Assembly (NCBI RefSeq): GCF_900231165.1
Contig: NZ_LT960614.1
Span: forward strand, 3,218,501 to 3,282,500
Source of the DNA: Hartmannibacter diazotrophicus
GTDB taxonomy: Bacteria; Pseudomonadota; Alphaproteobacteria; Rhizobiales; Pleomorphomonadaceae
Length of the DNA: 64,000 nucleotides
Direction: 5' to 3'
In this document: in pieces, positions 1 through 64,000 of the stretch
Position numbering within the stretch: position 1 is the first letter of the stretch
Layout: every line of letters begins with the position of its first letter
Translations under genes and position numbers: made by a program
The notes under the pieces: model-generated
What the model was told of the DNA's origin: nothing
Databases searched by the model: none
What the model saw: the letters and a program-made list of their open reading frames with translations, nothing else

Positions 1-326
1 TCGTCGGCAATGCCCGCCATCTCGCGCAATTCGTCGGTTAGCATCACCCGCCCCTCGCCATCGAAGGACAGATGCGCCGATGCGCCATAGAAGGCGGTGG
101 ACAGAAGATCGTGGTCTTCGCTGAAGGGCTTGAAACCGGAAAGCTGGCGCTCGATCTCGCCAAGCAGCCCATTGCCGCCGGCGTCGAGCGCGGCAAAATC
201 CAGCGACGGATAGCAGTGCAGCCCCTCGAACCCGTCGGCGGCCAGCACCTGACGGAAGGCGGCGGGGACGGAAACCCGCCCCTTGCGATCGATCCTGTTG
301 GTATAGCTGGAAACGAAGCCGTTCAT
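1..326 (-). CDS. mraZ: MraZ, transcriptional regulator of the division/cell-wall cluster (3' end outside window)
   Basis: The first 108 codons are visible; the gene runs off the left edge. The protein begins MNGFVSSYTNRIDRKGRVSVP, the N-terminal AbrB-like half of MraZ, and a second half-repeat follows (STAFYGASAHLSFDGEGRVML). MraZ is a ring-forming DNA-binding protein that represses the mraZ-rsmH-fts/mur operon, which would lie to the left of this window. The ATG at 326 is chosen because the conserved MNGF/IDRKGR start follows directly. About 180 bases upstream is an array of TGGGN repeats (506-550) that matches the known MraZ operator, so the identification is supported by both protein and site. 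Some MraZ family proteins are longer, but truncation here is only by the window edge. Confidence 0.93.
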   Translation of the reverse strand, partial: MNGFVSSYTNRIDRKGRVSVPAAFRQVLAADGFEGLHCYPSLDFAALDAGGNGLLGEIERQLSGFKPFSEDHDLLSTAFYGASAHLSFDGEGRVMLTDELREMAGIAD

Positions 327-505
327 GAGGTCCCACGCAAAACGCAAATCGCCGCCCGGCACATCCTGCCGGGGCAAATCGCAAAGCCTACGGACGGAAC
401 GGCGATCGCCCGCCCTCCGCTCCCATGCGGCAACAACGGGGCTGCGCCGGTGCTGAAGCACCGCCGGAAACCGCGGAAAATTGCGGTTAATGTCCGCCAT
501 GCGAA

Positions 506-550
506 TAGGATGGCTTGGGATAACATGGGCATACATGGGCGTCAATGGAA
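506..550. promoter_or_regulatory. MraZ operator: TGGGN repeats at 10-bp period
   Basis: On the + strand there are TGGGA (516), TGGGC (526) and TGGGC (536), each separated by exactly five bases. Degenerate units continue the same period on both sides: TAGGA at 506 and TGGAA at 546. Three TGGGN units with 5-base spacers is the published E. coli MraZ-binding pattern. Its position upstream of mraZ fits autoregulation. The TGGG strand is opposite to the mraZ coding strand. Confidence 0.8.
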
Positions 551-600
551 CCAGCCGGACCATCCCGCCGCAATTGGCGGGCTTACCCCATTGAAACACC

Positions 601-839
601 GTTAAGCTTAACAAACCGTTGGCATCGGCTTCGGAAGGGCGCGAACTTGATTCAAAATGAGACGTCCTGTTTACGAATTGAGGCAGGACTTGTGCGCCGC
701 GATGCCGCGCGCTCCCCTGCCCGCCCGGCGCTTGCATCCGCGCCCGGTTGCGGAGAAAGTGCGCGGAGAACATAAGGCTCACTGACGAGATGAACGGCCG
801 CCGGGCGCCAGCCGGACGGCCGAAGGACAGGAAGACCGC
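601..839. other. Intergenic region between mraZ operator and MaoC pair
   Basis: A perfect 12-bp palindrome (GTTAAGCTTAAC) lies at 601-612. No convincing coding sequence is present up to the first MaoC gene at 840. The region should hold promoters for the divergent mraZ and MaoC genes, but no clear -35/-10 pair stands out. Confidence 0.4.
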
Positions 840-1304
840 ATGACCGACACACCGGCGGCCCCGCTTCGGGCCTTCGAGGATTTCACGGCCGGCGAGAGCG
901 GAACGCTCGGCACCGTCGACGTTACCCATGACGAGGTGGTGGAATTCGCCAGCCAGTTCGACCCGCAGCCCTTCCACCTGGAGGAAGAGGCCGGCAAGGC
1001 AAGCCCGCTCGGCGGCCATGCGGCAAGCGGCTGGCACACCGGCAGCATGATGATGCGGCTGATGGCTGAAAACCTCCTCAACATATCCCGCTCGATGGGA
1101 TCCGGCGGCATTCAGGATCTGAAATGGCTGAAGCCCGTGCTCGTCGGCGACACGCTGACGGCGGGCTACGAGATCACCGGCGTCCGCCCCTCCGCCTCGC
1201 GCACCGACCGCGGCTATGTCGACATGAAGCTCCAGATGGTCAACCAGCGCGGCGAGCGCGTGATGTCGTTCCTCTGCACCGTCATCATGGGGAGGGCCGG
1301 CTGA
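840..1304 (+). CDS. MaoC-like (R)-hydratase, first of a tandem pair
   Basis: A 154-residue single hot-dog domain of the MaoC dehydratase family, which adds water to or removes water from acyl-CoA double bonds. The hydratase signature is recognisable as FASQFDPQPFHLEEEAGKAS (about residues 37-56), with the Asp and His expected at the active site, followed by GGHAASGWHT. The motif is relaxed: the usual G-D-x-N-P-x-H is D-P-Q-P-F-H. The gene overlaps the next by one base (TGATG), so the two are translationally coupled and probably act as a pair. The substrate cannot be told from the sequence. Confidence 0.85.
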   Translation: MTDTPAAPLRAFEDFTAGESGTLGTVDVTHDEVVEFASQFDPQPFHLEEEAGKASPLGGHAASGWHTGSMMMRLMAENLLNISRSMGSGGIQDLKWLKPVLVGDTLTAGYEITGVRPSASRTDRGYVDMKLQMVNQRGERVMSFLCTVIMGRAG

Positions 1305-1741
1305 TGGGACTTGAGGCAATCGAGCTCGGCGTTCCGGTCAAGGTCGGCTCCCACACATTCGAGGCCGAGGAAATCATCCGTTTCGCGGAGAAATACGATC
1401 CCCAGCCCTTCCATGTGGACGAGGCCGCCGCCCGCGCCTCCCACTTCGGCGCGCTCTGCGCCTCCGGCTGGCACACCTGTTCGGTCTGGATGCGGCTTAC
1501 CATCACCAACACGCGCAAGAACGGCGGCTTTTCCGGCATCTCCCCGGGCACCAAGGCGATCCGCTGGATGAAGCCGGTCTACGTCGGCGACACGCTGGAG
1601 TTCTTCAACGAGGTCACTTCGAAGCGCGAGATGAAGACCCGCCCGGGCTGGGCGCTCATCGAGGTCTTCAGCCACGCCGACAACCAGAACGGCGTCCGTG
1701 TGTTTGAAATGGAAAGCACGGTACTGGTGCCCATTGCTTAA
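1304..1741 (+). CDS. MaoC-like (R)-hydratase, second of a tandem pair
   Basis: A 145-residue MaoC-family hot-dog protein, clearly paralogous to the gene before it. It repeats the block FAEKYDPQPFHVDEAAARAS followed by GALCASGWHTCSVWMR, keeping the Asp and His of the hydratase motif. The ATG at 1304 overlaps the preceding stop and keeps the family's full length; any upstream extension would run antiparallel to sense through the first gene in another frame. A heteromeric hydratase is possible, since two-chain MaoC enzymes are known, but that is inference. The base composition changes sharply right after its stop. Confidence 0.85.
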   Translation: MGLEAIELGVPVKVGSHTFEAEEIIRFAEKYDPQPFHVDEAAARASHFGALCASGWHTCSVWMRLTITNTRKNGGFSGISPGTKAIRWMKPVYVGDTLEFFNEVTSKREMKTRPGWALIEVFSHADNQNGVRVFEMESTVLVPIA

Positions 1742-1911
1742 ATTTTTGGGAACACCAGCCCCCTCACCACAGCACCTGTTGCCTGAGGAAAGCACCTATA
1801 TCGATCAGCATCATTTAGATTCTATTGCGGCATCCATAGCGATGCAAAGCTTTGCAACCGCCCAAGAACAATTTATAGTCGCAAACAAATTTCTCGACAT
1901 CGGATGGCGAC
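1742..1911. other. Transition from GC-rich core to AT-rich gene
   Basis: No coding sequence is seen. This 170-base spacer marks the change from the GC-rich MaoC genes to the AT-rich orphan gene. In the frame of the next gene the last stop is TAG at 1876-1878, and no ATG lies between it and 1912. Confidence 0.5.
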
Positions 1912-3336
1912 GTGCTGTTCTCGGAAGCCTTCAAGATCGACCTAAAGGGCGACGAACCTTGGTTCGATCCACTTCTATCGCTTGATACGAAGCTGTACAT
2001 CGACCCTTTTTTGATCTTCCAAGCTGAATTCGGCCCGTTTACTGGGGCACACGCGGAACTCATTGCTTTTTATGAAACAGCATTTCAACTAGTAGCGGAT
2101 GCTGGAGAGCAGAAACGAGCACTACCGTGGAACAAGGCTATATCGATACTCGGTACTCCAGAGGTCGAAGAATTCTGTCTCGGATTGACCGCCTCAGGCA
2201 CACGAGGATCTGGGGCTGCAGCAGGCAAAGCGAAGTTGATTGCCGATGCTTTCCATAGAGCAATTCTATTTGGCTTGGCAAATCCTGATCACTTCGAAAC
2301 AATACAACTTTTCCAAGAGGGGATTGCAGAGGACACAATTTCTGATGCTGTTGGAAATATTCTGCGGCATCGTTTTGCTAATTATACAAAATTGATATGT
2401 GACGAACTTAGCATACCAACTAAGAAACACCCCCACTTGAGAGGCCGCTTTAATATTGAGACACAGCGATGGGAACGCATTGAAGTCGATGCGCCAATCA
2501 ATCCATTTAGCAATAGGCAAATTCTGCTAGTTCCAAAAGAATATCTTCGCCCCATGCCGACATTAAATCCCGATGATTTTTGGGGGTATTGCTACGATCA
2601 AAGCGCGCAAGAACTCCGGACAGAACTTGGACAAGAAATAAGCCGAAACGTAAAAAAGGAAGTAATATTAGAAAAAGCATTGAGAGACTATGAGTCAGTG
2701 GAAGAATACATAAGATTTTTGGAGCGCATAGGAGGCGCCCCATATGATTTTGACAGAGATCCAAAAGGCCTTGTCAAATGGTACAATGAATCGAAAAATT
2801 TTGTTGAGAAAAATCCAGTAAACTTGAGTTTCAATGATAGTTCCGACTTTCCAGAATTTATAGATAGATTATTGAGCATATTCAAGAATTACGTAGAAAA
2901 TCATGGAGGATGGGAGTTACTACATAACGATGACGGTCATAGCAAAAGCGAAAGTGCCTGTCAGCGTCTATTTCTTGGAATAGTGCGGCACTACTGCATT
3001 GCAAACAACATAGACGTCTCGCCAGAAGTCAATATTGGCCGCGGACCTGTTGATTTTAAGATTTCACAAGGATCAGAATTTACTGCACTAATAGAAATGA
3101 AACTGGCCAAGAATTCAAAATTTTGGTCCGGATTAAAGAAGCAATTGCCAAAATATCTCGAAGCCGAAGAAATTCAGATTGGAAGATTTCTTATTATCGC
3201 CTTTACAGATTCCGACATTCAAAGGTTGAATGACATTTACAAAGAAGTTTCCGAGATCAACAGCAAGACCGGATATCAAATAAAGCACTGTGTTGTCGAA
3301 GCCATGTACAGACCACCATCAGCCTCAAGACTTTGA
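1912..3336 (+). CDS. AT-rich orphan protein with C-terminal PD-(D/E)XK nuclease-like core
   Basis: A 474-residue protein of no family I can name. The N-terminal half contains DPLLSLDTKLYIDPFLIF and a mostly helical region. Near the C terminus are a helix ESACQRLFLGIVRHYC, then E372 and D381 in PEVNIGRGPVDF, then a strand ending IEMK (E395, K397). This helix - D - x13 - E-x-K layout is that of PD-(D/E)XK nucleases. Codon use is far more AT-rich than in all neighbours, and the gene has no partner, so it looks horizontally acquired; a restriction or phage-defence role is plausible but unproven. The start is uncertain: GTG at 1912 is the only usual start codon after the in-frame stop at 1876, and the Shine-Dalgarno is weak. 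Confidence 0.7.
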   Translation: MLFSEAFKIDLKGDEPWFDPLLSLDTKLYIDPFLIFQAEFGPFTGAHAELIAFYETAFQLVADAGEQKRALPWNKAISILGTPEVEEFCLGLTASGTRGSGAAAGKAKLIADAFHRAILFGLANPDHFETIQLFQEGIAEDTISDAVGNILRHRFANYTKLICDELSIPTKKHPHLRGRFNIETQRWERIEVDAPINPFSNRQILLVPKEYLRPMPTLNPDDFWGYCYDQSAQELRTELGQEISRNVKKEVILEKALRDYESVEEYIRFLERIGGAPYDFDRDPKGLVKWYNESKNFVEKNPVNLSFNDSSDFPEFIDRLLSIFKNYVENHGGWELLHNDDGHSKSESACQRLFLGIVRHYCIANNIDVSPEVNIGRGPVDFKISQGSEFTALIEMKLAKNSKFWSGLKKQLPKYLEAEEIQIGRFLIIAFTDSDIQRLNDIYKEVSEINSKTGYQIKHCVVEAMYRPPSASRL

Positions 3337-3540
3337 TCGATTACAGCATTTTCAATTCGGTTAAACAACAGGCTTAAATTCTGTGAAACTGAGGCTTAAA
3401 CGACCATCCGATCGCCGTCCTATGCACCCAAACAGTGCATTCAGCGCATCTATGCTTTCGCTAGACAAGCCACCTCTGCCTCGCCGATCCGGCCAGACAG
3501 AGTGCATCATTTTCAACGCTGAAGTGACGAACTGACTTGC
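3337..3540. other. Spacer between AT-rich gene and efp
   Basis: About 200 bases with no coding sequence. Composition returns to the chromosomal average across it. No recombination site, tRNA fragment or clear flanking direct repeat was found that would date or explain the insertion. Confidence 0.4.
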
Positions 3541-4110
3541 TCAGTCCTTGGCGCGTTCGACGTAGGAGCCGTCTTCCGTCATCAGCACCACGCGGGTGCC
3601 GGTGCCGATATGCGGCGGCACCATGGTGCGGGCGCCATTGTCGAGGATCGCCGGCTTGTAGGACGAGGCGGCCGTCTGGCCCTTCACCGTCGGCTCGGTC
3701 TCGACGACTTCGAAGACGACGCGCGCCGGCAGTTCCACCGAGATCGGCAGGTCGTTGAAGCGGCTGATGCGGCAAACCATGCCTTCCTGCAGCCAGACCT
3801 TCTGGTCGCCGATCACGTCTTCCGGCACCGCGATCTGCTCGTAGCTCTCCATGTTCATGAAGTGATAGCCGTCGGCGTCGTTGTAGAGATAGCTGAAGTC
3901 CTGGTCCTCGATGAAGGCACGCTCGACCTGTTCGGTCGTCTTGTAGCGCTGCGTCGTCTTCACCCCGTCGGAGATGCGGCGCATGTCGATCTGCGTCGTC
4001 GGCGTGCCCTTGCCGGGGTGAAAGTTCTCCGCCGTCAGCACGACGTAGAGCTGATTGTCGACTTCGAGGACATTGCCCTTGCGGACTTGGCTCGCGATCA
4101 CCTTGACCAT
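3541..4110 (-). CDS. efp: Translation elongation factor P
   Basis: A 189-residue EF-P with all three beta-barrel domains. It binds the ribosome between the P and E sites and relieves stalling at proline runs. The modification loop reads HPGKGTP, and its lysine is residue 34, the residue that receives (R)-beta-lysine in E. coli. The EF-P lysine ligase gene epmA stands divergently 172 bases away, so modification of K34 is expected. EpmB (lysine 2,3-aminomutase) is not in the window. The ATG at 4110 gives the standard length. Confidence 0.97.
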
Positions 4111-4182
4111 GACTTGCCTTCGTTTCTGTCTTTGCCCTAAAGGCTGAATTCCGATGGTGGCGCACGACGGGTCGGTTCACGG

Positions 4183-4200
4183 TCATATGCATTCATATGA
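4183..4200. promoter_or_regulatory. Inverted repeat between efp and epmA
   Basis: An 18-bp inverted repeat, TCATATG-N4-CATATGA, sits in the divergent promoter region between efp (start 4110) and epmA (start 4283). It could be a regulator site shared by the two genes. No regulator is known to me for this motif. Confidence 0.35.
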
Positions 4201-4282
4201 GCGTCGTTCGAACCGCCCGAAGATCTAGGGCCACCGATTGCGCACTCCTCTTGCATTTTCAGCCCCGAAAGGGAAGCCTTTT

Positions 4283-5332
4283 ATGATCGAAGCCTCACCC
4301 TGGTGGACGCCCGACATCCATGCCGACCGCCGCCCCTTCCTGCTGGCGCGCGGGCGGATCAAGGCCGCGATCCGCCGCTGGTTCGAGGATCAGGGCTTCG
4401 TCGAGACCGAATGCGGCGCGCTGCAGGTCTCCCCCGGCAACGAGGCGCATCTGCATGCCTTTGCCACGACGCGGGTGACGCCGGATCTTGAAGAGCAGCG
4501 GCTCTATCTCCACACCTCGCCGGAATTTTCGATGAAGAAGCTGCTGGCAGCCGGCGAGGAGAGGATCTTCGATTTCGCCCGCGTCTTCCGCAATCGCGAG
4601 CGCGGATCGTCCCACCAGAGCGAGTTCACGCTGCTGGAATGGTATCGGGCGAACGCGCCCTACGAGGCGCTGATGGACGACTGCGCCGCCCTCCTTGCCC
4701 TTGCCGCGCGGACGACCGGCATCACGGAATTTCATTTTCGCGGCCTTGCCTGCGATCCCTTCGCCGAGCCCGAGCGGCTCAGCGTCGCCAGTGCATTCCT
4801 GAAGACTGCCCGCATCGATCTTCTTGGCACCCTGACCGACGACCCGGCGGCCGAACCCGACCGTGACGCTCTCGCAAGGCAAGCCGAGGCAAAGGGTTTT
4901 CGCGTGACGCCGGACGATAGCTGGACCGACATCTACAGCCGCATTCTTGTCGAGAAGATCGAGCCGACGCTGGGCATCGGCCGCGCCACGATCCTGTGCG
5001 AATATCCGGTCTGCGAGGCAGCCCTCTCCCGCCCCCTGCCCGCCGATCCGCGCGTTGCCGAGCGCTTCGAGCTTTATGCCTGCGGGCTGGAACTCGCCAA
5101 CGCCTTCGGCGAACTCACCGATCCGGCCGAGCAGCGCCGCCGCTTCGAAATCGAGATGGACGAAAAGGAGCGCGTCTACGGCGAGCGCTATCCGCTCGAC
5201 GAGGAGTTTCTAAGGGCTTTGGCCCATATGCCGCCGTCGTCCGGCATCGCCCTCGGCTTCGAGCGGCTGGTGATGCTGGCGACCGGCGCCACCCGCATCG
5301 ATCAGGTGGTCTGGACGCCTCTCAAGGATTAG
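4283..5332 (+). CDS. epmA: EF-P--(R)-beta-lysine ligase (GenX/PoxA), class II LysRS paralogue
   Basis: A 349-residue class II aminoacyl-tRNA-synthetase core closely like lysyl-tRNA synthetase but without its N-terminal anticodon-binding domain. It attaches beta-lysine to K34 of EF-P. Visible motifs are the tetrad HTSPEFSMKKLL, motif 2 FRNRERGSSHQSEFTLLEWYR and motif 3 SGIALGFERLVML. The family is about 325-350 residues long. The ATG at 4283 is preferred over an in-frame TTG at 4238 because GGGAAG lies about 8 bases before it. The divergent efp neighbour supports the function. An ordinary LysRS is unlikely because that protein is about 500 residues. Confidence 0.92.
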   Translation: MIEASPWWTPDIHADRRPFLLARGRIKAAIRRWFEDQGFVETECGALQVSPGNEAHLHAFATTRVTPDLEEQRLYLHTSPEFSMKKLLAAGEERIFDFARVFRNRERGSSHQSEFTLLEWYRANAPYEALMDDCAALLALAARTTGITEFHFRGLACDPFAEPERLSVASAFLKTARIDLLGTLTDDPAAEPDRDALARQAEAKGFRVTPDDSWTDIYSRILVEKIEPTLGIGRATILCEYPVCEAALSRPLPADPRVAERFELYACGLELANAFGELTDPAEQRRRFEIEMDEKERVYGERYPLDEEFLRALAHMPPSSGIALGFERLVMLATGATRIDQVVWTPLKD

Positions 5333-5365
5333 GGCTTGCTGTTGGCTGGAATCGCGGAGACCGAC

Positions 5366-5722
5366 ATGAACAACGCAGACACCGATGAGATCGAAACACG
5401 GCTGGACCCGACATTTCGCAACGGTTCCGTGACCGCTGTCGGCATCGTCTCCGGCTTCTCCCTGAGCTTCATCACCCGCTGGGCAACCAATCCCGTGCCT
5501 TGGGACGTGCTCGACGTCTTTGCTCTCGTGCCGCTCATCGCCGGCACGGCGCTCCAGGTCCTGGCGATCCATATTCTCCTGTCACCGGACAGCTTGAGGC
5601 TGAGCGTCTATGGCCGCGCGCGGCGGTCGTTCGTCGTCGGCCTCGTCCTCACCACGATTGGCTGTTCGATCGCCATTGCCGTCGACGCCATCGAGGCGGC
5701 TCCCGGCCGTCTGATCTCGTAA
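5366..5722 (+). CDS. Small membrane protein, unknown function
   Basis: A 118-residue protein with a polar N terminus (about 30 residues) and three hydrophobic stretches: VTAVGIVSGFSLSFITRW, the region DVFALVPLIAGTALQVLAIHILL, and SFVVGLVLTTIGCSIAIAV. It is probably an inner-membrane protein. I do not recognise the family. The ATG at 5366 is chosen because GGAG precedes it by 5 bases; an earlier TTG at 5336 would add ten residues directly after the epmA stop. It lies on the same strand as epmA and the two following small genes. Confidence 0.7.
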   Translation: MNNADTDEIETRLDPTFRNGSVTAVGIVSGFSLSFITRWATNPVPWDVLDVFALVPLIAGTALQVLAIHILLSPDSLRLSVYGRARRSFVVGLVLTTIGCSIAIAVDAIEAAPGRLIS

Positions 5723-5744
5723 GTCCACGCGAAGGAAACCGGTC

Positions 5745-6071
5745 ATGTCTTCGGAACAAAAGCCCACAGTCACCATCGCCTATTGCCGCCAGTGCCACTG
5801 GCTGCCGCGCGCTGCCTGGATGGCGCAGGAGGTTCTCCATACATTCTCCGAGGAAGTCGGCGCGGTAACGCTCATTCCCGGCACTGGCGGCATCTATGAG
5901 GTCCACTGCGACGGCAATCTCATCTGGGAGCGCAAGCGCGACGGCGGCTTTCCCGATGCGGCCGAACTGAAGCGGCGCATCCGCAACCTCATCGATCCGG
6001 ACCGTGACCTTGGCCACGTCGACCACAAGGAAGGCCCGGCCGCCGGGGAAGATGGGGGCTCGCACGCATAG
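5745..6071 (+). CDS. SelT/SelW/SelH-family (Rdx) thioredoxin-like protein
   Basis: A 108-residue protein whose core VTIAYCRQCHWLPRAAWMAQEVL and GTGGIYEVHCDGNLIWERKRDGGFPDAAELKRRIR is the Rdx-type thioredoxin-like fold of selenoproteins W/T/H. The redox pair is C14-x-x-C17; the position that is selenocysteine in some homologues is cysteine here. Rdx proteins are thought to act in thiol redox, but the bacterial partner is unknown. GAAGGA lies 9 bases before the ATG. It follows the small membrane protein by 22 bases and is probably co-transcribed with it. Confidence 0.85.
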   Translation: MSSEQKPTVTIAYCRQCHWLPRAAWMAQEVLHTFSEEVGAVTLIPGTGGIYEVHCDGNLIWERKRDGGFPDAAELKRRIRNLIDPDRDLGHVDHKEGPAAGEDGGSHA

Positions 6072-6101
6072 AGGGCGAACATATCGTTGGAGAAGTGCAC
6101 G

Positions 6102-6695
6102 ATGACCGACGACAACAAAAATCCCGAGGTCGACGCCTACCTCGGCCGGCAGGAGGCGTGGCGGCAGGAATTCGAAATCCTCAGAACGATCCTGCTCGGC
6201 AGCGATCTGACGGAAGACGTCAAATGGGGCCAACCCTGCTACCGGCTCGGGACGTCGAACGTCGTCCTGATGCACGGCTTCAAGGACTATTGCGCCCTTC
6301 TCTTCTTCAAGGGCGCCCTGATGGACGACCCCGCCGGCATTCTGGTCCGGCAGACGGAGAATGTGCAGGCGGCGCGGCAGATCCGCTTCACCGCCGCGCA
6401 GGACATCGAGGCGATGCGCTCGACGCTCTCGGACTATGTGAAAAGGGCCGTCGAGGTGGAAAGGGCCGGCCTCAAGGTCGCCTTCAAGAAGACGGCCGAA
6501 TTTCCGATGCCGGAAGAGTTTCGGGTCAGGTTGAACGAGGCCCCGGACCTGAAAGCAGCGTTCGAAGCCCTCACGCCCGGACGGCAGAGAGCTTACCTTC
6601 TGCACTTTGCCTCGCCTAAGCAGTACCAAACGCGACTATCGAGGATCGACAAGTGCGTGCCGAAAATCCTGGGCGGAAAGGGCCTGACCAACTGA
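6102..6695 (+). CDS. YdeI/OmpD-associated family protein with DUF1801-like domain
   Basis: A 197-residue protein. The N-terminal 110 residues (LTEDVKWGQPCYRLGTSNVVLMHGFKDYCALLFFKGALM) match the DUF1801 fold. The C-terminal part (FPMPEEFRVRLNEAPDLKAAFEALTPGRQRAYLLHFASPKQYQTRLSRI) matches the YdeI 'bacteriocin-protection' helical domain. The molecular role is not established. The ATG at 6102 was chosen; a TTG at 6087 is also in frame. It ends 7 bases before the convergent MFS gene. Confidence 0.8.
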   Translation: MTDDNKNPEVDAYLGRQEAWRQEFEILRTILLGSDLTEDVKWGQPCYRLGTSNVVLMHGFKDYCALLFFKGALMDDPAGILVRQTENVQAARQIRFTAAQDIEAMRSTLSDYVKRAVEVERAGLKVAFKKTAEFPMPEEFRVRLNEAPDLKAAFEALTPGRQRAYLLHFASPKQYQTRLSRIDKCVPKILGGKGLTN

Positions 6696-6702
6696 TACCG
6701 CG

Positions 6703-7929
6703 TCAGGCCGCCGTTTTCGGACGGCGGCTGCCTTCAAGGTCCGGCAGCAGGACCGCGATCAGGCCGATGGCCGGCAGGAAGGCGCAGACTCGGTAGACGA
6801 AGGCGATGCCGTACCAGTCGGCAAGTTCCCCCAGCAGCGCGGCGCTGATGCCGGCAATGCCGAAACCGAGGCCGAAGAAGAGGCCTGCGACCATGCCGAC
6901 CCGGCCCGGCATCAGTTCCTGCGCATAGACCACGATGGCCGGGAAGGCCGAGGCAAGCACCAGCCCGATGACGACGGTCAGGGTGCTCGTCCAGAAGAGA
7001 TCGGCATAAGGCAGCATCAGCGTGAAGGGCAGGACGCCGAGGATCGAGACCCAGATGACGATCTTGCGCCCGAAGCGGTCGCCGAGCGTTCCGCCCGCCA
7101 CGGTCCCGGCCGCAACGGCGCCGAGGAACAGGAAGAGGTGAAGCTGCGCATCGCGGATCGAGAGGCCGAAAGTCTCAATGAGATAGAAGGTGTAGTAGGA
7201 ATTGAAGCTCGCCATGTAGACGAATTTCGAGAAGACGAGTCCGCAAAGGACGCCGAGCGTCAGCAGCACACGACCGCGCGGAAGGTCCGGCTCGGCCGCG
7301 ACGGGGCGAGGCCGCGCCCGAAGGTCCTTCAGGTGATCCGAATACCAGCGCCCGACAATGCCGAGAACGACCATGCCGACGAGCGCCGCGATGGCGAACC
7401 AGGCCACCCTGCCCTGTCCGCCAGAGACGACCACGAAGGCGGCAAGCAACGGGCCGCTCGCCTGCCCGATGTTGCCTCCGACCTGGAACAGAGATTGAGC
7501 AAGCCCGTGCCGTCCGCCGGAGGCCAGTCGCGCCACCCGCGAGGCGTCGGGATGAAACACCGCCGAACCGACGCCAACGAGGGCGGCTGCAGCCAGAAGC
7601 GCCGGGAACCCGTGGGCCATCGACAGCATGAGAAGTCCTGCCAGCGTGAAGCCCATGCCGACCGCCAGCGCATAGGGTAGCGGGCGCTTGTCGGTCGCAA
7701 GGCCGATCGCCGGCTGCAACAGCGAGGCCGTCACCTGATAAGCGAGGGTGATGAGGCCGATCTGGCCGAAGTCCAGGGCAAAACTCGTCTTCAGGACCGG
7801 ATAGATCGCAGCCAGCAGCGACTGCATCATGTCATTCAGCAGATGCGAAAAACTGAGCGCGCCGATGATGAAGAAGGTCGTCTCGCTCGACGACGGCAAC
7901 GAAGACGGCTGGGCGAGACTCTTGGACAA
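6703..7929 (-). CDS. MFS transporter of the fosmidomycin-resistance (Fsr) type
   Basis: A 408-residue, 12-helix major facilitator. The N-terminal segment HLLNDMMQSLLAAIYPVLK, the loop QPAIGLATDKRP and the conserved GSAVFHPDASRVAR are hallmarks of the Fsr branch, which expels fosmidomycin and possibly natural metabolites. The central loop carries GDRFGRK, the MFS A-like motif of the second half. The TTG at 7929 is taken as start because AGGAG lies 10 bases before it; a longer reading would add a non-hydrophobic, poorly conserved stretch. No regulator is adjacent. Drug specificity is inferred from family only. Confidence 0.85.
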   Translation of the reverse strand: MSKSLAQPSSLPSSSETTFFIIGALSFSHLLNDMMQSLLAAIYPVLKTSFALDFGQIGLITLAYQVTASLLQPAIGLATDKRPLPYALAVGMGFTLAGLLMLSMAHGFPALLAAAALVGVGSAVFHPDASRVARLASGGRHGLAQSLFQVGGNIGQASGPLLAAFVVVSGGQGRVAWFAIAALVGMVVLGIVGRWYSDHLKDLRARPRPVAAEPDLPRGRVLLTLGVLCGLVFSKFVYMASFNSYYTFYLIETFGLSIRDAQLHLFLFLGAVAAGTVAGGTLGDRFGRKIVIWVSILGVLPFTLMLPYADLFWTSTLTVVIGLVLASAFPAIVVYAQELMPGRVGMVAGLFFGLGFGIAGISAALLGELADWYGIAFVYRVCAFLPAIGLIAVLLPDLEGSRRPKTAA

Positions 7930-8802
7930 GGTGGGACGGCTCCTGCACCGGCCGGCCTGATGGCGACCAGTCGCATAAATATGAAAGTGAACCTTATGGA
8001 TTGGAAAGCCGGTTTCGGCAAGGCCGGCAGCGCAGAGGTGCAATGCAACCTGGTCAATGCGTCAATCGACGTATTGAGGCACAAAGCCCTTTTGAATCCC
8101 AATGGCTTAATGGGTGCATCAGCGGCGTTCGCGCACCCCGTCTGGCACTCCCGGGTCGAAGGCCTGCTGATGCGAGCAGCCTACGAACAACCAGCGAGCC
8201 ATGTAAAGCACAATAACAACATATAAGCGCGCAAGCCGCGGAGCGGATCACAGTTCTTGGGATCGTTCCAGTATTTTTTGTTCGATCTCACCCAACCGAC
8301 TGACACAAAATAGTGATCGAAGGATCATCGGCCCGGCAATGAAGTAAAATGATTGAAACAATCGGCAAATTGAACTAGAGAAATTCGCACAATTGCAACA
8401 GGTAGGATGAATTGTATCAGGGCGGGGGCCGAATTCTCCAGGGACCGTCGATGCGCCGGAGCTGTCGGTCATTGCGGCAGTCGCCCGACGCGCGTAAACG
8501 GATATGTCATTGAATTGACAGAGTTATTTCGGACTCGGCCTGAAAATGCAGGAGAGAGAGAAAATGCGTTCATGATCATCACGCCGCTCCCCAAATTCCC
8601 CGCAGGCTGATGTAAGTACCATTCGCAAGCCAGCCACGAGATTCGCATACCATGGATTGTGATTCGCAGTGCTTGGGACAATGCCCGAAGGCGGACGCGC
8701 GATGCTGGTGTCCCGTTCGCAAAAGGCACTGAGATGGTGTTCAGGGCGCAGACAGCCGCCGAAGCGTACAGCCACGATCTGCATTTGACAGAAGGTTAAG
8801 CG
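7930..8802. other. 870-bp region without a convincing gene
   Basis: The stretch is less GC-rich than its surroundings, especially 8240-8540. Possible reading frames are short, lack recognisable motifs and have no good Shine-Dalgarno. It may be a decayed gene plus the promoters of the flanking Fsr transporter and histidine kinase. No tRNA or terminator was recognised. Confidence 0.5.
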
Positions 8803-9978
8803 ATGCCGACGCCCGAAAAGCAGCGCCACTATCTGGAAGACGAGCTTTATACGCTGATGCGGCAGGACGACCGCATCTTCCGCTTTCTCGAAATCAGCTC
8901 GCTGGACGGCATCTGGTACTCGGACCTGATCAACGAAGGCCACGAATGGATGAGCGACCGCTACAAGCAGTTGCTCGGCTATGGCGACGAGGACATCGAG
9001 TATTCGAGCGACTGGTGGATGGCGCGTATCCACCCCGACGATCTCATTCTCTCGCGCGAGAACCTGCGCCGCCACATCGAGGATCCGAACCACCCCTACG
9101 ATCAGGTCGTCCGCTACTTCCACAAGAATGGCTCGACGGTCTGGGTCCGGTGCCGCGGCATCGTGATCCGGGACGATGCCGGCAGGCCCACCCGCCTTCT
9201 CGGCGCCCATGTCGACGTCACCGACTTGCGGCGCGCGGAGGAACTGAGCGATGTCAACGCGGACCTGAAGAACAAGAACGAAGCCTTGCGCAGTTTCGCG
9301 AGCATCGTCGCCCACGACCTGCAGACACCCATGCGCCATGTCGGCATCTATGCCGGCCTGCTCAGGGAAGTTCTCGGCGACGGCATCGACGACACCGCGA
9401 AGGAATATGTCGAGGTGATCGAGCGCGGCGCCATTCAGATGCGGCGGATGGTGCAGAGCCTGCTCGACTTTTCACGCTTTGCCTACACGAACGTGAAGGC
9501 GGGCCCGGTGGAACTGGACAGCATCGTCGACGAGGTCAGGGACCTGCTCCGTTTCCAGATCGAGGAGGCACAGGGCGAGATCACGACCGACGGGTTGCCC
9601 GAGATCTATGCCGAACGGGCCCTGATCGTGCGGTTGATGCAGAATCTCCTGTCGAATGCCCTGAAATACCGCGGCGACAAGCCGGCCCGGGTGTACATCA
9701 CCTCCAAGGAAGTCAACCAGCAGTGCGCGATCGTCGTCTCCGACAACGGCATCGGCATCCCGACGGACTACAAGGAAGCCATTTTCGAGATTTTCCGGCG
9801 CCTACATCGCGATGAAAAGACCTACGAGGGTCTTGGCGTGGGTCTTGCCATCTGCCGCCAGATCGTCGAAAGCCACGGTGGACGCATCTGGCTCGAAGAC
9901 GACCAGCCGGAGGAAGGCGCCAGCTTTGCCTTCACCTTGCCGCGCAACGAGGTCGAATTCGTCCGCATGCGGCAGTAA
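8803..9978 (+). CDS. Soluble PAS-domain sensor histidine kinase (orphan)
   Basis: A 391-residue cytoplasmic kinase with no membrane segment. A PAS fold with PAC tail spans about residues 25-145 (GIWYSDLINEGHEWMSDRYKQ to LLGAHVDVTDL). A short coiled region leads to the H-box SIVAHDLQTPMRHVG, whose His is the phosphorylation site. The ATPase domain follows with the N-box LMQNLLSNALKYR, G1 SDNGIGIP and G2 GLGVGLAICRQIVESHGGRIW. The AHDLQTPMR form is typical of phytochrome-like kinases. AGAAGG precedes the ATG by 7 bases. No response regulator is adjacent, so its partner is unknown. Confidence 0.92.
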   Translation: MPTPEKQRHYLEDELYTLMRQDDRIFRFLEISSLDGIWYSDLINEGHEWMSDRYKQLLGYGDEDIEYSSDWWMARIHPDDLILSRENLRRHIEDPNHPYDQVVRYFHKNGSTVWVRCRGIVIRDDAGRPTRLLGAHVDVTDLRRAEELSDVNADLKNKNEALRSFASIVAHDLQTPMRHVGIYAGLLREVLGDGIDDTAKEYVEVIERGAIQMRRMVQSLLDFSRFAYTNVKAGPVELDSIVDEVRDLLRFQIEEAQGEITTDGLPEIYAERALIVRLMQNLLSNALKYRGDKPARVYITSKEVNQQCAIVVSDNGIGIPTDYKEAIFEIFRRLHRDEKTYEGLGVGLAICRQIVESHGGRIWLEDDQPEEGASFAFTLPRNEVEFVRMRQ

Positions 9979-10006
9979 TCGCCGGAAGCCTCCCGGCACT
10001 CCCCGA

Positions 10007-10885
<879 letters not shown>

Positions 10886-10960
10886 GTCCGCCGTTCCCGT
10901 CCCGGAGACCATCTCTCTCGCCGATCGAGACGATCGCCCGTAGTTGTCCTCACAAACGAA

Positions 10961-10990
10961 ATGCCCCGCGCCGAAGCCGGCACGGGGCAT
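10961..10990 (-). terminator. Hairpin terminator of the petABC operon
   Basis: An inverted repeat, ATGCCCCG...CGGGGCAT with an additional inner GCC/GGC pair, lies 27 bases after the cytochrome c1 stop. In the minus direction it is followed by a T-rich stretch (TTCGTTTGT). It separates petABC from mtnP. Confidence 0.75.
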
Positions 10991-11016
10991 CAAACTGCAT
11001 CACAGGAACCGCCTGC

Positions 11017-11898
11017 TCAATGGGCGTCGGCCCAGATGCGGCGCTTCGTCAGATAGAGCAGCACGGCGAAGATCGCGAGGAAGATCATCACCCGGAAGCC
11101 CATCTCCTTGCGCGCCACCAGATGCGGCTCGGCTGCCCACATCAGGAAGGCCGAGACGTCCTTGGAATACTGGTCGACCGTCTGCGGCGTGCCGTCCGTG
11201 TATTCCACCTGATCCGGCGCCAGCGGCGGCGGCATCTTCAGCGAAATGCCCGCGATGAAATGCGGATTGTAGTAGGTGCCTTCCGGCACTTCGACACCCG
11301 CGGGCGGATCCTCGTAGCCGGATAGCAGCGCATGGATATAATCCGGCCCCTGCTCCTGATACGGCAGAACCATGTCGAAGACGAACCACGGGAAGCCCCG
11401 TTCCACCGCGCGCGCCTTGGCGATCAGGGAAAGATCCGGAGGCACGGCGCCGCCCATGGCCGCGGCGGCCGCCACGTCGTTGGGAAACACCAGCGGGAAA
11501 TGGTCCGACGGCTTGGCCGGCCGCTGGAACATGTCGCCGTTTTCGTCCGGATCGGCGTTGGTGACCTCGTACTCGGAAGCGATCTGCTTCACCTGCTCCT
11601 CGGTGAAGCCGGGCCCCTCGTGCGATTCCAGCGTGCGGAAGGCAACACGTTCAAGACTGTGGCAGGCCGCGCAGACCTCCCGATAGACCTTGAAGCCGCG
11701 CTGCAACTGCGCCTGGTCGTACTTGCCGAAGACACCGGCGAAGCTCCAGTCCTGATACTCCGGATGCTTCAGCGGATAGTGGGCTGTGCCACCTTCGCCT
11801 TCCTCCGCGGCCAGGGCGCCACCGGCAAGCCCGAGCCCCATGACCGAGGCAAGGGCAAGGCGGATGAACGTCTTTTTCATCGTATGCTCTTTCATCAT
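11017..11898 (-). CDS. petC: Cytochrome c1 of the bc1 complex
   Basis: A 293-residue precursor. An N-terminal signal peptide (MKKTFIRLALASVMGLGLAGGALA) sends it across the membrane. The haem-binding motif CAACH binds haem c covalently, and the GISLKMPPPL region supplies the axial methionine. One C-terminal helix (MGFRVMIFLAIFAVLLYL) anchors it. It passes electrons from the Rieske protein to cytochrome c. The ATG at 11898 is chosen because GAGGAAGG precedes it; an ATG at 11880 gives the bare signal peptide. It starts 10 bases after the cytochrome b stop, so b and c1 are separate chains, not the fused FbcH precursor of Bradyrhizobium. Confidence 0.95.
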   Translation of the reverse strand: MMKEHTMKKTFIRLALASVMGLGLAGGALAAEEGEGGTAHYPLKHPEYQDWSFAGVFGKYDQAQLQRGFKVYREVCAACHSLERVAFRTLESHEGPGFTEEQVKQIASEYEVTNADPDENGDMFQRPAKPSDHFPLVFPNDVAAAAAMGGAVPPDLSLIAKARAVERGFPWFVFDMVLPYQEQGPDYIHALLSGYEDPPAGVEVPEGTYYNPHFIAGISLKMPPPLAPDQVEYTDGTPQTVDQYSKDVSAFLMWAAEPHLVARKEMGFRVMIFLAIFAVLLYLTKRRIWADAH

Positions 11899-11908
11899 CC
11901 GTCCTTCC

Positions 11909-13186
11909 TCAACCACGAGTCTCGGGGCTGGCCGCGGCTCCGGCGGGATGCCCTCCGCCGCCGCCGTGCTTGGCAAGAACATCATCGGCGATGGAAGCCG
12001 GTAGCGGCTTCGGCGTCTCGATGAAGCCGAGCAGCGGCAGGATCACGAGGAAGTGGACGAAATAGTAGGTCGTCAGGAGCTGACCCGCGATGATGTAGCC
12101 ACCTTCCGGCGGACGCGAGCCGATGTAACCGAGGCAAACCGCGTCGGCCACGAAGATCCAGAAGAAGATCTTGTAGAGCGGACGATAGGTGGCCGAGCGG
12201 ATCTTCGACGTGTCGAGCCAGGGCAGGAACACCAGCACCGCGATCGATGCGAACATCGCGATGACGCCGAACAGCTTGTCCGGGATGGCCCGAAGGATCG
12301 CGTAGAACGGCAGGAAGTACCATTCGGGCACGATGTGGGCCGGCGTCGAGAGCGGGTTGGCCATGTTGTAGTTGTCGGGATGGCCGAGGAAGTTCGGCTG
12401 ATAGAAGAGGAACCAGCCGAAGAAGAGGCAGAAGCAGACGATGCCGAACAGGTCCTTCACCGTCGCATAGGGCGTGAACGGCACCGTATCCTTGTCCGAC
12501 TTGATGTCGATGCCCGCCGGGTTGTTCTGCCCGACCACATGCAGCGCCCAGATATGCAGGACGACGACGCCAGCGATCATGAAGGGCAGCAGGTAGTGCA
12601 GCGAGAAGAAGCGGTTGAGCGTCGGATTGTCGACCGCAAAGCCGCCCCAGAGCCAGGTCACGATCGGCTCGCCGACGATCGGGAGCGCCGAGAAGAGGTT
12701 CGTGATCACGGTGGCGCCCCAGAAGCTCATCTGGCCCCAGGGAAGCACGTAGCCCATGAAGGCGGTCGCCATCATCAGGAGGAAGATCACGACGCCGAGG
12801 ATCCACAGCACCTCGCGCGGTTCCTTGTAGGAACCGTAGTAGAGGCCGCGGAAGATATGGATATAGACCGCGATGAAGAACATCGACGCGCCGTTGGCAT
12901 GCATGTAGCGCAGCAGCCAGCCGTAGTTGACGTCGCGCATGATGCCCTCGACCGACGAGAAGGCAAGGGTGACATGCGGCGTGTAGTGCATCGCCAGCAC
13001 GACGCCGGTCAGGATCTGCGCGACCAGCATGAAGGTCAGGATCGCGCCGAAGGTCCAGAAATAGTTGAGGTTGCGCGGCGTCGGATACGAGACACCCGTA
13101 TCGTGCATGAAGCTGATGATCGGAAGTCGCTTTTCCAGCCACTTCTCGATCCCCGTCTTCGGCTCATAGGTCGAATGACCGGACAT
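11909..13186 (-). CDS. petB: Cytochrome b of the bc1 complex
   Basis: A 425-residue, eight-helix membrane subunit that carries the two b haems and both quinone sites. Recognisable are the histidine helices ([34 protein letters not shown]), [20 protein letters not shown], the Qo-site motif [18 protein letters not shown] and the late helix [19 protein letters not shown]. The ATG at 13186 has GGGAG 7 bases before it; an earlier ATG-less extension is rejected. It lies between petA and petC with short gaps, as in other alphaproteobacterial fbc operons. Confidence 0.97.
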
Positions 13187-13212
13187 GTTGAAACTCCCTC
13201 GCCCGTCTCGTC

Positions 13213-13776
13213 TCAACCGATCTTCAACTTCGTGTCGGACACGAAGGAATAGACCGGAATATGCAGGTTCTCAGGCGCCGGCCCCTTGCGGATGCGGCCG
13301 GCCGTATCGTAGTGCGACCCGTGGCAGGGGCAGAACCAGCCACCGAAATCGCCCTGCTGGCCAAGCGGGATGCAGCCGAGGTGGGTGCAGACACCGATCA
13401 TGACGAGGAGGTTCTCCTGTCCCGGCGCAGCGCGGTTCTCATCCGTCGCCTCGGAGCCATCGGGCAGGTTGGCGTTGCGCGCGTTGGTGTCGCGCAACTC
13501 GGCCAAGGGCACATCCTTGCCTTCCTCCACTTCCTTTTCCGTCCGGTTGCGGATGAAGACGGGCTTGCCGCGCCATTTGGCCGTGATCGACTGGCCGGCC
13601 TCGATGGCACTGATGTCGACCTCGATGGAGGCCAGCGCGAGCGTGGACGCATCAGGGTTCATCTGGTCGATAAAGGGCCAGATGGCACCGGCCGTCGCAA
13701 CAACGCCGACGGCTCCAGTGGCAATATAAAGAATATCCCGGCGGGTTGGTTCAGCCATGTCGCTGGTCGCAGCCAA
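13213..13776 (-). CDS. petA: Rieske iron-sulfur subunit of the bc1 complex
   Basis: A 187-residue Rieske protein. The N terminus has a twin-arginine-type anchor ([26 protein letters not shown]). The 2Fe-2S ligands lie in CTHLGC and CPCHGS. It carries electrons from ubiquinol at the Qo site to cytochrome c1. The most likely start is TTG at 13776, because AAGGAG sits 6 bases before it; a GTG at 13794 would place that ribosome site inside the gene, and an ATG at 13758 is the fallback. It is the first gene of petABC, with 26 bases to petB. Confidence 0.95.
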
Positions 13777-14121
13777 GGTTGGCTCCTTTCGCACTCAATC
13801 CTCGCCCCGGACTGATCGTCGAGAACCACCGACGTCGGCCAAGGCCTCCCTGCCGCCGTTTTGTGAAACCGCAGCAACCCTCGTTCAGATCGTATTGGGA
13901 ACGGAGAAAGCTTAAGGCCTGACAGACCTTGTCCCCCCGCTGCCAGATGGGCGTTTTTCTTGCACCCTTTTGAGACTCTGTCCAGATCCGTGCAGGCTTC
14001 TCTCGAAAAGTCCCAAACAAATTTATGTCCGAGACCGGGGCATAGAACAATCGTCTATTCGGCACAATTCCGTCAAAATCCCAAGGTGGGCGAACAAATT
14101 GCCTGCCCTGGCGAAAAGCGC
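13777..14121. promoter_or_regulatory. Upstream region of petABC
   Basis: About 345 bases without a gene between the Rieske start and the end of the first ABC exporter. It must carry the petABC promoter (minus strand). I see no clear -35/-10 pair, regulator palindrome or terminator for the ABC gene. Confidence 0.4.
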
Positions 14122-16005
14122 CTATTCCGCGGCGTGAACGTCGACGGCCATGTCCGCACCCAGAAAACCGCCGGTCTGCCGGGCCCAGAGGCGCGCATAG
14201 AGCCCGCCGCTGCGCATCAGTTCGCCATGCGTGCCCGTTTCCACGATTCGACCTTTGTCCAGCACGACCAGCCGGTCCATGCGCGCGATGGTCGAAAGTC
14301 TATGCGCAATGGCGATAACAGTCTTGCCTTCCATCAGCACCGCAAGACTGTCCTGGATCGCCGCCTCGACCTCGGAATCGAGCGCCGACGTCGCCTCGTC
14401 GAGGACGAGGATCGGCGCGTTCTTGAGCAGGACCCGGGCAATGGCGATCCGCTGGCGTTGTCCGCCGGAGAGTTTCACGCCCCGCTCGCCCGTGTGGGCG
14501 TCATAGGCCTTGCGGCCGCGTGCATCGACAAGCCCCTGAATGAACCCGTCCGCCGAGGCGAGCCGTGCCGCCTCGATCATCTCCTCGTCGGTGGCCTCCG
14601 GCCGGCCGTATTTGATGTTGTCGCGGATCGAACGGTGGAGCAGCGAAGTGTCCTGCGTAACGACCGCGATCGCATCCCGCAGTGTATCCTGCCGCAGCGA
14701 GCGCACATCCTGGCCGTCGATGAGAACCGCCCCGCCCTCCACGTCGTGGAAGCGCAGGAGCAGGTTGACGAGCGTCGACTTGCCGGCCCCTGAAGGCCCG
14801 ACGAGGCCGATCTTCTCGCCCGGCCGGATGGTGAGGGCCACCTCCTCCACCGCGCCCGAACCGCGACCATAGTGGAAGCGCACGTGGTCGAAGCGAATCT
14901 CGCCAGCGGTCAGCGCCAGCGGCCTTGCGTCCGGCGCGTCGACCACCTGGTGCGGGACGACCAGCGTCTCCAGAGTGTTGTCGATCGTGCCGATTGCCTC
15001 GTAGAGATCGGAGAGGTTGCCCATCGTCATCTGAGACAGGGCATGGATGCGCGAGAGCATGGCGATGGCGCCGGCGATGGCGCCGGCCGAAATCTCGCCG
15101 CTCTGCCAGAACCAGATCGCCATCAGCGTGACGGCGGAAATCAACGCCCCGTTGATGATCCAGAGCGTTAGCGACATGCCCGTTGAGAGCCGGAACTGCT
15201 CGTAGGAACGCTCCAGCCCGTTCTGCATCGCGTCGAGGATATAGCCGTCGTCGCGTTCCTGGCCGGCGAAGAGCTTGACCGTCTGGTGATTGGTGTAGCT
15301 GTCGACGAGGCGGCCGTTGAAGATCGAGATGGCCTCGGCGAGGCGGCCGGCATTGTCCCGCTTCAGCGGTAGCGCGCGCCGGAGAAAGATGGCGTAGGCG
15401 CCAAGCCACAGGAAGATCGGCAGCACCAGCCAGGGATCGGCCGACGCCAGCATGACGCCGGTGCCGACGATATAGACCACCACGGACCAGATCTGGTCCG
15501 TGGTCATGCGCACGATGGTGCGGAAGGCATTGCCGGCCTGCCCGACCTTGGCGGCGATCCGGCCGGCGAAATCGTTCTGGAAATAGCCGACCGAGTGACG
15601 CGACACATAGGCATGCAGCCGCCAGCGAACGAGCGTGCCGACAGAAGCGCCGAAGGCCTGGTTGCGGAAGAGAAGCTGGACGAAACCGAGCACCGGTCGA
15701 CCGACAAGGAGCAGCGCGACATAACCGGCGATGTCCCAGAAGTGGGTCACGAAAAGTTCGGCCCTGTTGTCCGGCGTGGCAAGATCGACCAGCCGCCCGA
15801 CATACCAGAGAATGAACACCTCCAACGTGGACGCGACCGCCGAAAAGAAGGCCAGCCCCAGGATCACCGGCCAGATTTCCTTCATGATCGAGAGCGCGAA
15901 GGCGACAAATCCGGTTCCGGGGCGGATGGGCACCTGCCGCTCGGGAAGCCGGAAAGGATCGATCAGGGATTCGAAGACGCTGAAAATCTTGTGCATGTCG
16001 TTCAA
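14122..16005 (-). CDS. ABC exporter (fused membrane and ATPase domains), copy 1
   Basis: A 627-residue half-exporter. Residues about 40-330 hold six membrane helices (MsbA/LmrA-type fold). The ATPase domain follows with Walker A GPSGAGKST, signature LSGGQRQRIAIAR and Walker B ILVLDEATSALDSE. It would work as a dimer, perhaps with the close paralogue at 19544-21397: both have the same N-terminal lead (FESLIDPFR / FESIIDPFR), the same DFAGRIA segment, and nearly identical ATPase domains. The substrate is unknown. The ATG at 16005 or the in-frame ATG at 15996 could be the start. Confidence 0.9.
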   Translation of the reverse strand: MNDMHKIFSVFESLIDPFRLPERQVPIRPGTGFVAFALSIMKEIWPVILGLAFFSAVASTLEVFILWYVGRLVDLATPDNRAELFVTHFWDIAGYVALLLVGRPVLGFVQLLFRNQAFGASVGTLVRWRLHAYVSRHSVGYFQNDFAGRIAAKVGQAGNAFRTIVRMTTDQIWSVVVYIVGTGVMLASADPWLVLPIFLWLGAYAIFLRRALPLKRDNAGRLAEAISIFNGRLVDSYTNHQTVKLFAGQERDDGYILDAMQNGLERSYEQFRLSTGMSLTLWIINGALISAVTLMAIWFWQSGEISAGAIAGAIAMLSRIHALSQMTMGNLSDLYEAIGTIDNTLETLVVPHQVVDAPDARPLALTAGEIRFDHVRFHYGRGSGAVEEVALTIRPGEKIGLVGPSGAGKSTLVNLLLRFHDVEGGAVLIDGQDVRSLRQDTLRDAIAVVTQDTSLLHRSIRDNIKYGRPEATDEEMIEAARLASADGFIQGLVDARGRKAYDAHTGERGVKLSGGQRQRIAIARVLLKNAPILVLDEATSALDSEVEAAIQDSLAVLMEGKTVIAIAHRLSTIARMDRLVVLDKGRIVETGTHGELMRSGGLYARLWARQTGGFLGADMAVDVHAAE

Positions 16006-16179
16006 TTTAGCATCGAATTGGGCCGGGAACAGGGGAGCAAGGGGAATTGATCCCGGCGCCCGGAGGACCTATGCAGGCACAGGGATCACGGGCTTTGCTT
16101 CTTGGCCTCCGCAGCCGTCGACCCAAAACTGTGACAGAGAGAGCGAGGTCCCGGGTTGGATCGAGATCGCCATGCAGCC

Positions 16180-17190
16180 ATGGATCCCATCACGGACGAA
16201 ATTCCGGGTCTGGTCTGGGCCTATCGCTTCGACAGCGCGGGCCACTGCGCTCCGCTCAGCGGCACCTTCGGCGAGATAGCGATCCCGCCGAGCGGGTTCC
16301 TCTGGCTGCACCTGTCGGTCACCGATATCCGTCTGCCCGGGTTCCTGGAGCGGCTCGGCCTTCCCAAGTCGGTGACGACGACGCTGCTTCAGCGCGAACT
16401 GCGCTCCATGCTGTCGTCCGGCGAGGGCTATGTCTACGGCGTGCTGCCGGGCTTTGAGGCCGATTTTGAAAAGAGCGAGGAAGAGCCCGCGCCGATCGGC
16501 TATTTCCACCTCGCCGTCGGCAAGGGCATCGTCATCACCACGCGCATCCGCCCGCTGAGGTCCTTTTCCGCCATCCACGGGGCGATCAGGAACGGCATCG
16601 CGCTCGAGCGTCCCGCTTCCCTCTTCACCGCCGTCATGGACGCCTTCCACGCCGAAGCGGTCAAGATGGTGGCAAGCCTCACCGACGAGATCGACGACAT
16701 CGAGGACGGCGTCTTCGACGAGAAGGTCCACGACGAGCGCCAGCGCCTTGGCCGCATCCGCCGCCGCCTCGTCTCCGTCCATCGCAACCTGCGTTCGGCG
16801 ACAAGCCTTGCCGAAAGTCTCGACGACGACGCCATCGAAACACTGCCCGAGGGGATGGAGGCCGCCGCCAACCGGGTCGGCCAGCAACTGAACATCCTGG
16901 ACCTTGAGGTGACCTCGCTTCAGGACCGGGCAAGACTCGTGCAGGAAGAGATCACCACGCAGCTCTCCTGGGAAATGAACCGGCTGCTCTTCGTGCTCTC
17001 CGTCATTTCCGGTCTGCTGCTGCCGCCGACCCTCGTCACCGGCTTCTTCGGCATGAACACGCCGGGCTTGCCGTTCGTGAGCTTCGCCCACGGCACGCTC
17101 GTCGCTCTCCTGATCGCCATCGCCTCCGGCGCCTTCGTCGGCTGGCTGATGATCCGCGCCGGCATGCTGCATTTCGGCCGGCGGCGATAA
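16180..17190 (+). CDS. ZntB/CorA-family divalent cation transporter
   Basis: A 336-residue CorA-superfamily protein: a long cytoplasmic alpha/beta domain with a stalk helix, then two C-terminal helices (LLFVLSVISGLLLPPTLVTGFFGMN and LVALLIAIASGAFVGWLMI). The pore-mouth motif is GMNTPGLPF, and its GMNTPGxPF form is more like ZntB (zinc) than CorA (magnesium). The length matches E. coli ZntB (327 residues). The ATG at 16180 is chosen; an in-frame TTG at 16156 would add eight residues. It stands divergent from ABC exporter copy 1. Confidence 0.88.
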   Translation: MDPITDEIPGLVWAYRFDSAGHCAPLSGTFGEIAIPPSGFLWLHLSVTDIRLPGFLERLGLPKSVTTTLLQRELRSMLSSGEGYVYGVLPGFEADFEKSEEEPAPIGYFHLAVGKGIVITTRIRPLRSFSAIHGAIRNGIALERPASLFTAVMDAFHAEAVKMVASLTDEIDDIEDGVFDEKVHDERQRLGRIRRRLVSVHRNLRSATSLAESLDDDAIETLPEGMEAAANRVGQQLNILDLEVTSLQDRARLVQEEITTQLSWEMNRLLFVLSVISGLLLPPTLVTGFFGMNTPGLPFVSFAHGTLVALLIAIASGAFVGWLMIRAGMLHFGRRR

Positions 17191-17199
17191 GGCGACCGT

Positions 17200-18021
17200 C
17201 TACTGGCCGAGGCCGTTCTCCGCGATAAATTCCATCGAGCTTGGGATCTTCGCCGCGTCGCGCAATTCCAGAACAAGGCGTGGCTTTTGCGGCAGTTCGG
17301 CAATGGCCCTGAAGACCGCGTGCCAGCGGATTGTGCCCTCGCCGATCCCCCAGTGCCGGTCGGCATAGCCATCGGCATCCTGAAGATGGACGTGTTCGAG
17401 CAGAGCGCCGGCGTCCTTGACGAAATAGTCGACCGGCGCGGCGCCGTTGCTGCCATGCGCATAGTGGGCGTGGCCCGTATCGACGGAGAGCCTCACGGCG
17501 TCGGACTGAAAACTCTCGACGAGAAGACGCCGGCGTGAGGGATCGACATCGTCGATATTCTCGATGACGAGAGCAACGCCCAGGTCCTCGGCGCGCCGGA
17601 CCACGGCCTTCATCGTGTCGTGGGTCGCCTCCAGCACCGGGCTCCAGCTGTCCGCATAGTTGCCGGAGTTGTTGTAGTCCCAGGCGGTCAGGGGCGAATG
17701 CACCACCATATGGGTGCCCTTGATGTAGTCGCAGACATCGAGCCCCTGCATCAGGCGCCGTTCCACCAGCCGGCGCACATCGGGATCGAGCGAGTTGATG
17801 GTAAAGCCCCAGAACGGCCCGTGAATGCCGATGCGGCCCTTGTGCCCGTCGAGGAGCCGCTTGGCCTCGTCCGCGATCGGCGTCCAGTCGCCGTTCAGAA
17901 CTTCGGCCTTGTGAAAGCTCTGAAGCTCAAGATCGCGATCCTTCTCGAACAGCCAGTCGCGATACTCGGCTATGGTCTCGACGGGTAGGCAGGCGCCGAT
18001 GACGGGCAGCGTAACAGTCAT
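17200..18021 (-). CDS. Sugar isomerase/epimerase-like TIM-barrel protein
   Basis: A 273-residue protein of the xylose-isomerase-like / AP endonuclease 2 barrel superfamily. Metal-ligand-type residues are seen in IHGPFWGF, MVVHSPL, VIENIDDVDPS, SVDTGHAHYAHG and LEHVHLQDADG, followed by HWGIGEG and a late Glu in RLVLELRD. Members isomerise or epimerise sugars or handle inositol derivatives; the substrate here is unknown. It ends 9 bases from the convergent ZntB-like gene, and no sugar-catabolic neighbour narrows the role. Confidence 0.85.
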   Translation of the reverse strand: MTVTLPVIGACLPVETIAEYRDWLFEKDRDLELQSFHKAEVLNGDWTPIADEAKRLLDGHKGRIGIHGPFWGFTINSLDPDVRRLVERRLMQGLDVCDYIKGTHMVVHSPLTAWDYNNSGNYADSWSPVLEATHDTMKAVVRRAEDLGVALVIENIDDVDPSRRRLLVESFQSDAVRLSVDTGHAHYAHGSNGAAPVDYFVKDAGALLEHVHLQDADGYADRHWGIGEGTIRWHAVFRAIAELPQKPRLVLELRDAAKIPSSMEFIAENGLGQ

Positions 18022-18145
18022 GAGGAGGAAACCTTTTCAGGGAGATACGGAAGAGACTCGATCTTCCCCTGATAGCGCGCCCGTAAAACGGCTTTGTGAA
18101 AGCCGCCTCATTCCCATCGCCTCGAACCATTGCCCCAACCAGGGC

Positions 18146-19375
18146 TCAAACCAGCGAAAGCAACGTTCCGCCGACCGCGAGAACCACGACCACCACCCAC
18201 GGCGGCATCTTCCAGACCGTGAGCAGCAGGAAACCGGCAAGCGCCAGCGCAAAATCCCGGGGCGACAGGACGGCGCTGGTCCAGACCGGGCTGTAGAGGG
18301 CCGCGCAGAGGATACCGACCACGGCGGCGTTCGCCCCGCGCATGGCGGCTTGCGCGCTGGGCCGCGTCCGGAAGGCATCCCAGAAGGGCAGCATGCCGTA
18401 GACAAGCAGCAGGCCCGGCAGGAAGATCGCGACAAGCGCAATGGCCGATCCCGCAACACCGCTCGGCGCCGGCGCCATGGCCGCGCCGAGATAGGCGGCG
18501 AAGGTGAAGAGCGGCCCCGGAACCGCCTGCGCCAGACCATAGCCCGCGAGGAAGGACTCATTCGTGACCCATCCAGGCGCCACGACCTCGGCCTGCAGCA
18601 ACGGCAGCACGACGTGGCCGCCGCCGAAAACCAGCGCGCCGGAGCGGTAGAAGGCATCGAACAGGGCAAGCGCCGGGGAACTGGTCGCCACGGCCACCAG
18701 AGGCGGGATCACGAAGAAAATCGCGAAGAACCCAAGCGCAATAATCGCGTTTCGGCGCGAAACCGGAAACGCAAGTCGGCCGGGCGATGCACTCACCTCC
18801 GCCCTGCAGAATTGAAGCCCGGCGACGGCGCCGAGCGCGATCGCCCCGATCTGGCCGAAGGTGCCGCCGATGAAGACGACAATGGCGACGGCGGCAAGCG
18901 CGATGGCAGCACGCTCCCGATCCGGCGTGAGAGACTTCGCCATGCCCCAGACCGCCTGCGCGACGACCGCGACGGCGACCAGCTTCAGGCCGTGGAGAAC
19001 GCCTTCCGCCACCGGGCCGGTGAAGGCGGAAGCCCCCAGCGCGAAGGCGAGCAGGATGAGGGCCGAGGGCATGGTGAAGGCGAACCAGGCCGCCAGCCCA
19101 CCCGCGAGGCCGTTGCCGCGCAGGACGCCGAGCGAAAAGCCCACCTGGCTCGACGCCGGGCCCGGCATGAACTGACAGAGCGCGATCAGGTCGGCATAGC
19201 CGGCCTCGTCCATCCATTTGCGCCGGATCACCAGTTCGTCGCGAAAATAGCCGAGATGGGCGATCGGCCCGCCGAATGACGTAAGCCCGAGCTTGAGGAA
19301 CACGCGAAAAACCTCAAGTGCCGAACCCTCGGTCTTTCCCGCCTCGGAAAGGCTTTCGTCACCCGCGCTCATCAT
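18146..19375 (-). CDS. chrA: ChrA-family chromate transporter, two-domain form
   Basis: A 409-residue membrane protein built of two CHR domains. The first has FLKLGLTSFGGPIAHLGYFR and CQFMPGPASSQVGFSLG; the second has the related FRRSG-like block YRSGALVFGGGHVVLPLLQ and AVPGPLFTFAAYLG. Long-form ChrA proteins export chromate, though some members may carry other anions. No chrB regulator is next to it, so resistance is inferred only from the family. The tandem ATG at 19375/19372 is the likely start. Confidence 0.9.
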   Translation of the reverse strand: MMSAGDESLSEAGKTEGSALEVFRVFLKLGLTSFGGPIAHLGYFRDELVIRRKWMDEAGYADLIALCQFMPGPASSQVGFSLGVLRGNGLAGGLAAWFAFTMPSALILLAFALGASAFTGPVAEGVLHGLKLVAVAVVAQAVWGMAKSLTPDRERAAIALAAVAIVVFIGGTFGQIGAIALGAVAGLQFCRAEVSASPGRLAFPVSRRNAIIALGFFAIFFVIPPLVAVATSSPALALFDAFYRSGALVFGGGHVVLPLLQAEVVAPGWVTNESFLAGYGLAQAVPGPLFTFAAYLGAAMAPAPSGVAGSAIALVAIFLPGLLLVYGMLPFWDAFRTRPSAQAAMRGANAAVVGILCAALYSPVWTSAVLSPRDFALALAGFLLLTVWKMPPWVVVVVLAVGGTLLSLV

Positions 19376-19486
19376 GCCTCCCTGCCGGTCCGCGCACAGT
19401 CTCCGGTCATTGCCGGTTCCCTGATTTCTTGTCAGCCCGCCACGCTATGGGAGGGCGACGACAAGGTCATGACATGGGCCCGAACG

Positions 19487-19513
19487 AAAAACCGCGCGGA
19501 CATGTCCGCGCGG
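19487..19513 (-). terminator. Terminator after ABC exporter copy 2
   Basis: A perfect 22-bp palindrome at 19492-19513 (arm CCGCGCGGACA) is followed in the minus direction by five Ts (19487-19491). It lies 30 bases downstream of the stop of the ABC gene at 19544. Confidence 0.8.
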
Positions 19514-19543
19514 CTTTCATTTTCGTCGATGCGACGTGGCGTG

Positions 19544-21397
19544 TCACTCCGCCGCCATCTCCTGCTCGTCCTCGTCGGTCACGAAGCCGCCGGTCTGGCG
19601 CGCCCACAGGCGGGCATAGAGCCCTCCCCTTGCGAGCAGCTCCTCATGGGTGCCGGTCTCGACGATCCGGCCCTTGTCCATGATGACCAGCCGGTCCATG
19701 CGGGCGATGGTGGACAGGCGGTGGGCGATGGCGATCACCGTCTTGCCCTCCATCAGCGTCTCCAGACTCTCCTGGATCGCCGCCTCGACCTCGGAATCGA
19801 GCGCCGAGGTCGCCTCGTCCAGCACCAGGATCGGCGCGTTCTTGAGGAGCACCCGCGCGATCGCGATCCGCTGGCGCTGACCGCCGGAAAGCTTCACGCC
19901 GCGCTCGCCCGTCTGCGCGTCATAGGCCGTGCCGCCCCGCGTGTCGACGAGATCGGGGATGAAGGCATCCGCGGAGGCAAGGCGGGCCGCCTCGAACATT
20001 TCCTCGTCGCTCGCGTCCGGACGTCCATACTTGATGTTGGCCCGGATCGAGCGGTGCAGCAGCGAGGTATCCTGCGTGACGACGGCGATCGTCTCGCGCA
20101 GGGATTCCTGCTGCACCTTGGAAATGTCCTGCCCGTCGATGGTAATCATCCCGCCTTCCAGATCGTAGAAGCGCAGGAGCAGGTTGACGAGGGTCGACTT
20201 GCCCGCGCCGGACGGGCCGACGAGACCGATCTTCTCGCCCGGCTTGACGACCAGCGACACATCCTCCACCGCGCCCTTGTCGCGTCCGTAGTGGAAGCGG
20301 ACATGGTCGAAGTGGATCTCGCTGTCGGTCACCACGAGTTGCGGCGCATCGGGCACGTCGACCACCTGATGCGGACGCGAGATCGTCGTGATGCCGTCCT
20401 GCACCTGGCCCACATTCTCGAAGATGCCGGTGATCTCCCACATGATCCAGCCGGACATGTTGACGACGCGGATGACGAGACCCGAGGCAAGCGCGATGGC
20501 GCCGATCGTGATCGAGCCCGCCGTCCACAGCCAGACGGCCGTCGCGCCGATGCTGAAGAGCAGTACGGCGTTCAGCATGCCGACCGTGATCGTCATCTGC
20601 GTGATCGCCCGCATCTGCTCATGGAAGACGGCCGTGTGCTCGGTCAGCGCATCGCGGGCATAGGCGTCCTCACGGTCGGAGTGGGCGAAGAGCTTCACCG
20701 TCGGCATGTTGGTGTAGCTGTCGACGATGCGCCCCGAGAGCATCGAGCGCGCCTCCGACATCTCCGCCGACTTGCGCGCCACCCGCGGTACGAAATAGGT
20801 CAGCGCCAGGATATAGATCCCCACCCACACGATCATCGGCACGGCAAGGCGCACATCGGCGTCGAAAAAGAGCACGATGGCGCTGATCGTGTACATCATC
20901 ACGAACCAGACCGCGTCCGCCGCCTCGGTCAACGAGCCGCGCAATGCCGGCCCCGTCTGGACGATCCTGTTGGCGATCCGACCGGCAAAATCGTTGGCGA
21001 AGAAGCCGATCGACTGCCGCAGCACCCAGCGATGGTTCTGCCAGCGCACGAGATTGGTGAAGCCCGGCGCGATCGCCTGATGGCGCATCAGATCGTGGAA
21101 GACGGTCGCAAGCGGCCGCGCGACCACGATCACCGCCGCCATCCAGAGGAAGTCGGTGCCATGATCGGCCCACAGGCGCTCCGGCGTCGCGTTACGCAGG
21201 ATATCGACGACCTCGCCGATATAGCGAAACAGCGAGACCTCCAGCAGCGCGACGACAAGCCCGGTCGCCATCAGGGCGATATAGACCGGCCAGACCTGGC
21301 GCAGGAAGGACCAGTAGAAAGCGATCAGCCCGTCCGGAGGTTTCTTGACCTCATAGGGACGGAAGGGATCGATGATGGATTCAAACCAGCGGAACAT
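19544..21397 (-). CDS. ABC exporter (fused membrane and ATPase domains), copy 2
   Basis: A 617-residue half-exporter, paralogous to the one at 14122-16005. It has six membrane helices (about residues 30-310) and an ATPase domain with GPSGAGKST, LSGGQRQRIAIAR and LVLDEATSALDSE. Long identical stretches are shared with copy 1 in the ATPase domain, at both protein and DNA level. The ATG at 21397 has AAGG a few bases before it and gives MFRWFESIIDPFRPYEV, matching the N terminus of copy 1; upstream in-frame sequence is not conserved. Substrate unknown; homodimer or a heterodimer with copy 1 are both possible. Confidence 0.9.
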   Translation of the reverse strand: MFRWFESIIDPFRPYEVKKPPDGLIAFYWSFLRQVWPVYIALMATGLVVALLEVSLFRYIGEVVDILRNATPERLWADHGTDFLWMAAVIVVARPLATVFHDLMRHQAIAPGFTNLVRWQNHRWVLRQSIGFFANDFAGRIANRIVQTGPALRGSLTEAADAVWFVMMYTISAIVLFFDADVRLAVPMIVWVGIYILALTYFVPRVARKSAEMSEARSMLSGRIVDSYTNMPTVKLFAHSDREDAYARDALTEHTAVFHEQMRAITQMTITVGMLNAVLLFSIGATAVWLWTAGSITIGAIALASGLVIRVVNMSGWIMWEITGIFENVGQVQDGITTISRPHQVVDVPDAPQLVVTDSEIHFDHVRFHYGRDKGAVEDVSLVVKPGEKIGLVGPSGAGKSTLVNLLLRFYDLEGGMITIDGQDISKVQQESLRETIAVVTQDTSLLHRSIRANIKYGRPDASDEEMFEAARLASADAFIPDLVDTRGGTAYDAQTGERGVKLSGGQRQRIAIARVLLKNAPILVLDEATSALDSEVEAAIQESLETLMEGKTVIAIAHRLSTIARMDRLVIMDKGRIVETGTHEELLARGGLYARLWARQTGGFVTDEDEQEMAAE

Positions 21398-21921
21398 GAC
21401 CTTGAACCTTGGCGGGTCTCTGCCGGACCCGTTTTGCGGGGCGTTCCTCGCGGATCGGAACGATACCCCGACATGCGTCCCCCCGCGACCGCGCGAATGA
21501 AAATCCGTGGCCGGCGGGGGCGTCGGCTGGACGGTGCTCGTGTTTCGAAACGGGCAGGCTGGCCGCCGGGCACGCCGGCGAGTGAAAGATCCGCTTTCAC
21601 TCGCCCGGCCCGGCCGGACATTCAGGCCTGCAACGATGAAAGGCCCGCGCCGCAAAGCGGGCGAACCTCACCGGACGGTCCCAAGCATCGCTTCTCGGGC
21701 CGCAGACCCCTGCACACAGAAATTCTTCGTTGTCACGCGCCGGAAAAATGCGCTCCAGCCACGAATACGCAGATTAGCACCCGGTTTGCGCTCATTTTGT
21801 GACGATAGCAGCGATGAATGTTGAAAGTCACGCACATAAATCGGCAGAGGCGGGACGACGCCCCGCCCCGTCAGGGATCGCGGGAGCCGCCTTGCCGCTC
21901 TCGCAAGTCTCTTCCTTCAAT
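21398..21921. other. 520-bp intergenic region with a strong hairpin
   Basis: No convincing gene. The region has a 12-bp perfect hairpin at 21577-21605 and otherwise holds the promoter of ABC exporter copy 2. It becomes less GC-rich between 21720 and 21840. Confidence 0.45.
21577..21605. terminator. 12-bp perfect hairpin downstream of the lipoprotein gene
   Basis: The arms GGCGAGTGAAAG and CTTTCACTCGCC flank a 5-base loop. It is 317 bases past the lipoprotein stop (minus strand). No T-run follows on either strand, so it may be a transcript-stabilising or palindromic element rather than a true intrinsic terminator. Confidence 0.4.
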
Positions 21922-22677
21922 CTACCCGCACTGCACACCGGTGATCTTGCCGTCCGACCCGACGATGATGTTGAGACGGTTGGGATTATACTGGTTCGGA
22001 TTGATTTCGCCCGGCGCCACGATGCGCACGGCGCGCGCGCCCGTCACCTTCTGGGCATTGACGATCACGCTCTGCGAATTCGTCTTGCCGACGATGCCGC
22101 TGGCGGCGCTCGCGTTGCAACTGCCGGCTCCACGCGACGGCGCGGCGGGCGCGGACGGTGCCGGCGTCGCGGGATCCGTTGCGGCGGTCTGGCTGCCGCC
22201 GTTGTCGCCGGCCGTTGAGCCCGGCGGCGGCGTGAACCGGCCGGGACGCAGGACCTGCTGGCCGCTCCCGCTCGCACCGACACCTGGAACGCTGTCATAA
22301 ACCGTCGAACTGCCGGGCTGGCCGTAGACATCGTTGCCGGGAGTCTGCTGTTCGCGCGGCTGGCGCGCCAGCCGCTCCTGCTCCTGCCGGTAGAGCGCCT
22401 CGCGCCGGGCGGCTTCTTCCGGACTAATCTCGCCGGGCTGGCCGTAGGGATAATTGCCCTGATCGGGATAGATCATCGCCGGGCTCCGGTAGACACTCCG
22501 GCTGCGGGCCATGGCCTCGGCCTCCGGGCTGCCGATTTCAGGCACCGAGGCCGGCGGCACCGTCGAATTGTAGACCGGATAATAATTCTGGGGAGGCGTG
22601 GACACGCACCCCTGCAGCCCCGCCATCGCACCGACCAGAAGGACAAGCCCCGCCGATTTCCCGACCTTCCACGTCAT
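21922..22677 (-). CDS. Lipoprotein with C-terminal I78-type peptidase inhibitor domain
   Basis: A 251-residue precursor. The N terminus is a lipoprotein signal ending in the lipobox LQGC, so the mature protein starts at Cys24 and is membrane-anchored. A Pro/Gln/Ser-rich, low-complexity linker fills residues 25-180. The last 65 residues (CNASAASGIVGKTNSQSV to GEINPNQYNPNRLNIIVGSDGKITGVQCG) match the potato-inhibitor-like I78 family of small elastase inhibitors, with the two conserved cysteines at the ends. It probably sits in the periplasm or outer membrane and blocks a serine protease; the target is unknown. Confidence 0.82.
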   Translation of the reverse strand: MTWKVGKSAGLVLLVGAMAGLQGCVSTPPQNYYPVYNSTVPPASVPEIGSPEAEAMARSRSVYRSPAMIYPDQGNYPYGQPGEISPEEAARREALYRQEQERLARQPREQQTPGNDVYGQPGSSTVYDSVPGVGASGSGQQVLRPGRFTPPPGSTAGDNGGSQTAATDPATPAPSAPAAPSRGAGSCNASAASGIVGKTNSQSVIVNAQKVTGARAVRIVAPGEINPNQYNPNRLNIIVGSDGKITGVQCG

Positions 22678-22908
22678 GATACTTCAATCCCCACTCAAAG
22701 CCCCACAAGACGCCGCCCGGTCAGCCTCCACCGGGTGTCGCCTCCCTCAATCCCCATGATCCGCGTCCTGGCGCCGATCCCGGGCACTCAATGCAGGAAG
22801 CGCGTCAGCGTTCCGTCAGCCATGGAAACGGGTGCTTCTTCTTGCCCCGGCAATCGCTTCCACGGTTGAGATGAACTTCAGCTATAACCAAGCATCTTGT
22901 ACGAGACT

Positions 22909-23409
22909 ATGGCCACTTCCTTGAACACCGCGCCAGCCCCCATGTTGCACCTCGCGCTTTATCAGCCCGATATTCCGCAAAATACTGGAACACTGTTGCG
23001 TCTTTGCGCCTGCCTTGGCGTCAGCGCGCACATCATCGAACCGGCCGGCTTCGATGCTTCCGACCGGAACCTGAAGCGCGCCGGGCTCGATTATCTTCCA
23101 CTCGTCTCGCTGACCCGGCATCTCGACTGGCAGGCCTTTCACACCTGGGCCAGGGCCGGCGGCCACCGCCTCGTGCTCGCCAGCACCAGGGCGTCCGAGC
23201 CCTATACGGCCTTCGCCTTTGCCCGGTCCGACGTGATCCTGCTTGGCCGCGAAAGCGCGGGTGTGCCGGAAACGGTTCACGAGGCGGCGGACGCGCGCGT
23301 CACCATTCCCATGCGGCCGGGACTTCGGTCCATCAACGTCGCCATGTCCGGAGCCATGATCCTCGGCGAGGCCCTGCGCCAGACCGGCGGCCTGACGCAG
23401 GTCGATTGA
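22909..23409 (+). CDS. trmL: tRNA (cytidine/uridine-2'-O-)-methyltransferase TrmL
   Basis: A 166-residue SPOUT (knotted) methyltransferase that methylates the wobble base ribose of leucine tRNAs. The three SPOUT motifs are plain: LALYQPDIPQNTGTLLRLCACLG, VILLGRESAGVPETVHEAAD and IPMRPGLRSINVAMSGAMILGEALRQ. The starts are close together (TTG 22897, ATG 22909, ATG 22942); the conserved core begins at the third, and 22909 is chosen because a GAG stretch precedes it. It is convergent with the gene at 23417. Confidence 0.93.
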   Translation: MATSLNTAPAPMLHLALYQPDIPQNTGTLLRLCACLGVSAHIIEPAGFDASDRNLKRAGLDYLPLVSLTRHLDWQAFHTWARAGGHRLVLASTRASEPYTAFAFARSDVILLGRESAGVPETVHEAADARVTIPMRPGLRSINVAMSGAMILGEALRQTGGLTQVD

Positions 23410-23416
23410 CCTGATT

Positions 23417-23893
23417 TCACGCGGCGGCCTCAGGCCAGGTCATCGGCAGTTCGGTCCAAAGGCCGAAATCGCCGTCGACCTTCAGCCGCGCCAGCACTGA
23501 CTGCGGGTCGATCCCCGCCGCCCGCTGCCAGGTCCTGACGCTCGATTTCGCGGCCTCCATCGCCGCAACAGTCCGCCATTTGACGATCGTCTCGATCACG
23601 AAGGCATCCCCGCTCGCCTGCCGTTCAACCACCAGATTGAGACCGCAGCCATCGCAATCGGACAGAAAAACATGCGTCCGGCGGATGATTTCAAGGAGTT
23701 CGGCCCGCGCACGCAACGGCCCCTTGAAGCGATCAATGCGGAACAGGGCATCGCCGTCGTCGGGATCGACGAGAGTCGGCCCGGAACGGTCCTCATTGTC
23801 CGCGATCCCATCCACGGGAGCCAGTTGGCTGAAAACGGTCGACGCCGGTCGGTCGTTGACGGACGAGGCAAGGAGCAGCGCGGCGAGTGACAT
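23417..23893 (-). CDS. SoxR-box-controlled small protein, possibly ABM-monooxygenase-like
   Basis: A 158-residue soluble protein. The middle contains FLSDCDGCGLNLVVERQASGDAFVIETIVKWRTVAAMEAAKSS, a strand-helix pattern like half of an antibiotic-biosynthesis-monooxygenase (ferredoxin-like) domain, but the match is weak. Two cysteines lie in CDGC. GGAGG precedes the ATG by 7 bases. Its promoter holds a SoxR box between -35 and -10, so redox-cycling drugs should induce it. Whether it detoxifies a quinone or phenazine, as some SoxR targets do, is inference. Confidence 0.75.
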   Translation of the reverse strand: MSLAALLLASSVNDRPASTVFSQLAPVDGIADNEDRSGPTLVDPDDGDALFRIDRFKGPLRARAELLEIIRRTHVFLSDCDGCGLNLVVERQASGDAFVIETIVKWRTVAAMEAAKSSVRTWQRAAGIDPQSVLARLKVDGDFGLWTELPMTWPEAAA

Positions 23894-23935
23894 GTCGGAA
23901 CCTCCGAATTTGGCCCTTGATGGGCAGGAGGCACG

Positions 23936-23968
23936 GACGATAAAACCTCAAGCAAGATTGAGGTCAAG
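23936..23968 (-). promoter_or_regulatory. SoxR box and 19-bp-spacer promoter
   Basis: The palindrome CCTCAAGCAAGATTGAGG (23946-23963) matches the E. coli soxS SoxR box in both 7-base arms except one base. Read on the minus strand it lies between TTGACC (-35) and TATCGT (-10) with exactly 19 bases between them. The over-long spacer is the mark of MerR-family-activated promoters. It directs transcription of the gene at 23893, not of soxR. Confidence 0.88.
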
Positions 23969-23985
23969 TCCCCGGAATCGGAATA

Positions 23986-24474
23986 ATGACGCCGATAAGT
24001 CCCACCGCCGCACGCCTGCTCAGCGTCGGCGAAGTCGTCCGCCGCAGCGGCCTGCCGGTTTCGACGCTGCACTATTACGAGGCCGAAGGTCTCATTGGCG
24101 CTTTGCGCAGCGCCGGCAACCAGCGCCGATATCCGCGCGGCGTCCTGCGTCGTCTCGCCGTGATCAGGGTTGCCCTGCAAACCGGCATTCCTATCCGCAG
24201 GATCAAGGAGGCCCTGGCGCCTCTGCCCCGCGACCGGGCGCCCTCGGCGGAGGATTGGAAACACATGTCCGCACTCTGGCGCGACGATCTTCAGGCGCGC
24301 ATCGACCAATTGACCCGATTGCGGGATCAACTCGACGGCTGCATCGGCTGCGGATGCCTGTCGCTCGCGGAGTGTCCGCTGCGCAATCCGGACGACATTC
24401 TCGCCGCGAAGGGGCCCGGCGCCCGGCTGCTCATGGCCGAAGGGGAGAGAGCGGCAGACGACGATTGCCGCTGA
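23986..24474 (+). CDS. soxR: SoxR, [2Fe-2S] redox-sensing MerR-family activator
   Basis: A 162-residue MerR-family protein: winged-helix DNA-binding domain (LLSVGEVVRRSGLPVSTLHYYEAEGLI), coiled-coil dimer helix, and the iron-sulfur loop CIGCGCLSLAECPL with cysteines 119, 122, 124 and 130, the same numbers as in E. coli SoxR. Oxidation of the cluster by redox-cycling compounds turns on its promoter by untwisting DNA. The divergent gene carries a perfect SoxR site. There is no soxS, so here SoxR acts directly on a target gene, as in most non-enteric bacteria. Confidence 0.95.
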   Translation: MTPISPTAARLLSVGEVVRRSGLPVSTLHYYEAEGLIGALRSAGNQRRYPRGVLRRLAVIRVALQTGIPIRRIKEALAPLPRDRAPSAEDWKHMSALWRDDLQARIDQLTRLRDQLDGCIGCGCLSLAECPLRNPDDILAAKGPGARLLMAEGERAADDDCR

Positions 24475-24490
24475 GACACCCGGCGGTCCC

Positions 24491-24904
24491 TCAATGCTCG
24501 TGCTCGCAGAGACCGTGGTCGGCGAGCGAGGCAATGACATAGCATTCGCCGACGTGGTCCGCGTGGCAGCCTCCGGCCATGCGCGCAAGTTCCGCCTCCA
24601 GCCGCTGCAACCGCGCGATCTTCTCCCTCACCCCGGCCAGATGATCTGTGATGATCCGGTCGGCGTCCTCGCAGGGCTCCTCCGGGTGAGCCGCAAGGCG
24701 CAGAAGATCGCGGATCGCCTCGATCGGAAGCCCGAGATCGCGCGCATGACGGATGAACGCGAGGCGTTCGAGATCATTTCTTGAATAGCGGCGCTGGTTG
24801 CCGTCCGTCCGCTCCGGCTTGGCCACAAGGCCCATCTGTTCATAATAGCGGATGGTCGGCACCTTGACGCCGGTGCGCTTGGCGAGATCGCCGATCGAAA
24901 ACAT
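24491..24904 (-). CDS. MerR-family divalent-metal (Zn/Cd/Pb-type) regulator
   Basis: A 137-residue MerR regulator: DNA-binding domain (MFSIGDLAKRTGVKVPTIRYYEQMGLV), dimer helix and a C-terminal metal loop. The cysteines are C78, C113, C121 and C133, and the tail ends in CEHEH. A cysteine at position 78, contributed across the dimer, marks divalent sensors (ZntR, CadR, PbrR) rather than Cu(I)/Au(I) sensors, which have serine there. It stands divergent from a cation-efflux gene and a matching promoter. The ATG at 24904 gives the usual family start. Confidence 0.9.
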   Translation of the reverse strand: MFSIGDLAKRTGVKVPTIRYYEQMGLVAKPERTDGNQRRYSRNDLERLAFIRHARDLGLPIEAIRDLLRLAAHPEEPCEDADRIITDHLAGVREKIARLQRLEAELARMAGGCHADHVGECYVIASLADHGLCEHEH

Positions 24905-24915
24905 CGCTGGCCCTC

Positions 24916-24946
24916 TTGAATCTCTAGTCACTAGAGCAATTAGGTT
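24916..24946 (+). promoter_or_regulatory. MerR-type metal-responsive promoter
   Basis: TTGAAT (24916-24921) and TAGGTT (24941-24946) are separated by exactly 19 bases, with the palindrome CTCTAGTCACTAGAG inside the spacer. This is the MerR-family layout; it drives the efflux gene at 24991. Confidence 0.82.
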
Positions 24947-24990
24947 ACGGAACGAACCAGTCAAGAGCCCAGGATCGGAAAGGATTTGAC

Positions 24991-25731
24991 ATGAGCGCCT
25001 GCTGCGGACACGACCACGCCCCGTTTGACGGAATGTCCGCGGACTATCGCCGCCGGCTCTGGATCGTCATCGTCCTTAACGCAAGCATGTTCTTCGTCGA
25101 GATGATCGCCGGTCGCCTTGCCGGATCGCAGGCGCTGCAGGCGGACGCCCTCGACTTCTTCGCCGATGCCGTGACCTACGGCATCTCCATGGCCGTCATT
25201 GGCAAGTCGATCCGCATCCGCTCCAGCGCGGCGCTGGCCAAGGGCATCAGCCTCTTTTTCATGGGCCTCTTCGTCTTCGGCTCCACCGTCTATCGCGTTT
25301 TCGTCGTCGGGGTGCCCGAAGCCGAGGTGATGGGCGTCGTCGGCTTCATGGCGCTTGCCACCAACGTCGCCAGCGTTCTCTTCCTGATGCGCTACAAGGA
25401 CGGCGACGCCAACGTCCGCTCCGTCTGGCTCTGCTCGCGCAACGATGCCATCGGCAACGTCGCTGTCATGATTGCCGCGCTCGGCGTCTGGGGCACGTCC
25501 ACTGGCTGGCCCGACCTTCTCGTCGCCGGCATCATGGCGGGTCTGTTCCTGACCTCGTCGTTCCAGATCGTGCGCCATTCCATCGCGGAGTGGCGCACCG
25601 GTGAAGTCGCAAGCAATCATGACCACGGGCATGCGCACGGCGAGACCTGCGGCTGCGAGCACGATCATGACCATGATGATCATCGTCACGACCACGGCAC
25701 GGCTCCGGTAAAGATCCCGGCTGGCGAATAG
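24991..25731 (+). CDS. Cation transporter (CDF-like, His-rich tail)
   Basis: A 246-residue membrane protein related to cation diffusion facilitators. The first helices read [45 protein letters not shown], with Asp residues as expected for a metal site in helix 2, and a second site-like segment [16 protein letters not shown] in helix 5. The N terminus (CCGHDH) and the C-terminal tail ([26 protein letters not shown]) are rich in His and Cys and would bind metal. It lacks the usual long cytoplasmic CDF domain. The divergent MerR regulator suggests zinc, cadmium or lead export. Confidence 0.88.
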
Positions 25732-25838
25732 CTCCACGATTTTTTCGAAAACCGATTCCCAGCCACGACCTGAATGCTCTAGAACGCCTCGCAAAGACGC
25801 ACCACCGAAGTGGCGCGAACAAGACTGCGAGGCGTGCC

Positions 25839-26750
25839 GTGACAGACCCCAAATCCTTCGACGCCCCCCTGCCCGACGGGATCGACGAGAAGAAGGCGCG
25901 CGCCTCGGCCTGGTTCGCCAGGCTGCGCGACGACATCTGCGCGGCCTTCGAGACGCTTGAGCACACGGTCAAAGGTCCCCTCGCCGACCGTGAGCCCGGC
26001 CGCTTCGTGCGCAAGGCATGGGAACGCTCGGACCATTCGGGCGTCCCCGGCGGCGGCGGGGTGATGTCGCTGATGCATGGCCGCGTCTTCGAGAAGGTCG
26101 GCGTCCATGTCTCGACCGTCCACGGCGAATTCGCACCCGAATTCCGCGCCCAGATTCCCGGGGCTGCCGAAGACCCGCGCTTCTGGGCAAGTGGCATCTC
26201 GCTCATCGCCCACATGCAGAATCCCAACGTGCCGGCCGTTCACATGAACACCCGCATGGTGGTGACGTCGAAGCAGTGGTTCGGCGGCGGGGCCGATCTC
26301 ACCCCCGTGCTCGACCGGCGCCGCACGCAGGAAGACCCCGACACCATTGCCTTCCACGAGGCCATGAAGGCCGCCTGCGAACCGCACGCCGTCGCCGACT
26401 ACGACCGCTACAAGGCCTGGTGCGACGAGTATTTCTTCCTGAAGCATCGCAACGAAATGCGCGGGATCGGCGGCATCTTCTACGACTATCTGCATTCCGG
26501 CGACTGGGAGGCGGACTTCGCCTTCACCCAGGACGTCGGCCGCGCCTTCCTGTCCGTCTATCCGAAGCTCGTTGCCGCCAACATGGAAACGCCCTGGACG
26601 GACGAGGATCGCGAGGAACAGCTCATCCGTCGCGGACGCTATGTGGAGTTCAACCTGCTCTACGACCGCGGCACCATTTTCGGCCTCAAGACCGGCGGCA
26701 ACATCGAGTCGATCCTCTCCTCGATGCCGCCCGTGGTGAAATGGCCATGA
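25839..26750 (+). CDS. hemF: Oxygen-dependent coproporphyrinogen III oxidase
   Basis: A 303-residue HemF. It decarboxylates two propionates of coproporphyrinogen III, using O2, in haem synthesis. Family blocks are [70 protein letters not shown] and [34 protein letters not shown]. The length is standard. The start is GTG at 25839; no ATG fits better. It stands alone between the metal efflux gene and the cca operon. Confidence 0.97.
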
Positions 26751-26838
26751 GAGTCTGATTTCAAGACCTTGGCCCCGTTCCCGGACTCAGTTTCAGAACC
26801 CAGAAGACGAGAAGAGGCCCGGGATATGAATCAGGTTC

Positions 26839-28086
26839 TCAGGAACGTGCCTTAACCTCTTCGGAAAAGGGAAGAAATTCGACCGGCGGGACATCCCGAA
26901 AATCGGACGAAATCCACTTCTCCTCGAGCGATTTCAGCGACTTTCCCAGCAAGGGCCCCGGCTTGCAGCCGGCAGCCAGAAGGTCGCCGCCGGAAAGCGG
27001 AAATTTTGGCGCCGCCCATGTTGCTGCGATGGCCAGGCGATCCGCCTCAACGGCCACCGCCTCCATCGCCGAGGCGAGGCGCAAGGCCGCTTCCGCCAGC
27101 CGATTGCCATGGCGGTAAACGGCAACCCGAAGCGCGTGCGGCATCGGCCGTGGCCCGAGACTGCGGGCAAGCGGCGGCAGCGCGGCCAGAAACGCACACT
27201 CCTGCCGCGACAGCCGCAGACGGTCCGTGACGCGGTCCGCATCCGTCTCCGAGAAGACGGCAAGGGCGCCGAGCGCCAGCATCGGATCGGGACGCTGCCC
27301 CGCCTCGCGCAGGCCTTCAAGGAGACGGCCGAGAACCGCCGGCCGGCCGATCCCGGCGATCACGGGACCGAGCAGACCGCACAGCTGCATGAGCGCCAGC
27401 GTCTCCGCCGCGCGCCGGGCAACCACGAGCTTGTGCATCTCCTGCCCGATGCGTTCGCGCGAGAGAACGTCGAAGCCGTGCCGCGCCCGGATCGAGGCCG
27501 AAAGCCCCTCGGCATCGATTGCGCCCTCGCCATAGGCGGCGTGGAATCGGAAGAAGCGCAGGATGCGCAGATAGTCCTCAGCGATCCGGTCGGCCGGACT
27601 GCCGATGAAGCGCACGCGCCGGTGATAGGCGTCCTCGACGCCGCCAACCGGATCGAACAGCGTCCCGTCGGCATCGGCATAGATGGCATTCATCGTGAAG
27701 TCGCGCCGCGTCGCGTCCACGATCCAGTCGGTAGAATAGGCGACGGTCGCCCGCCGGCCGTCGGTCGAGATATCGGAGCGAAGGGTCGTGATCTCGAAGG
27801 GCCGCCCCTTGGCAACCACCGTCAGCGTACCGTGATCGATGCCCGTCGGATGCACCTTGAAGCCCGCCGCCTCCGACCGTGCGGTCACCACCTCGGGCCG
27901 GGCATCCGTCGCAAGGTCGATATCGCTGACCGGAACGCCCAGCAGATGGTTGCGCACCGCCCCGCCGACGATGCGCACCTTCGTCCCCTCGATCGCGACG
28001 GCCTCGATCAGCGACTGTAATCCGTGTTCGGCCAGAAACGGGGCGCCGGCGATGGAGGTCGCCCGGCTGGCGGACCGCGGCGCCAT
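26839..28086 (-). CDS. cca: CCA tRNA nucleotidyltransferase
   Basis: A 415-residue class II nucleotidyltransferase that adds or repairs the tRNA 3'-CCA end (or one part of it). The catalytic start is VRIVGGAVRNHLLGVPVSDIDLATDA with the GG and DxD features; RRDFTMNAIY and the nucleotide-selecting region EDYLRILRFFRFHAAYG follow. The C-terminal half is helical. It overlaps the end of the CoA pyrophosphatase gene (ATGA at 28084-28088), so the two are translationally coupled. This gene order is frequent in rhizobia. Confidence 0.95.
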   Translation of the reverse strand: MAPRSASRATSIAGAPFLAEHGLQSLIEAVAIEGTKVRIVGGAVRNHLLGVPVSDIDLATDARPEVVTARSEAAGFKVHPTGIDHGTLTVVAKGRPFEITTLRSDISTDGRRATVAYSTDWIVDATRRDFTMNAIYADADGTLFDPVGGVEDAYHRRVRFIGSPADRIAEDYLRILRFFRFHAAYGEGAIDAEGLSASIRARHGFDVLSRERIGQEMHKLVVARRAAETLALMQLCGLLGPVIAGIGRPAVLGRLLEGLREAGQRPDPMLALGALAVFSETDADRVTDRLRLSRQECAFLAALPPLARSLGPRPMPHALRVAVYRHGNRLAEAALRLASAMEAVAVEADRLAIAATWAAPKFPLSGGDLLAAGCKPGPLLGKSLKSLEEKWISSDFRDVPPVEFLPFSEEVKARS

Positions 28087-28745
28087 CAGGCAAAGACCTG
28101 GTCGTAGAAGAGCCGCATGATGCCGCCGGTCACGCCCCAGATGCGCCGCCCGTCGTAGCGAATGGAATAGACTTTCCGTTCGTGGCCCTTGTAGTTCATC
28201 ACCTCGAAATGATGGTTTTCCGGCGCCATCAGGAAGCTGAGCGGCACCTCGAAGACGTCCGCCACCTCGTCCGGATTCGGCGTCAGCATGGGGTTGGGTT
28301 CGACCAGCCCCACCACGGGCACCACATCATAGCCGGTCGTCGTGACATAGGCGTCGAGCTGCCCGATAGGTTCCACGAGGCGCCGGTCGAGCCCAATCTC
28401 CTCTTCCGCCTCGCGCAGGGCCGCACTGACGGGCCCGTCGTCTTCCGCGTCGATCTTGCCGCCGGGAAACGCGACCTGCCCGGCGTGATGCCTGAGATGA
28501 TCGGTCCGGCGGGTCAGCAGCACGGTCGTCCCTGTCGCGTGCAGCACAAGCGGGATCAGCACCGCCGCCGGCCGCAGCGTCAGTCCCTCCATCAGCGGCC
28601 GCAGCGAGGGTTCCAGCACGTGGTCGCCCTGGCTGAACCGCACCGAACCGTCCACAGCCGAGATCGGATGCATCCGCGTCAATCGGGAGCGGATGTACGC
28701 CTCGTCAAAGGCTGCTGCCGGTCGGGTTGCATCGTCCATGCTCAC
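28086..28745 (-). CDS. CoA pyrophosphatase (Nudix, NudL-type)
   Basis: A 219-residue Nudix hydrolase. LLTRRTDHLRHHAGQVAFPGG is the UPF0035 signature of CoA pyrophosphatases, and GGKIDAEDDGPVSAALREAEEEIGL contains the Nudix box. It would cut CoA or its derivatives to phosphopantetheine and adenosine 3',5'-bisphosphate. The start is GTG at 28745, overlapping the DUF1285 stop (GTGA); an ATG lies two codons later. It is the middle gene of a three-gene overlapping operon. Confidence 0.93.
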   Translation of the reverse strand: MSMDDATRPAAAFDEAYIRSRLTRMHPISAVDGSVRFSQGDHVLEPSLRPLMEGLTLRPAAVLIPLVLHATGTTVLLTRRTDHLRHHAGQVAFPGGKIDAEDDGPVSAALREAEEEIGLDRRLVEPIGQLDAYVTTTGYDVVPVVGLVEPNPMLTPNPDEVADVFEVPLSFLMAPENHHFEVMNYKGHERKVYSIRYDGRRIWGVTGGIMRLFYDQVFA

Positions 28746-29323
28746 ATCGGCTCCTGTTCCAGGTCGATGGGGAAGAAGGCGCCCCCCGACCAGAATCCGT
28801 CCCGCCCCTCGTCGTCGTTGTCGACGAGATCGGCGAGATCGAAGGCAAGCGCCCGTGTCAGCCGCGCTTCTAGCCCCCGGCGCACCATGACATAGGGGAC
28901 AAACGCATGCTCGGCATCCCCGGCAAAGCGCAGCGGATGATCACGATCGGCTGAAACGACATCGCCGAGATTGGTCCGGAAGGTCAGCACCTGATCCCGT
29001 CCCTTGCCTCCGGCATGCATTTCCACGGCCAGGAAGGGCACGTCCTCCACGCTGATCGTCATCTTTTCAACAGGCGTGACGAGCCGGTAGAGCCCGTCGT
29101 CGCCGCGCGTCAGGACGGTGGAAAAGAGGCGCACCAACGCATCCCGCCGGATCGGCGATCCCATGTAGGACCAGACCCCGTCGCGGTCGATGCGGATGTC
29201 GACCGGCCCGCAATCCGGCGGATTCCATTGCTCCACCGGCGGAAGACGGTCGTGACCGGGCGCCGCACGGCGCAAGAGGGCGGCAAGCGCATTGAGGCCG
29301 TCATCGTTACCGGAAAGCTTCAT
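28742..29323 (-). CDS. DUF1285 family protein
   Basis: A 193-residue protein of the DUF1285 family, found widely in alphaproteobacteria; its function is unknown. Recognisable features are PPVEQWNPPDCGPVDIRIDRDGVWSYMGSPIRRDALVRLFSTVLTRG and YRLVTPVEKMTISVEDVPFLAVEM. It has no signal peptide or membrane segment. The ATG at 29323 follows GAAGGA by 9 bases. It overlaps the next gene by 4 bases (GTGA) and forms an operon with the CoA pyrophosphatase and cca. Confidence 0.88.
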   Translation of the reverse strand: MKLSGNDDGLNALAALLRRAAPGHDRLPPVEQWNPPDCGPVDIRIDRDGVWSYMGSPIRRDALVRLFSTVLTRGDDGLYRLVTPVEKMTISVEDVPFLAVEMHAGGKGRDQVLTFRTNLGDVVSADRDHPLRFAGDAEHAFVPYVMVRRGLEARLTRALAFDLADLVDNDDEGRDGFWSGGAFFPIDLEQEPM

Positions 29324-29663
29324 CGCGCGCTCGTCCTTCAGCAAATTTGAACATGGCCGCAAAAGAGCCGCATTGCGTCCGCCCACTGTTTTCATGTTCC
29401 ATGCATATGGGCGTTCGCGAAACACACCTTCAATCCTCGCCGGCCTCCTTGCAGCGACCGGCGGCGATTGATGCACACCATTTTGCCCTCTTCCGGTTGA
29501 ATGCCGCAATGCACCCGATGACGGCGGGCAAAGAAGGTGTGACAATCGATTTCACGATTCGCATGGCGTTTGCATGGGGGTGACGAAAGGCTTGCCCTCC
29601 CCATATTGAGTTGGGAGTATCGGCGGACCGCAGATATCATCTGGGCGAAGGAGCAGGAACATC
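29324..29663. promoter_or_regulatory. Divergent promoter region, DUF1285 operon and moxR operon
   Basis: 340 bases with no gene. It must serve both operons. No strong palindrome, riboswitch or terminator was recognised. GGAG and AGGA lie just before the moxR ATG. Confidence 0.45.
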
Positions 29664-30671
29664 ATGAGCGCACCAGTCACCGGCATTCCCCTCGACGAAA
29701 GCGCCATCCTGGCCGAAGCCGAAGCCACGACGGCGCGCATCGTCGCCGCGCGAGAGGCCATCGCCAAGATCATCTTCGGACAGGAACAGGTCGTCGAGCG
29801 CTCGCTGGTGACGATCCTCTCCGGCGGCCACGGCCTTCTGGTCGGTGTGCCGGGCCTTGCCAAGACCAAGCTCGTCGAGACGCTGAGCACGGTGCTCGGC
29901 CTTTCCGAGCGCCGCATCCAGTTCACGCCGGACCTGATGCCCTCCGACATCCTCGGTTCGGAGGTCATGGAACAGGCACCCGACGGCAGCCGTGCCTTCC
30001 GCTTCATCAAGGGGCCAGTTTTCGCCCAGCTTCTGATGGCCGACGAAATCAACCGCGCGAGCCCCCGCACCCAGTCGGCCCTCCTGCAGGCGATGCAGGA
30101 GCATCATGTCACCGTCGCCGGCCAGCGCCACGACCTGCCGAAGCCCTTCCATGTGCTCGCGACGCAGAACCCGCTGGAGCAGGAAGGCACCTATCCCCTG
30201 CCGGAAGCCCAGCTCGACCGCTTCCTGATGCAGATCGACGTGCACTATCCGGACCGCGCTTCCGAGCGGCGCATCCTGATGGAAACGACGGGCGCGGAAG
30301 ATGCCGAAGCCCAGGCGGTCCTGAACGGCGACGAGATCATGACGATGCAGCGGCTCGTCCGGCGCATCCCGGTCGGCGCCTCCGTGGTGGAGGCCATCCT
30401 CGACCTCGTCCGCGCCGCCCGCCCGGACACGGCGAAGGGCAAATACGCACCGGCCATCGCCTGGGGTCCCGGCCCGCGCGCCAGCCAGTCGCTGATGCTC
30501 ACCGTCAGGGCCCGCGCCCTCGTGCAGGGACGCCTCTCGCCGTCAATCGACGACGTAAAGGCGCTCGCCGAGCCGGTCCTCCAGCACCGCATGGCGCTGA
30601 CTTTCGCCGCCCGCGCCGACGGCATCACGATCCGCGATGTGATCGCCGACCTGACGGCAACCCTTGGATGA
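29664..30671 (+). CDS. MoxR-family AAA+ ATPase
   Basis: A 335-residue AAA+ chaperone-like ATPase. The nucleotide site is GHGLLVGVPGLAKTKLVETLS (Walker A) and LLMADEINRASPRTQSALLQAMQE (Walker B); sensor region ATQNPLEQEGTYPLPEAQLDRFL follows. MoxR ATPases work with von Willebrand A (VWA) or DUF58 partner proteins to assemble or activate envelope complexes. It overlaps the DUF58 gene (ATGA at 30668), so the pair is coupled. The protein is cytoplasmic. Confidence 0.95.
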   Translation: MSAPVTGIPLDESAILAEAEATTARIVAAREAIAKIIFGQEQVVERSLVTILSGGHGLLVGVPGLAKTKLVETLSTVLGLSERRIQFTPDLMPSDILGSEVMEQAPDGSRAFRFIKGPVFAQLLMADEINRASPRTQSALLQAMQEHHVTVAGQRHDLPKPFHVLATQNPLEQEGTYPLPEAQLDRFLMQIDVHYPDRASERRILMETTGAEDAEAQAVLNGDEIMTMQRLVRRIPVGASVVEAILDLVRAARPDTAKGKYAPAIAWGPGPRASQSLMLTVRARALVQGRLSPSIDDVKALAEPVLQHRMALTFAARADGITIRDVIADLTATLG

Positions 30672-31609
30672 CGCAAATGGCCGGACCCGGCGCCACCAGC
30701 AACCGGCCAGAGGTGCCGCTGACGCCCGCGATGACCGCGGACGCCCGGGCACTGGCCGCCGCCCTGCCCGATCTGCTGGTTGAGGCGCGCCAGGTCGCCA
30801 ATTCGGTGTCCGTCGGCTGGCACGGCCGGCGCCGCGCCGGCGTCGGTGAGGATTTCTGGCAGTTCCGTCCGTTCAATTTCGGTGAGCCCGCCCGCCGCAT
30901 CGACTGGCGCCGTTCGGCCCGCGACGAGCATCTCTATGTGCGCGAACGCGAGATGGAGACGGCGCACACGGTCTGGCTCTGGGCCGACCTGTCCCCCTCC
31001 ATGCGCTATCGCTCGACGGCAAGCGGCATCTTCAAGCGGGATCGGGCTGTCATCCTCATGGTCGCGCTGGCCGAGCTTCTGGCCCGCTCCGGCGAGCGCG
31101 TCGGCCTCCTCGGCCATGGCCACGCGGTCGCAAGCCGCATGGCCGCCGAACAACTCGCCATGAAGATGTCGCACCTCGACGAGGAAACGCAGCGGCCGAC
31201 GACGACCGGCGTCCGCCGCTTCCACGAGGTCGTCCTCTTCGGCGATTTCTTCGAGGACCAGAACGGTCTTGCCGCCGACCTCACGCGCCTTGCGGGCGCC
31301 GGCGCCAGAGTGCATCTGGTCCAGATCCTCGATCCGGCGGAAGAAACCTTCCCCTTTGGCGGACGAACCGAATTCCGCGATCCGGAAAGCGGCGAGCGCC
31401 TGACCGCCGGGCGTGCCGAGGCCTGGCGCGACCTCTATCTGGAAAAGCTCGCCGGACTGCGCGATCTGCTGCGGCAGGAGACGCGCCGACCGGGTTGGAG
31501 CTTCGTCGCCCACCATACTGACCGGGCGCCGTCCGAGGTCCTTCTCGCGCTGCATCAGCGACTGGCCGCCATGGCTCCCCATGCCGGCGTCGCGGGAGGG
31601 GCCGCATGA
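30668..31609 (+). CDS. DUF58 domain protein (MoxR partner)
   Basis: A 313-residue DUF58 protein. The signature VGEDFWQFRPFNFGEPARRIDWRRSARDEHLYVREREMETAHTVWLWADLSPSM includes the DUF58 core and a VWA-like metal-site start (W-x-D-x-S-x-S). It likely is activated by the MoxR ATPase encoded just upstream. The ATG at 30668 overlaps the moxR stop; the end overlaps the next gene (ATGA at 31606). No membrane segment is seen. Confidence 0.92.
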   Translation: MTQMAGPGATSNRPEVPLTPAMTADARALAAALPDLLVEARQVANSVSVGWHGRRRAGVGEDFWQFRPFNFGEPARRIDWRRSARDEHLYVREREMETAHTVWLWADLSPSMRYRSTASGIFKRDRAVILMVALAELLARSGERVGLLGHGHAVASRMAAEQLAMKMSHLDEETQRPTTTGVRRFHEVVLFGDFFEDQNGLAADLTRLAGAGARVHLVQILDPAEETFPFGGRTEFRDPESGERLTAGRAEAWRDLYLEKLAGLRDLLRQETRRPGWSFVAHHTDRAPSEVLLALHQRLAAMAPHAGVAGGAA

Positions 31610-34440
31610 ACCTCTTTCCGATCGCCTTCGCCGCGCCCTGGGCGCTCGCCGGTCTTCTGGCCCTGCCGGTTCTCTGGTGGCTACTTCGGGTGACGCCGCC
31701 CCGTCCGAAGCAGGTGATCTTTCCCCCGCTGCGCCTCCTGCTCGGGCTGAAGCTGGAAGACGAAACCCCGTCGAAGACGCCGTGGTGGCTGATCGCGCTT
31801 CGGATGTTCCTGGCCGCCTGCCTCATCTTCGCGCTCGCCGGGCCGGTCTTCCGTCCGCAGGCCGTGATCGCCAATGCCGGCGGTCCCTTGTGGATCGTGA
31901 TCGACAACGGCTGGTCGTCCGCGCCCGACTGGACGGTCCGGCAGGCGACGGCGCGCGCCGCCATCGCCGAGGCCGCGAATGCCGACCGCCCGGTCCTCGT
32001 TGTCGCCAGTGCCGATGCCGCCTCGCAGGACTTGAGCCTCACCACGCCGGACACCGCCGAGACACGTCTGGCGGCCCTGTCTCCGCGAAGCTGGTCGCCG
32101 GATCGCGAGGCCCTGACCGCCGGCCTCGAAAAGGCGGCCGCCGAAAATCCGCCCGGCGAGATTTTCTGGATTGCCGAGCCGGTCGAGAACAAGACAGCCG
32201 CCGGCGACAGCACCAACGCCTTTGCCGGCAAGCTCGCCTCGATTGCGCCCGGAGCAACCCTGTCGATTGCCGGCGAAACCGTTCCGGCGCCTGTGATGCT
32301 GACGGGTCTTTCCCAGGATGGCGAGGCGCTCGTCGCCCACCTGCACCGCCTCGATGGCGCCAGCGTCGGCGTCGCCCGGTTGCGCTCGCTCGACCGCCAG
32401 GGCATCGCTCTCGACGAGCGCGATGTTGATTTTTCCGGCGAGGCGCTGACGACCGAGGCCCGCATCGACCTCCCGCAGGAACTGCGCAACGAGATCGCCC
32501 GCATCGAACTCTCAGGTGTCGATACGGCCGGTGGGGTGCAACTGCTCGACGACCGCTGGCGCCGCCGCAGCGTCGGCCTGCTCGCCGCCGCGCCGGGCGA
32601 CCGCGCCCAGCCGCTGCTCTCGCCGGGCTACTTCCTGCAGAAGGCCCTTGCACCCTATGCCGACATCCGCGCGCCCCGTTCGCCGGAGATCGCCAAGGCC
32701 ATCGACGGCTTCATCAACGACGGCGTCGCGGCCATCGTCCTCGCCGATGTCGGCACCCTCGGCAGCGAAACTGAGAGGGCCCTCGACGACTTCATGCAGA
32801 AGGGCGGCGTGCTGATCCGCTTCGCCGGGCCACGGCTTGCCGCAAGCGACGACCCCTTGGTGCCCGTGCCCCTGCGCCTTGGCGGGCGCACGCTCGGCGG
32901 CGCATTGTCGTGGGAAGAACCACAGAATTTGGCGGCCTTCTCCGGTAACGGCCCCTTTGCCGGCCTCGCCGTGCCCGACGACGTGACGGTCGAGCGGCAG
33001 GTCCTGGCCGAGCCCGGGCCCGATCTTGAATCCCACACATGGGCCACCCTTGGCGACGGGACCCCGCTGGTCACCGGCGCTGCACGCGGCGGTGGCTATC
33101 TCGTTCTCTTCCACGTCACCGCCGACACCACCTGGTCCAACCTGCCCATTTCCGGCTCCTTCGTGGAGATGCTCCGCCGGGGCGTGGCGCTCGGCCATGG
33201 CGGCGCCTCGATCAAGGCGTCGGGCGAAGGAGAAACGCTGCTGCCGCCGCTCACGATCCTCGATGGTTTCGGCCGCGTGACGACGCCCGGCCCGGACGTC
33301 AAGCCGCTGGCCCTGTCCGGCGTTGCCGACAAGCGGACGAGCCTCGAAACCCCGGCCGGCCTCTACGGCACCGACGACGGCTTCCGGGCCGTCAACCTGC
33401 TGCGGAACAATGACGATCTGGTCAGGACTGACACCAGTGGCTTTGCCGGCGCGCAGCGCGTCGGCCTTGCCGGCAACAGCGGCACCGAACTGGCCCCGAG
33501 CCTCTTTGCGATCGCCTTCCTCGTCCTTCTCGTCGATGCGATCGTGATGATGATCCTGACCGGCACGATCACCGTCGCGTCCCGCTGGACCGGCCGTGCC
33601 GCGACCGTTCTCCTCGCCGTCGGGCTCCTGGCCGGCCATGTCGACCCGGTGAAGGCGCAGGCGCTCTCGCCCGAGGACGAGAAGATCATGGCGGCGGTGA
33701 CCGCCACGCGCATCGCCTACGTGACGACCGGCAATGCGGAAATCGACGAGGAAAGCGCTGCCGGCCTTTCGACGCTGGGCAAGTTCCTCGCAAGCCGCAC
33801 CGCACTGGAACCCGGCGAGCCGGCCGCGATCGATCCGGCCACCGACGAACTTGCGGTCTACCCGCTGATCTACTGGCCTGTCGATCCGAACGGCCCGGCG
33901 CCGAGCCGCGAGGCCATCGAGAAGATCGATGCCTTCATGCGCAACGGCGGCACGGTGCTCTTCGACACCCGTGACCAGCTCCAGTCCATTCCCGGCAGCA
34001 CCGGCGCTCCCGCCTCGCCTGCGGCCCTCAAGCTGAGGGAAATGCTTGCCGGGCTCGACATTCCGCCGCTGGAGCAGGTCCCGATGGACCATGTGCTGAC
34101 GAAGTCGTTTTATCTGATGAATGACTTTCCCGGCCGCTATGTCGGCAGCCCGCTGTGGGTCGAAGCAAGCCTGCAGAACCCCGACAGCCCCGAACAGCCC
34201 GGCCGACCGGTGCGCGGGGGGGACGGCGTCTCCCCGATCCTCATCACCGGCAATGACATGGCCGGCGCCTGGGCGGCCGATGACGCGGGCAATTTCCTCT
34301 ATCCGGTGGTGCCCGGAGATGCCCGCCAGCGCGAGATGGCCTTCCGCTCGGGCGTCAATATCATGATGTATGTGCTGACCGGCAACTACAAGGCCGATCA
34401 GGTGCATGTTCCCGCGCTTCTGGAACGGCTCGGACAGTAG
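31606..34440 (+). CDS. Membrane protein with BatA N-terminal and DUF4159 C-terminal domains
   Basis: A 944-residue protein. The first 90 residues are the aerotolerance BatA-type anchor (FAAPWALAGLLALPVLWWLLRVTPPRPKQVIFPPLRLLLGL) with two helices. A long VWA-like soluble region follows (about 90-620), then a membrane pair (LAPSLFAIAFLVLLVDAIVMMILTG, and the signal-like stretch before VKAQALS). The C-terminal 230 residues are DUF4159 (AYVTTGNAEIDEESAAGLSTLGKFL to FRSGVNIMMYVLTGNYKADQVHVPALLERL). It is coupled to the DUF58 gene and probably forms the membrane platform of the MoxR system. Confidence 0.88.
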   Translation: MNLFPIAFAAPWALAGLLALPVLWWLLRVTPPRPKQVIFPPLRLLLGLKLEDETPSKTPWWLIALRMFLAACLIFALAGPVFRPQAVIANAGGPLWIVIDNGWSSAPDWTVRQATARAAIAEAANADRPVLVVASADAASQDLSLTTPDTAETRLAALSPRSWSPDREALTAGLEKAAAENPPGEIFWIAEPVENKTAAGDSTNAFAGKLASIAPGATLSIAGETVPAPVMLTGLSQDGEALVAHLHRLDGASVGVARLRSLDRQGIALDERDVDFSGEALTTEARIDLPQELRNEIARIELSGVDTAGGVQLLDDRWRRRSVGLLAAAPGDRAQPLLSPGYFLQKALAPYADIRAPRSPEIAKAIDGFINDGVAAIVLADVGTLGSETERALDDFMQKGGVLIRFAGPRLAASDDPLVPVPLRLGGRTLGGALSWEEPQNLAAFSGNGPFAGLAVPDDVTVERQVLAEPGPDLESHTWATLGDGTPLVTGAARGGGYLVLFHVTADTTWSNLPISGSFVEMLRRGVALGHGGASIKASGEGETLLPPLTILDGFGRVTTPGPDVKPLALSGVADKRTSLETPAGLYGTDDGFRAVNLLRNNDDLVRTDTSGFAGAQRVGLAGNSGTELAPSLFAIAFLVLLVDAIVMMILTGTITVASRWTGRAATVLLAVGLLAGHVDPVKAQALSPEDEKIMAAVTATRIAYVTTGNAEIDEESAAGLSTLGKFLASRTALEPGEPAAIDPATDELAVYPLIYWPVDPNGPAPSREAIEKIDAFMRNGGTVLFDTRDQLQSIPGSTGAPASPAALKLREMLAGLDIPPLEQVPMDHVLTKSFYLMNDFPGRYVGSPLWVEASLQNPDSPEQPGRPVRGGDGVSPILITGNDMAGAWAADDAGNFLYPVVPGDARQREMAFRSGVNIMMYVLTGNYKADQVHVPALLERLGQ

Positions 34441-34476
34441 TCCCGCGAGACGTCTCGCGAGGAAAGAAGGAATGCG

Positions 34477-36546
34477 ATGGCCTGGAGCCTTGCCTTTGAT
34501 CCATCCCTGAGCCTGTGGCTGATCGGCGCCGGTGCCGTTCTCGCGGCCATCCTCACCGGTTACGCACTGTTCAAGCGTCAACGCGGCGCACTTCTGCGGG
34601 GCCTCGCCTTCGCCGCGCTGCTCGCCGCGCTCGCCGATCCGTCTCTCGTCCAGGAGGAACGGCGCCCGCTGCCGAGCGTTGTCGCCGTCGTCTCCGATCA
34701 GAGCGCCTCGCAGCGGATCGATGGCCGCAACACCGACACCCAGACGGCAACGACCGCCCTCGTCGAGCGCCTGAAATCGATGCGCGGCATCGACGTGCGG
34801 GAAATCTCGTCCAGTTCCCAAGGAACCGACGGCACCGAACTCTTCGCCGATATCGCCAAGGGGCTGTCAGACGTGCCGCCGGACCGGATCGCCGGCGTCA
34901 TCGCCGTCACCGACGGCGAGGTTCATGACATTCCCAAGTCCGCTGCCGACCTGCCGTTCCACGCACCGTTCCACGGGTTGATCACCGGCCACGCCGACGA
35001 GGTCGACCGTCGGATCTCCCTCGTTGTCGCACCGAAGTTCGGCCTTGTCGGCTCAACGCAGGAAGTACGCCTGAGGGTCGATGACGACGGCACAAGCGAC
35101 AGCAATCCGGTCGAGGTGACGATCCGGCGCGATGGCGAGGAGATCGACCGGCTGGAGGCGATCCCAGGTGCCGACATGCCCGTCGCGCTCGATATCCCCC
35201 ATGGCGGCGACAACATCTTCGAGTTCGAGACCCGGCCGCTCGATGGCGAACTCAGCCCGCTCAACAACAAGGCCGTCGCCATCATCAAGGGCATCCGCGA
35301 AAATCTGCGCGTCCTTCTGGTCTCGGGCGAGCCGCATGCCGGCGAGCGGACCTGGCGCAATCTTCTCAAATCGGACGCCTCGGTCGACCTCGTTCACTTC
35401 ACCATCCTGCGGCCGCCGGAAAAGCAGGACGGAACGCCGATCAACGAGCTCTCGCTCATCGCCTTTCCGACCCGCGAGCTCTTCTCCACCAAGATCGACG
35501 AGTTCGACCTCATCATCTTCGACCGCTATCAGAGCCGTGGTGTGCTGCCGCTGCTCTATTTCGACAACATCGCCCAGTATGTCCGCAAGGGCGGCGCCAT
35601 CCTGATTGCTGCCGGACCCGACTATTCCGGCACGGATTCGCTCTACGACACGCCGCTGTCCACCGTGCTGCCGGCAGCCCCCACCGGCGAGGATGTGACC
35701 GCCCCCTTCAAGGCGGCGATCACGGATATCGGCAAGCGCCATCCAGTGACGCGCGACCTTCCCGGCAGCCAGCAGACCCCGCCGACATGGTCGCGCTGGT
35801 TCCGCGTCATCGACACGACGCCGCTGGAGGGCGACACGGTCATGTCCGGACCGGATAATCGCCCGCTGCTGCAGCTCGCCCATGAGGGCGAAGGCCGCGT
35901 CGCCATGCTGCTGTCCGACAATGTCTGGCTCTGGGCGCGCGGTTTCGAGGGCGGCGGGCCCCATGTTCAGTTGTTGCGGCGGCTTGGCCACTGGCTGATG
36001 AAGGAGCCGGATCTGGAGGAAGAGGCTCTCAGGCTCTCCAGCAAGGCCGGCCGCCTGATCGTCGAACGCCAGACCCTCAGCGATACCGTCAATCCCGTGA
36101 CCGTGACCCTGCCCGGCGGCGAGACGCGGCAGGTCGAACTGCAACCAGCCGAACCGGGTCTCTTCCGCGCCGAATTGGTGGCGCCGGAACTCGGTCTCTA
36201 CGAGGCGAACGACGGGGAACTGAAGGCCCTCGCCCATGTCGGCCCCACCGATCCGAAGGAGTTCCGCCACCTGATCTCGACGACGGACCTGCTGAAGCCC
36301 GTCGCCGAGGAAAGCGGCGGCACGTCCCAGCGCATGCGCGAGTCGGCGGGTGACGCCGTCACCATTCCGCGCATCATTCCCGAGCGCGGGGCCTCGTCCT
36401 TCGGTGGCAGCGGTTGGATCGGCCTCAAGATGTCGGATGCCTACGAGGTCACCGGAATCTCGCGGATCCGCCTCTTCAGCGGTCTTCTGGGCCTTGCACT
36501 GCTGCTCGGCCTGACGGGCATGATGTGGTACCGCGAGGGCAGATAG
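34477..36546 (+). CDS. Large membrane-anchored protein of the MoxR operon
   Basis: A 689-residue protein with two helices near the N terminus (LIGAGAVLAAILTGYALF, LRGLAFAALLAALADPSL), a long periplasmic or soluble body, and a last helix (LFSGLLGLALLLGLTGMMWY). The body holds a VWA-like stretch (VVAVVSDQSASQRI, GVIAVTDGEVHD) and a glutamine-amidotransferase-like fold (LIIFDRYQSRGVLPLLYFDNIAQYVRKGGAILIAAG). No catalytic Cys of a true amidotransferase was found. GAGGAAAGAAGG precedes the ATG by a few bases. It is the fourth gene of the operon, 36 bases after the DUF4159 gene. Confidence 0.85.
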   Translation: MAWSLAFDPSLSLWLIGAGAVLAAILTGYALFKRQRGALLRGLAFAALLAALADPSLVQEERRPLPSVVAVVSDQSASQRIDGRNTDTQTATTALVERLKSMRGIDVREISSSSQGTDGTELFADIAKGLSDVPPDRIAGVIAVTDGEVHDIPKSAADLPFHAPFHGLITGHADEVDRRISLVVAPKFGLVGSTQEVRLRVDDDGTSDSNPVEVTIRRDGEEIDRLEAIPGADMPVALDIPHGGDNIFEFETRPLDGELSPLNNKAVAIIKGIRENLRVLLVSGEPHAGERTWRNLLKSDASVDLVHFTILRPPEKQDGTPINELSLIAFPTRELFSTKIDEFDLIIFDRYQSRGVLPLLYFDNIAQYVRKGGAILIAAGPDYSGTDSLYDTPLSTVLPAAPTGEDVTAPFKAAITDIGKRHPVTRDLPGSQQTPPTWSRWFRVIDTTPLEGDTVMSGPDNRPLLQLAHEGEGRVAMLLSDNVWLWARGFEGGGPHVQLLRRLGHWLMKEPDLEEEALRLSSKAGRLIVERQTLSDTVNPVTVTLPGGETRQVELQPAEPGLFRAELVAPELGLYEANDGELKALAHVGPTDPKEFRHLISTTDLLKPVAEESGGTSQRMRESAGDAVTIPRIIPERGASSFGGSGWIGLKMSDAYEVTGISRIRLFSGLLGLALLLGLTGMMWYREGR

Positions 36547-36552
36547 GCCTGC

Positions 36553-37134
36553 CTAGTCGCGCCCTGTCCCGCCGACGACCTTGCCGGAAACCCCGTCGAA
36601 GGCCCCTCCGACCAGTTCGGCGTAAAGCAGCCGCGCGGGATCGACCGGACCCGGCATCTCGATGCGGCCGGGTGGCACGACGCGAAAGCCGAAGGGCCAG
36701 TAGTAGGGCAAGTCGCCGACAAGCAGCACAAGCCGGTGCCCCTCCTGGCGGGCGGCATCCATCGAGCGCCGCATCAGCATCTTGCCGATGCCCTTGTTCT
36801 TCAGGTGCGGCAGCACGGCCAGCGGTCCAAGCAGCAAGGCCGGCGTTGCCCCGATCTGGATCGGCGTCAGACGCACCGAGCCCACGATCTGCCCGTCAAG
36901 TTCGGCAACGCGGCCAACGCTCGCCTCCTGAGGAATCCCCTCGCGCAAGCGGAAGGCCGTGCGGGCATAGCGCCCCGGACCGAAGGTGATCTCGTGGATC
37001 GCTTCGATGTTGGCATCGTCTTCGATCTGCTCCAGCCGGCAAAGCGCCGGATCGGCAGGGCTGGCGATCGATTGGGAGGCGGAATCGGACGGCACGGGCG
37101 AAAATCCGGTGCCGCAACTGTCGGCGGTCTTCAT
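36553..37134 (-). CDS. GNAT-family N-acetyltransferase
   Basis: A 193-residue GNAT acyltransferase (YhbS-like). Core elements are FRLREGIPQEASVGRVAELDGQIVGSVRLTPIQIG and LGPLAVLPHLKNKGIGKMLMRRSMDAARQEGHRLVLLVGDLPYYWPFGF; the KNKGIGK loop binds the acetyl-CoA pyrophosphate. The substrate is not known. The ATG at 37134 is chosen because the conserved part begins about 35 residues later; an earlier in-frame start adds unconserved sequence. It is convergent with the MoxR operon, 6 bases apart. Confidence 0.88.
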   Translation of the reverse strand: MKTADSCGTGFSPVPSDSASQSIASPADPALCRLEQIEDDANIEAIHEITFGPGRYARTAFRLREGIPQEASVGRVAELDGQIVGSVRLTPIQIGATPALLLGPLAVLPHLKNKGIGKMLMRRSMDAARQEGHRLVLLVGDLPYYWPFGFRVVPPGRIEMPGPVDPARLLYAELVGGAFDGVSGKVVGGTGRD

Positions 37135-37646
37135 GTCGATTAGGTCCGCTGGAATGAACGAGGGGGCAATTGGAGCCCGCACTTGCCAGCAGACCGAACG
37201 GGGCGGATCAGGAAACCACCGTGGGGTCGAGGTCAGCACGCGGGCAACGGCAGTCGAGCGGCTTGAAGCCACTCTCCGTGCATCGTCGTCGCAAAATCCG
37301 CGAAACTGAGATCATCATGCTGATCCGGAAATCCCATTCCCCGGCACCACGCCGGACGTGATCGCCTATCACACCGGGCCCTTGCGAACAAGCACGCTTT
37401 GTCGCGCTCCCTTCGCAAATCGAGACAGACTGTTCACCGCCGTTTCGTGAACCACCAATTGCGCTATATGAAAAGGCAACGAGCGCGCGGAACGCGGTTT
37501 GCCCCTCTTCCTGCCCCAACGGGCAATGAGCGACTGGTCGCAAGGCTCCGGGACTCCTCCCGGCGCAAGGGGCACTGCATTCCGCAACGAGGTTGGCAAC
37601 GAAACGGGATCGGACCGGCGCAGGCCGCATCCGGCAAGAGGCGATT
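37135..37646. other. 510-bp intergenic region
   Basis: No convincing coding sequence on either strand. It carries the divergent promoters of the GNAT gene and the glutathionyl-hydroquinone reductase gene. No RNA gene, palindrome or terminator stands out. Confidence 0.4.
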
Positions 37647-38633
37647 ATGGGACTTCTGATTGACGGCGTCTGGCAGGACCAGTGGTATGACACCAGCAAG
37701 ACCGGTGGCCAGTTCAAACGTGAAGCGTCGAAATTCCGCAACTTCATCACCGCCGACGGCAGCCCCGGACCGACCGGCGAAGGCGGCTTCAAGGCCGAGG
37801 CGAACCGCTACCACCTCTATGTCTCGCTCGCCTGCCCCTGGGCGCACCGGACGCTGATCTTTCGCGAGTTGAAGGGCCTGACGGACCTCATCTCGGTCAC
37901 GGTGGTCGACCCGAAGATGGGCTCGCAAGGCTGGACGTTCCAGGAAGGCGGCGACCGCACGGACGACCCCAATTCCGATGCTCGCCGGCTCTATGAGGTC
38001 TATCTTCGCGCGGATCCTCAGATGACGGGCCGGGTGACGGTTCCCGTTCTCTGGGACAAGAAGACGAAGACCATCGTCTCCAACGAATCCTCCGAGATCA
38101 TCCGCATGTTCGACGAGGCCTTCGAGGGCCTCACAGGTCACCCGCCCGAGACCTATCCCCGGGAGCACCGCGAGGAAATCGATGCGGTCAATGCGCGCGT
38201 CTACGACACGGTCAACAACGGTGTTTACAAGGCGGGCTTCGCGACCACGCAGGACGCCTACGAGAAGGCCGTCGTTGAGCTGTTCGAAAGCCTCGACTGG
38301 CTGGAAATGCGTCTTTCAAGGCAGCGCTGGCTGGTGGGCCCACAGCCCACCGAGGCCGACTGGCGCCTCTTCACGACGCTGATCCGCTTCGATCCGGTCT
38401 ATGTCGGGCACTTCAAGTGCAACTTGCGCCGGATTGCCGACTATCCGGCGCTGCAGGACTATCTGCGCGATCTCTACCAGATGCCGGGCATCGCCGGGAC
38501 CGTGAACTTCGACCATATCAAGACGCATTATTACTGGAGCCACACGACCATCAATCCGACGCGGATTATCCCGAAGGGACCGGTCCTCGATCTCGACGCT
38601 CCGCATAAACGCGACCGGGTGCGCGCGGCCTGA
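37647..38633 (+). CDS. Glutathionyl-hydroquinone reductase (Xi-class GST)
   Basis: A 328-residue Xi-class glutathione transferase of the PcpF/YqjG family. It removes glutathione from glutathionyl-hydroquinones. The N-terminal thioredoxin-like domain carries the catalytic Cys63 in CPWAHRT; the Xi-class segments FRNFITADGSPGPTG, NESSEIIRMFDEAF, DWLEMRL, RWLVGPQPTEADWRLFTTLIRFDPVYVGHFKCN and HYYWSHTTINPTRIIPKGP are all present. The ATG at 37647 gives the family's usual MGLLIDG start. It is a single gene. Confidence 0.95.
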   Translation: MGLLIDGVWQDQWYDTSKTGGQFKREASKFRNFITADGSPGPTGEGGFKAEANRYHLYVSLACPWAHRTLIFRELKGLTDLISVTVVDPKMGSQGWTFQEGGDRTDDPNSDARRLYEVYLRADPQMTGRVTVPVLWDKKTKTIVSNESSEIIRMFDEAFEGLTGHPPETYPREHREEIDAVNARVYDTVNNGVYKAGFATTQDAYEKAVVELFESLDWLEMRLSRQRWLVGPQPTEADWRLFTTLIRFDPVYVGHFKCNLRRIADYPALQDYLRDLYQMPGIAGTVNFDHIKTHYYWSHTTINPTRIIPKGPVLDLDAPHKRDRVRAA

Positions 38634-38683
38634 CCCCTTGTCAGCCGTGCGTCCTGCCCGCGCCGAACAGCCCGTTTCCAACG

Positions 38684-39169
38684 CTACCAGCGATCGCTGT
38701 CGATCGGCTTTTGGCCCAACGCTTCGGCAATACGCTGGCGCGTCGCCTCTGAGGTGTCTTCCGGCAGTTCGTCGAAGTCGAAGAACTGCGCATCCCGGAT
38801 CTCGAAACTCGGAGCGATCTCCCTGATGCGATGCCATTGCCCCGGCCGGGAGCGGAACACGGCCACATGGTCCCGGTTCGCAAAGGCCTGATGAAAGTAG
38901 AGGGCAACGAATTCCGGTGGAGAATCCAGCGCGATACCGGTTTCTTCCTCGACTTCGCGCGACACGGCCTCGGCGGCGGATTCTCCCGGATCGACCGCCC
39001 CGCCGGGCAGGTGCCAGCCGGGCAGATAGCCATGGCGCACAAGCAGCACTCCCCGATCGGACAGCACGACACCGCGGACGCCGAGGGTCACGCCGTGACG
39101 CACGCGCCCGTATAGCGACCTGAGATGCGCGTAGACGAAGCGACCGTTCCCACGCCCGGACTTGACCAT
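38684..39169 (-). CDS. Nudix hydrolase
   Basis: A 161-residue Nudix protein. The Nudix box is GWHLPGGAVDPGESAAEAVSREVEEETGI, complete with the REVEEETG metal-binding glutamates. An unusual N-terminal 25 residues (basic, RFVYAHLRSLYGRVRHG) precede the domain. The substrate is unknown; members often act on nucleoside diphosphate derivatives. It is convergent with the hydroquinone reductase gene. Confidence 0.9.
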   Translation of the reverse strand: MVKSGRGNGRFVYAHLRSLYGRVRHGVTLGVRGVVLSDRGVLLVRHGYLPGWHLPGGAVDPGESAAEAVSREVEEETGIALDSPPEFVALYFHQAFANRDHVAVFRSRPGQWHRIREIAPSFEIRDAQFFDFDELPEDTSEATRQRIAEALGQKPIDSDRW

Positions 39170-39373
39170 TTTTTCATCAATCCTTGGTGATGATTAATTG
39201 TTGTAATTATTAAATTTTTCGTGATGACGCCCATGCGTGGCGCGCATTGCTGCCCAGCATTTGCGCATCTTCTGTCCGCGCCGATTTGGACCTATATCAA
39301 CCCTGCCAGCAACGATAGGCGATGCCTGTTGTTGGTATGGCTTCCAATTCAACAACCCTAGAAGATACTCATC

Positions 39374-39490
39374 ATGTTGTCCCTGCTTCGTCGTCAGCCC
39401 GCCGCCCTGCGTCGTTATACTTGGTCGCCGGCGATCGATCTGACCAACCCGCGCATTCTCGCATCTCTGCTGGCCCTTTACGCCCGCTGA
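39374..39490 (+). CDS. Small ORF, 38 codons, in a terminator-ended transcript
   Basis: ATG at 39374 to TGA at 39490 encodes a basic 38-residue peptide, MLSLLRRQPAALRRYTWSP followed by an amphipathic end (LASLLALYAR). Its codon use (GCC, CTG, CGT, CGC) looks coding. The ribosome site is weak (AGAAGA). Downstream, two hairpins and a strong intrinsic terminator (39611-39662) end the transcript just before the phosphoesterase gene. It could be a true small protein, a leader peptide, or an open frame inside a regulatory RNA. I know no family for it. Confidence 0.45.
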   Translation: MLSLLRRQPAALRRYTWSPAIDLTNPRILASLLALYAR

Positions 39491-39512
39491 TCGGCGAGCG
39501 CTGCGACAGTGC

Positions 39513-39543
39513 CCCTGCCAGGTCCTGACACCGGGAGGCAGGG
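39513..39543 (+). other. Hairpin between small ORF and terminator
   Basis: The arms CCCTGCC and GGCAGGG flank a 17-base loop, 22 bases after the small ORF stop. It could be a pause or anti-terminator-type hairpin or part of a small RNA. Confidence 0.45.
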
Positions 39544-39610
39544 TGAGCCATCGCAATCCGGAAGCCTCGTCCGTCACGGCGGACATGGTCCATTCCGTAG
39601 TTCCAGTTGC

Positions 39611-39662
39611 AACGGACCGCGTCCCTGGGCCTAGGAGCCTTGGTTGACGCGGTCCGTTTTTT
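39611..39662 (+). terminator. Strong intrinsic terminator
   Basis: A 13-bp perfect stem (arm AACGGACCGCGTC) with a 22-base loop is followed by TTTTTT at 39657-39662. It ends a plus-strand transcript that includes the small ORF, 48 bases before the start of the phosphoesterase gene. Confidence 0.9.
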
Positions 39663-39710
39663 CTTGCTCGGCGCTTTACGATCACCCAAGGCTCGGCTAA
39701 GGCCTCAAGG

Positions 39711-40625
39711 ATGTTTCGTCTCGCCCATCTGTCCGATCCGCATATCGGCCCCATTCCCGCTCCCACCTTCTCCGAACTCGCGAGCAAGCGGGTGCTCGGC
39801 TACATCAACTGGAAGCGGAACCGGGCAACCTCGCTGCGCGGCGACATCCTGCTGCGCCTGATTGCCGAAATCCACGCCCGGACGCCGGACCATATCGCCG
39901 TGACCGGCGATCTCGTGAACATTGCCCTGAAATCCGAACTGGAGCCCGCCCGCGCGTTCCTGGAATCGCTCGGACCATCTTATGATGTATCTGTCGTTCC
40001 AGGCAACCATGACGCGTACGTGCCCGGCGCACTCGCGCGGGCCACGGAAGCCTGGGCCCCCTATATGTGCGGCGACGGCGAGCGCAAACCGATGTGGCCC
40101 TATGTCCGCCGGCGCGGCGACGTCGCCATCATCGGCACCTCCAGCGCACGCGCCAGCGCCCCCTTCCTCGCAACGGGCACCTTCTCCGACCGTCAGCAGC
40201 ACGGTCTGGAGGAAGCGCTCAACCAGTTGCGCAAGGAAGGCCTCTTCCGCATCATACTCATCCATCACCCCCCGTTTCAAAGGGCGACGACCTGGCACAA
40301 GCGTCTCATCGGCGCGTCGAGGGTTCGTCAGGCGATCCGCCGCTGCGGCGCCGAACTCGTGCTGCACGGGCACACGCACCTGCCGACCCGCATGACCATC
40401 GAAGGACGCGACGGCGCAGTCGACGTCGTCGGGGTCAGCGCCGCGAGCCAGGAGCCCGGCGGCCACAAGCCGCCGTCAGGTTATAATCTGTTTGAAATCG
40501 AGCGCCGGGGCAACGAAGGCTGGAACCTGCAGCACACCGAATGGCGCTTCAGCGCACGGACGGGCACCTTCGAGGATCTGGCCATTCACACGACAAAAAT
40601 CGCGCGGCAATTCGCACCCGACTGA
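39711..40625 (+). CDS. Calcineurin-like metallophosphoesterase
   Basis: A 304-residue metallophosphoesterase. The metal-ligand series is complete: D9-x-H11 in HLSDPHIG, GD in AVTGDLVN, GNHD in VVPGNHDAY, a His in LIHHPPF and HGHTH near residue 224. Members cleave phosphodiesters or phosphomonoesters, including cyclic nucleotides and lipid A precursors; the substrate is not known here. It begins just after an intrinsic terminator, so its expression could be controlled by readthrough or by its own promoter. Confidence 0.93.
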   Translation: MFRLAHLSDPHIGPIPAPTFSELASKRVLGYINWKRNRATSLRGDILLRLIAEIHARTPDHIAVTGDLVNIALKSELEPARAFLESLGPSYDVSVVPGNHDAYVPGALARATEAWAPYMCGDGERKPMWPYVRRRGDVAIIGTSSARASAPFLATGTFSDRQQHGLEEALNQLRKEGLFRIILIHHPPFQRATTWHKRLIGASRVRQAIRRCGAELVLHGHTHLPTRMTIEGRDGAVDVVGVSAASQEPGGHKPPSGYNLFEIERRGNEGWNLQHTEWRFSARTGTFEDLAIHTTKIARQFAPD

Positions 40626-40657
40626 ACAGTTCGCCACAGGATGCGAAAATGATTCGG

Positions 40658-40681
40658 GCAAGGGCCCGGCAGGGCCCTTGC
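40658..40681. terminator. Hairpin at a convergent gene end
   Basis: A perfect 10-bp stem (arm GCAAGGGCCC, 4-base loop) lies between the phosphoesterase stop and the end of the convergent gene. No T-run follows on either side, so termination is only likely by position. Confidence 0.5.
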
Positions 40682-40683
40682 GG

Positions 40684-41280
40684 TCAGGCCGGAATGCGGA
40701 ACCAGGCAAAGGCCATCAACGCCGCAATCCCAAGAGCAGCGCCGAGCACAAGCAGCAGCAATCCCCAGAGCATGTTGCGTCCTGCGGGCTTCGCCTCGCT
40801 CGCCGCCACGGTGCTCTCGTCCAGCCCGCCCATGGGCACGAGGCGTTTCTGCACATAATCGACCTCGAGCAATTTTTCCCGCTCCACGAGGCGTTCGGCA
40901 AGGTAGTTGGTCACCGCGTCGGCGATGTCGTCCATGTCCGCCGTCTCGTGGAGCGTGGTGCGCCCGAGACGCGTGTCCTTCAGCAGCCGGTAACTGCGCC
41001 GGTCCCGGCCGATCACGACATGCGTGGTCGGATCGAGCCAGAGGCGCGGCGGCGTACCGGGCATGATCTTGAGGACGAAGTAGCCGTCGTCGAGAGGCAC
41101 TTCGCCGAAGACGCCATCGAGTTCCTCGGCCAGGAGCATCAGCCGCGCCCGCTCCGCCTCGAAAAGATCGGCGAAAGCGTCGACCCGGTCGGCCTCGGCG
41201 ATGCGCACCCTCCTCACCGCGTCGGACAAGCGGCGTACCTTCTTGGCCTCGCCGGTCGTTTCGTTCAGCCCATCCTGCAT
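40684..41280 (-). CDS. Tail-anchored membrane protein, unknown function
   Basis: A 198-residue protein. A soluble part (about 1-165; for example FVLKIMPGTPPRLWLDPTTHVVIGRDRRSYRLLKDTRLGRTTLHETADMDDIADAVTNYLAERLVEREKLLEVDY) is followed by one C-terminal helix (MLWGLLLLVLGAALGIAALMAFAWF). I do not recognise the family by function. The ATG at 41280 is the first reasonable start. Confidence 0.75.
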   Translation of the reverse strand: MQDGLNETTGEAKKVRRLSDAVRRVRIAEADRVDAFADLFEAERARLMLLAEELDGVFGEVPLDDGYFVLKIMPGTPPRLWLDPTTHVVIGRDRRSYRLLKDTRLGRTTLHETADMDDIADAVTNYLAERLVEREKLLEVDYVQKRLVPMGGLDESTVAASEAKPAGRNMLWGLLLLVLGAALGIAALMAFAWFRIPA

Positions 41281-41588
41281 TCCATATGCTCCCGAAAACC
41301 AGGTCGAATCGCTGCGTTCAAGCCGCTCCTGCCAGTGACATCGAAGCTGGTCCGCGCGGATTCAAACAAATAAATCAACGCCGCATCTCGGCCGCGCAGG
41401 TCACCTGCCCGGTCTTTCGAAGCATCGGTCTGCGCTTGAAATTCGGCCTCGGGCCAAGCGGCAGCCATGCCAACCCATCACTGTATATTAAGCGAAAATT
41501 TACGCTGTTGGCGAGCAAATTGCTCATGGCCGGATGGCCACCGCGATCTTTTTTCACGTCTTTGTCAGCAGTGTGATCCTGCCACCGC
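41281..41588. other. 300-bp intergenic region
   Basis: No convincing gene. It contains the promoter of the tail-anchored protein gene and the end region of cobU. Between 41470 and 41530 it is AT-rich. No terminator was identified after cobU. Confidence 0.4.
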
Positions 41589-42128
41589 TTATTTCACCTG
41601 CATCGGCAATCCGGCAACGACGAAGTAAACGCGATCGGCCAGTGCCGCCACCTTCTGGTTGAGCCGCCCGGCCTCGTCGCGAAAGGCGCGCGCCAGCGCA
41701 TTGTCCGGAACGATGCCAAGCCCCGTCTCGTTGGCGATCAGCACGACGGGCGAGGCACAATCAGCAAGCGCCGCGACCAGCCTGTCGGAATGGTCGCCGA
41801 CACTTTGGCCGGCAAGCAGGAGGTTCGTCACCCAGAGCGTCAGGCAGTCGACGAGGATCGGCACCCCGTCGCCGCTTCGGGCACGGATGGCGTCAGCCAG
41901 TGCCAGCGGTTCCTCGATGGTCACGAAACGATCGGCCCGGTCGGCCTGATGCTGCCGGATCCTGAGCGCCATTTCCTCGTCATGCGCTTCGGCTGTTGCG
42001 AGAAAGACGCCTCGGCCATGGCCGAGGCCTTCGGCCATCCCGAGGGTCAGCCGCTCCCCGAACGCCGTCTTGCCGGAGCGCGCGCCGCCAAGCACCAGAG
42101 TAACGCCCGCCCGGGCTTCCTCGGACAT
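41589..42128 (-). CDS. cobU: Adenosylcobinamide kinase / adenosylcobinamide-phosphate guanylyltransferase
   Basis: A 179-residue bifunctional enzyme of cobalamin assembly (CobU; CobP in aerobic nomenclature). The P-loop GGARSGKT (residues 14-21) is followed by the guanylyl-acceptor region FLATAEAHDEEMALRIRQHQADR with its conserved His, then TIEEPLALADA and LVDCLTLWVTNLLL. It phosphorylates adenosylcobinamide and attaches GMP. No other cob gene lies in the window, and I found no cobalamin riboswitch in front of it, so it is an isolated cob gene here. Confidence 0.95.
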   Translation of the reverse strand: MSEEARAGVTLVLGGARSGKTAFGERLTLGMAEGLGHGRGVFLATAEAHDEEMALRIRQHQADRADRFVTIEEPLALADAIRARSGDGVPILVDCLTLWVTNLLLAGQSVGDHSDRLVAALADCASPVVLIANETGLGIVPDNALARAFRDEAGRLNQKVAALADRVYFVVAGLPMQVK

Positions 42129-42160
42129 GTGGTTCAGCCTTCAACAAGGATCGGATGGAA

Positions 42161-42181
42161 TGCCAGCCGTCGCGGCTGGCA
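42161..42181. other. 9-bp perfect hairpin upstream of cobU
   Basis: TGCCAGCCG and CGGCTGGCA flank a 3-base loop, 33 bases before the cobU start and 100 bases after the histidine kinase stop. It has no T-run. The region lacks the conserved boxes of a B12 riboswitch. Confidence 0.4.
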
Positions 42182-42282
42182 GCGTGGTTCAACGAACATC
42201 CAAGGCAAACTGCAACGGATGGCCCGATGACCGGAAGGGCACGGCACAGGTTGTCCCCATCAAACATCGACGAGGACGTCGG

Positions 42283-43938
42283 TCAGCCGGAGGCCGCCTC
42301 CCGCCCCTCCTCATCGGCCGACTCGTCGAGCACGTAGCCGCCGCGGGGGAGTTCCAGCGTGAACACGGCTCCCTGCCCCGGATGTCCTTCGGCCTGGATC
42401 TTCCAGCCATGCCGTTCGCAGGCCGCCCGGCAGATGGCAAGACCGATGCCCGTGCCGGGAAACTCGCTGCGATTGTGAAGCCTGGTGAACGGCTCGAAGA
42501 TCTTCTTCGCATGCTCGTTTTCGAAGCCGATGCCATTGTCGGCCACCTCGATCGACAGCCTCCTGCGCGGGAGCAATGAGACCTTGATGTCGATCTCCGG
42601 CGGCACGCCGTCCCTAGCGTATTTGATCGCGTTGGTCACCAGATTCTGCAGGATGTGGTCTAGAAGGAGACGGTCGGCGAGCAGTCGCACGGACGGGCCG
42701 GACAGCCGGATAATGGCGCCGCTCTCCGATATCGACTGCGACAGCGTGAACTGCACGTCCTGGATTGCCTGAAGCAGATCGCATTCCGTCAGTTCCACGC
42801 GCCGGTTCGAGGCTCTCGAATAGGCCAGCAGATCGGACACCACACTGCGCGCCCGCAGGGCCGCATCGCGGACGACATCGGCCGCATAGTGGACATCCTC
42901 CGCCTGGCCATGCGCCAACGCCTCGCGCAGCATGTCGGCGTAGAGCACGATCTTCCTGAGCGGCTCCTGCATGTCGTGCGACGCAATATAGGCGAACTGC
43001 TCAAGGGATTCGTTTGCCCGCACCAGCGTTTGCTGCTGCTGTTCCATTGCCCGCCGGGCCCGGTTCCGCTCGGTGACATCGACGACCTGATTGTAAAAGA
43101 GCTGCTGATCGGCCAGAGGATCGTCGCCCTGCTTGAGGGAGACCTCCGCCTCGATGATCGTCCCGTCCTTGCGGACATAGGAAACGTCCAACTCGCTGAT
43201 CAATCCGCCACAGCGATCCAGTTCGGCCCGCCAATCCATGGCCGCGAGACGCTGGCGCGACTCCTCGTCGACGAATCTCCAGGCTTCCATGCCGATGGCT
43301 TCGTCCCGCGTGTAACCCAGTTTCTTCAGCCACGCGTCGCTTGCATCGACGAGACGAACCTGCGCATCGACGATGAACAGCAAGGCCGGCGCACCACGGA
43401 AACTGCGAAGGAAATACTGCTCGCGCAGGGCGGCCTCGGCTTGCGCCGTCTCCAGTTCGGCCGTCCGTTCCTTGACCTTGCGTTCCAGATCGCCGCGCAT
43501 GGCTGCCAGTTCGAGGTTGATCGCATCATTCTCCGCCACACGCCGGGCGAGCTCGGCATTGACGCGCGTCATGTCATCGCGGCTCGGCAACAGGACGAAC
43601 CTTGGCAGCATCACCCAGAACAAGACCGCCGCGATCCCCACGAGCAGCGCCGAGACCAGACGCGCGAGGGTCGAACTCCAGTGGAGAGGCTGCCACATGG
43701 AAGCCGCGTCCACCGCGAAGGTGATGGCGAGCGCAAGAAACAGCAGACCGAAGAGCGCGAAGACGCCCGCGAAGGATCGCTCGAGACGCCGGCGGAGAAA
43801 GACGGCAAATCCGACGCAGAGAAGCAGGAGAAAGAAGGCGATCAGGGATTCGGTAACGACGTGAACCCAGACAAGGGTCGGATCCCAGCCCATCGTCGCG
43901 CCGCGCGACAGCACCTGTTCGCCGGCCGCACCGTTCAC
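42283..43938 (-). CDS. Membrane-bound PAS-domain sensor histidine kinase (orphan)
   Basis: A 551-residue kinase. Three N-terminal helices (about residues 20-110: VWVHVVTESLIAFFLLLLCVGF, GVFALFGLLFLALAITF, VSALLVGIAAVLFWVML) lead to a coiled coil, a PAS/PAC domain (FLRSFRGAPALLFIVDAQVRLVDAS to VDVTERN), an H-box YIASHDMQEPLRK and an ATPase domain (LLDHILQNLVTNAIKYA, VADNGIGF, GTGIGLAICRAACERHG). GTG at 43938 is preferred because GGAGGA lies 6 bases before it. No response regulator is adjacent. Its H-box resembles that of the soluble kinase at 8803. Confidence 0.9.
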   Translation of the reverse strand: MNGAAGEQVLSRGATMGWDPTLVWVHVVTESLIAFFLLLLCVGFAVFLRRRLERSFAGVFALFGLLFLALAITFAVDAASMWQPLHWSSTLARLVSALLVGIAAVLFWVMLPRFVLLPSRDDMTRVNAELARRVAENDAINLELAAMRGDLERKVKERTAELETAQAEAALREQYFLRSFRGAPALLFIVDAQVRLVDASDAWLKKLGYTRDEAIGMEAWRFVDEESRQRLAAMDWRAELDRCGGLISELDVSYVRKDGTIIEAEVSLKQGDDPLADQQLFYNQVVDVTERNRARRAMEQQQQTLVRANESLEQFAYIASHDMQEPLRKIVLYADMLREALAHGQAEDVHYAADVVRDAALRARSVVSDLLAYSRASNRRVELTECDLLQAIQDVQFTLSQSISESGAIIRLSGPSVRLLADRLLLDHILQNLVTNAIKYARDGVPPEIDIKVSLLPRRRLSIEVADNGIGFENEHAKKIFEPFTRLHNRSEFPGTGIGLAICRAACERHGWKIQAEGHPGQGAVFTLELPRGGYVLDESADEEGREAASG

Positions 43939-44404
43939 AGCCAATCCTCCGAGGAAATGGCGCGCGCCCTGCTCCACGGCCCCGATCCGTGCCTGCAAGC
44001 CGCCGGTCCACCGGGCGCCGGCATGGCCGCCGCCGGGCCGAAGCGGCTACGAACCCATGCATGGCCCCGGACTGCCCATTTCGAATTCACTTGATCACAC
44101 ATGACGGCTCTGTTGCCTCGGGAGGTCCGCGTCTTTCTGGCGGTTGCTGCCATCGCCACGGTTCGTCGATGGCTTGCCGAGTTCGAAATAATGGCAAGTC
44201 CGGCACGCACGCAGAATTCAAGGCTGCACACACGACAACTATCGGACCTCGAACACGATTTTTATCATAGCAAATCAGGAAATCGAAGCATCCGACAGAA
44301 TACTGACGTCACGAGAACTTGGTCAGGTTGAGGCGGCATCTCTCGCGATCGGACCGAGGACTGGCGCCCGGTTCGGGATTTTTCCGCGCCTTCGAAGCCC
44401 TTCG
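43939..44404. other. 465-bp intergenic region
   Basis: No gene is supported. It lies between the kinase and the RpiR regulator, both on the minus strand. It is somewhat AT-richer around 44180-44330. No terminator or RNA gene was recognised. Confidence 0.4.
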
Positions 44405-45250
44405 CTACGACCGCAGCGCATCGATGAGGGCAATACGCCGCACCGTCGTCTCCCCCATCACCTCGGTGACGGCGGCAATCACCGCCTCCATCAGCCCCAG
44501 AAGCGCCACCATGGAATCCCATCGCGAGGGAACGGGAACGCGCGCCGCAAGCACATGCCGGGCATGGCGGGCGACGGGGGAAAGCCACTGGTCGGTGACG
44601 AGGATGATGGTCACGCCCCGCTCGGCGGCGGCCTGGGCAAAAAAGGCAAGGTCTTCCTGATAGCGGCGAATGTCGAAGATCACCAGAACGTCGCGGGCCC
44701 CCATGTCGAGAAGCATGTCGCGCCAGTTCGACGTCTGTCCGCTGACATGCGTGACCCCCGGCCGGACAACGCGCAGATGGGCGGCGGTGTGGGCCGCCAG
44801 CGCGTCCGAAAACCGTCCGCCGACGGTATGGACCGGACGACGGGCATCGCCGAGCAGCTTGACCACCGCATCGAATTCGGATGTCGGAACGCGATCGAAG
44901 GTCTCGCGGATATTCTCGATGAGCGCATCGCGAAAGACGTTGAACGGGCTGCGCTCGGCCGCATCGACCGCCGACTGGTAGCCCGCCTTCATCAGGGGCG
45001 ACTGGCTCTGCTTGTCGAGTTCGTCGCGCAGCGATCGCTGGAAGTCCGGATATCCGGAAAAGCCGAGCCGCGCGACGAAGCGGAGAATCGTCGGCGCGCT
45101 GACGTTGGCCCTGCGGGCAAACTCGGCCACCGTCTCCAGTCCGGCGATCGGGTAGTTGGCCAGGAGCACATGGGCAGCCTTGCGCTCGGTCGGCGTGAAA
45201 ACCTGCAGATCGTTCCTGATCCGCTCGGCAATCGTCTCCTGATCGGCCAT
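44405..45250 (-). CDS. RpiR-family transcriptional regulator
   Basis: A 281-residue regulator: N-terminal helix-turn-helix (FTPTERKAAHVLLANYPIAGLETVAEFARRANVSAPTILRFVARLGFSGYPDFQRSLRDEL) and a C-terminal SIS (sugar-isomerase) effector domain (VHTVGGRFSDALAAHTAAHL, GVTIILVTDQWLSPVARHA). The ATG at 45250 is chosen (AAAGG upstream). It stands divergent from the glutamylation-like gene set at 45579-52028 and is its probable local regulator. RpiR proteins usually sense a sugar phosphate; in this context the ligand may be a catabolic intermediate. Confidence 0.92.
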   Translation of the reverse strand: MADQETIAERIRNDLQVFTPTERKAAHVLLANYPIAGLETVAEFARRANVSAPTILRFVARLGFSGYPDFQRSLRDELDKQSQSPLMKAGYQSAVDAAERSPFNVFRDALIENIRETFDRVPTSEFDAVVKLLGDARRPVHTVGGRFSDALAAHTAAHLRVVRPGVTHVSGQTSNWRDMLLDMGARDVLVIFDIRRYQEDLAFFAQAAAERGVTIILVTDQWLSPVARHARHVLAARVPVPSRWDSMVALLGLMEAVIAAVTEVMGETTVRRIALIDALRS

Positions 45251-45378
45251 GCAGCAACCTTTGTCGGCGTGTGTGAGAAAGCAGTCCCCAAAACGCAGCA
45301 TCTTACCACCGGCGACGGATCACAAGATGCAGCGAGGGATCGTCGGCCGGCATTGCACATCAAAGCGACATACATTGC

Positions 45379-45404
45379 CATGTGCGTAACGAACATTACA
45401 TGTG
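45379..45404. promoter_or_regulatory. Candidate operator in the RpiR divergent region
   Basis: CATGT...ACATG arms enclose GTAA-N6-TTAC (centre about 45391), an inverted repeat between the divergent rpiR and amidohydrolase genes. TTGACT at 45405-45410 right next to it could be a -35 element. It is a plausible RpiR binding site. Confidence 0.4.
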
Positions 45405-45578
45405 TTGACTGTAGACCGCGATCTGGCAATTCTGGAACAGAAGCCCTTCCCGAAGCCCGCTGGACAGAAGTCCGCCCGCTTCACCGAAATCGCCCACCGG
45501 TATCCAGTCTCCGCCTCAAAAAGGTCGGGACCGTTTCGCGCGTCGCGATGAAAAGACAAGAAGGCCAGAGGAAAGAAT

Positions 45579-46343
45579 ATGGTCGCGCAGCCATCGTCAG
45601 CCCCGTTCGCCATCGAAAATGCCGATGGCACGGCCCCGTTTCTCATCGTCTGCGACCATGCGAGCAACGCGATCCCGGCCCGTTTCGCCAATCTTGGTCT
45701 GACCGAACAAGAGCGCGCCGACCATATCGCCTGGGACCCGGGCGCACTGGCGGTGTCCCGTCACCTGTCGAAACTCGCCGACGCACCGCTTTTCCGATCG
45801 ACCGTCTCGCGCCTCATGCTCGACTGCAACCGCCCCGAAACATCGGCGACGCTGATCCCCGACGTCAGCGAAACGACGGTCATCCCCGGCAACACGAATC
45901 TGAGCCCGGAAGAGCGGGCCGAACGGATTGCCGAGTTCCATCGGCCCTATCACGATGGACTGACGCAGTTTGTCGACGAGCAGCTTGCCAGGCGCCACGG
46001 CAAACCGCCGGCGGTCGTTGCCATCCACACGTTCACGCCCGTCTACAAGGGGGAGCGCCGCGACCTTGAAATCGGCGTTCTGTTCGACAAGGACACCCGG
46101 CTCGCCCTGCCGATGCTCGACGATCTGAAGTCCCTGGCTGGCGTCGATGCCCGCGCCAACGAGCCCTACAGCCCCGCCGACGAGGTCTATTACACCCTGG
46201 ATCGCCATGCCGTGGCACGCGGTCTTGCCAATGTGATGATCGAGATCCGCAACGACACGATCCCCGGCGAGGCCGAGGCGAACATCTGGGCCAAACGGCT
46301 GAAGACCGCGATCGATCATGCGCTCGCGACCTGCCAGGCATGA
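45579..46343 (+). CDS. N-formylglutamate amidohydrolase-family protein
   Basis: A 254-residue zinc-dependent amidohydrolase-like protein of the FGase family. Recognisable are FLIVCDHASNAIPARFANLGL, HIAWDPGA, LMLDCNRPETS, IPGNTNLSPEERAERIAEFHRPYHDGL, VAIHTFTPVYKGERRDLEIGVLFDKD and VMIEIRNDTI, with His and Asp/Glu ligands. The name enzyme splits N-formylglutamate in histidine breakdown, but no hut genes are here. Its place directly before a glutamine-synthetase-like gene suggests it may split a glutamyl or acyl amide made in this pathway. AGAGGAAAG precedes the ATG. Confidence 0.88.
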   Translation: MVAQPSSAPFAIENADGTAPFLIVCDHASNAIPARFANLGLTEQERADHIAWDPGALAVSRHLSKLADAPLFRSTVSRLMLDCNRPETSATLIPDVSETTVIPGNTNLSPEERAERIAEFHRPYHDGLTQFVDEQLARRHGKPPAVVAIHTFTPVYKGERRDLEIGVLFDKDTRLALPMLDDLKSLAGVDARANEPYSPADEVYYTLDRHAVARGLANVMIEIRNDTIPGEAEANIWAKRLKTAIDHALATCQA

Positions 46344-46454
46344 GCCCGGCGCGAGATTGAAACAAGATGATGGCGCGGCCGCCCGCTTTGGATAGTCTGG
46401 CCCGCGAGAGTGGCCGGACAATCAAGGCCGCAGCAAAGAAAGACGAGGTCCCCG

Positions 46455-47822
46455 ATGCCAGGTAACCTGACCCTTGCCGGCCTGAAAGACAAAGCGGAGC
46501 GCGGCGAGATCGACACCGTGATCGTCGCCATGGTCGACATGCAGGGCCGCCTGATCGGCAAGCGCTTCCACGTGCAGAATTTCCTCGACACCGCGCACGC
46601 GGAAACGCACTGCTGCAACTACCTCCTGACCGTCGACATCGACATGGAGCCGGTGCCCGGCTACAAGGCGGCGAGCTGGTCCAAGGGCTACGGCGACTTC
46701 ACCATCGTGCCCGACATGGAGACGCTGCGCGTCATTCCCTGGCTGCCGGCAACGGCGCTGGTGCTCTGCGACGTCACCGACCACCACCATCATCCGCAGC
46801 CGCACAGTCCGCGCCAGATCCTGAAGCGTCAGGTCGACCGCCTTGCTGAAAAGGGCATGAAGCCCTTCATGGCCTCGGAGCTGGAATTCTACCTCTTCGA
46901 CGAGACCTACGAGAGCGCGGCCGAGATGGGCTTCGTCAACCTCAAGACGACGAACGGCTACATCGAGGACTACGGCATCCTGGCGACCACCAAGGTCGAG
47001 GACACGATGCGCGCCATGCGTAACGGCCTGCACGGCGCCGGCATCATCGTGGAAAATTCCAAGGGCGAATGGGGCGCCGGCCAGGAAGAAATGAACGTGC
47101 GCTATGCCGAGGCCGTCGCGATGGCGGACGACCATTCGGTGATGAAGAACGGGATGAAGGAAATCGCCTTCCTGCAGGGCAAGGCCATCACCTTCATGGC
47201 GAAATACGCCCTCGACCGCGCCGGCAATTCCTGCCATGTCCACCAGAGCCTCTGGTCGATGGACGGAAAGCCGCTCTTCCTCGACGAGAGCGCCCCGAGC
47301 GGCATGTCGGCCCTGATGCGCAGCTATATGGCGGGGCTTTTGACCCACGCCCGCGAGATCACGCTCTTCCTCGCGCCCTACATCAACTCCTACAAGCGCT
47401 TCCAGCAGACCGGCACCTTTGCACCGACGAAAGCCGTCTGGAGCCACGACAACCGCACCGCCGGCTTCCGGCTCGTCGGCGACGGATCGAAGGCGATCCG
47501 GGTGGAATGCCGCATTGGCGGCGCCGACCTCAATCCCTATCTTGCCTTCGCCGCGATGCTGGCGGCGGGCCAGTCGGGTATCGAGCAGAAGCTGGAGCTG
47601 GAAGAGGCCTTCTCCGGCGATGCCTATGGCAGCAGCGGCGTGCGTGAGGTGCCCAAAACCCTGCGCGAGGCCATCGAGGCCGCCCGCAATTCGGACATGC
47701 TGAAATCCGCCTTCGGCGAGGAGGTGCTGGAGCACTACATCCACGCCGCCGAGTGGGAGCAGTACGAATACGATCGCCGCATCACCGATTGGGAACTGAA
47801 GCGCGGGTTTGAGCGCAGCTGA
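46455..47822 (+). CDS. Glutamine-synthetase-like gamma-glutamyl ligase
   Basis: A 455-residue GS-family enzyme. The N-terminal beta-grasp domain (1-110) and the C-terminal catalytic barrel are complete: FMASELEFYLFDE, GAGQEEMNVRYAEAVAMADDHSVMKNGMKEIA, GNSCHVHQSLW, APYINSYKRFQ, DNRTAGFRLVGDGSKAIRVECRIGGADLNPYLAFAAMLAAG. It lacks the ammonia-assimilation GlnA context and the adenylylation-loop tyrosine segment, so it is more like PuuA/IpuC/GlnT-type enzymes that glutamylate amines. GACGAGG precedes the ATG at 46455 (an earlier in-frame ATG at 46410 is rejected). It is the key gene of the operon. Confidence 0.9.
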   Translation: MPGNLTLAGLKDKAERGEIDTVIVAMVDMQGRLIGKRFHVQNFLDTAHAETHCCNYLLTVDIDMEPVPGYKAASWSKGYGDFTIVPDMETLRVIPWLPATALVLCDVTDHHHHPQPHSPRQILKRQVDRLAEKGMKPFMASELEFYLFDETYESAAEMGFVNLKTTNGYIEDYGILATTKVEDTMRAMRNGLHGAGIIVENSKGEWGAGQEEMNVRYAEAVAMADDHSVMKNGMKEIAFLQGKAITFMAKYALDRAGNSCHVHQSLWSMDGKPLFLDESAPSGMSALMRSYMAGLLTHAREITLFLAPYINSYKRFQQTGTFAPTKAVWSHDNRTAGFRLVGDGSKAIRVECRIGGADLNPYLAFAAMLAAGQSGIEQKLELEEAFSGDAYGSSGVREVPKTLREAIEAARNSDMLKSAFGEEVLEHYIHAAEWEQYEYDRRITDWELKRGFERS

Positions 47823-47889
47823 TCCTCTTGTCTTTCGCGCCGTTCGGTGGATTGCTCACCACCCCACGGTCTATTCGGAGTCCTGATCC

Positions 47890-48522
47890 ATGTCGCTGGA
47901 GCACTGGCTGGCCTTTGCCCTTGCCTCCACCATCATGCTGATGATCCCCGGGCCGACGATCCTGCTCGTCGTCTCCTATGCGCTGTCCCATGGCCGCAAG
48001 GTCGCCGGCGCGACGGTGGCGGGCGTCGCGCTCGGTGACTTCACGGCCATGACCGCCTCGATGCTGGGCCTCGGCGCCCTGCTGGCGACGTCGGCGATGC
48101 TCTTCACCGTCCTGAAATGGATCGGCAGCGCCTATCTCGTCTATCTCGGCGTCAAGCTCTGGCGCGCGCCGGTAAGCCCGATTGCGAGCGACGAACCGGA
48201 CGTGCCCTCCATGCCGGCGGGGCGGATCTTCGCCCATGCCTTCGCGGTCACCGCCCTCAACCCGAAGAGCATCGTCTTCTTCGTCGCCTTCCTGCCGCAG
48301 TTCTTCGAGCTCGGCCGCCCGCTGCTGCCGCAGATGGTGATCCTGGAGGCGACCTTCCTCGTGCTCGCGAGCCTCAACGCGGCGGCCTTTGCCTATGCCG
48401 CATCGGCCGCGCGCGAGACCATCCGCAAACCCTCGGTCCAGCGCCTCGTCAACCGCACGGGCGGCTCGCTGCTGATCGGGGCCGGTCTTTTCGCCGCCAC
48501 CTTCCGGCAGGCCAATTCCTGA
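47890..48522 (+). CDS. LysE-family exporter
   Basis: A 210-residue, six-helix LysE/RhtB-type translocator (WLAFALASTIMLMIPGPTILLVVSYALSHGRK, FAHAFAVTALNPKSIVFFVAFLPQF, VNRTGGSLLIGAGLF). It exports amino acids or related small compounds. GGAG precedes the ATG by 9 bases. It sits between the GS-like ligase and the aldehyde dehydrogenase, so it may export an excess or toxic intermediate of that pathway. Confidence 0.92.
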   Translation: MSLEHWLAFALASTIMLMIPGPTILLVVSYALSHGRKVAGATVAGVALGDFTAMTASMLGLGALLATSAMLFTVLKWIGSAYLVYLGVKLWRAPVSPIASDEPDVPSMPAGRIFAHAFAVTALNPKSIVFFVAFLPQFFELGRPLLPQMVILEATFLVLASLNAAAFAYAASAARETIRKPSVQRLVNRTGGSLLIGAGLFAATFRQANS

Positions 48523-48545
48523 ACGTCAGTAGAAACGAGACCAAG

Positions 48546-49949
48546 ATGTCCAACCTTCAAAAGATCATCTCGCCTGTCGACGGCTCCGTCTATGCCGAGC
48601 GCCCCAGCGCATCCGAAGCGGAAATCGCGGCGACCTTCTCCGCCTCGCGCGCCGCCCAGAAGGACTGGGCGGCCATGCCGCTGGAGACCCGCATCGCCTA
48701 CTGCCTGAAGGCGCTCGACGCGATGCTCGCCATGCGTCAGGAGATCGCCGAGGAACTGACCTGGCAGATGGGCCGGCCGATCCGCTACACGCCCTTCGAG
48801 CTCAACGGTGTCGAACAACGCACCCGCCATATGGCGAAGATTGCCGCCGAGAGCCTCGCTCCCCTCGACTCCGGTCTTGAGAACGGCGACAGCGGCGCGC
48901 ACCGCTACATCACCCGCGAGCCGGTCGGCACCGTCTTCGTCGTCGCGCCGTGGAACTATCCCTATCTGACGACGGTCAACTCGGTGATGCCCGCCCTGAT
49001 GGCCGGCAACACGGTGGTCCTGAAGCATTCCGACCAGACACTGCTCGTCGCCGAGCGCTTCCAGAAGGCCTTCGACGCGGCCGGTCTGCCGAAGGGCGTC
49101 TTCCAGCATATCGTGCTGACCCACGACCAGACCGGCAAGATCATCTCGTCCGGCCTTGTCGACTGTGTCTGCTTCACCGGCTCGGTCGCCGGCGGCGAGG
49201 CCATGGAGCGCGCGGCAGTCGGAAAGTTCCTGCCGATCAACCTCGAACTCGGCGGCAAGGACCCGGCCTATGTCCGCGCCGACGCCAAGCTGCAATTCGC
49301 CATCGAGAATGTCGCCGACGGCGCCTTCTTCAATTCCGGGCAGTGCTGCTGCGGCGTGGAACGCATCTACGTGCAGGAATCGGTCTTTGACGATTTCGTC
49401 GGTGGGCTGGTGGAGTTTGCCAAGGGCTACGTCCTCGGCGATCCGACCAGGCAGGAAACGACCCTCGGCCCGCTCGCCCGGCCTCGTCAGGCGGCCTTCG
49501 TGCGCGACCAGATCATCGCCGCCGTGCGCGCCGGCGCGACCGCGCATATCGACCCGAGCCATTTCCCTGGCGACAAGCCCGGCACGCCCTACCTTGCCCC
49601 GCAGATCCTGACGGGTGTCGACCACCAGATGTCGGTCATGCGCGAGGAAAGCTTCGGCCCGGTCGTCGGCATCATGAAGGTGAAGGACGACGAGGAGGCG
49701 ATCCAGCTCATGAACGATTCGCCCTATGGCCTCACCGCCTCGATCTGGACCGAGGATCTCGATGCGGCGACAGCCATCGGCGCCAGGATCGAGACCGGCA
49801 CCGTCTACACCAACCGCTGCGACTATCTCGACCCGGCCCTTACCTGGACCGGCGTCAAGCAGACCGGCCGCGGCGCTGCACTCTCGCCGCTCGGCTTTGC
49901 CGCGCTGACCCGGCCGAAAAGCTGGTACATGCGCAAGGCGCCGGTCTGA
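48546..49949 (+). CDS. NAD(P)-dependent aldehyde dehydrogenase
   Basis: A 467-residue ALDH. The N-terminal binding region APWNYPYLTTVNSVMPALMAGNTVVLKHS, the FTGSVAGGEAM loop, the catalytic Glu in NLELGGKDPAYV and the active-site cysteine region FFNSGQCCCGVERIYV (CCC in a row) are clear, as is the late FGPVVGIM. The substrate is not known; ALDHs in amine-glutamylation pathways oxidise a gamma-glutamyl-aminoaldehyde. The ATG at 48546 is chosen; a long in-frame extension upstream belongs to an overlapping frame through lysE. Confidence 0.93.
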   Translation: MSNLQKIISPVDGSVYAERPSASEAEIAATFSASRAAQKDWAAMPLETRIAYCLKALDAMLAMRQEIAEELTWQMGRPIRYTPFELNGVEQRTRHMAKIAAESLAPLDSGLENGDSGAHRYITREPVGTVFVVAPWNYPYLTTVNSVMPALMAGNTVVLKHSDQTLLVAERFQKAFDAAGLPKGVFQHIVLTHDQTGKIISSGLVDCVCFTGSVAGGEAMERAAVGKFLPINLELGGKDPAYVRADAKLQFAIENVADGAFFNSGQCCCGVERIYVQESVFDDFVGGLVEFAKGYVLGDPTRQETTLGPLARPRQAAFVRDQIIAAVRAGATAHIDPSHFPGDKPGTPYLAPQILTGVDHQMSVMREESFGPVVGIMKVKDDEEAIQLMNDSPYGLTASIWTEDLDAATAIGARIETGTVYTNRCDYLDPALTWTGVKQTGRGAALSPLGFAALTRPKSWYMRKAPV

Positions 49950-50036
49950 CGCTGCACCTGAAACACTGAACAGACATCCCTCCCCCGTGCGGGGAAGACC
50001 TCCCTCCCTTTCGTCATCCGCGAATACGAGACGTCC

Positions 50037-51194
50037 ATGACCAACCGTGCCAACTGGAACTATCCCACGCCCGTCCGCTTCGGCGCCGGACGCATCGCCG
50101 AGCTTGCCGACGCCTGCGACGTCGCCGGCCTGTCGCGCCCGCTCGTCGTCACCGATCCGGGCCTCGTCAATCTGCCGATGACCCAGAAGGCCGTGCAGAG
50201 CCTCAAGGACGCCGGTCTCAAGGTCGAGGTCTTCTCGGACGTCAAAGGCAACCCGACCGAGACCAACGTCTACAAGGGCATGGAAGCCCTGAAGATGGGC
50301 GACCACGACGGCGTCGTCGCCTTCGGCGGCGGCTCGGCGCTCGACGTCGGCAAGACCATCGCCTTCATGGCCGGGCAGACGCGCCCGATGTGGGACTTCG
50401 AGGACATCGGCGACTGGTGGACCCGCGCCGACCCCACCGGCATCTACCCGATCGTCGCCGTGCCGACGACGGCCGGCACCGGCTCGGAAGTCGGCCGCGC
50501 CTCGGTGATCACCAACGAGGAGACGCACACCAAGAAGGTCATCTTCCACCCGAAGATGATGCCAGCCGTCGTCATCGAGGACCCGGAGCTTTGCGTCGGG
50601 CTTCCCGCCTCGATCACCGCCTGGACCGGCATGGACGCCCTTGCCCACTGCCTTGAGGCCTATTGCGCGCCCGGCTTCCATCCGATGGCTGAAGGCATCG
50701 CTGTCGAAGGCATCCGGCTCTGCAAGGAATACCTGCCCAAGGCGGTCAGCACCGGAACGGATCTGGAGGCACGCGGCGCCATGCTGGCGGCGGCCTCGAT
50801 GGGCGCCACCGCCTTCCAGAAGGGTCTCGGCGCGATCCACTCCATGAGCCACCCGGTCGGCGCGCTCTACGACACCCACCACGGCCTGACCAATGCGGTC
50901 TTCATGCCCTATGTGCTGGTGTTCAACCGCTCGGTCATCGAGGAGAAGATCGCCCGCCTCGCCGCCTGGCTTGGCCTTGAGCCGTCCTTCGACGCTTTCC
51001 TCGCCTATATCCTGAACCTGCGCGCCGAGATCGGCATTCCGCCGACCCTTGCGGGCCTTTCGGTCGATGCCTCGCGTCTCGACGAGATCGCGGCGATGGC
51101 GGTGGTCGACCCAACGGCCGGCGGCAACCCGGTCGAACTGACCGTCGACGGTGCCAAGACGATCTTCCACATGGCGCTCGCCGGAGAGCTCTGA
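50037..51194 (+). CDS. Iron-dependent alcohol dehydrogenase
   Basis: A 385-residue group III (Fe-ADH) enzyme. NAD-binding GGGSALDVGKTIAFM and the metal-site regions AVPTTAGTGSEVGRASVI, TGMDALAHCLEAY, GAIHSMSHPVGALYDTHHGLTNAVFMPYV (His ligands) are complete. It could oxidise an alcohol to the aldehyde used by the neighbouring aldehyde dehydrogenase, or reduce one. It follows the ALDH by 87 bases and is followed by the SDR gene after 45. Confidence 0.93.
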   Translation: MTNRANWNYPTPVRFGAGRIAELADACDVAGLSRPLVVTDPGLVNLPMTQKAVQSLKDAGLKVEVFSDVKGNPTETNVYKGMEALKMGDHDGVVAFGGGSALDVGKTIAFMAGQTRPMWDFEDIGDWWTRADPTGIYPIVAVPTTAGTGSEVGRASVITNEETHTKKVIFHPKMMPAVVIEDPELCVGLPASITAWTGMDALAHCLEAYCAPGFHPMAEGIAVEGIRLCKEYLPKAVSTGTDLEARGAMLAAASMGATAFQKGLGAIHSMSHPVGALYDTHHGLTNAVFMPYVLVFNRSVIEEKIARLAAWLGLEPSFDAFLAYILNLRAEIGIPPTLAGLSVDASRLDEIAAMAVVDPTAGGNPVELTVDGAKTIFHMALAGEL

Positions 51195-51239
51195 CGGTTT
51201 CCGGCCGGTCCATCCAACGAGAACGACAGGGAGGAAACC

Positions 51240-52028
51240 ATGGACCTTGGCCTGAAGGGAAAGACAGCCGTCGTCACCGGCGGCAGCGTCGGTATAGGCC
51301 TTGCCGTCGCTGAGGGCCTCGCCGCGGAGGGGGTCGACGTGATCCTCGCCGCCCGTGGCCGGGAGCGCGTCGAGGCCGAAGCCGAACGGATCGCAAGGAC
51401 GCACGGCGTTCGGGCGGAGGGCGTGGCCTGCGATGTCGCGACCCTTGCCGGAACGACGGAGCTTGCCGCGCGCGCGGAAGCCTTTGGCGGTGCCGACATC
51501 CTGGTCAACAATGCCGGTACCGGGTCCAACGAGACCGTCATGGAGGCGCCAGACGAAAAATGGCAGGCCTACTGGGACCTGCACGTCATGGCCGCCGTCC
51601 GCCTCGCGCGCGGGATCGTTCCGCAGATGCGCCGTCGCGGCGGCGGCGTCATCCTCCACAACGCATCCATCTGCGCGGTGCAGCCGCTCTGGTACGAGCC
51701 GATCTACAACGTTACCAAATCGGCGCTGATGAGCTTCTCGAAGTCTCTTTCCACAGAAGTCGTCAAGGACAACATCCGCGTCAACTGTGTGAACCCCGGC
51801 CTGGTTCTGACGCCGGACTGGATCAAGACGGCCAGGCAACTGACGGCCGAAACCGGCGGCGACTGGCAGGGATATCTCGACGAGGTGGCCCGTGAACACG
51901 CCCCGATCGGTCGCTTCGCAAGCCCCGAGGAAGCCGCCAGCTTCTTCGTTTTCCTCTGCTCCGACCGTGCGAGCTATTCGGTCGGCTCCACCTATTTCGT
52001 CGATGGCGGCATGCTGAAGACGCTTTGA
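51240..52028 (+). CDS. Short-chain dehydrogenase/reductase
   Basis: A 262-residue classical SDR. It has TGGSVGIG for the cofactor, NNAG at about residue 86, the catalytic Ser in LHNASICAVQPLW and the Tyr-x3-Lys in YEPIYNVTKSAL; the C-terminal YSVGSTYFVDGGMLK is typical. AGGGAGGAAACC precedes the ATG. It ends the catabolic gene set; its substrate is probably a hydroxyl intermediate, but the sequence does not say which. Confidence 0.92.
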   Translation: MDLGLKGKTAVVTGGSVGIGLAVAEGLAAEGVDVILAARGRERVEAEAERIARTHGVRAEGVACDVATLAGTTELAARAEAFGGADILVNNAGTGSNETVMEAPDEKWQAYWDLHVMAAVRLARGIVPQMRRRGGGVILHNASICAVQPLWYEPIYNVTKSALMSFSKSLSTEVVKDNIRVNCVNPGLVLTPDWIKTARQLTAETGGDWQGYLDEVAREHAPIGRFASPEEAASFFVFLCSDRASYSVGSTYFVDGGMLKTL

Positions 52029-52153
52029 CGGGCGCGCTCGAAGCGTCGAGGCCCTGCTCAGATGGTCTTTGTCCTGGATCGGACGCGCGTGACGGTGGAC
52101 GACGGCATCATTCGGCGATAGGTACGGGGCACTTGCGCCAGACGAGAGCCTCC

Positions 52154-52993
52154 ATGCTTCCCTTTGCCGTCCGATACTACGAAATCGCCGCCCGCCGTTC
52201 GCCGCTCTGCGTCGGCATTGACCCCGCTCCGGAAACGCTTGCCGCCTGGGACCTGCCGTTCTCGGCGGAAGGCGCCCGCAGCTTCGGCCTGAAGCTTGTC
52301 GAGGTGACCGGCGAGCGCGTCGGCGTCTTCAAGCCGCAGATTGCCTTCTTCGAACGCTTCGGCCCCGCCGGGTTCCAGGCTCTTAGCGATGTGATGCAGG
52401 CCATTGCGGACGCAGGCGCCCTCTGCCTGTCGGACGTCAAGCGCCTCGACATCGATCACACGCTGGTCGCCTATGCCGGCGCCTGGATCGGTCAGGACGC
52501 GGGCTTTCCTTCCGACGCCATCACCGTCGGCGCCTATACGGGCGCAAGGGCCCTGCGCCCCGTCGTCACCCGTGCCGCCGAGCACGGTGCCGGCATCTTC
52601 GTCCTGACCCGTTCGTCCAATCCGGAAGGACTGGAACTGCAGAACGCCAGGATCGCGGACGGACGCACCATCGCCGAGCAGATTGCCGACGAGATCACGG
52701 CATTCAACCGGGAAGTCGCCGACGAGGCCACGGGGCCGGTCGGCGCTGTCATCGGCGCGACGCTGGACGACGCCATGCCGGTCCTCGACCGCCTGCCGCA
52801 GAGCCTCATCCTCGCACCGGGCATCGGTGCGCAGGGCGCGACGATCTCCGACGTGGCCCGCCGTTTCGGTCCGCACGCGCGGCGCACCCTGCCCGCCGTC
52901 TCACGGCAGGTCGCCAAGGCCGGCCCCGGCGGCAACGCCCTGATCGACGTCGTGACGAAACTGACGGACGAGGCGGCGCGGCTGCTGGATTGA
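52154..52993 (+). CDS. pyrF: Orotidine 5'-phosphate decarboxylase (type 2)
   Basis: A 279-residue OMP decarboxylase that makes UMP. The catalytic motif D-x-K-x-x-D-I-x-x-T is present as SDVKRLDIDHT, with GVFKPQIAFFERFGPAGFQALSDVM before it and FVLTRSSNPEGLELQNARI after it. The length and the VKPQ/AFFE and SNPEG features are those of type 2 (about 270-280 residues), not the 230-residue type 1. The variant reads RLDIDHT where most type 2 enzymes have RGDIGTT. ATG at 52154 is chosen over an upstream in-frame start. It is next to uup, away from other pyr genes. Confidence 0.88.
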   Translation: MLPFAVRYYEIAARRSPLCVGIDPAPETLAAWDLPFSAEGARSFGLKLVEVTGERVGVFKPQIAFFERFGPAGFQALSDVMQAIADAGALCLSDVKRLDIDHTLVAYAGAWIGQDAGFPSDAITVGAYTGARALRPVVTRAAEHGAGIFVLTRSSNPEGLELQNARIADGRTIAEQIADEITAFNREVADEATGPVGAVIGATLDDAMPVLDRLPQSLILAPGIGAQGATISDVARRFGPHARRTLPAVSRQVAKAGPGGNALIDVVTKLTDEAARLLD

Positions 52994-53009
52994 TTGGCAA
53001 GACATCTCG

Positions 53010-54848
<1,839 letters not shown>

Positions 54849-55038
54849 ATTTCCAGCCGAGTCGCTGTGTCGCACCCGGAATTCAAACGATTGAATCTCT
54901 TCATTTATTTGTAATCGTATGATCAGTCACACTTATTTCTAGGCAAGTTTCACCGGATCGAGCGCTAACTTCGACAATGAATTGTTAAAGGGACAGATCC
55001 AAAGTCGACCGAATTTCGCACACAGGTGGCGGTCGAGC
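54849..55038. promoter_or_regulatory. AT-rich promoter region of the chemoreceptor gene
   Basis: This 190-base spacer is clearly more AT-rich than its neighbours, as expected for a promoter region. No exact -35/-10 pair or palindrome could be assigned. Confidence 0.4.
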
Positions 55039-56352
55039 ATGAAGTCGATTTTCAAAAACAAATCATCAATCCCGGCGGAAGCGCAGTCGACAACCGCCAA
55101 TGCGGCGGCGCTGGCGGCAATGGGCGGGGCGAGCGATGAGGCGCTGGCTGTCCTCAACCGCGAAGTGGAAAGCCTCAGGAAGCAGATCGGCCACAGCTTC
55201 GACATCGCAGTCAACTCGTCGGTCAACCTCAGCGAACTCATCTGTCTCATGGCCTGGTCGAACGGCAACGTTCGCACGCTCAGTCACGAGACGACCGCCG
55301 TCTCGGCCGCCGTCGAGGAAATCGCCCGGTCGATCGAGAATATCGCCGGCCTTGCCAGCAACGCCGAAAACCGCTCGTCCGAAGCCCACGGCATCGTCCA
55401 GTCCGGCGCCCACCGGGCCCAGTCGGCCAGCCAGGCGATGCAGGATATTTCCGATGCCTTCGCCGGCCTCGATTCGCGCATGCAGGAACTAGGCTCGGCG
55501 ATCGAGAACATCGGCGGCTTTGCCAAGCAGATCGAGAGCATCTCCAGCCAGACCAAGCTTCTCGCGCTCAACGCGACGATCGAGGCGGCCCGCGCCGGAG
55601 AAGCCGGCAAGGGCTTTGCCGTCGTCGCCGCCGAGGTCAAGCAGCTCTCTGAAGAGACGACCAAGACGACGGAACTGATCCGCCAGCAGCTCACGAGTCT
55701 CGCCGAGGTCATGCAGGGCATGTTCCAGGCCATGGACGTCGGCGGAACCAAGGTGCGTGACGGCCGGCAGACCTTTGATGCCGTGGCCTCCGACATGGGC
55801 CAGATTCAGGACCACGTCGGCGAGGTGAACGAGAGCATCGGCGCCATTGCCGGCATGCTGACCGACCAGCAGTCGGCAACGGATTCCATGGCGAAGAGCC
55901 TGACGGAGATCGCCCGCCTCGCCGGCCAGAACGAAAACGATATCACCACATCCGCCGAGATGATCACGAAGACCGACAACCTGGTCAGGCGGATGATCGA
56001 CGACGGAGCCGGCCTTGAGATCGCCGGATACGACGTCAAGCGCCTGCGCTCCGACCACATGATCTGGAAGCGGCAGCTTGCCGAATGTCTTGTCGGCCTC
56101 CACAAGATCGACGCGGCGAGCTATGGACGCAACGTCCAGCCCTTTGGACCCGGCTACGAAAAGCTGGTTGCCTCGCCCGAGCACAAGAACGCCCTGTCCA
56201 GGCTGGCGCCGTTGCATGAGACGCTCGTTCGCGAAGCACGGAAGATTGTCGACGAAATGTCGCGCGGCCAGATGGGCACGGCGATCGATGCCTACATGGC
56301 CATGGACAAGGGATCCGGCGAGGCCATGGTCGTCCTTGCAAAGCTCGGCTGA
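55039..56352 (+). CDS. Soluble methyl-accepting chemotaxis protein with a CZB-like C terminus
   Basis: A 437-residue cytoplasmic receptor without membrane helix or PAS domain. The signalling domain (about 75-310) contains the conserved hairpin tip [48 protein letters not shown]. The C-terminal 120 residues resemble the CZB zinc-binding domain: [10 protein letters not shown], then [15 protein letters not shown] supply three His. The Cys expected between them is not at its place (YGRNVQPFG), so zinc binding may be altered. Start at ATG 55039. It has no che genes nearby. Confidence 0.9.
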
Positions 56353-56374
56353 CCCGGGACGCCACACCCAAGGA

Positions 56375-56410
56375 AAAAGCCGCCGGACACGTGTCCAGGC
56401 GGCTTTTTTC
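56375..56410. terminator. Bidirectional terminator
   Basis: AAAAAGCCGCC...GGCGGCTTTTTT with an inner GGACAC/GTGTCC pair forms a long stem with A-runs and T-runs on both sides. It ends the chemoreceptor gene (+) and the YbhN-like gene (-). Confidence 0.88.
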
Positions 56411-56423
56411 GTCTACTGCATTG

Positions 56424-57434
56424 TCAGACGCATCGCTGTCGTCGGAGCTGGCGGCGATGTCGCCACTCGATCACGCCGAAGACGCCGATAGAAACGGCGA
56501 GCGGCGCAATGAAATAGATCAGCCGGAAAAGGATCAGGCCCGCCGCAATGTCCGGCCGTTCGGCAAGCCCGAGCCCGGTCACGATGGTTGCCTCGAAGAC
56601 GCCGATGCCGCCCGGGGTGTTGGCCGCGTTGCCGAAGAGGACGGCCACGACATAGGTGATCATGAACAGTGCCGGGTTCGGCACGACGTCGGGCGGCAGC
56701 AGCACATAGAGCGTGGCGGCGGACGCCAGCAGGTCGATGCCTCCGGCCGCGATCATCGCCAGAAGGATGCTGGTGGACGGCAGGCGCACTTGCCAGCCGC
56801 CGAGACGGACCACACGCCGCCCCTGCCCGCCCCACAGCGCAATCCCCATCAGGATGGCAAAGAGGGCAATGCCTGCGGCCCTGTCGGCCTCCAGGCTACC
56901 GAGCAGCATCTTGTCATCGGACGCGCCGAAGGTCAGGGCGAGGCTCATCACGAAGACGAGGCCGCACCACATCGTGACCCAGGTGAGCGCCATGATCCGC
57001 CCGACCGTGGCAAGGTCGAGACCGATCATGGAATAGAGGCGATAGCGGGCCGTGGCGCCGGTGAGGATGGGAAAGCCGAGCCCATTGGCAAAGACGTTGG
57101 CGATTCCCCCGCAAAGCGCCGCGTAGAAGGTCTTGATCGACTGGCTGGGCTTCAGGAAGCGCACGGCGCAGACATCGTAGGTCGCCAGCGACACGACGCT
57201 GATCGCCGTGAGCGCGAGCGCCGCTCCCACGCGCCAGGCCGGGATATTGCCAATGGCAACGCCGATCGCTCGCGGATCGATCCTCGTCGCCATCCCGTAG
57301 AGAATGACGACAGCATAAACGATGAGCCCGATCGCGAAGACCGGCCCGGCGTATCCGAGCCATCCCTTGCGCCGCCGTGCCGGTCGCACCGTACCGGACT
57401 GGCCGCCCGTCTTCTCTTCAAAGGGCTGCAGCAC
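56424..57434 (-). CDS. YbhN/LPG-synthase-like integral membrane protein
   Basis: A 336-residue (from GTG 57434) protein with about seven or eight helices of the lysylphosphatidylglycerol-synthase transmembrane (UPF0104/YbhN) family. Typical is the late NAANTPGGIGVFEATIVTGLGL, the conserved P-G-G-I-G-x-x-E motif. It has no C-terminal tRNA-dependent synthase domain, so it is a flippase-like or unknown-function member rather than MprF. The start is doubtful: GTG 57434 has GGAG 10 bases upstream, while an in-frame TTG at 57572 would add 46 unconserved residues. Confidence 0.82.
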   Translation of the reverse strand: MLQPFEEKTGGQSGTVRPARRRKGWLGYAGPVFAIGLIVYAVVILYGMATRIDPRAIGVAIGNIPAWRVGAALALTAISVVSLATYDVCAVRFLKPSQSIKTFYAALCGGIANVFANGLGFPILTGATARYRLYSMIGLDLATVGRIMALTWVTMWCGLVFVMSLALTFGASDDKMLLGSLEADRAAGIALFAILMGIALWGGQGRRVVRLGGWQVRLPSTSILLAMIAAGGIDLLASAATLYVLLPPDVVPNPALFMITYVVAVLFGNAANTPGGIGVFEATIVTGLGLAERPDIAAGLILFRLIYFIAPLAVSIGVFGVIEWRHRRQLRRQRCV

Positions 57435-57676
57435 CCGCTGGCTTCTCCATACATGACGGCGTTTCAGGACGACGATGTCCGGAACAATGCCTGTCGTTTG
57501 CGCAATGCCGATGACGGCGTGAGCCCGGTTCCCCGGATTCGGATCGACATCACACGCGTCATGCTTGAACAACGAGTTGAATTGTTCGTCAAGTGCGCAT
57601 TGATACAGCTATCCGCCGTATGTTTGAGCAAAGAAGATGCGCTTTTCGAGGCCGTGGGACGAAATGGCCAGGGCCA

Positions 57677-60112
57677 TCAGCGGTCGTCCGGGCTTTCCGG
57701 CACATCCAGCGTCTCCGACGGCGGGCGCCCGACGACGGGCGGAGGGCCTTTCGCCTCCGTCTCCGGAACGGGCGGCCGCTGGCTGTCTTCCCGCGACTTG
57801 ACCGAGCCGGAGAAATGCAGCGGCGGCGCTTCGCCCGATTTCGGCTCGCCGAACCAGATCGTGCGCTGCGGGAAGGGAATCTCGATGCCGTATTCGTCGA
57901 AGACTTCCTTCAGGATCTCGTTGTAGGCCCGCCCGACGGCCCATTGCTGTCCGGCCGTCGTCCGGATGCGAGCCCGGACCATGACGGCATTGTCGCCGAA
58001 CGACGTCACACCGTGCATGTCGAGCGGATCGAGAATGCTCGCTCCATGATCCGTCTGCATCAGACGGTCGAAGGCGTGGAACATCAGCTTCTTCACCTCT
58101 GCGATATTCTCGCGATAGGCAACGCCCATCTCGCAGACATGGTAGCTGAAGCCGCGCATGAAGTTGGAGACGCTGTCGACCGACGAGAACGGAACGACGT
58201 GATAGACGCCATCGAGGTCGCGCAGTCCGACCGAGCGGATGGTCAGATGCTCCACGACACCGCTGATGCCGCCGACTGTGACGACGTCGCCCTCGTTCAT
58301 CGCGTTCTCCAGCTGGATGAACATGCCGGTGATGATGTCCTGGACCAGCTTCTGGGAGCCGAAGCCGATGGCGAGGCCGACGACACCGGCACTGGCGATG
58401 AGCGGCGCGATATCGACCCCGAGTTCGGAGAGCGACAGCATCAGCGCGATGATGAGGATGAGGACGGTCACCGCATTGCGCAGGAGCGCGAGGATCGTTC
58501 GCACGCGCGGCGTCACCGCGCGGACCTGGTTGGGATTCAGCCTGAACTCGATCCAGGAGGTCACCGCCAGCCAGACCGCCAGCATGGTGACGAGAATGAA
58601 GAAGGCCGACAGGATCCTGCGAAAGAGTGACTGATCGAAATTGTCCGCGTTCACGAAAGTCAGCAGGTCGATGACATGCCAGAAATGCAGCGTGACCGCG
58701 AGGACCACGACATAGAGCAGCAGCCGCACAAATCCGACGATCGCAGGAACGAAGACATTGACGCGCCGTTCGAGCAGTGGAAGCGGCGTCCGAACGCTTT
58801 CGGGCATCCTGACGCCCTTTTTTATGACGTCGGACAGGAGGTGATTGAGCATCCCCCCGACCGTGATCGCCAGTATTGTCAGCAGCGTCGCGTTCATCAG
58901 GAAGTTGAGTGCATCGGTTGGCCGGGCCGACCAGATCGCAAACGCCAGGAGAACATAGGCGATAATCAGCCAGTGCCAGACCTTGGAAAGGCGCACGAGC
59001 ACATTGGCCAGAGACTTGCTGTGAACCCGCCCCGACGCGGCCACGAGCTCTCTGGCGACATTTGTCCTGTTCCTCAGAACGAGGACGAAGGCAAAGATGA
59101 CCGCAATCACGACCACGGCCGCCCGGACACCGATGCCGAGGCGGAAGGAGATCGTGTAGGAGACCAGAGGTCCGACAAAGAGGAGACCGTAGGCAACGAG
59201 GGAGATCAGGAGCCCCAACCTCGGCGTCCAGAAGACCGCCAGTTCGCGGCTGAACGGCAGGAGACGCAGGTTGTCGTATTTGGGCCGCAGCAGCACATTC
59301 AGACCGATGCGAAACATCTGCGCCATGACGAAGGCGCTCAGAAACAGCGTCTGGTAGTTGTCGAGCTGGCTGGTCGTCGTTCGCCAGAAGGCAAAGGCCA
59401 CCCCGATGACCGTTGCAATCGCCATCGGCAACCATTGCAGGACAGCGCCAAGAACGATCGGCAGCACCTTCCGCCAGGATTTCGAGCGTCCAGCCAGCCG
59501 GTCGAGACCTCTCAGCCCCGGCCGCGCGGCAAGGCGCAAACCAAGCACAGCCACAACCGTGACGACGATCAGCTGCGCCACATTCGTGAGCCGATCCGAC
59601 AGGCTTGCCCAATCGATGGAGACGCTGCCATCGAAGATCGTTCGAAGATTGAGCAGCGACGTCCACGTCCGCACCAGGATTTCGATGATATCGCTGCCGA
59701 ATTCGCGGGTGTATTCCGACACCTTTTCGGTGAGCTGATGGTTGGCACTGCCAACGGCAGCGCCGTCTTTCGGCGTCTCGGCAGGCTGCGACGCACCAGT
59801 TACCGGCGCCGCCGTCTCGGTCGCCGCCGGCGCGGTCTTCTGCAGTTCCTCCAGAAAGAGGGCTCGGGCCTTGTCGTCCTTGAGAACCTTGATCAGGGCA
59901 TCCTGCGCCGCCTTGACGTCGGCTTCGGCGCTGCCCTCCGCCGCATCGGCCGGTTCGGAAGACGGTGTTACGGCCGACGGCAGGAACTGTGCAAACCGCA
60001 CCGTCTCGGCCGAAGCCGGCTCAACTCCGGCCATGGCCAGAACAGTCAGGACGAGAAGAAAAATCCATGACGGTCTGCGGCAGCCCGCCCGAACCGTCTC
60101 AACGCGCATCAT
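57677..60112 (-). CDS. Large MscS-type mechanosensitive channel
   Basis: An 811-residue precursor. A signal peptide (FLLVLTVLAMAGVEPASA) is followed by a periplasmic region rich in Ala/Thr (to about 190), then about ten helices, with the MscS pore helix near IAPLIASAGVVGLAIGFGSQKLVQDIITGMFIQLE and a cytoplasmic beta/alpha-beta domain (NEGDVVTVGGISGVVEHLTIRSVGLRDLDG, PQRTIWFGEP). It opens under membrane tension to release solutes in osmotic downshock. The ATG pair at 60112/60109 is the likely start. The N-terminal extra helices resemble MscK/DUF3772-type channels. Confidence 0.9.
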   Translation of the reverse strand: MMRVETVRAGCRRPSWIFLLVLTVLAMAGVEPASAETVRFAQFLPSAVTPSSEPADAAEGSAEADVKAAQDALIKVLKDDKARALFLEELQKTAPAATETAAPVTGASQPAETPKDGAAVGSANHQLTEKVSEYTREFGSDIIEILVRTWTSLLNLRTIFDGSVSIDWASLSDRLTNVAQLIVVTVVAVLGLRLAARPGLRGLDRLAGRSKSWRKVLPIVLGAVLQWLPMAIATVIGVAFAFWRTTTSQLDNYQTLFLSAFVMAQMFRIGLNVLLRPKYDNLRLLPFSRELAVFWTPRLGLLISLVAYGLLFVGPLVSYTISFRLGIGVRAAVVVIAVIFAFVLVLRNRTNVARELVAASGRVHSKSLANVLVRLSKVWHWLIIAYVLLAFAIWSARPTDALNFLMNATLLTILAITVGGMLNHLLSDVIKKGVRMPESVRTPLPLLERRVNVFVPAIVGFVRLLLYVVVLAVTLHFWHVIDLLTFVNADNFDQSLFRRILSAFFILVTMLAVWLAVTSWIEFRLNPNQVRAVTPRVRTILALLRNAVTVLILIIALMLSLSELGVDIAPLIASAGVVGLAIGFGSQKLVQDIITGMFIQLENAMNEGDVVTVGGISGVVEHLTIRSVGLRDLDGVYHVVPFSSVDSVSNFMRGFSYHVCEMGVAYRENIAEVKKLMFHAFDRLMQTDHGASILDPLDMHGVTSFGDNAVMVRARIRTTAGQQWAVGRAYNEILKEVFDEYGIEIPFPQRTIWFGEPKSGEAPPLHFSGSVKSREDSQRPPVPETEAKGPPPVVGRPPSETLDVPESPDDR

Positions 60113-60605
60113 CGAAGAAAGAATCGCCAAAAAAACCACCCGTCCTGCTCTTGTCTGTCACCTTCGGCCGCCCCCGCAGGAGCCTTGAAGACCAGAATGA
60201 TGGCAAGACAGCGGAAATGCGCTGAATGAGGCCAACGATCAATCCCGTCGAGATGGAAACAGCCCCGGTTGCACCCGCATAGGCTCCGGGCACCGAGGAC
60301 GTGGAACGGATTCCGCCAACCCTTGCCCGCGCTCGAAAAGCGCAGTCGGATAATTGGCGCAGGAGGAGAGAAAGACAAGGCTGAACATGGCACGAGGGAC
60401 ACCGGACAGCGTCCGCAACGGATCGCGAGGTGAGCAGAACTGACTTATCGACCCGAATGGTCGCCTTGCGCGTCGGTGCTTTTGCGCCCTCCCCCCGATC
60501 TTTTGGCTTTCCCGATCTTTTGGCTTTCCCGATCTTTTGGCTGTCATGGTGTGGCCCGATGTCGGCCGAGAGACACCGCTGCGCGGAAGGCATGGGTTTG
60601 AACGC
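60113..60605. repeat. 490-bp intergenic region with 17-bp tandem repeat
   Basis: No gene is supported between the MscS start and the rRNA terminator. Three tandem copies of a 17-base unit (CCCGATCTTTTGGCTTT) occupy 60494-60544, the third changed at one base. The rest shows nothing recognisable. Confidence 0.6.
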
Positions 60606-60643
60606 AAAAAGCCCCGCGCTGGGTGTCCAGAGCGGGGCTTTTG
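60606..60643 (-). terminator. rRNA operon terminator
   Basis: AAAAGCCCCGC and GCGGGGCTTTT form an 11-bp stem around a 14-base loop, about 60 bases beyond the 5S end on the minus strand. The run of Ts (As on +) follows. Confidence 0.85.
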
Positions 60644-60703
60644 ATGGGGATGTTTGCTTGAGGTGTGAAGAGATGAGCGAGAATGGATTGTCCTGAGTTT
60701 TGC

Positions 60704-60822
60704 AGGCCTGGCGGTGACCTACTCTCCCGCGTCTTGAGACGAAGTACCATTGGCGCAGGGGCGTTTCACGGCCGAGTTCGGGATGGGATCGGGTGTAGGC
60801 GCCCCGCTATGGCCACCAGGCC
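60704..60822 (-). rRNA. rrf: 5S ribosomal RNA
   Basis: The minus strand reads GCCTGGTGGCCATAGCGGGG at the 5' side, then the conserved CCGATCCCATCCCGAACTCGG and GAGAGTAGGTCACCGCCAGG at the 3' side. The terminal helix pairs GCCTGG with CCAGGC. The ends are approximate (length about 119). Confidence 0.95.
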
Positions 60823-60915
60823 GGCGAAGCTCAGGGATTGGTCTGATGTTGATGCGGTGTTTGTGGCACCGTCGCGTTGCTTGTCGTCCTGTTCCGTCCA
60901 GCGATGCTGGACTGG

Positions 60916-61052
60916 AGCGAAGAGCGACCGTCGCTGATGCGACGCCCTCGCGGAGGGCCTTCGGCCCGTGAGCGGAATGAACCGCCCGAGCGAAGAGCGA
61001 GGCGATCGCTTGTCGATCGCGCCCTCGCAGGCGCTGCGCGCCGTGAGAGGGT
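60916..61052. repeat. Two-unit structured repeat in the 23S-5S spacer
   Basis: Two units (60916-60976 and 60989-61052) begin GAGCGAAGAGCGA and share CCCTCGC and a GTGAG end. Each has a first hairpin (unit 1 CGTCGC/GCGACG; unit 2 GCGATCG/CGATCGC) and a second (GGGCC-TTC-GGCCC; GGCGC-TGC-GCGCC). Stem sequences differ but pairing is kept, so RNA structure seems preserved. Confidence 0.6.
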
Positions 61053-61065
61053 TGATGCGAGATAA

Positions 61066-61080
61066 GCATTGATAATGAGA

Positions 61081-61085
<5 letters not shown>
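61066..61085 (-). other. 3' arm of the pre-23S processing stem
   Basis: These 20 bases are the reverse complement of 63901-63920 with one mismatch. They flank the 23S rRNA and form the RNase III processing stem. Confidence 0.75.
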
Positions 61086-63900
<2,815 letters not shown>

Positions 63901-63905
<5 letters not shown>

Positions 63906-63920
63906 TCTCATTATCAACGC
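63901..63920 (-). other. 5' arm of the pre-23S processing stem
   Basis: This segment pairs with 61066-61085 (one mismatch in 20) and bounds the 23S rRNA on its 5' side. Confidence 0.75.
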
Positions 63921-64000
63921 CTATCCCGCCGGCCCCAGGCAAGCCCGGAACCGCCGAAAGCGTTCACGATCATCAACATTCAGAATGCTTGCCACCCACT
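63921..64000 (-). other. Start of the 16S-23S spacer
   Basis: Spacer sequence upstream of 23S, cut by the window edge. No tRNA is contained in the visible 80 bases. Confidence 0.6.

Follow-up and report, generated by a model that had tools for sequence, protein, structure and literature searches.

A predicted gamma-glutamyl ethanolamine operon in Hartmannibacter diazotrophicus and a possible regulatory link to eutBC

The analysed window, a 64,000-nucleotide stretch of the Hartmannibacter diazotrophicus genome, carries a cluster in which a gene for an RpiR/MurR-family regulator is oriented divergently to six genes on the opposite strand (Table 1). ORF and Pfam analyses recovered all seven genes of the original prediction in the order claimed, and the last of them, coding for a short-chain dehydrogenase/reductase (SDR), is followed by pyrF at 52154-52993. 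Position 45250 is likely the RpiR start codon. The start of the glutamine synthetase (GS)-like ligase was assigned to the ATG at 46455; the ORF list uses a GTG further upstream, at 46410. The intergenic gaps of the plus-strand genes from FGase to SDR, calculated from the coordinates, are 111, 67, 23, 87 and 45 bases long, sizes that fit a putative single transcript. A consensus scan of the region 45200-52300 revealed no sigma-70-like promoter, and terminator-like sites occurred there at the chance level (5 vs 4.2 expected).

Table 1. Features of the cluster, with positions in the 64,000-nucleotide window
Feature	Position	Strand	Evidence and predicted role
RpiR/MurR-family regulator (HTH_6 + SIS)	44405..45250	-	Pfam HTH_6 and SIS, both above cut-off; predicted operon repressor
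Predicted RpiR operator	45385..45400	+	CGTAACGAACATTACA; one mismatch to TGTAAYN4RTTACA
Possible -35 hexamer TTGACT	45405..45410	+	sequence
FGase-family amidohydrolase	45579..46343	+	PF05013, 152.5 bits; predicted gamma-glutamylglycine amidohydrolase
GS-like ligase	46455..47822	+	PF00120; predicted gamma-glutamylethanolamide synthetase
LysE/RhtB-type exporter	47890..48522	+	PF01810; accessory
Aldehyde dehydrogenase (ALDH)	48546..49949	+	PF00171; predicted gamma-glutamyl aminoacetaldehyde dehydrogenase
Iron-type alcohol dehydrogenase (Fe-ADH)	50037..51194	+	PF00465, PF25137; predicted gamma-glutamylethanolamide dehydrogenase
SDR, sorbose-reductase-like	51240..52028	+	match to 3ai1; probably outside the core pathway

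The GS-like ligase scored under the cut-off of all four NCBIfam models that it matched, among them those of GlnA (253.1 bits, cut-off 429.15), type III glutamine synthetase (240.8 bits, cut-off 469.6) and gamma-glutamylputrescine synthetase (NF045547; 211.1 bits, cut-off 650), the last score placing it outside the PuuA type. Its closest solved structures were 11zs and 5dm3, with 541.3 bits for 5dm3, which we take to be a C. salexigens protein. The FGase-family protein reached 33.2 bits on the model of HutG, the N-formylglutamate deformylase (cut-off 278.75). The flap loop was read in 95 of 101 ligases, and the flap glutamate of glutamine synthetase was replaced by Phe in all 95 orthologues. 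A one-residue insertion in this loop was confined to the window and its nearest relative, locus L036 (2 of 95). Asp and Tyr occupy or adjoin two other ammonium-site columns in the alignment, which does not bear out a loss of Asp50 and Tyr179 in the ligase, and the exchange of the flap Glu for Phe was the sole clear change when the ammonium-site residues were used as a test.

The Pfam domain names alone, and the Asp and Tyr at or near the ammonium-site columns, would also fit a chance pairing of an ordinary glutamine synthetase with an N-formylglutamate deformylase. This explanation is scarcely credible, as the GlnA and HutG scores, the Phe in the flap of every orthologue read and the recurrence of the gene set in many genera argue against it. 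The genome also has another glutamine synthetase, which carries DGSSI and GYEAP as is typical of the enzyme, judged by motif only among five of the six paralogues of the genome (all but L004).

Gene order was compared with relatives, as the original prediction had proposed, using 100 loci around the same ligase on 98 distinct contigs (two pairs share a contig). FGase, ALDH and Fe-ADH genes were found together with the ligase at 70 of the 100 loci (68 of 98 distinct) and an RpiR gene was near it at 76 (74 of 98 distinct). Considered singly, ALDH and Fe-ADH were each near the ligase at 89 loci and FGase at 78. The core set is thus not a chance neighbourhood, and it recurs across many genera. Both the linkage of this ligase subfamily to FGase, ALDH and Fe-ADH and the adjacent RpiR gene agree with a pathway of the C. 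salexigens/Phaeobacter type.

The LysE gene was near the ligase at one related locus in 100, that of L036 (ligase 84%), which carries an ethanolamine-permease-like gene as well, and LysE was therefore rejected as a core pathway gene. SDR matches were present near the ligase at 10 of the 100 loci, every one at 35% identity or less, so that none of these neighbours looks like an orthologue of the window SDR. The latter matched 3ai1, an NADPH-sorbose reductase, with 420 bits over 262 residues, and this likeness, together with the lack of an orthologue beside the ligase in the 100 loci, makes the SDR unlikely as a pathway step; such a role is conceivable since the published Streptomyces cluster is described as including a short-chain dehydrogenase (PMC6529630). 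Both LysE and SDR look accessory to the pathway.

At the 100 related loci the core genes usually come with a transporter: an APC permease at 40, EtoX at 33 and an ethanolamine-permease-like protein at 8, so that an EtoX-like or ethanolamine-permease-like transporter is encoded at 41. The in-operon EtoX of a relative, belonging to a TRAP system, matched 4uab with 543.8 bits, an entry described as the ethanolamine-bound structure of Csal_0678 (PMC12410723). Against TIGR00908, the ethanolamine permease model with a cut-off of 381.75, three of the eight permease-like proteins reached 359-367 bits, slightly too low. These transporters bear on the alternative that a diamine or alkylamine is degraded by way of gamma-glutamylation, comparable to the routes of PuuA (putrescine) and IpuC (isopropylamine), with which the locus has the GS-like ligase fold in common; the gamma-glutamylputrescine synthetase model does match the ligase. 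The score is far under the cut-off of that model, however, the hydrolase belongs to the FGase family and not to PuuD, and the transporters at 41 loci point to ethanolamine, which leaves a diamine or alkylamine substrate very improbable.

In the window itself, no ethanolamine transporter is encoded between FGase and the ligase, and in this respect the operon departs from the C. salexigens/Phaeobacter type. The missing gene was not taken as excluding ethanolamine because the slot varies among relatives and locus L039 is also without it. No match to TIGR00908 was found anywhere in the genome. A distant EtoX relative is present elsewhere in the genome as an open 412-residue ORF, 66% identical to a relative's EtoX; by coordinates, the TGA noted in it is the stop codon of the ORF itself. 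Its neighbours encode an FGGY kinase, FAD oxidoreductases and a DeoR regulator, which suggests another substrate, and its presence was therefore not counted as showing that ethanolamine is taken up. In Csal_0678, Glu220 is described as the platform residue (PMC12410723); from the numbering, this would correspond to the Glu in ITEDY, a motif that the distant EtoX paralogue keeps as FTEAY.

The predicted palindromic operator CGTAACGAACATTACA is the sole match to TGTAAYN4RTTACA with at most one mismatch in the 64 kb (0.02 expected). The pattern occurs without mismatches in the RpiR-FGase gap of L037-L041 and is missing (three or more mismatches) from 41 of 73 such gaps, counts to be read with the pattern having been derived from the very gaps scored and controlled by a single-base shuffle. 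Seven operator-like sites, each with one mismatch, were detected in the whole genome of the window (G000), no excess over the 19 of a reversed-pattern control. One of the seven precedes eutB, and five others had no amine genes in the neighbouring ORFs readable by eye. In the nearest relative (G002), an exact operator-like site precedes eutB; none was found before eutB in G003 and G006, two other genomes with both systems. Among the 22 of 24 loci readable upstream of eutB, a set outside which G079 and G362 fall, only L056 and L170 had sites with two mismatches or fewer. In G006, an exact operator-like site precedes an ABC transporter operon (L228).

EutB is encoded elsewhere in the window's genome, with EutC downstream of it as read by eye, so the gamma-glutamyl operon is not the only possible ethanolamine route of this organism. 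An order-wide survey of 397 genomes, with up to four candidates scored per genome, identified the ligase in 163, EutB in 124 and both in 5, one of which is the window's genome. Co-occurrence in 5 genomes compares with 50.9 expected when kinship is ignored and with 20.3 expected after stratification by family, where none of 100,000 permutations gave 5 or fewer; kinship was controlled by family or genus, the genus test resting on the six genera with variation in both systems. The ligase and EutB nearly exclude each other across the order. We tentatively propose, as a possibility somewhat short of an even chance, that across the order the B12-free, ATP-spending gamma-glutamyl route and the B12-dependent EutBC route, which are unrelated, substitute for one another, and that this rare dual lineage put eutBC under the RpiR repressor of the operon, with one sensor for both.

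Ethanolamine is a common membrane lipid building block, and the operon probably degrades it via the known gamma-glutamyl route, with RpiR as the predicted repressor, eutBC included. This reading is based on the match of the gene set and RpiR placement to the Phaeobacter ethanolamine operon, the recurrence of the core set with EtoX or ethanolamine-permease-like transporters in relatives, the joint presence of the permease-like gene and LysE in L036, the near-exclusion of ligase and EutB, the operator-like site before eutB in the window's genome and G002, and the Phe in place of the flap Glu, as described for GlnA4. All enzymatic steps are inferred for this organism: the ligase would join ethanolamine and glutamate using ATP, Fe-ADH and then ALDH would oxidise the alcohol end to yield gamma-glutamylglycine, from which the FGase-family hydrolase would release glutamate and glycine. 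Through TGTAAYN4RTTACA, the divergent RpiR is predicted to repress the operon, and this control would extend to eutBC in the organism studied and in its nearest relative. Ethanolamine may enter through a distant EtoVWX-like system or by diffusion, LysE might act as an overflow exporter and the SDR could be a neighbour with its own substrate.

A rival explanation is that this lineage, having lost the in-operon transporter and having EutBC, redirected the pathway to a different amino alcohol, for instance 2-aminopropanol, 3-aminopropanol or serinol; the SDR would then serve as an additional oxidoreductase and LysE would export the resulting amino acid. The operon without a transporter, the EutBC genes, the added LysE and SDR and the flap-loop insertion restricted to the window and L036 would all suit such a change. 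It is nevertheless unlikely: L036, with the same LysE and insertion, retains the ethanolamine-permease-like gene, the operator-like site before eutB links the regulator to ethanolamine, and the SDR is sorbose-reductase-like.

The chemistry of the original prediction was largely right. Its gamma-glutamylation route agrees with the published ethanolamine operon, as far as the account in PMC10132767 describes it, its replacement of PuuD by an FGase-family hydrolase with the operon hydrolase matching PF05013 only, and its alcohol-bearing amine with the predicted ethanolamine. The substrate had been called unknown and the set without a described counterpart; both statements give way, as the set is that of the gamma-glutamyl ethanolamine pathway and the Phaeobacter sp. 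MED193 operon has been published (PMC10132767). A likely substrate can thus be assigned to an operon present in 163 of the 397 genomes sampled from the order, about two fifths, the genes of which bear the misleading names glutamine synthetase and N-formylglutamate amidohydrolase. The near-exclusion of two non-homologous ethanolamine routes makes the choice between ATP and B12 testable in a species that, like this one, has both, with the same predicted operator preceding each route.

The Phaeobacter sp. MED193 ethanolamine operon is described as encoding RpiR, an FGase-type amidohydrolase, a transporter, a GS-like ligase, ALDH and an alcohol dehydrogenase, with its proteins raised on phosphorylethanolamine in proteomics and EtoX binding ethanolamine in a binding assay (PMC10132767). 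All of these components except the transporter are common to the window. In Phaeobacter EtoVWX sits between the amidohydrolase and the ligase, a slot without a transporter in the window, whereas the window has LysE after the ligase and the SDR at the end. An ethanolamine set was reportedly proposed in Chromohalobacter salexigens by Vetting et al. in 2015, a study to which both PMC10132767 and PMC9397018 refer. The four enzyme families tabulated for that organism, PF00120, PF00465, PF00171 and PF05013 (PMC9397018), are the same as in the window; its TRAP transporter with the binding protein Csal_0678 is missing from the window's operon. For Streptomyces coelicolor, a like pathway is proposed with GlnA4, in which the flap Glu is replaced by Phe and for which glutamylation of ethanolamine was assayed (PMC6529630). 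GlnA4, known here by description, resembles the window in proposed chemistry, end products and the flap exchange, but its pathway differs in gene order, in the regulator EpuRI and in the short-chain dehydrogenase of the cluster. EutBC has the same predicted substrate as the gamma-glutamyl operon and deaminates ethanolamine to acetaldehyde in a B12-dependent reaction, with no glutamylation. The pathway is therefore already known, and control of both ethanolamine routes by one regulator is a testable hint.

The gene calls of the window bore out the gene order and coordinates of the original prediction: RpiR is encoded divergently from FGase, a GS-like ligase, LysE, an aldehyde dehydrogenase (ALDH), an Fe-alcohol dehydrogenase (Fe-ADH) and an SDR, followed by pyrF, in a genome of 5.45 Mb. 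This operon very probably handles ethanolamine, under predicted repression by RpiR. Ethanolamine would be converted to gamma-glutamylethanolamide and further to gamma-glutamylglycine.

Of 60 related genomes, 27 contained the ligase (E <= 1e-100), the nearest named relative found being Methylobrevis albus (locus L078, ligase 81% identical), although the listing may omit the records nearest to the window. The neighborhood of the ligase was mapped by tblastn in 100 loci (20 of the 28 places outside the window plus, among 572 confirmed named loci, the best 80), representing 98 distinct contigs (L037 = L078, L048 = L115). ALDH and Fe-ADH were each found in 89, FGase in 78 and RpiR in 76 of these loci, and FGase, ALDH and Fe-ADH together in 70, all counts being lowered by contig ends cutting some loci. 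No SDR orthologue was seen near the ligase in this sample. The relatives' loci usually contained a transporter gene, most commonly between FGase and the ligase (APC permease in 40, EtoX in 33 and an ethanolamine-permease-like protein in eight of the 100 loci, again including the best 80 of 572). Three of the eight ethanolamine-permease-like proteins were scored on TIGR00908 and reached 359–367 bits, slightly below the 381.75 cut-off; two of the 40 APC permeases were also scored, and these matched models for general amino acid permeases at values well under the cut-off. EtoX of one relative matched 4uab with 543.8 bits, which is the Csal_0678 structure with bound ethanolamine (PMC12410723).

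The window operon lacks a transporter of its own and carries LysE, detected in only one of the 100 sampled loci, L036, where the permease-like gene is retained. No match to TIGR00908 was found in the H. diazotrophicus genome. A set related to the EtoVWX ethanolamine transporter is encoded elsewhere; it adjoins a DeoR regulator, two FAD-type oxidoreductases and an FGGY kinase, which suggests another substrate, perhaps a glycerol-like one.

The window ligase scored below all four curated models matched (GlnA, type III GS, gamma-glutamylputrescine synthetase and PRK09469). The closest solved structures were 11zs (641.2 bits) and 5dm3 (541.3 bits), the latter being the Chromohalobacter salexigens protein. 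Phe replaces the flap glutamate of glutamine synthetase in all 95 orthologues read, and an Asp and a Tyr lie in or close to two further columns of the ammonium site. Overall, this evidence is supporting rather than decisive. The flap Glu to Phe change was likewise described for GlnA4 (PMC6529630). The motif NSYKRFQQTGTFAP contains a one-residue flap-loop insertion, found only in the window and L036 (2/95), both of which also have LysE.

Co-occurrence with EutB of the B12-dependent route was analyzed across 397 genomes from the order, each with a completeness of 90% or more. An orthologue of the ligase (E <= 1e-150) was present in 163 and EutB in 124, and both only in five (G000, the window's own genome, G003, G006, G079 and G362) vs 50.9 expected. 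Within the 12 families containing both systems, five co-occurrences were observed vs 20.3 expected, the minimum of 100,000 within-family permutations being 11; in six genera where both systems vary, one was observed vs 7.3 expected (P about 2e-5). Replacement of one route by the other within genera points, most simply, to a common substrate, which is an independent line of evidence for ethanolamine. With lower probability, the substrate may be a close analogue of ethanolamine. Cobalamin genes beside the operon place this B12-free route among B12 genes, the gene upstream of the operon being conserved in 6/6 same-family relatives with fetched loci.

The RpiR–FGase gap of the relatives' loci L037–L041 contained an exact TGTAAYN4RTTACA, 4–6 bases 5' of a TTGACA/TTGACT hexamer. 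Among 73 gaps, the pattern had no mismatch in six, one in 14, two in 12 and at least three in 41; the site is therefore not universal, which slightly lowers confidence in both the operon and the two-route readings. The H. diazotrophicus genome contained seven sites at <= 1 mismatch vs 19 for the reversed-pattern control, so there was no excess in site number. One of them starts 232 bases 5' of the conserved EutB sequence FADLK and some 190 bases 5' of the likely ATG; the chance of such placement was about 3 in 10,000 (six other sites, a 300-base target, 5.45 Mb). G002, the nearest relative, carries an exact match 172 bases ahead of the EutB FADLK; the two sites differ in sequence, and both fit the pattern. 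No site at <= 2 mismatches was found in G003, G006 and 18 other readable eutB regions (22 of 24 regions read), limiting predicted co-control to two related genomes of the four examined with both systems. RpiR probably controls both the window operon and eutBC. The combined reading, in which two ethanolamine routes replace each other across the order and eutBC is here under the operon's RpiR, is proposed tentatively, at somewhat less than even likelihood.

Coordinates of features in the window, in fetched loci (L) and in genomes (G000, H. diazotrophicus; G006, another genome of the order)
Feature	Window or locus	Genome	Details
Operator-like site	window 45385-45400		one mismatch; no second match of this kind in the 64 kb (0.02 expected)
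EutB	L057, 8899-11300	G000:C1:3846898 onward	722.5 bits; EutC downstream, read by eye; operator-like TGTAACGATCATTTCA upstream
EtoV/EtoW/EtoX relatives	L076:2815-10993	G000:C1:4365814-4373992	40, 69, 66% identical
Exact operator-like site	L228, about 6739	G006:C12:54738-54753	before ABC transporter operon (binding protein matches SBP_bac_6); possible further regulon member in G006
Adenosylcobinamide kinase/guanylyltransferase	window 41589-42128 (-)		cobalamin gene upstream of operon
CobQ/CobB-type gene	L037:3778-5235 (+)		between Fe-ADH and pyrF
Two GS-like ligases	L060:11257-15135	G000:C1:996256-1000134	divergent, adjacent; both below GS and gamma-glutamylputrescine synthetase model cut-offs
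Second FGase-family gene	L077:8388-9083	G000:C1:3975378-3976085 (-)	42% identical to operon FGase
5S and 23S rRNA genes	window 60706-63903 (-)		

The claim that no described pathway had exactly this set was contradicted by an operon of Phaeobacter sp. MED193 (PMC10132767). This single operon encodes RpiR, gamma-glutamylglycine amidohydrolase, EtoV, EtoW, EtoX, ethanolamine gamma-glutamylase and the gamma-glutamylacetaldehydeamide and gamma-glutamylethanolamide dehydrogenases; five of its proteins were raised by phosphorylethanolamine, purified EtoX bound ethanolamine, and C. salexigens and A. tumefaciens were cited as precedents (PMC10132767). Ethanolamine is also glutamylated by GlnA4 in S. 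coelicolor, where the enzyme proposed for the last step is a hydrolase of the FGase family (PMC6529630), and the Pfam families of the four enzymes were tabulated for C. salexigens in a review (PMC9397018). The gamma-glutamyl ethanolamine pathway is already known, but in the open-licence subset of the literature that was searched, neither the ligase/EutB exclusion nor the shared operator predicted here was found in print.
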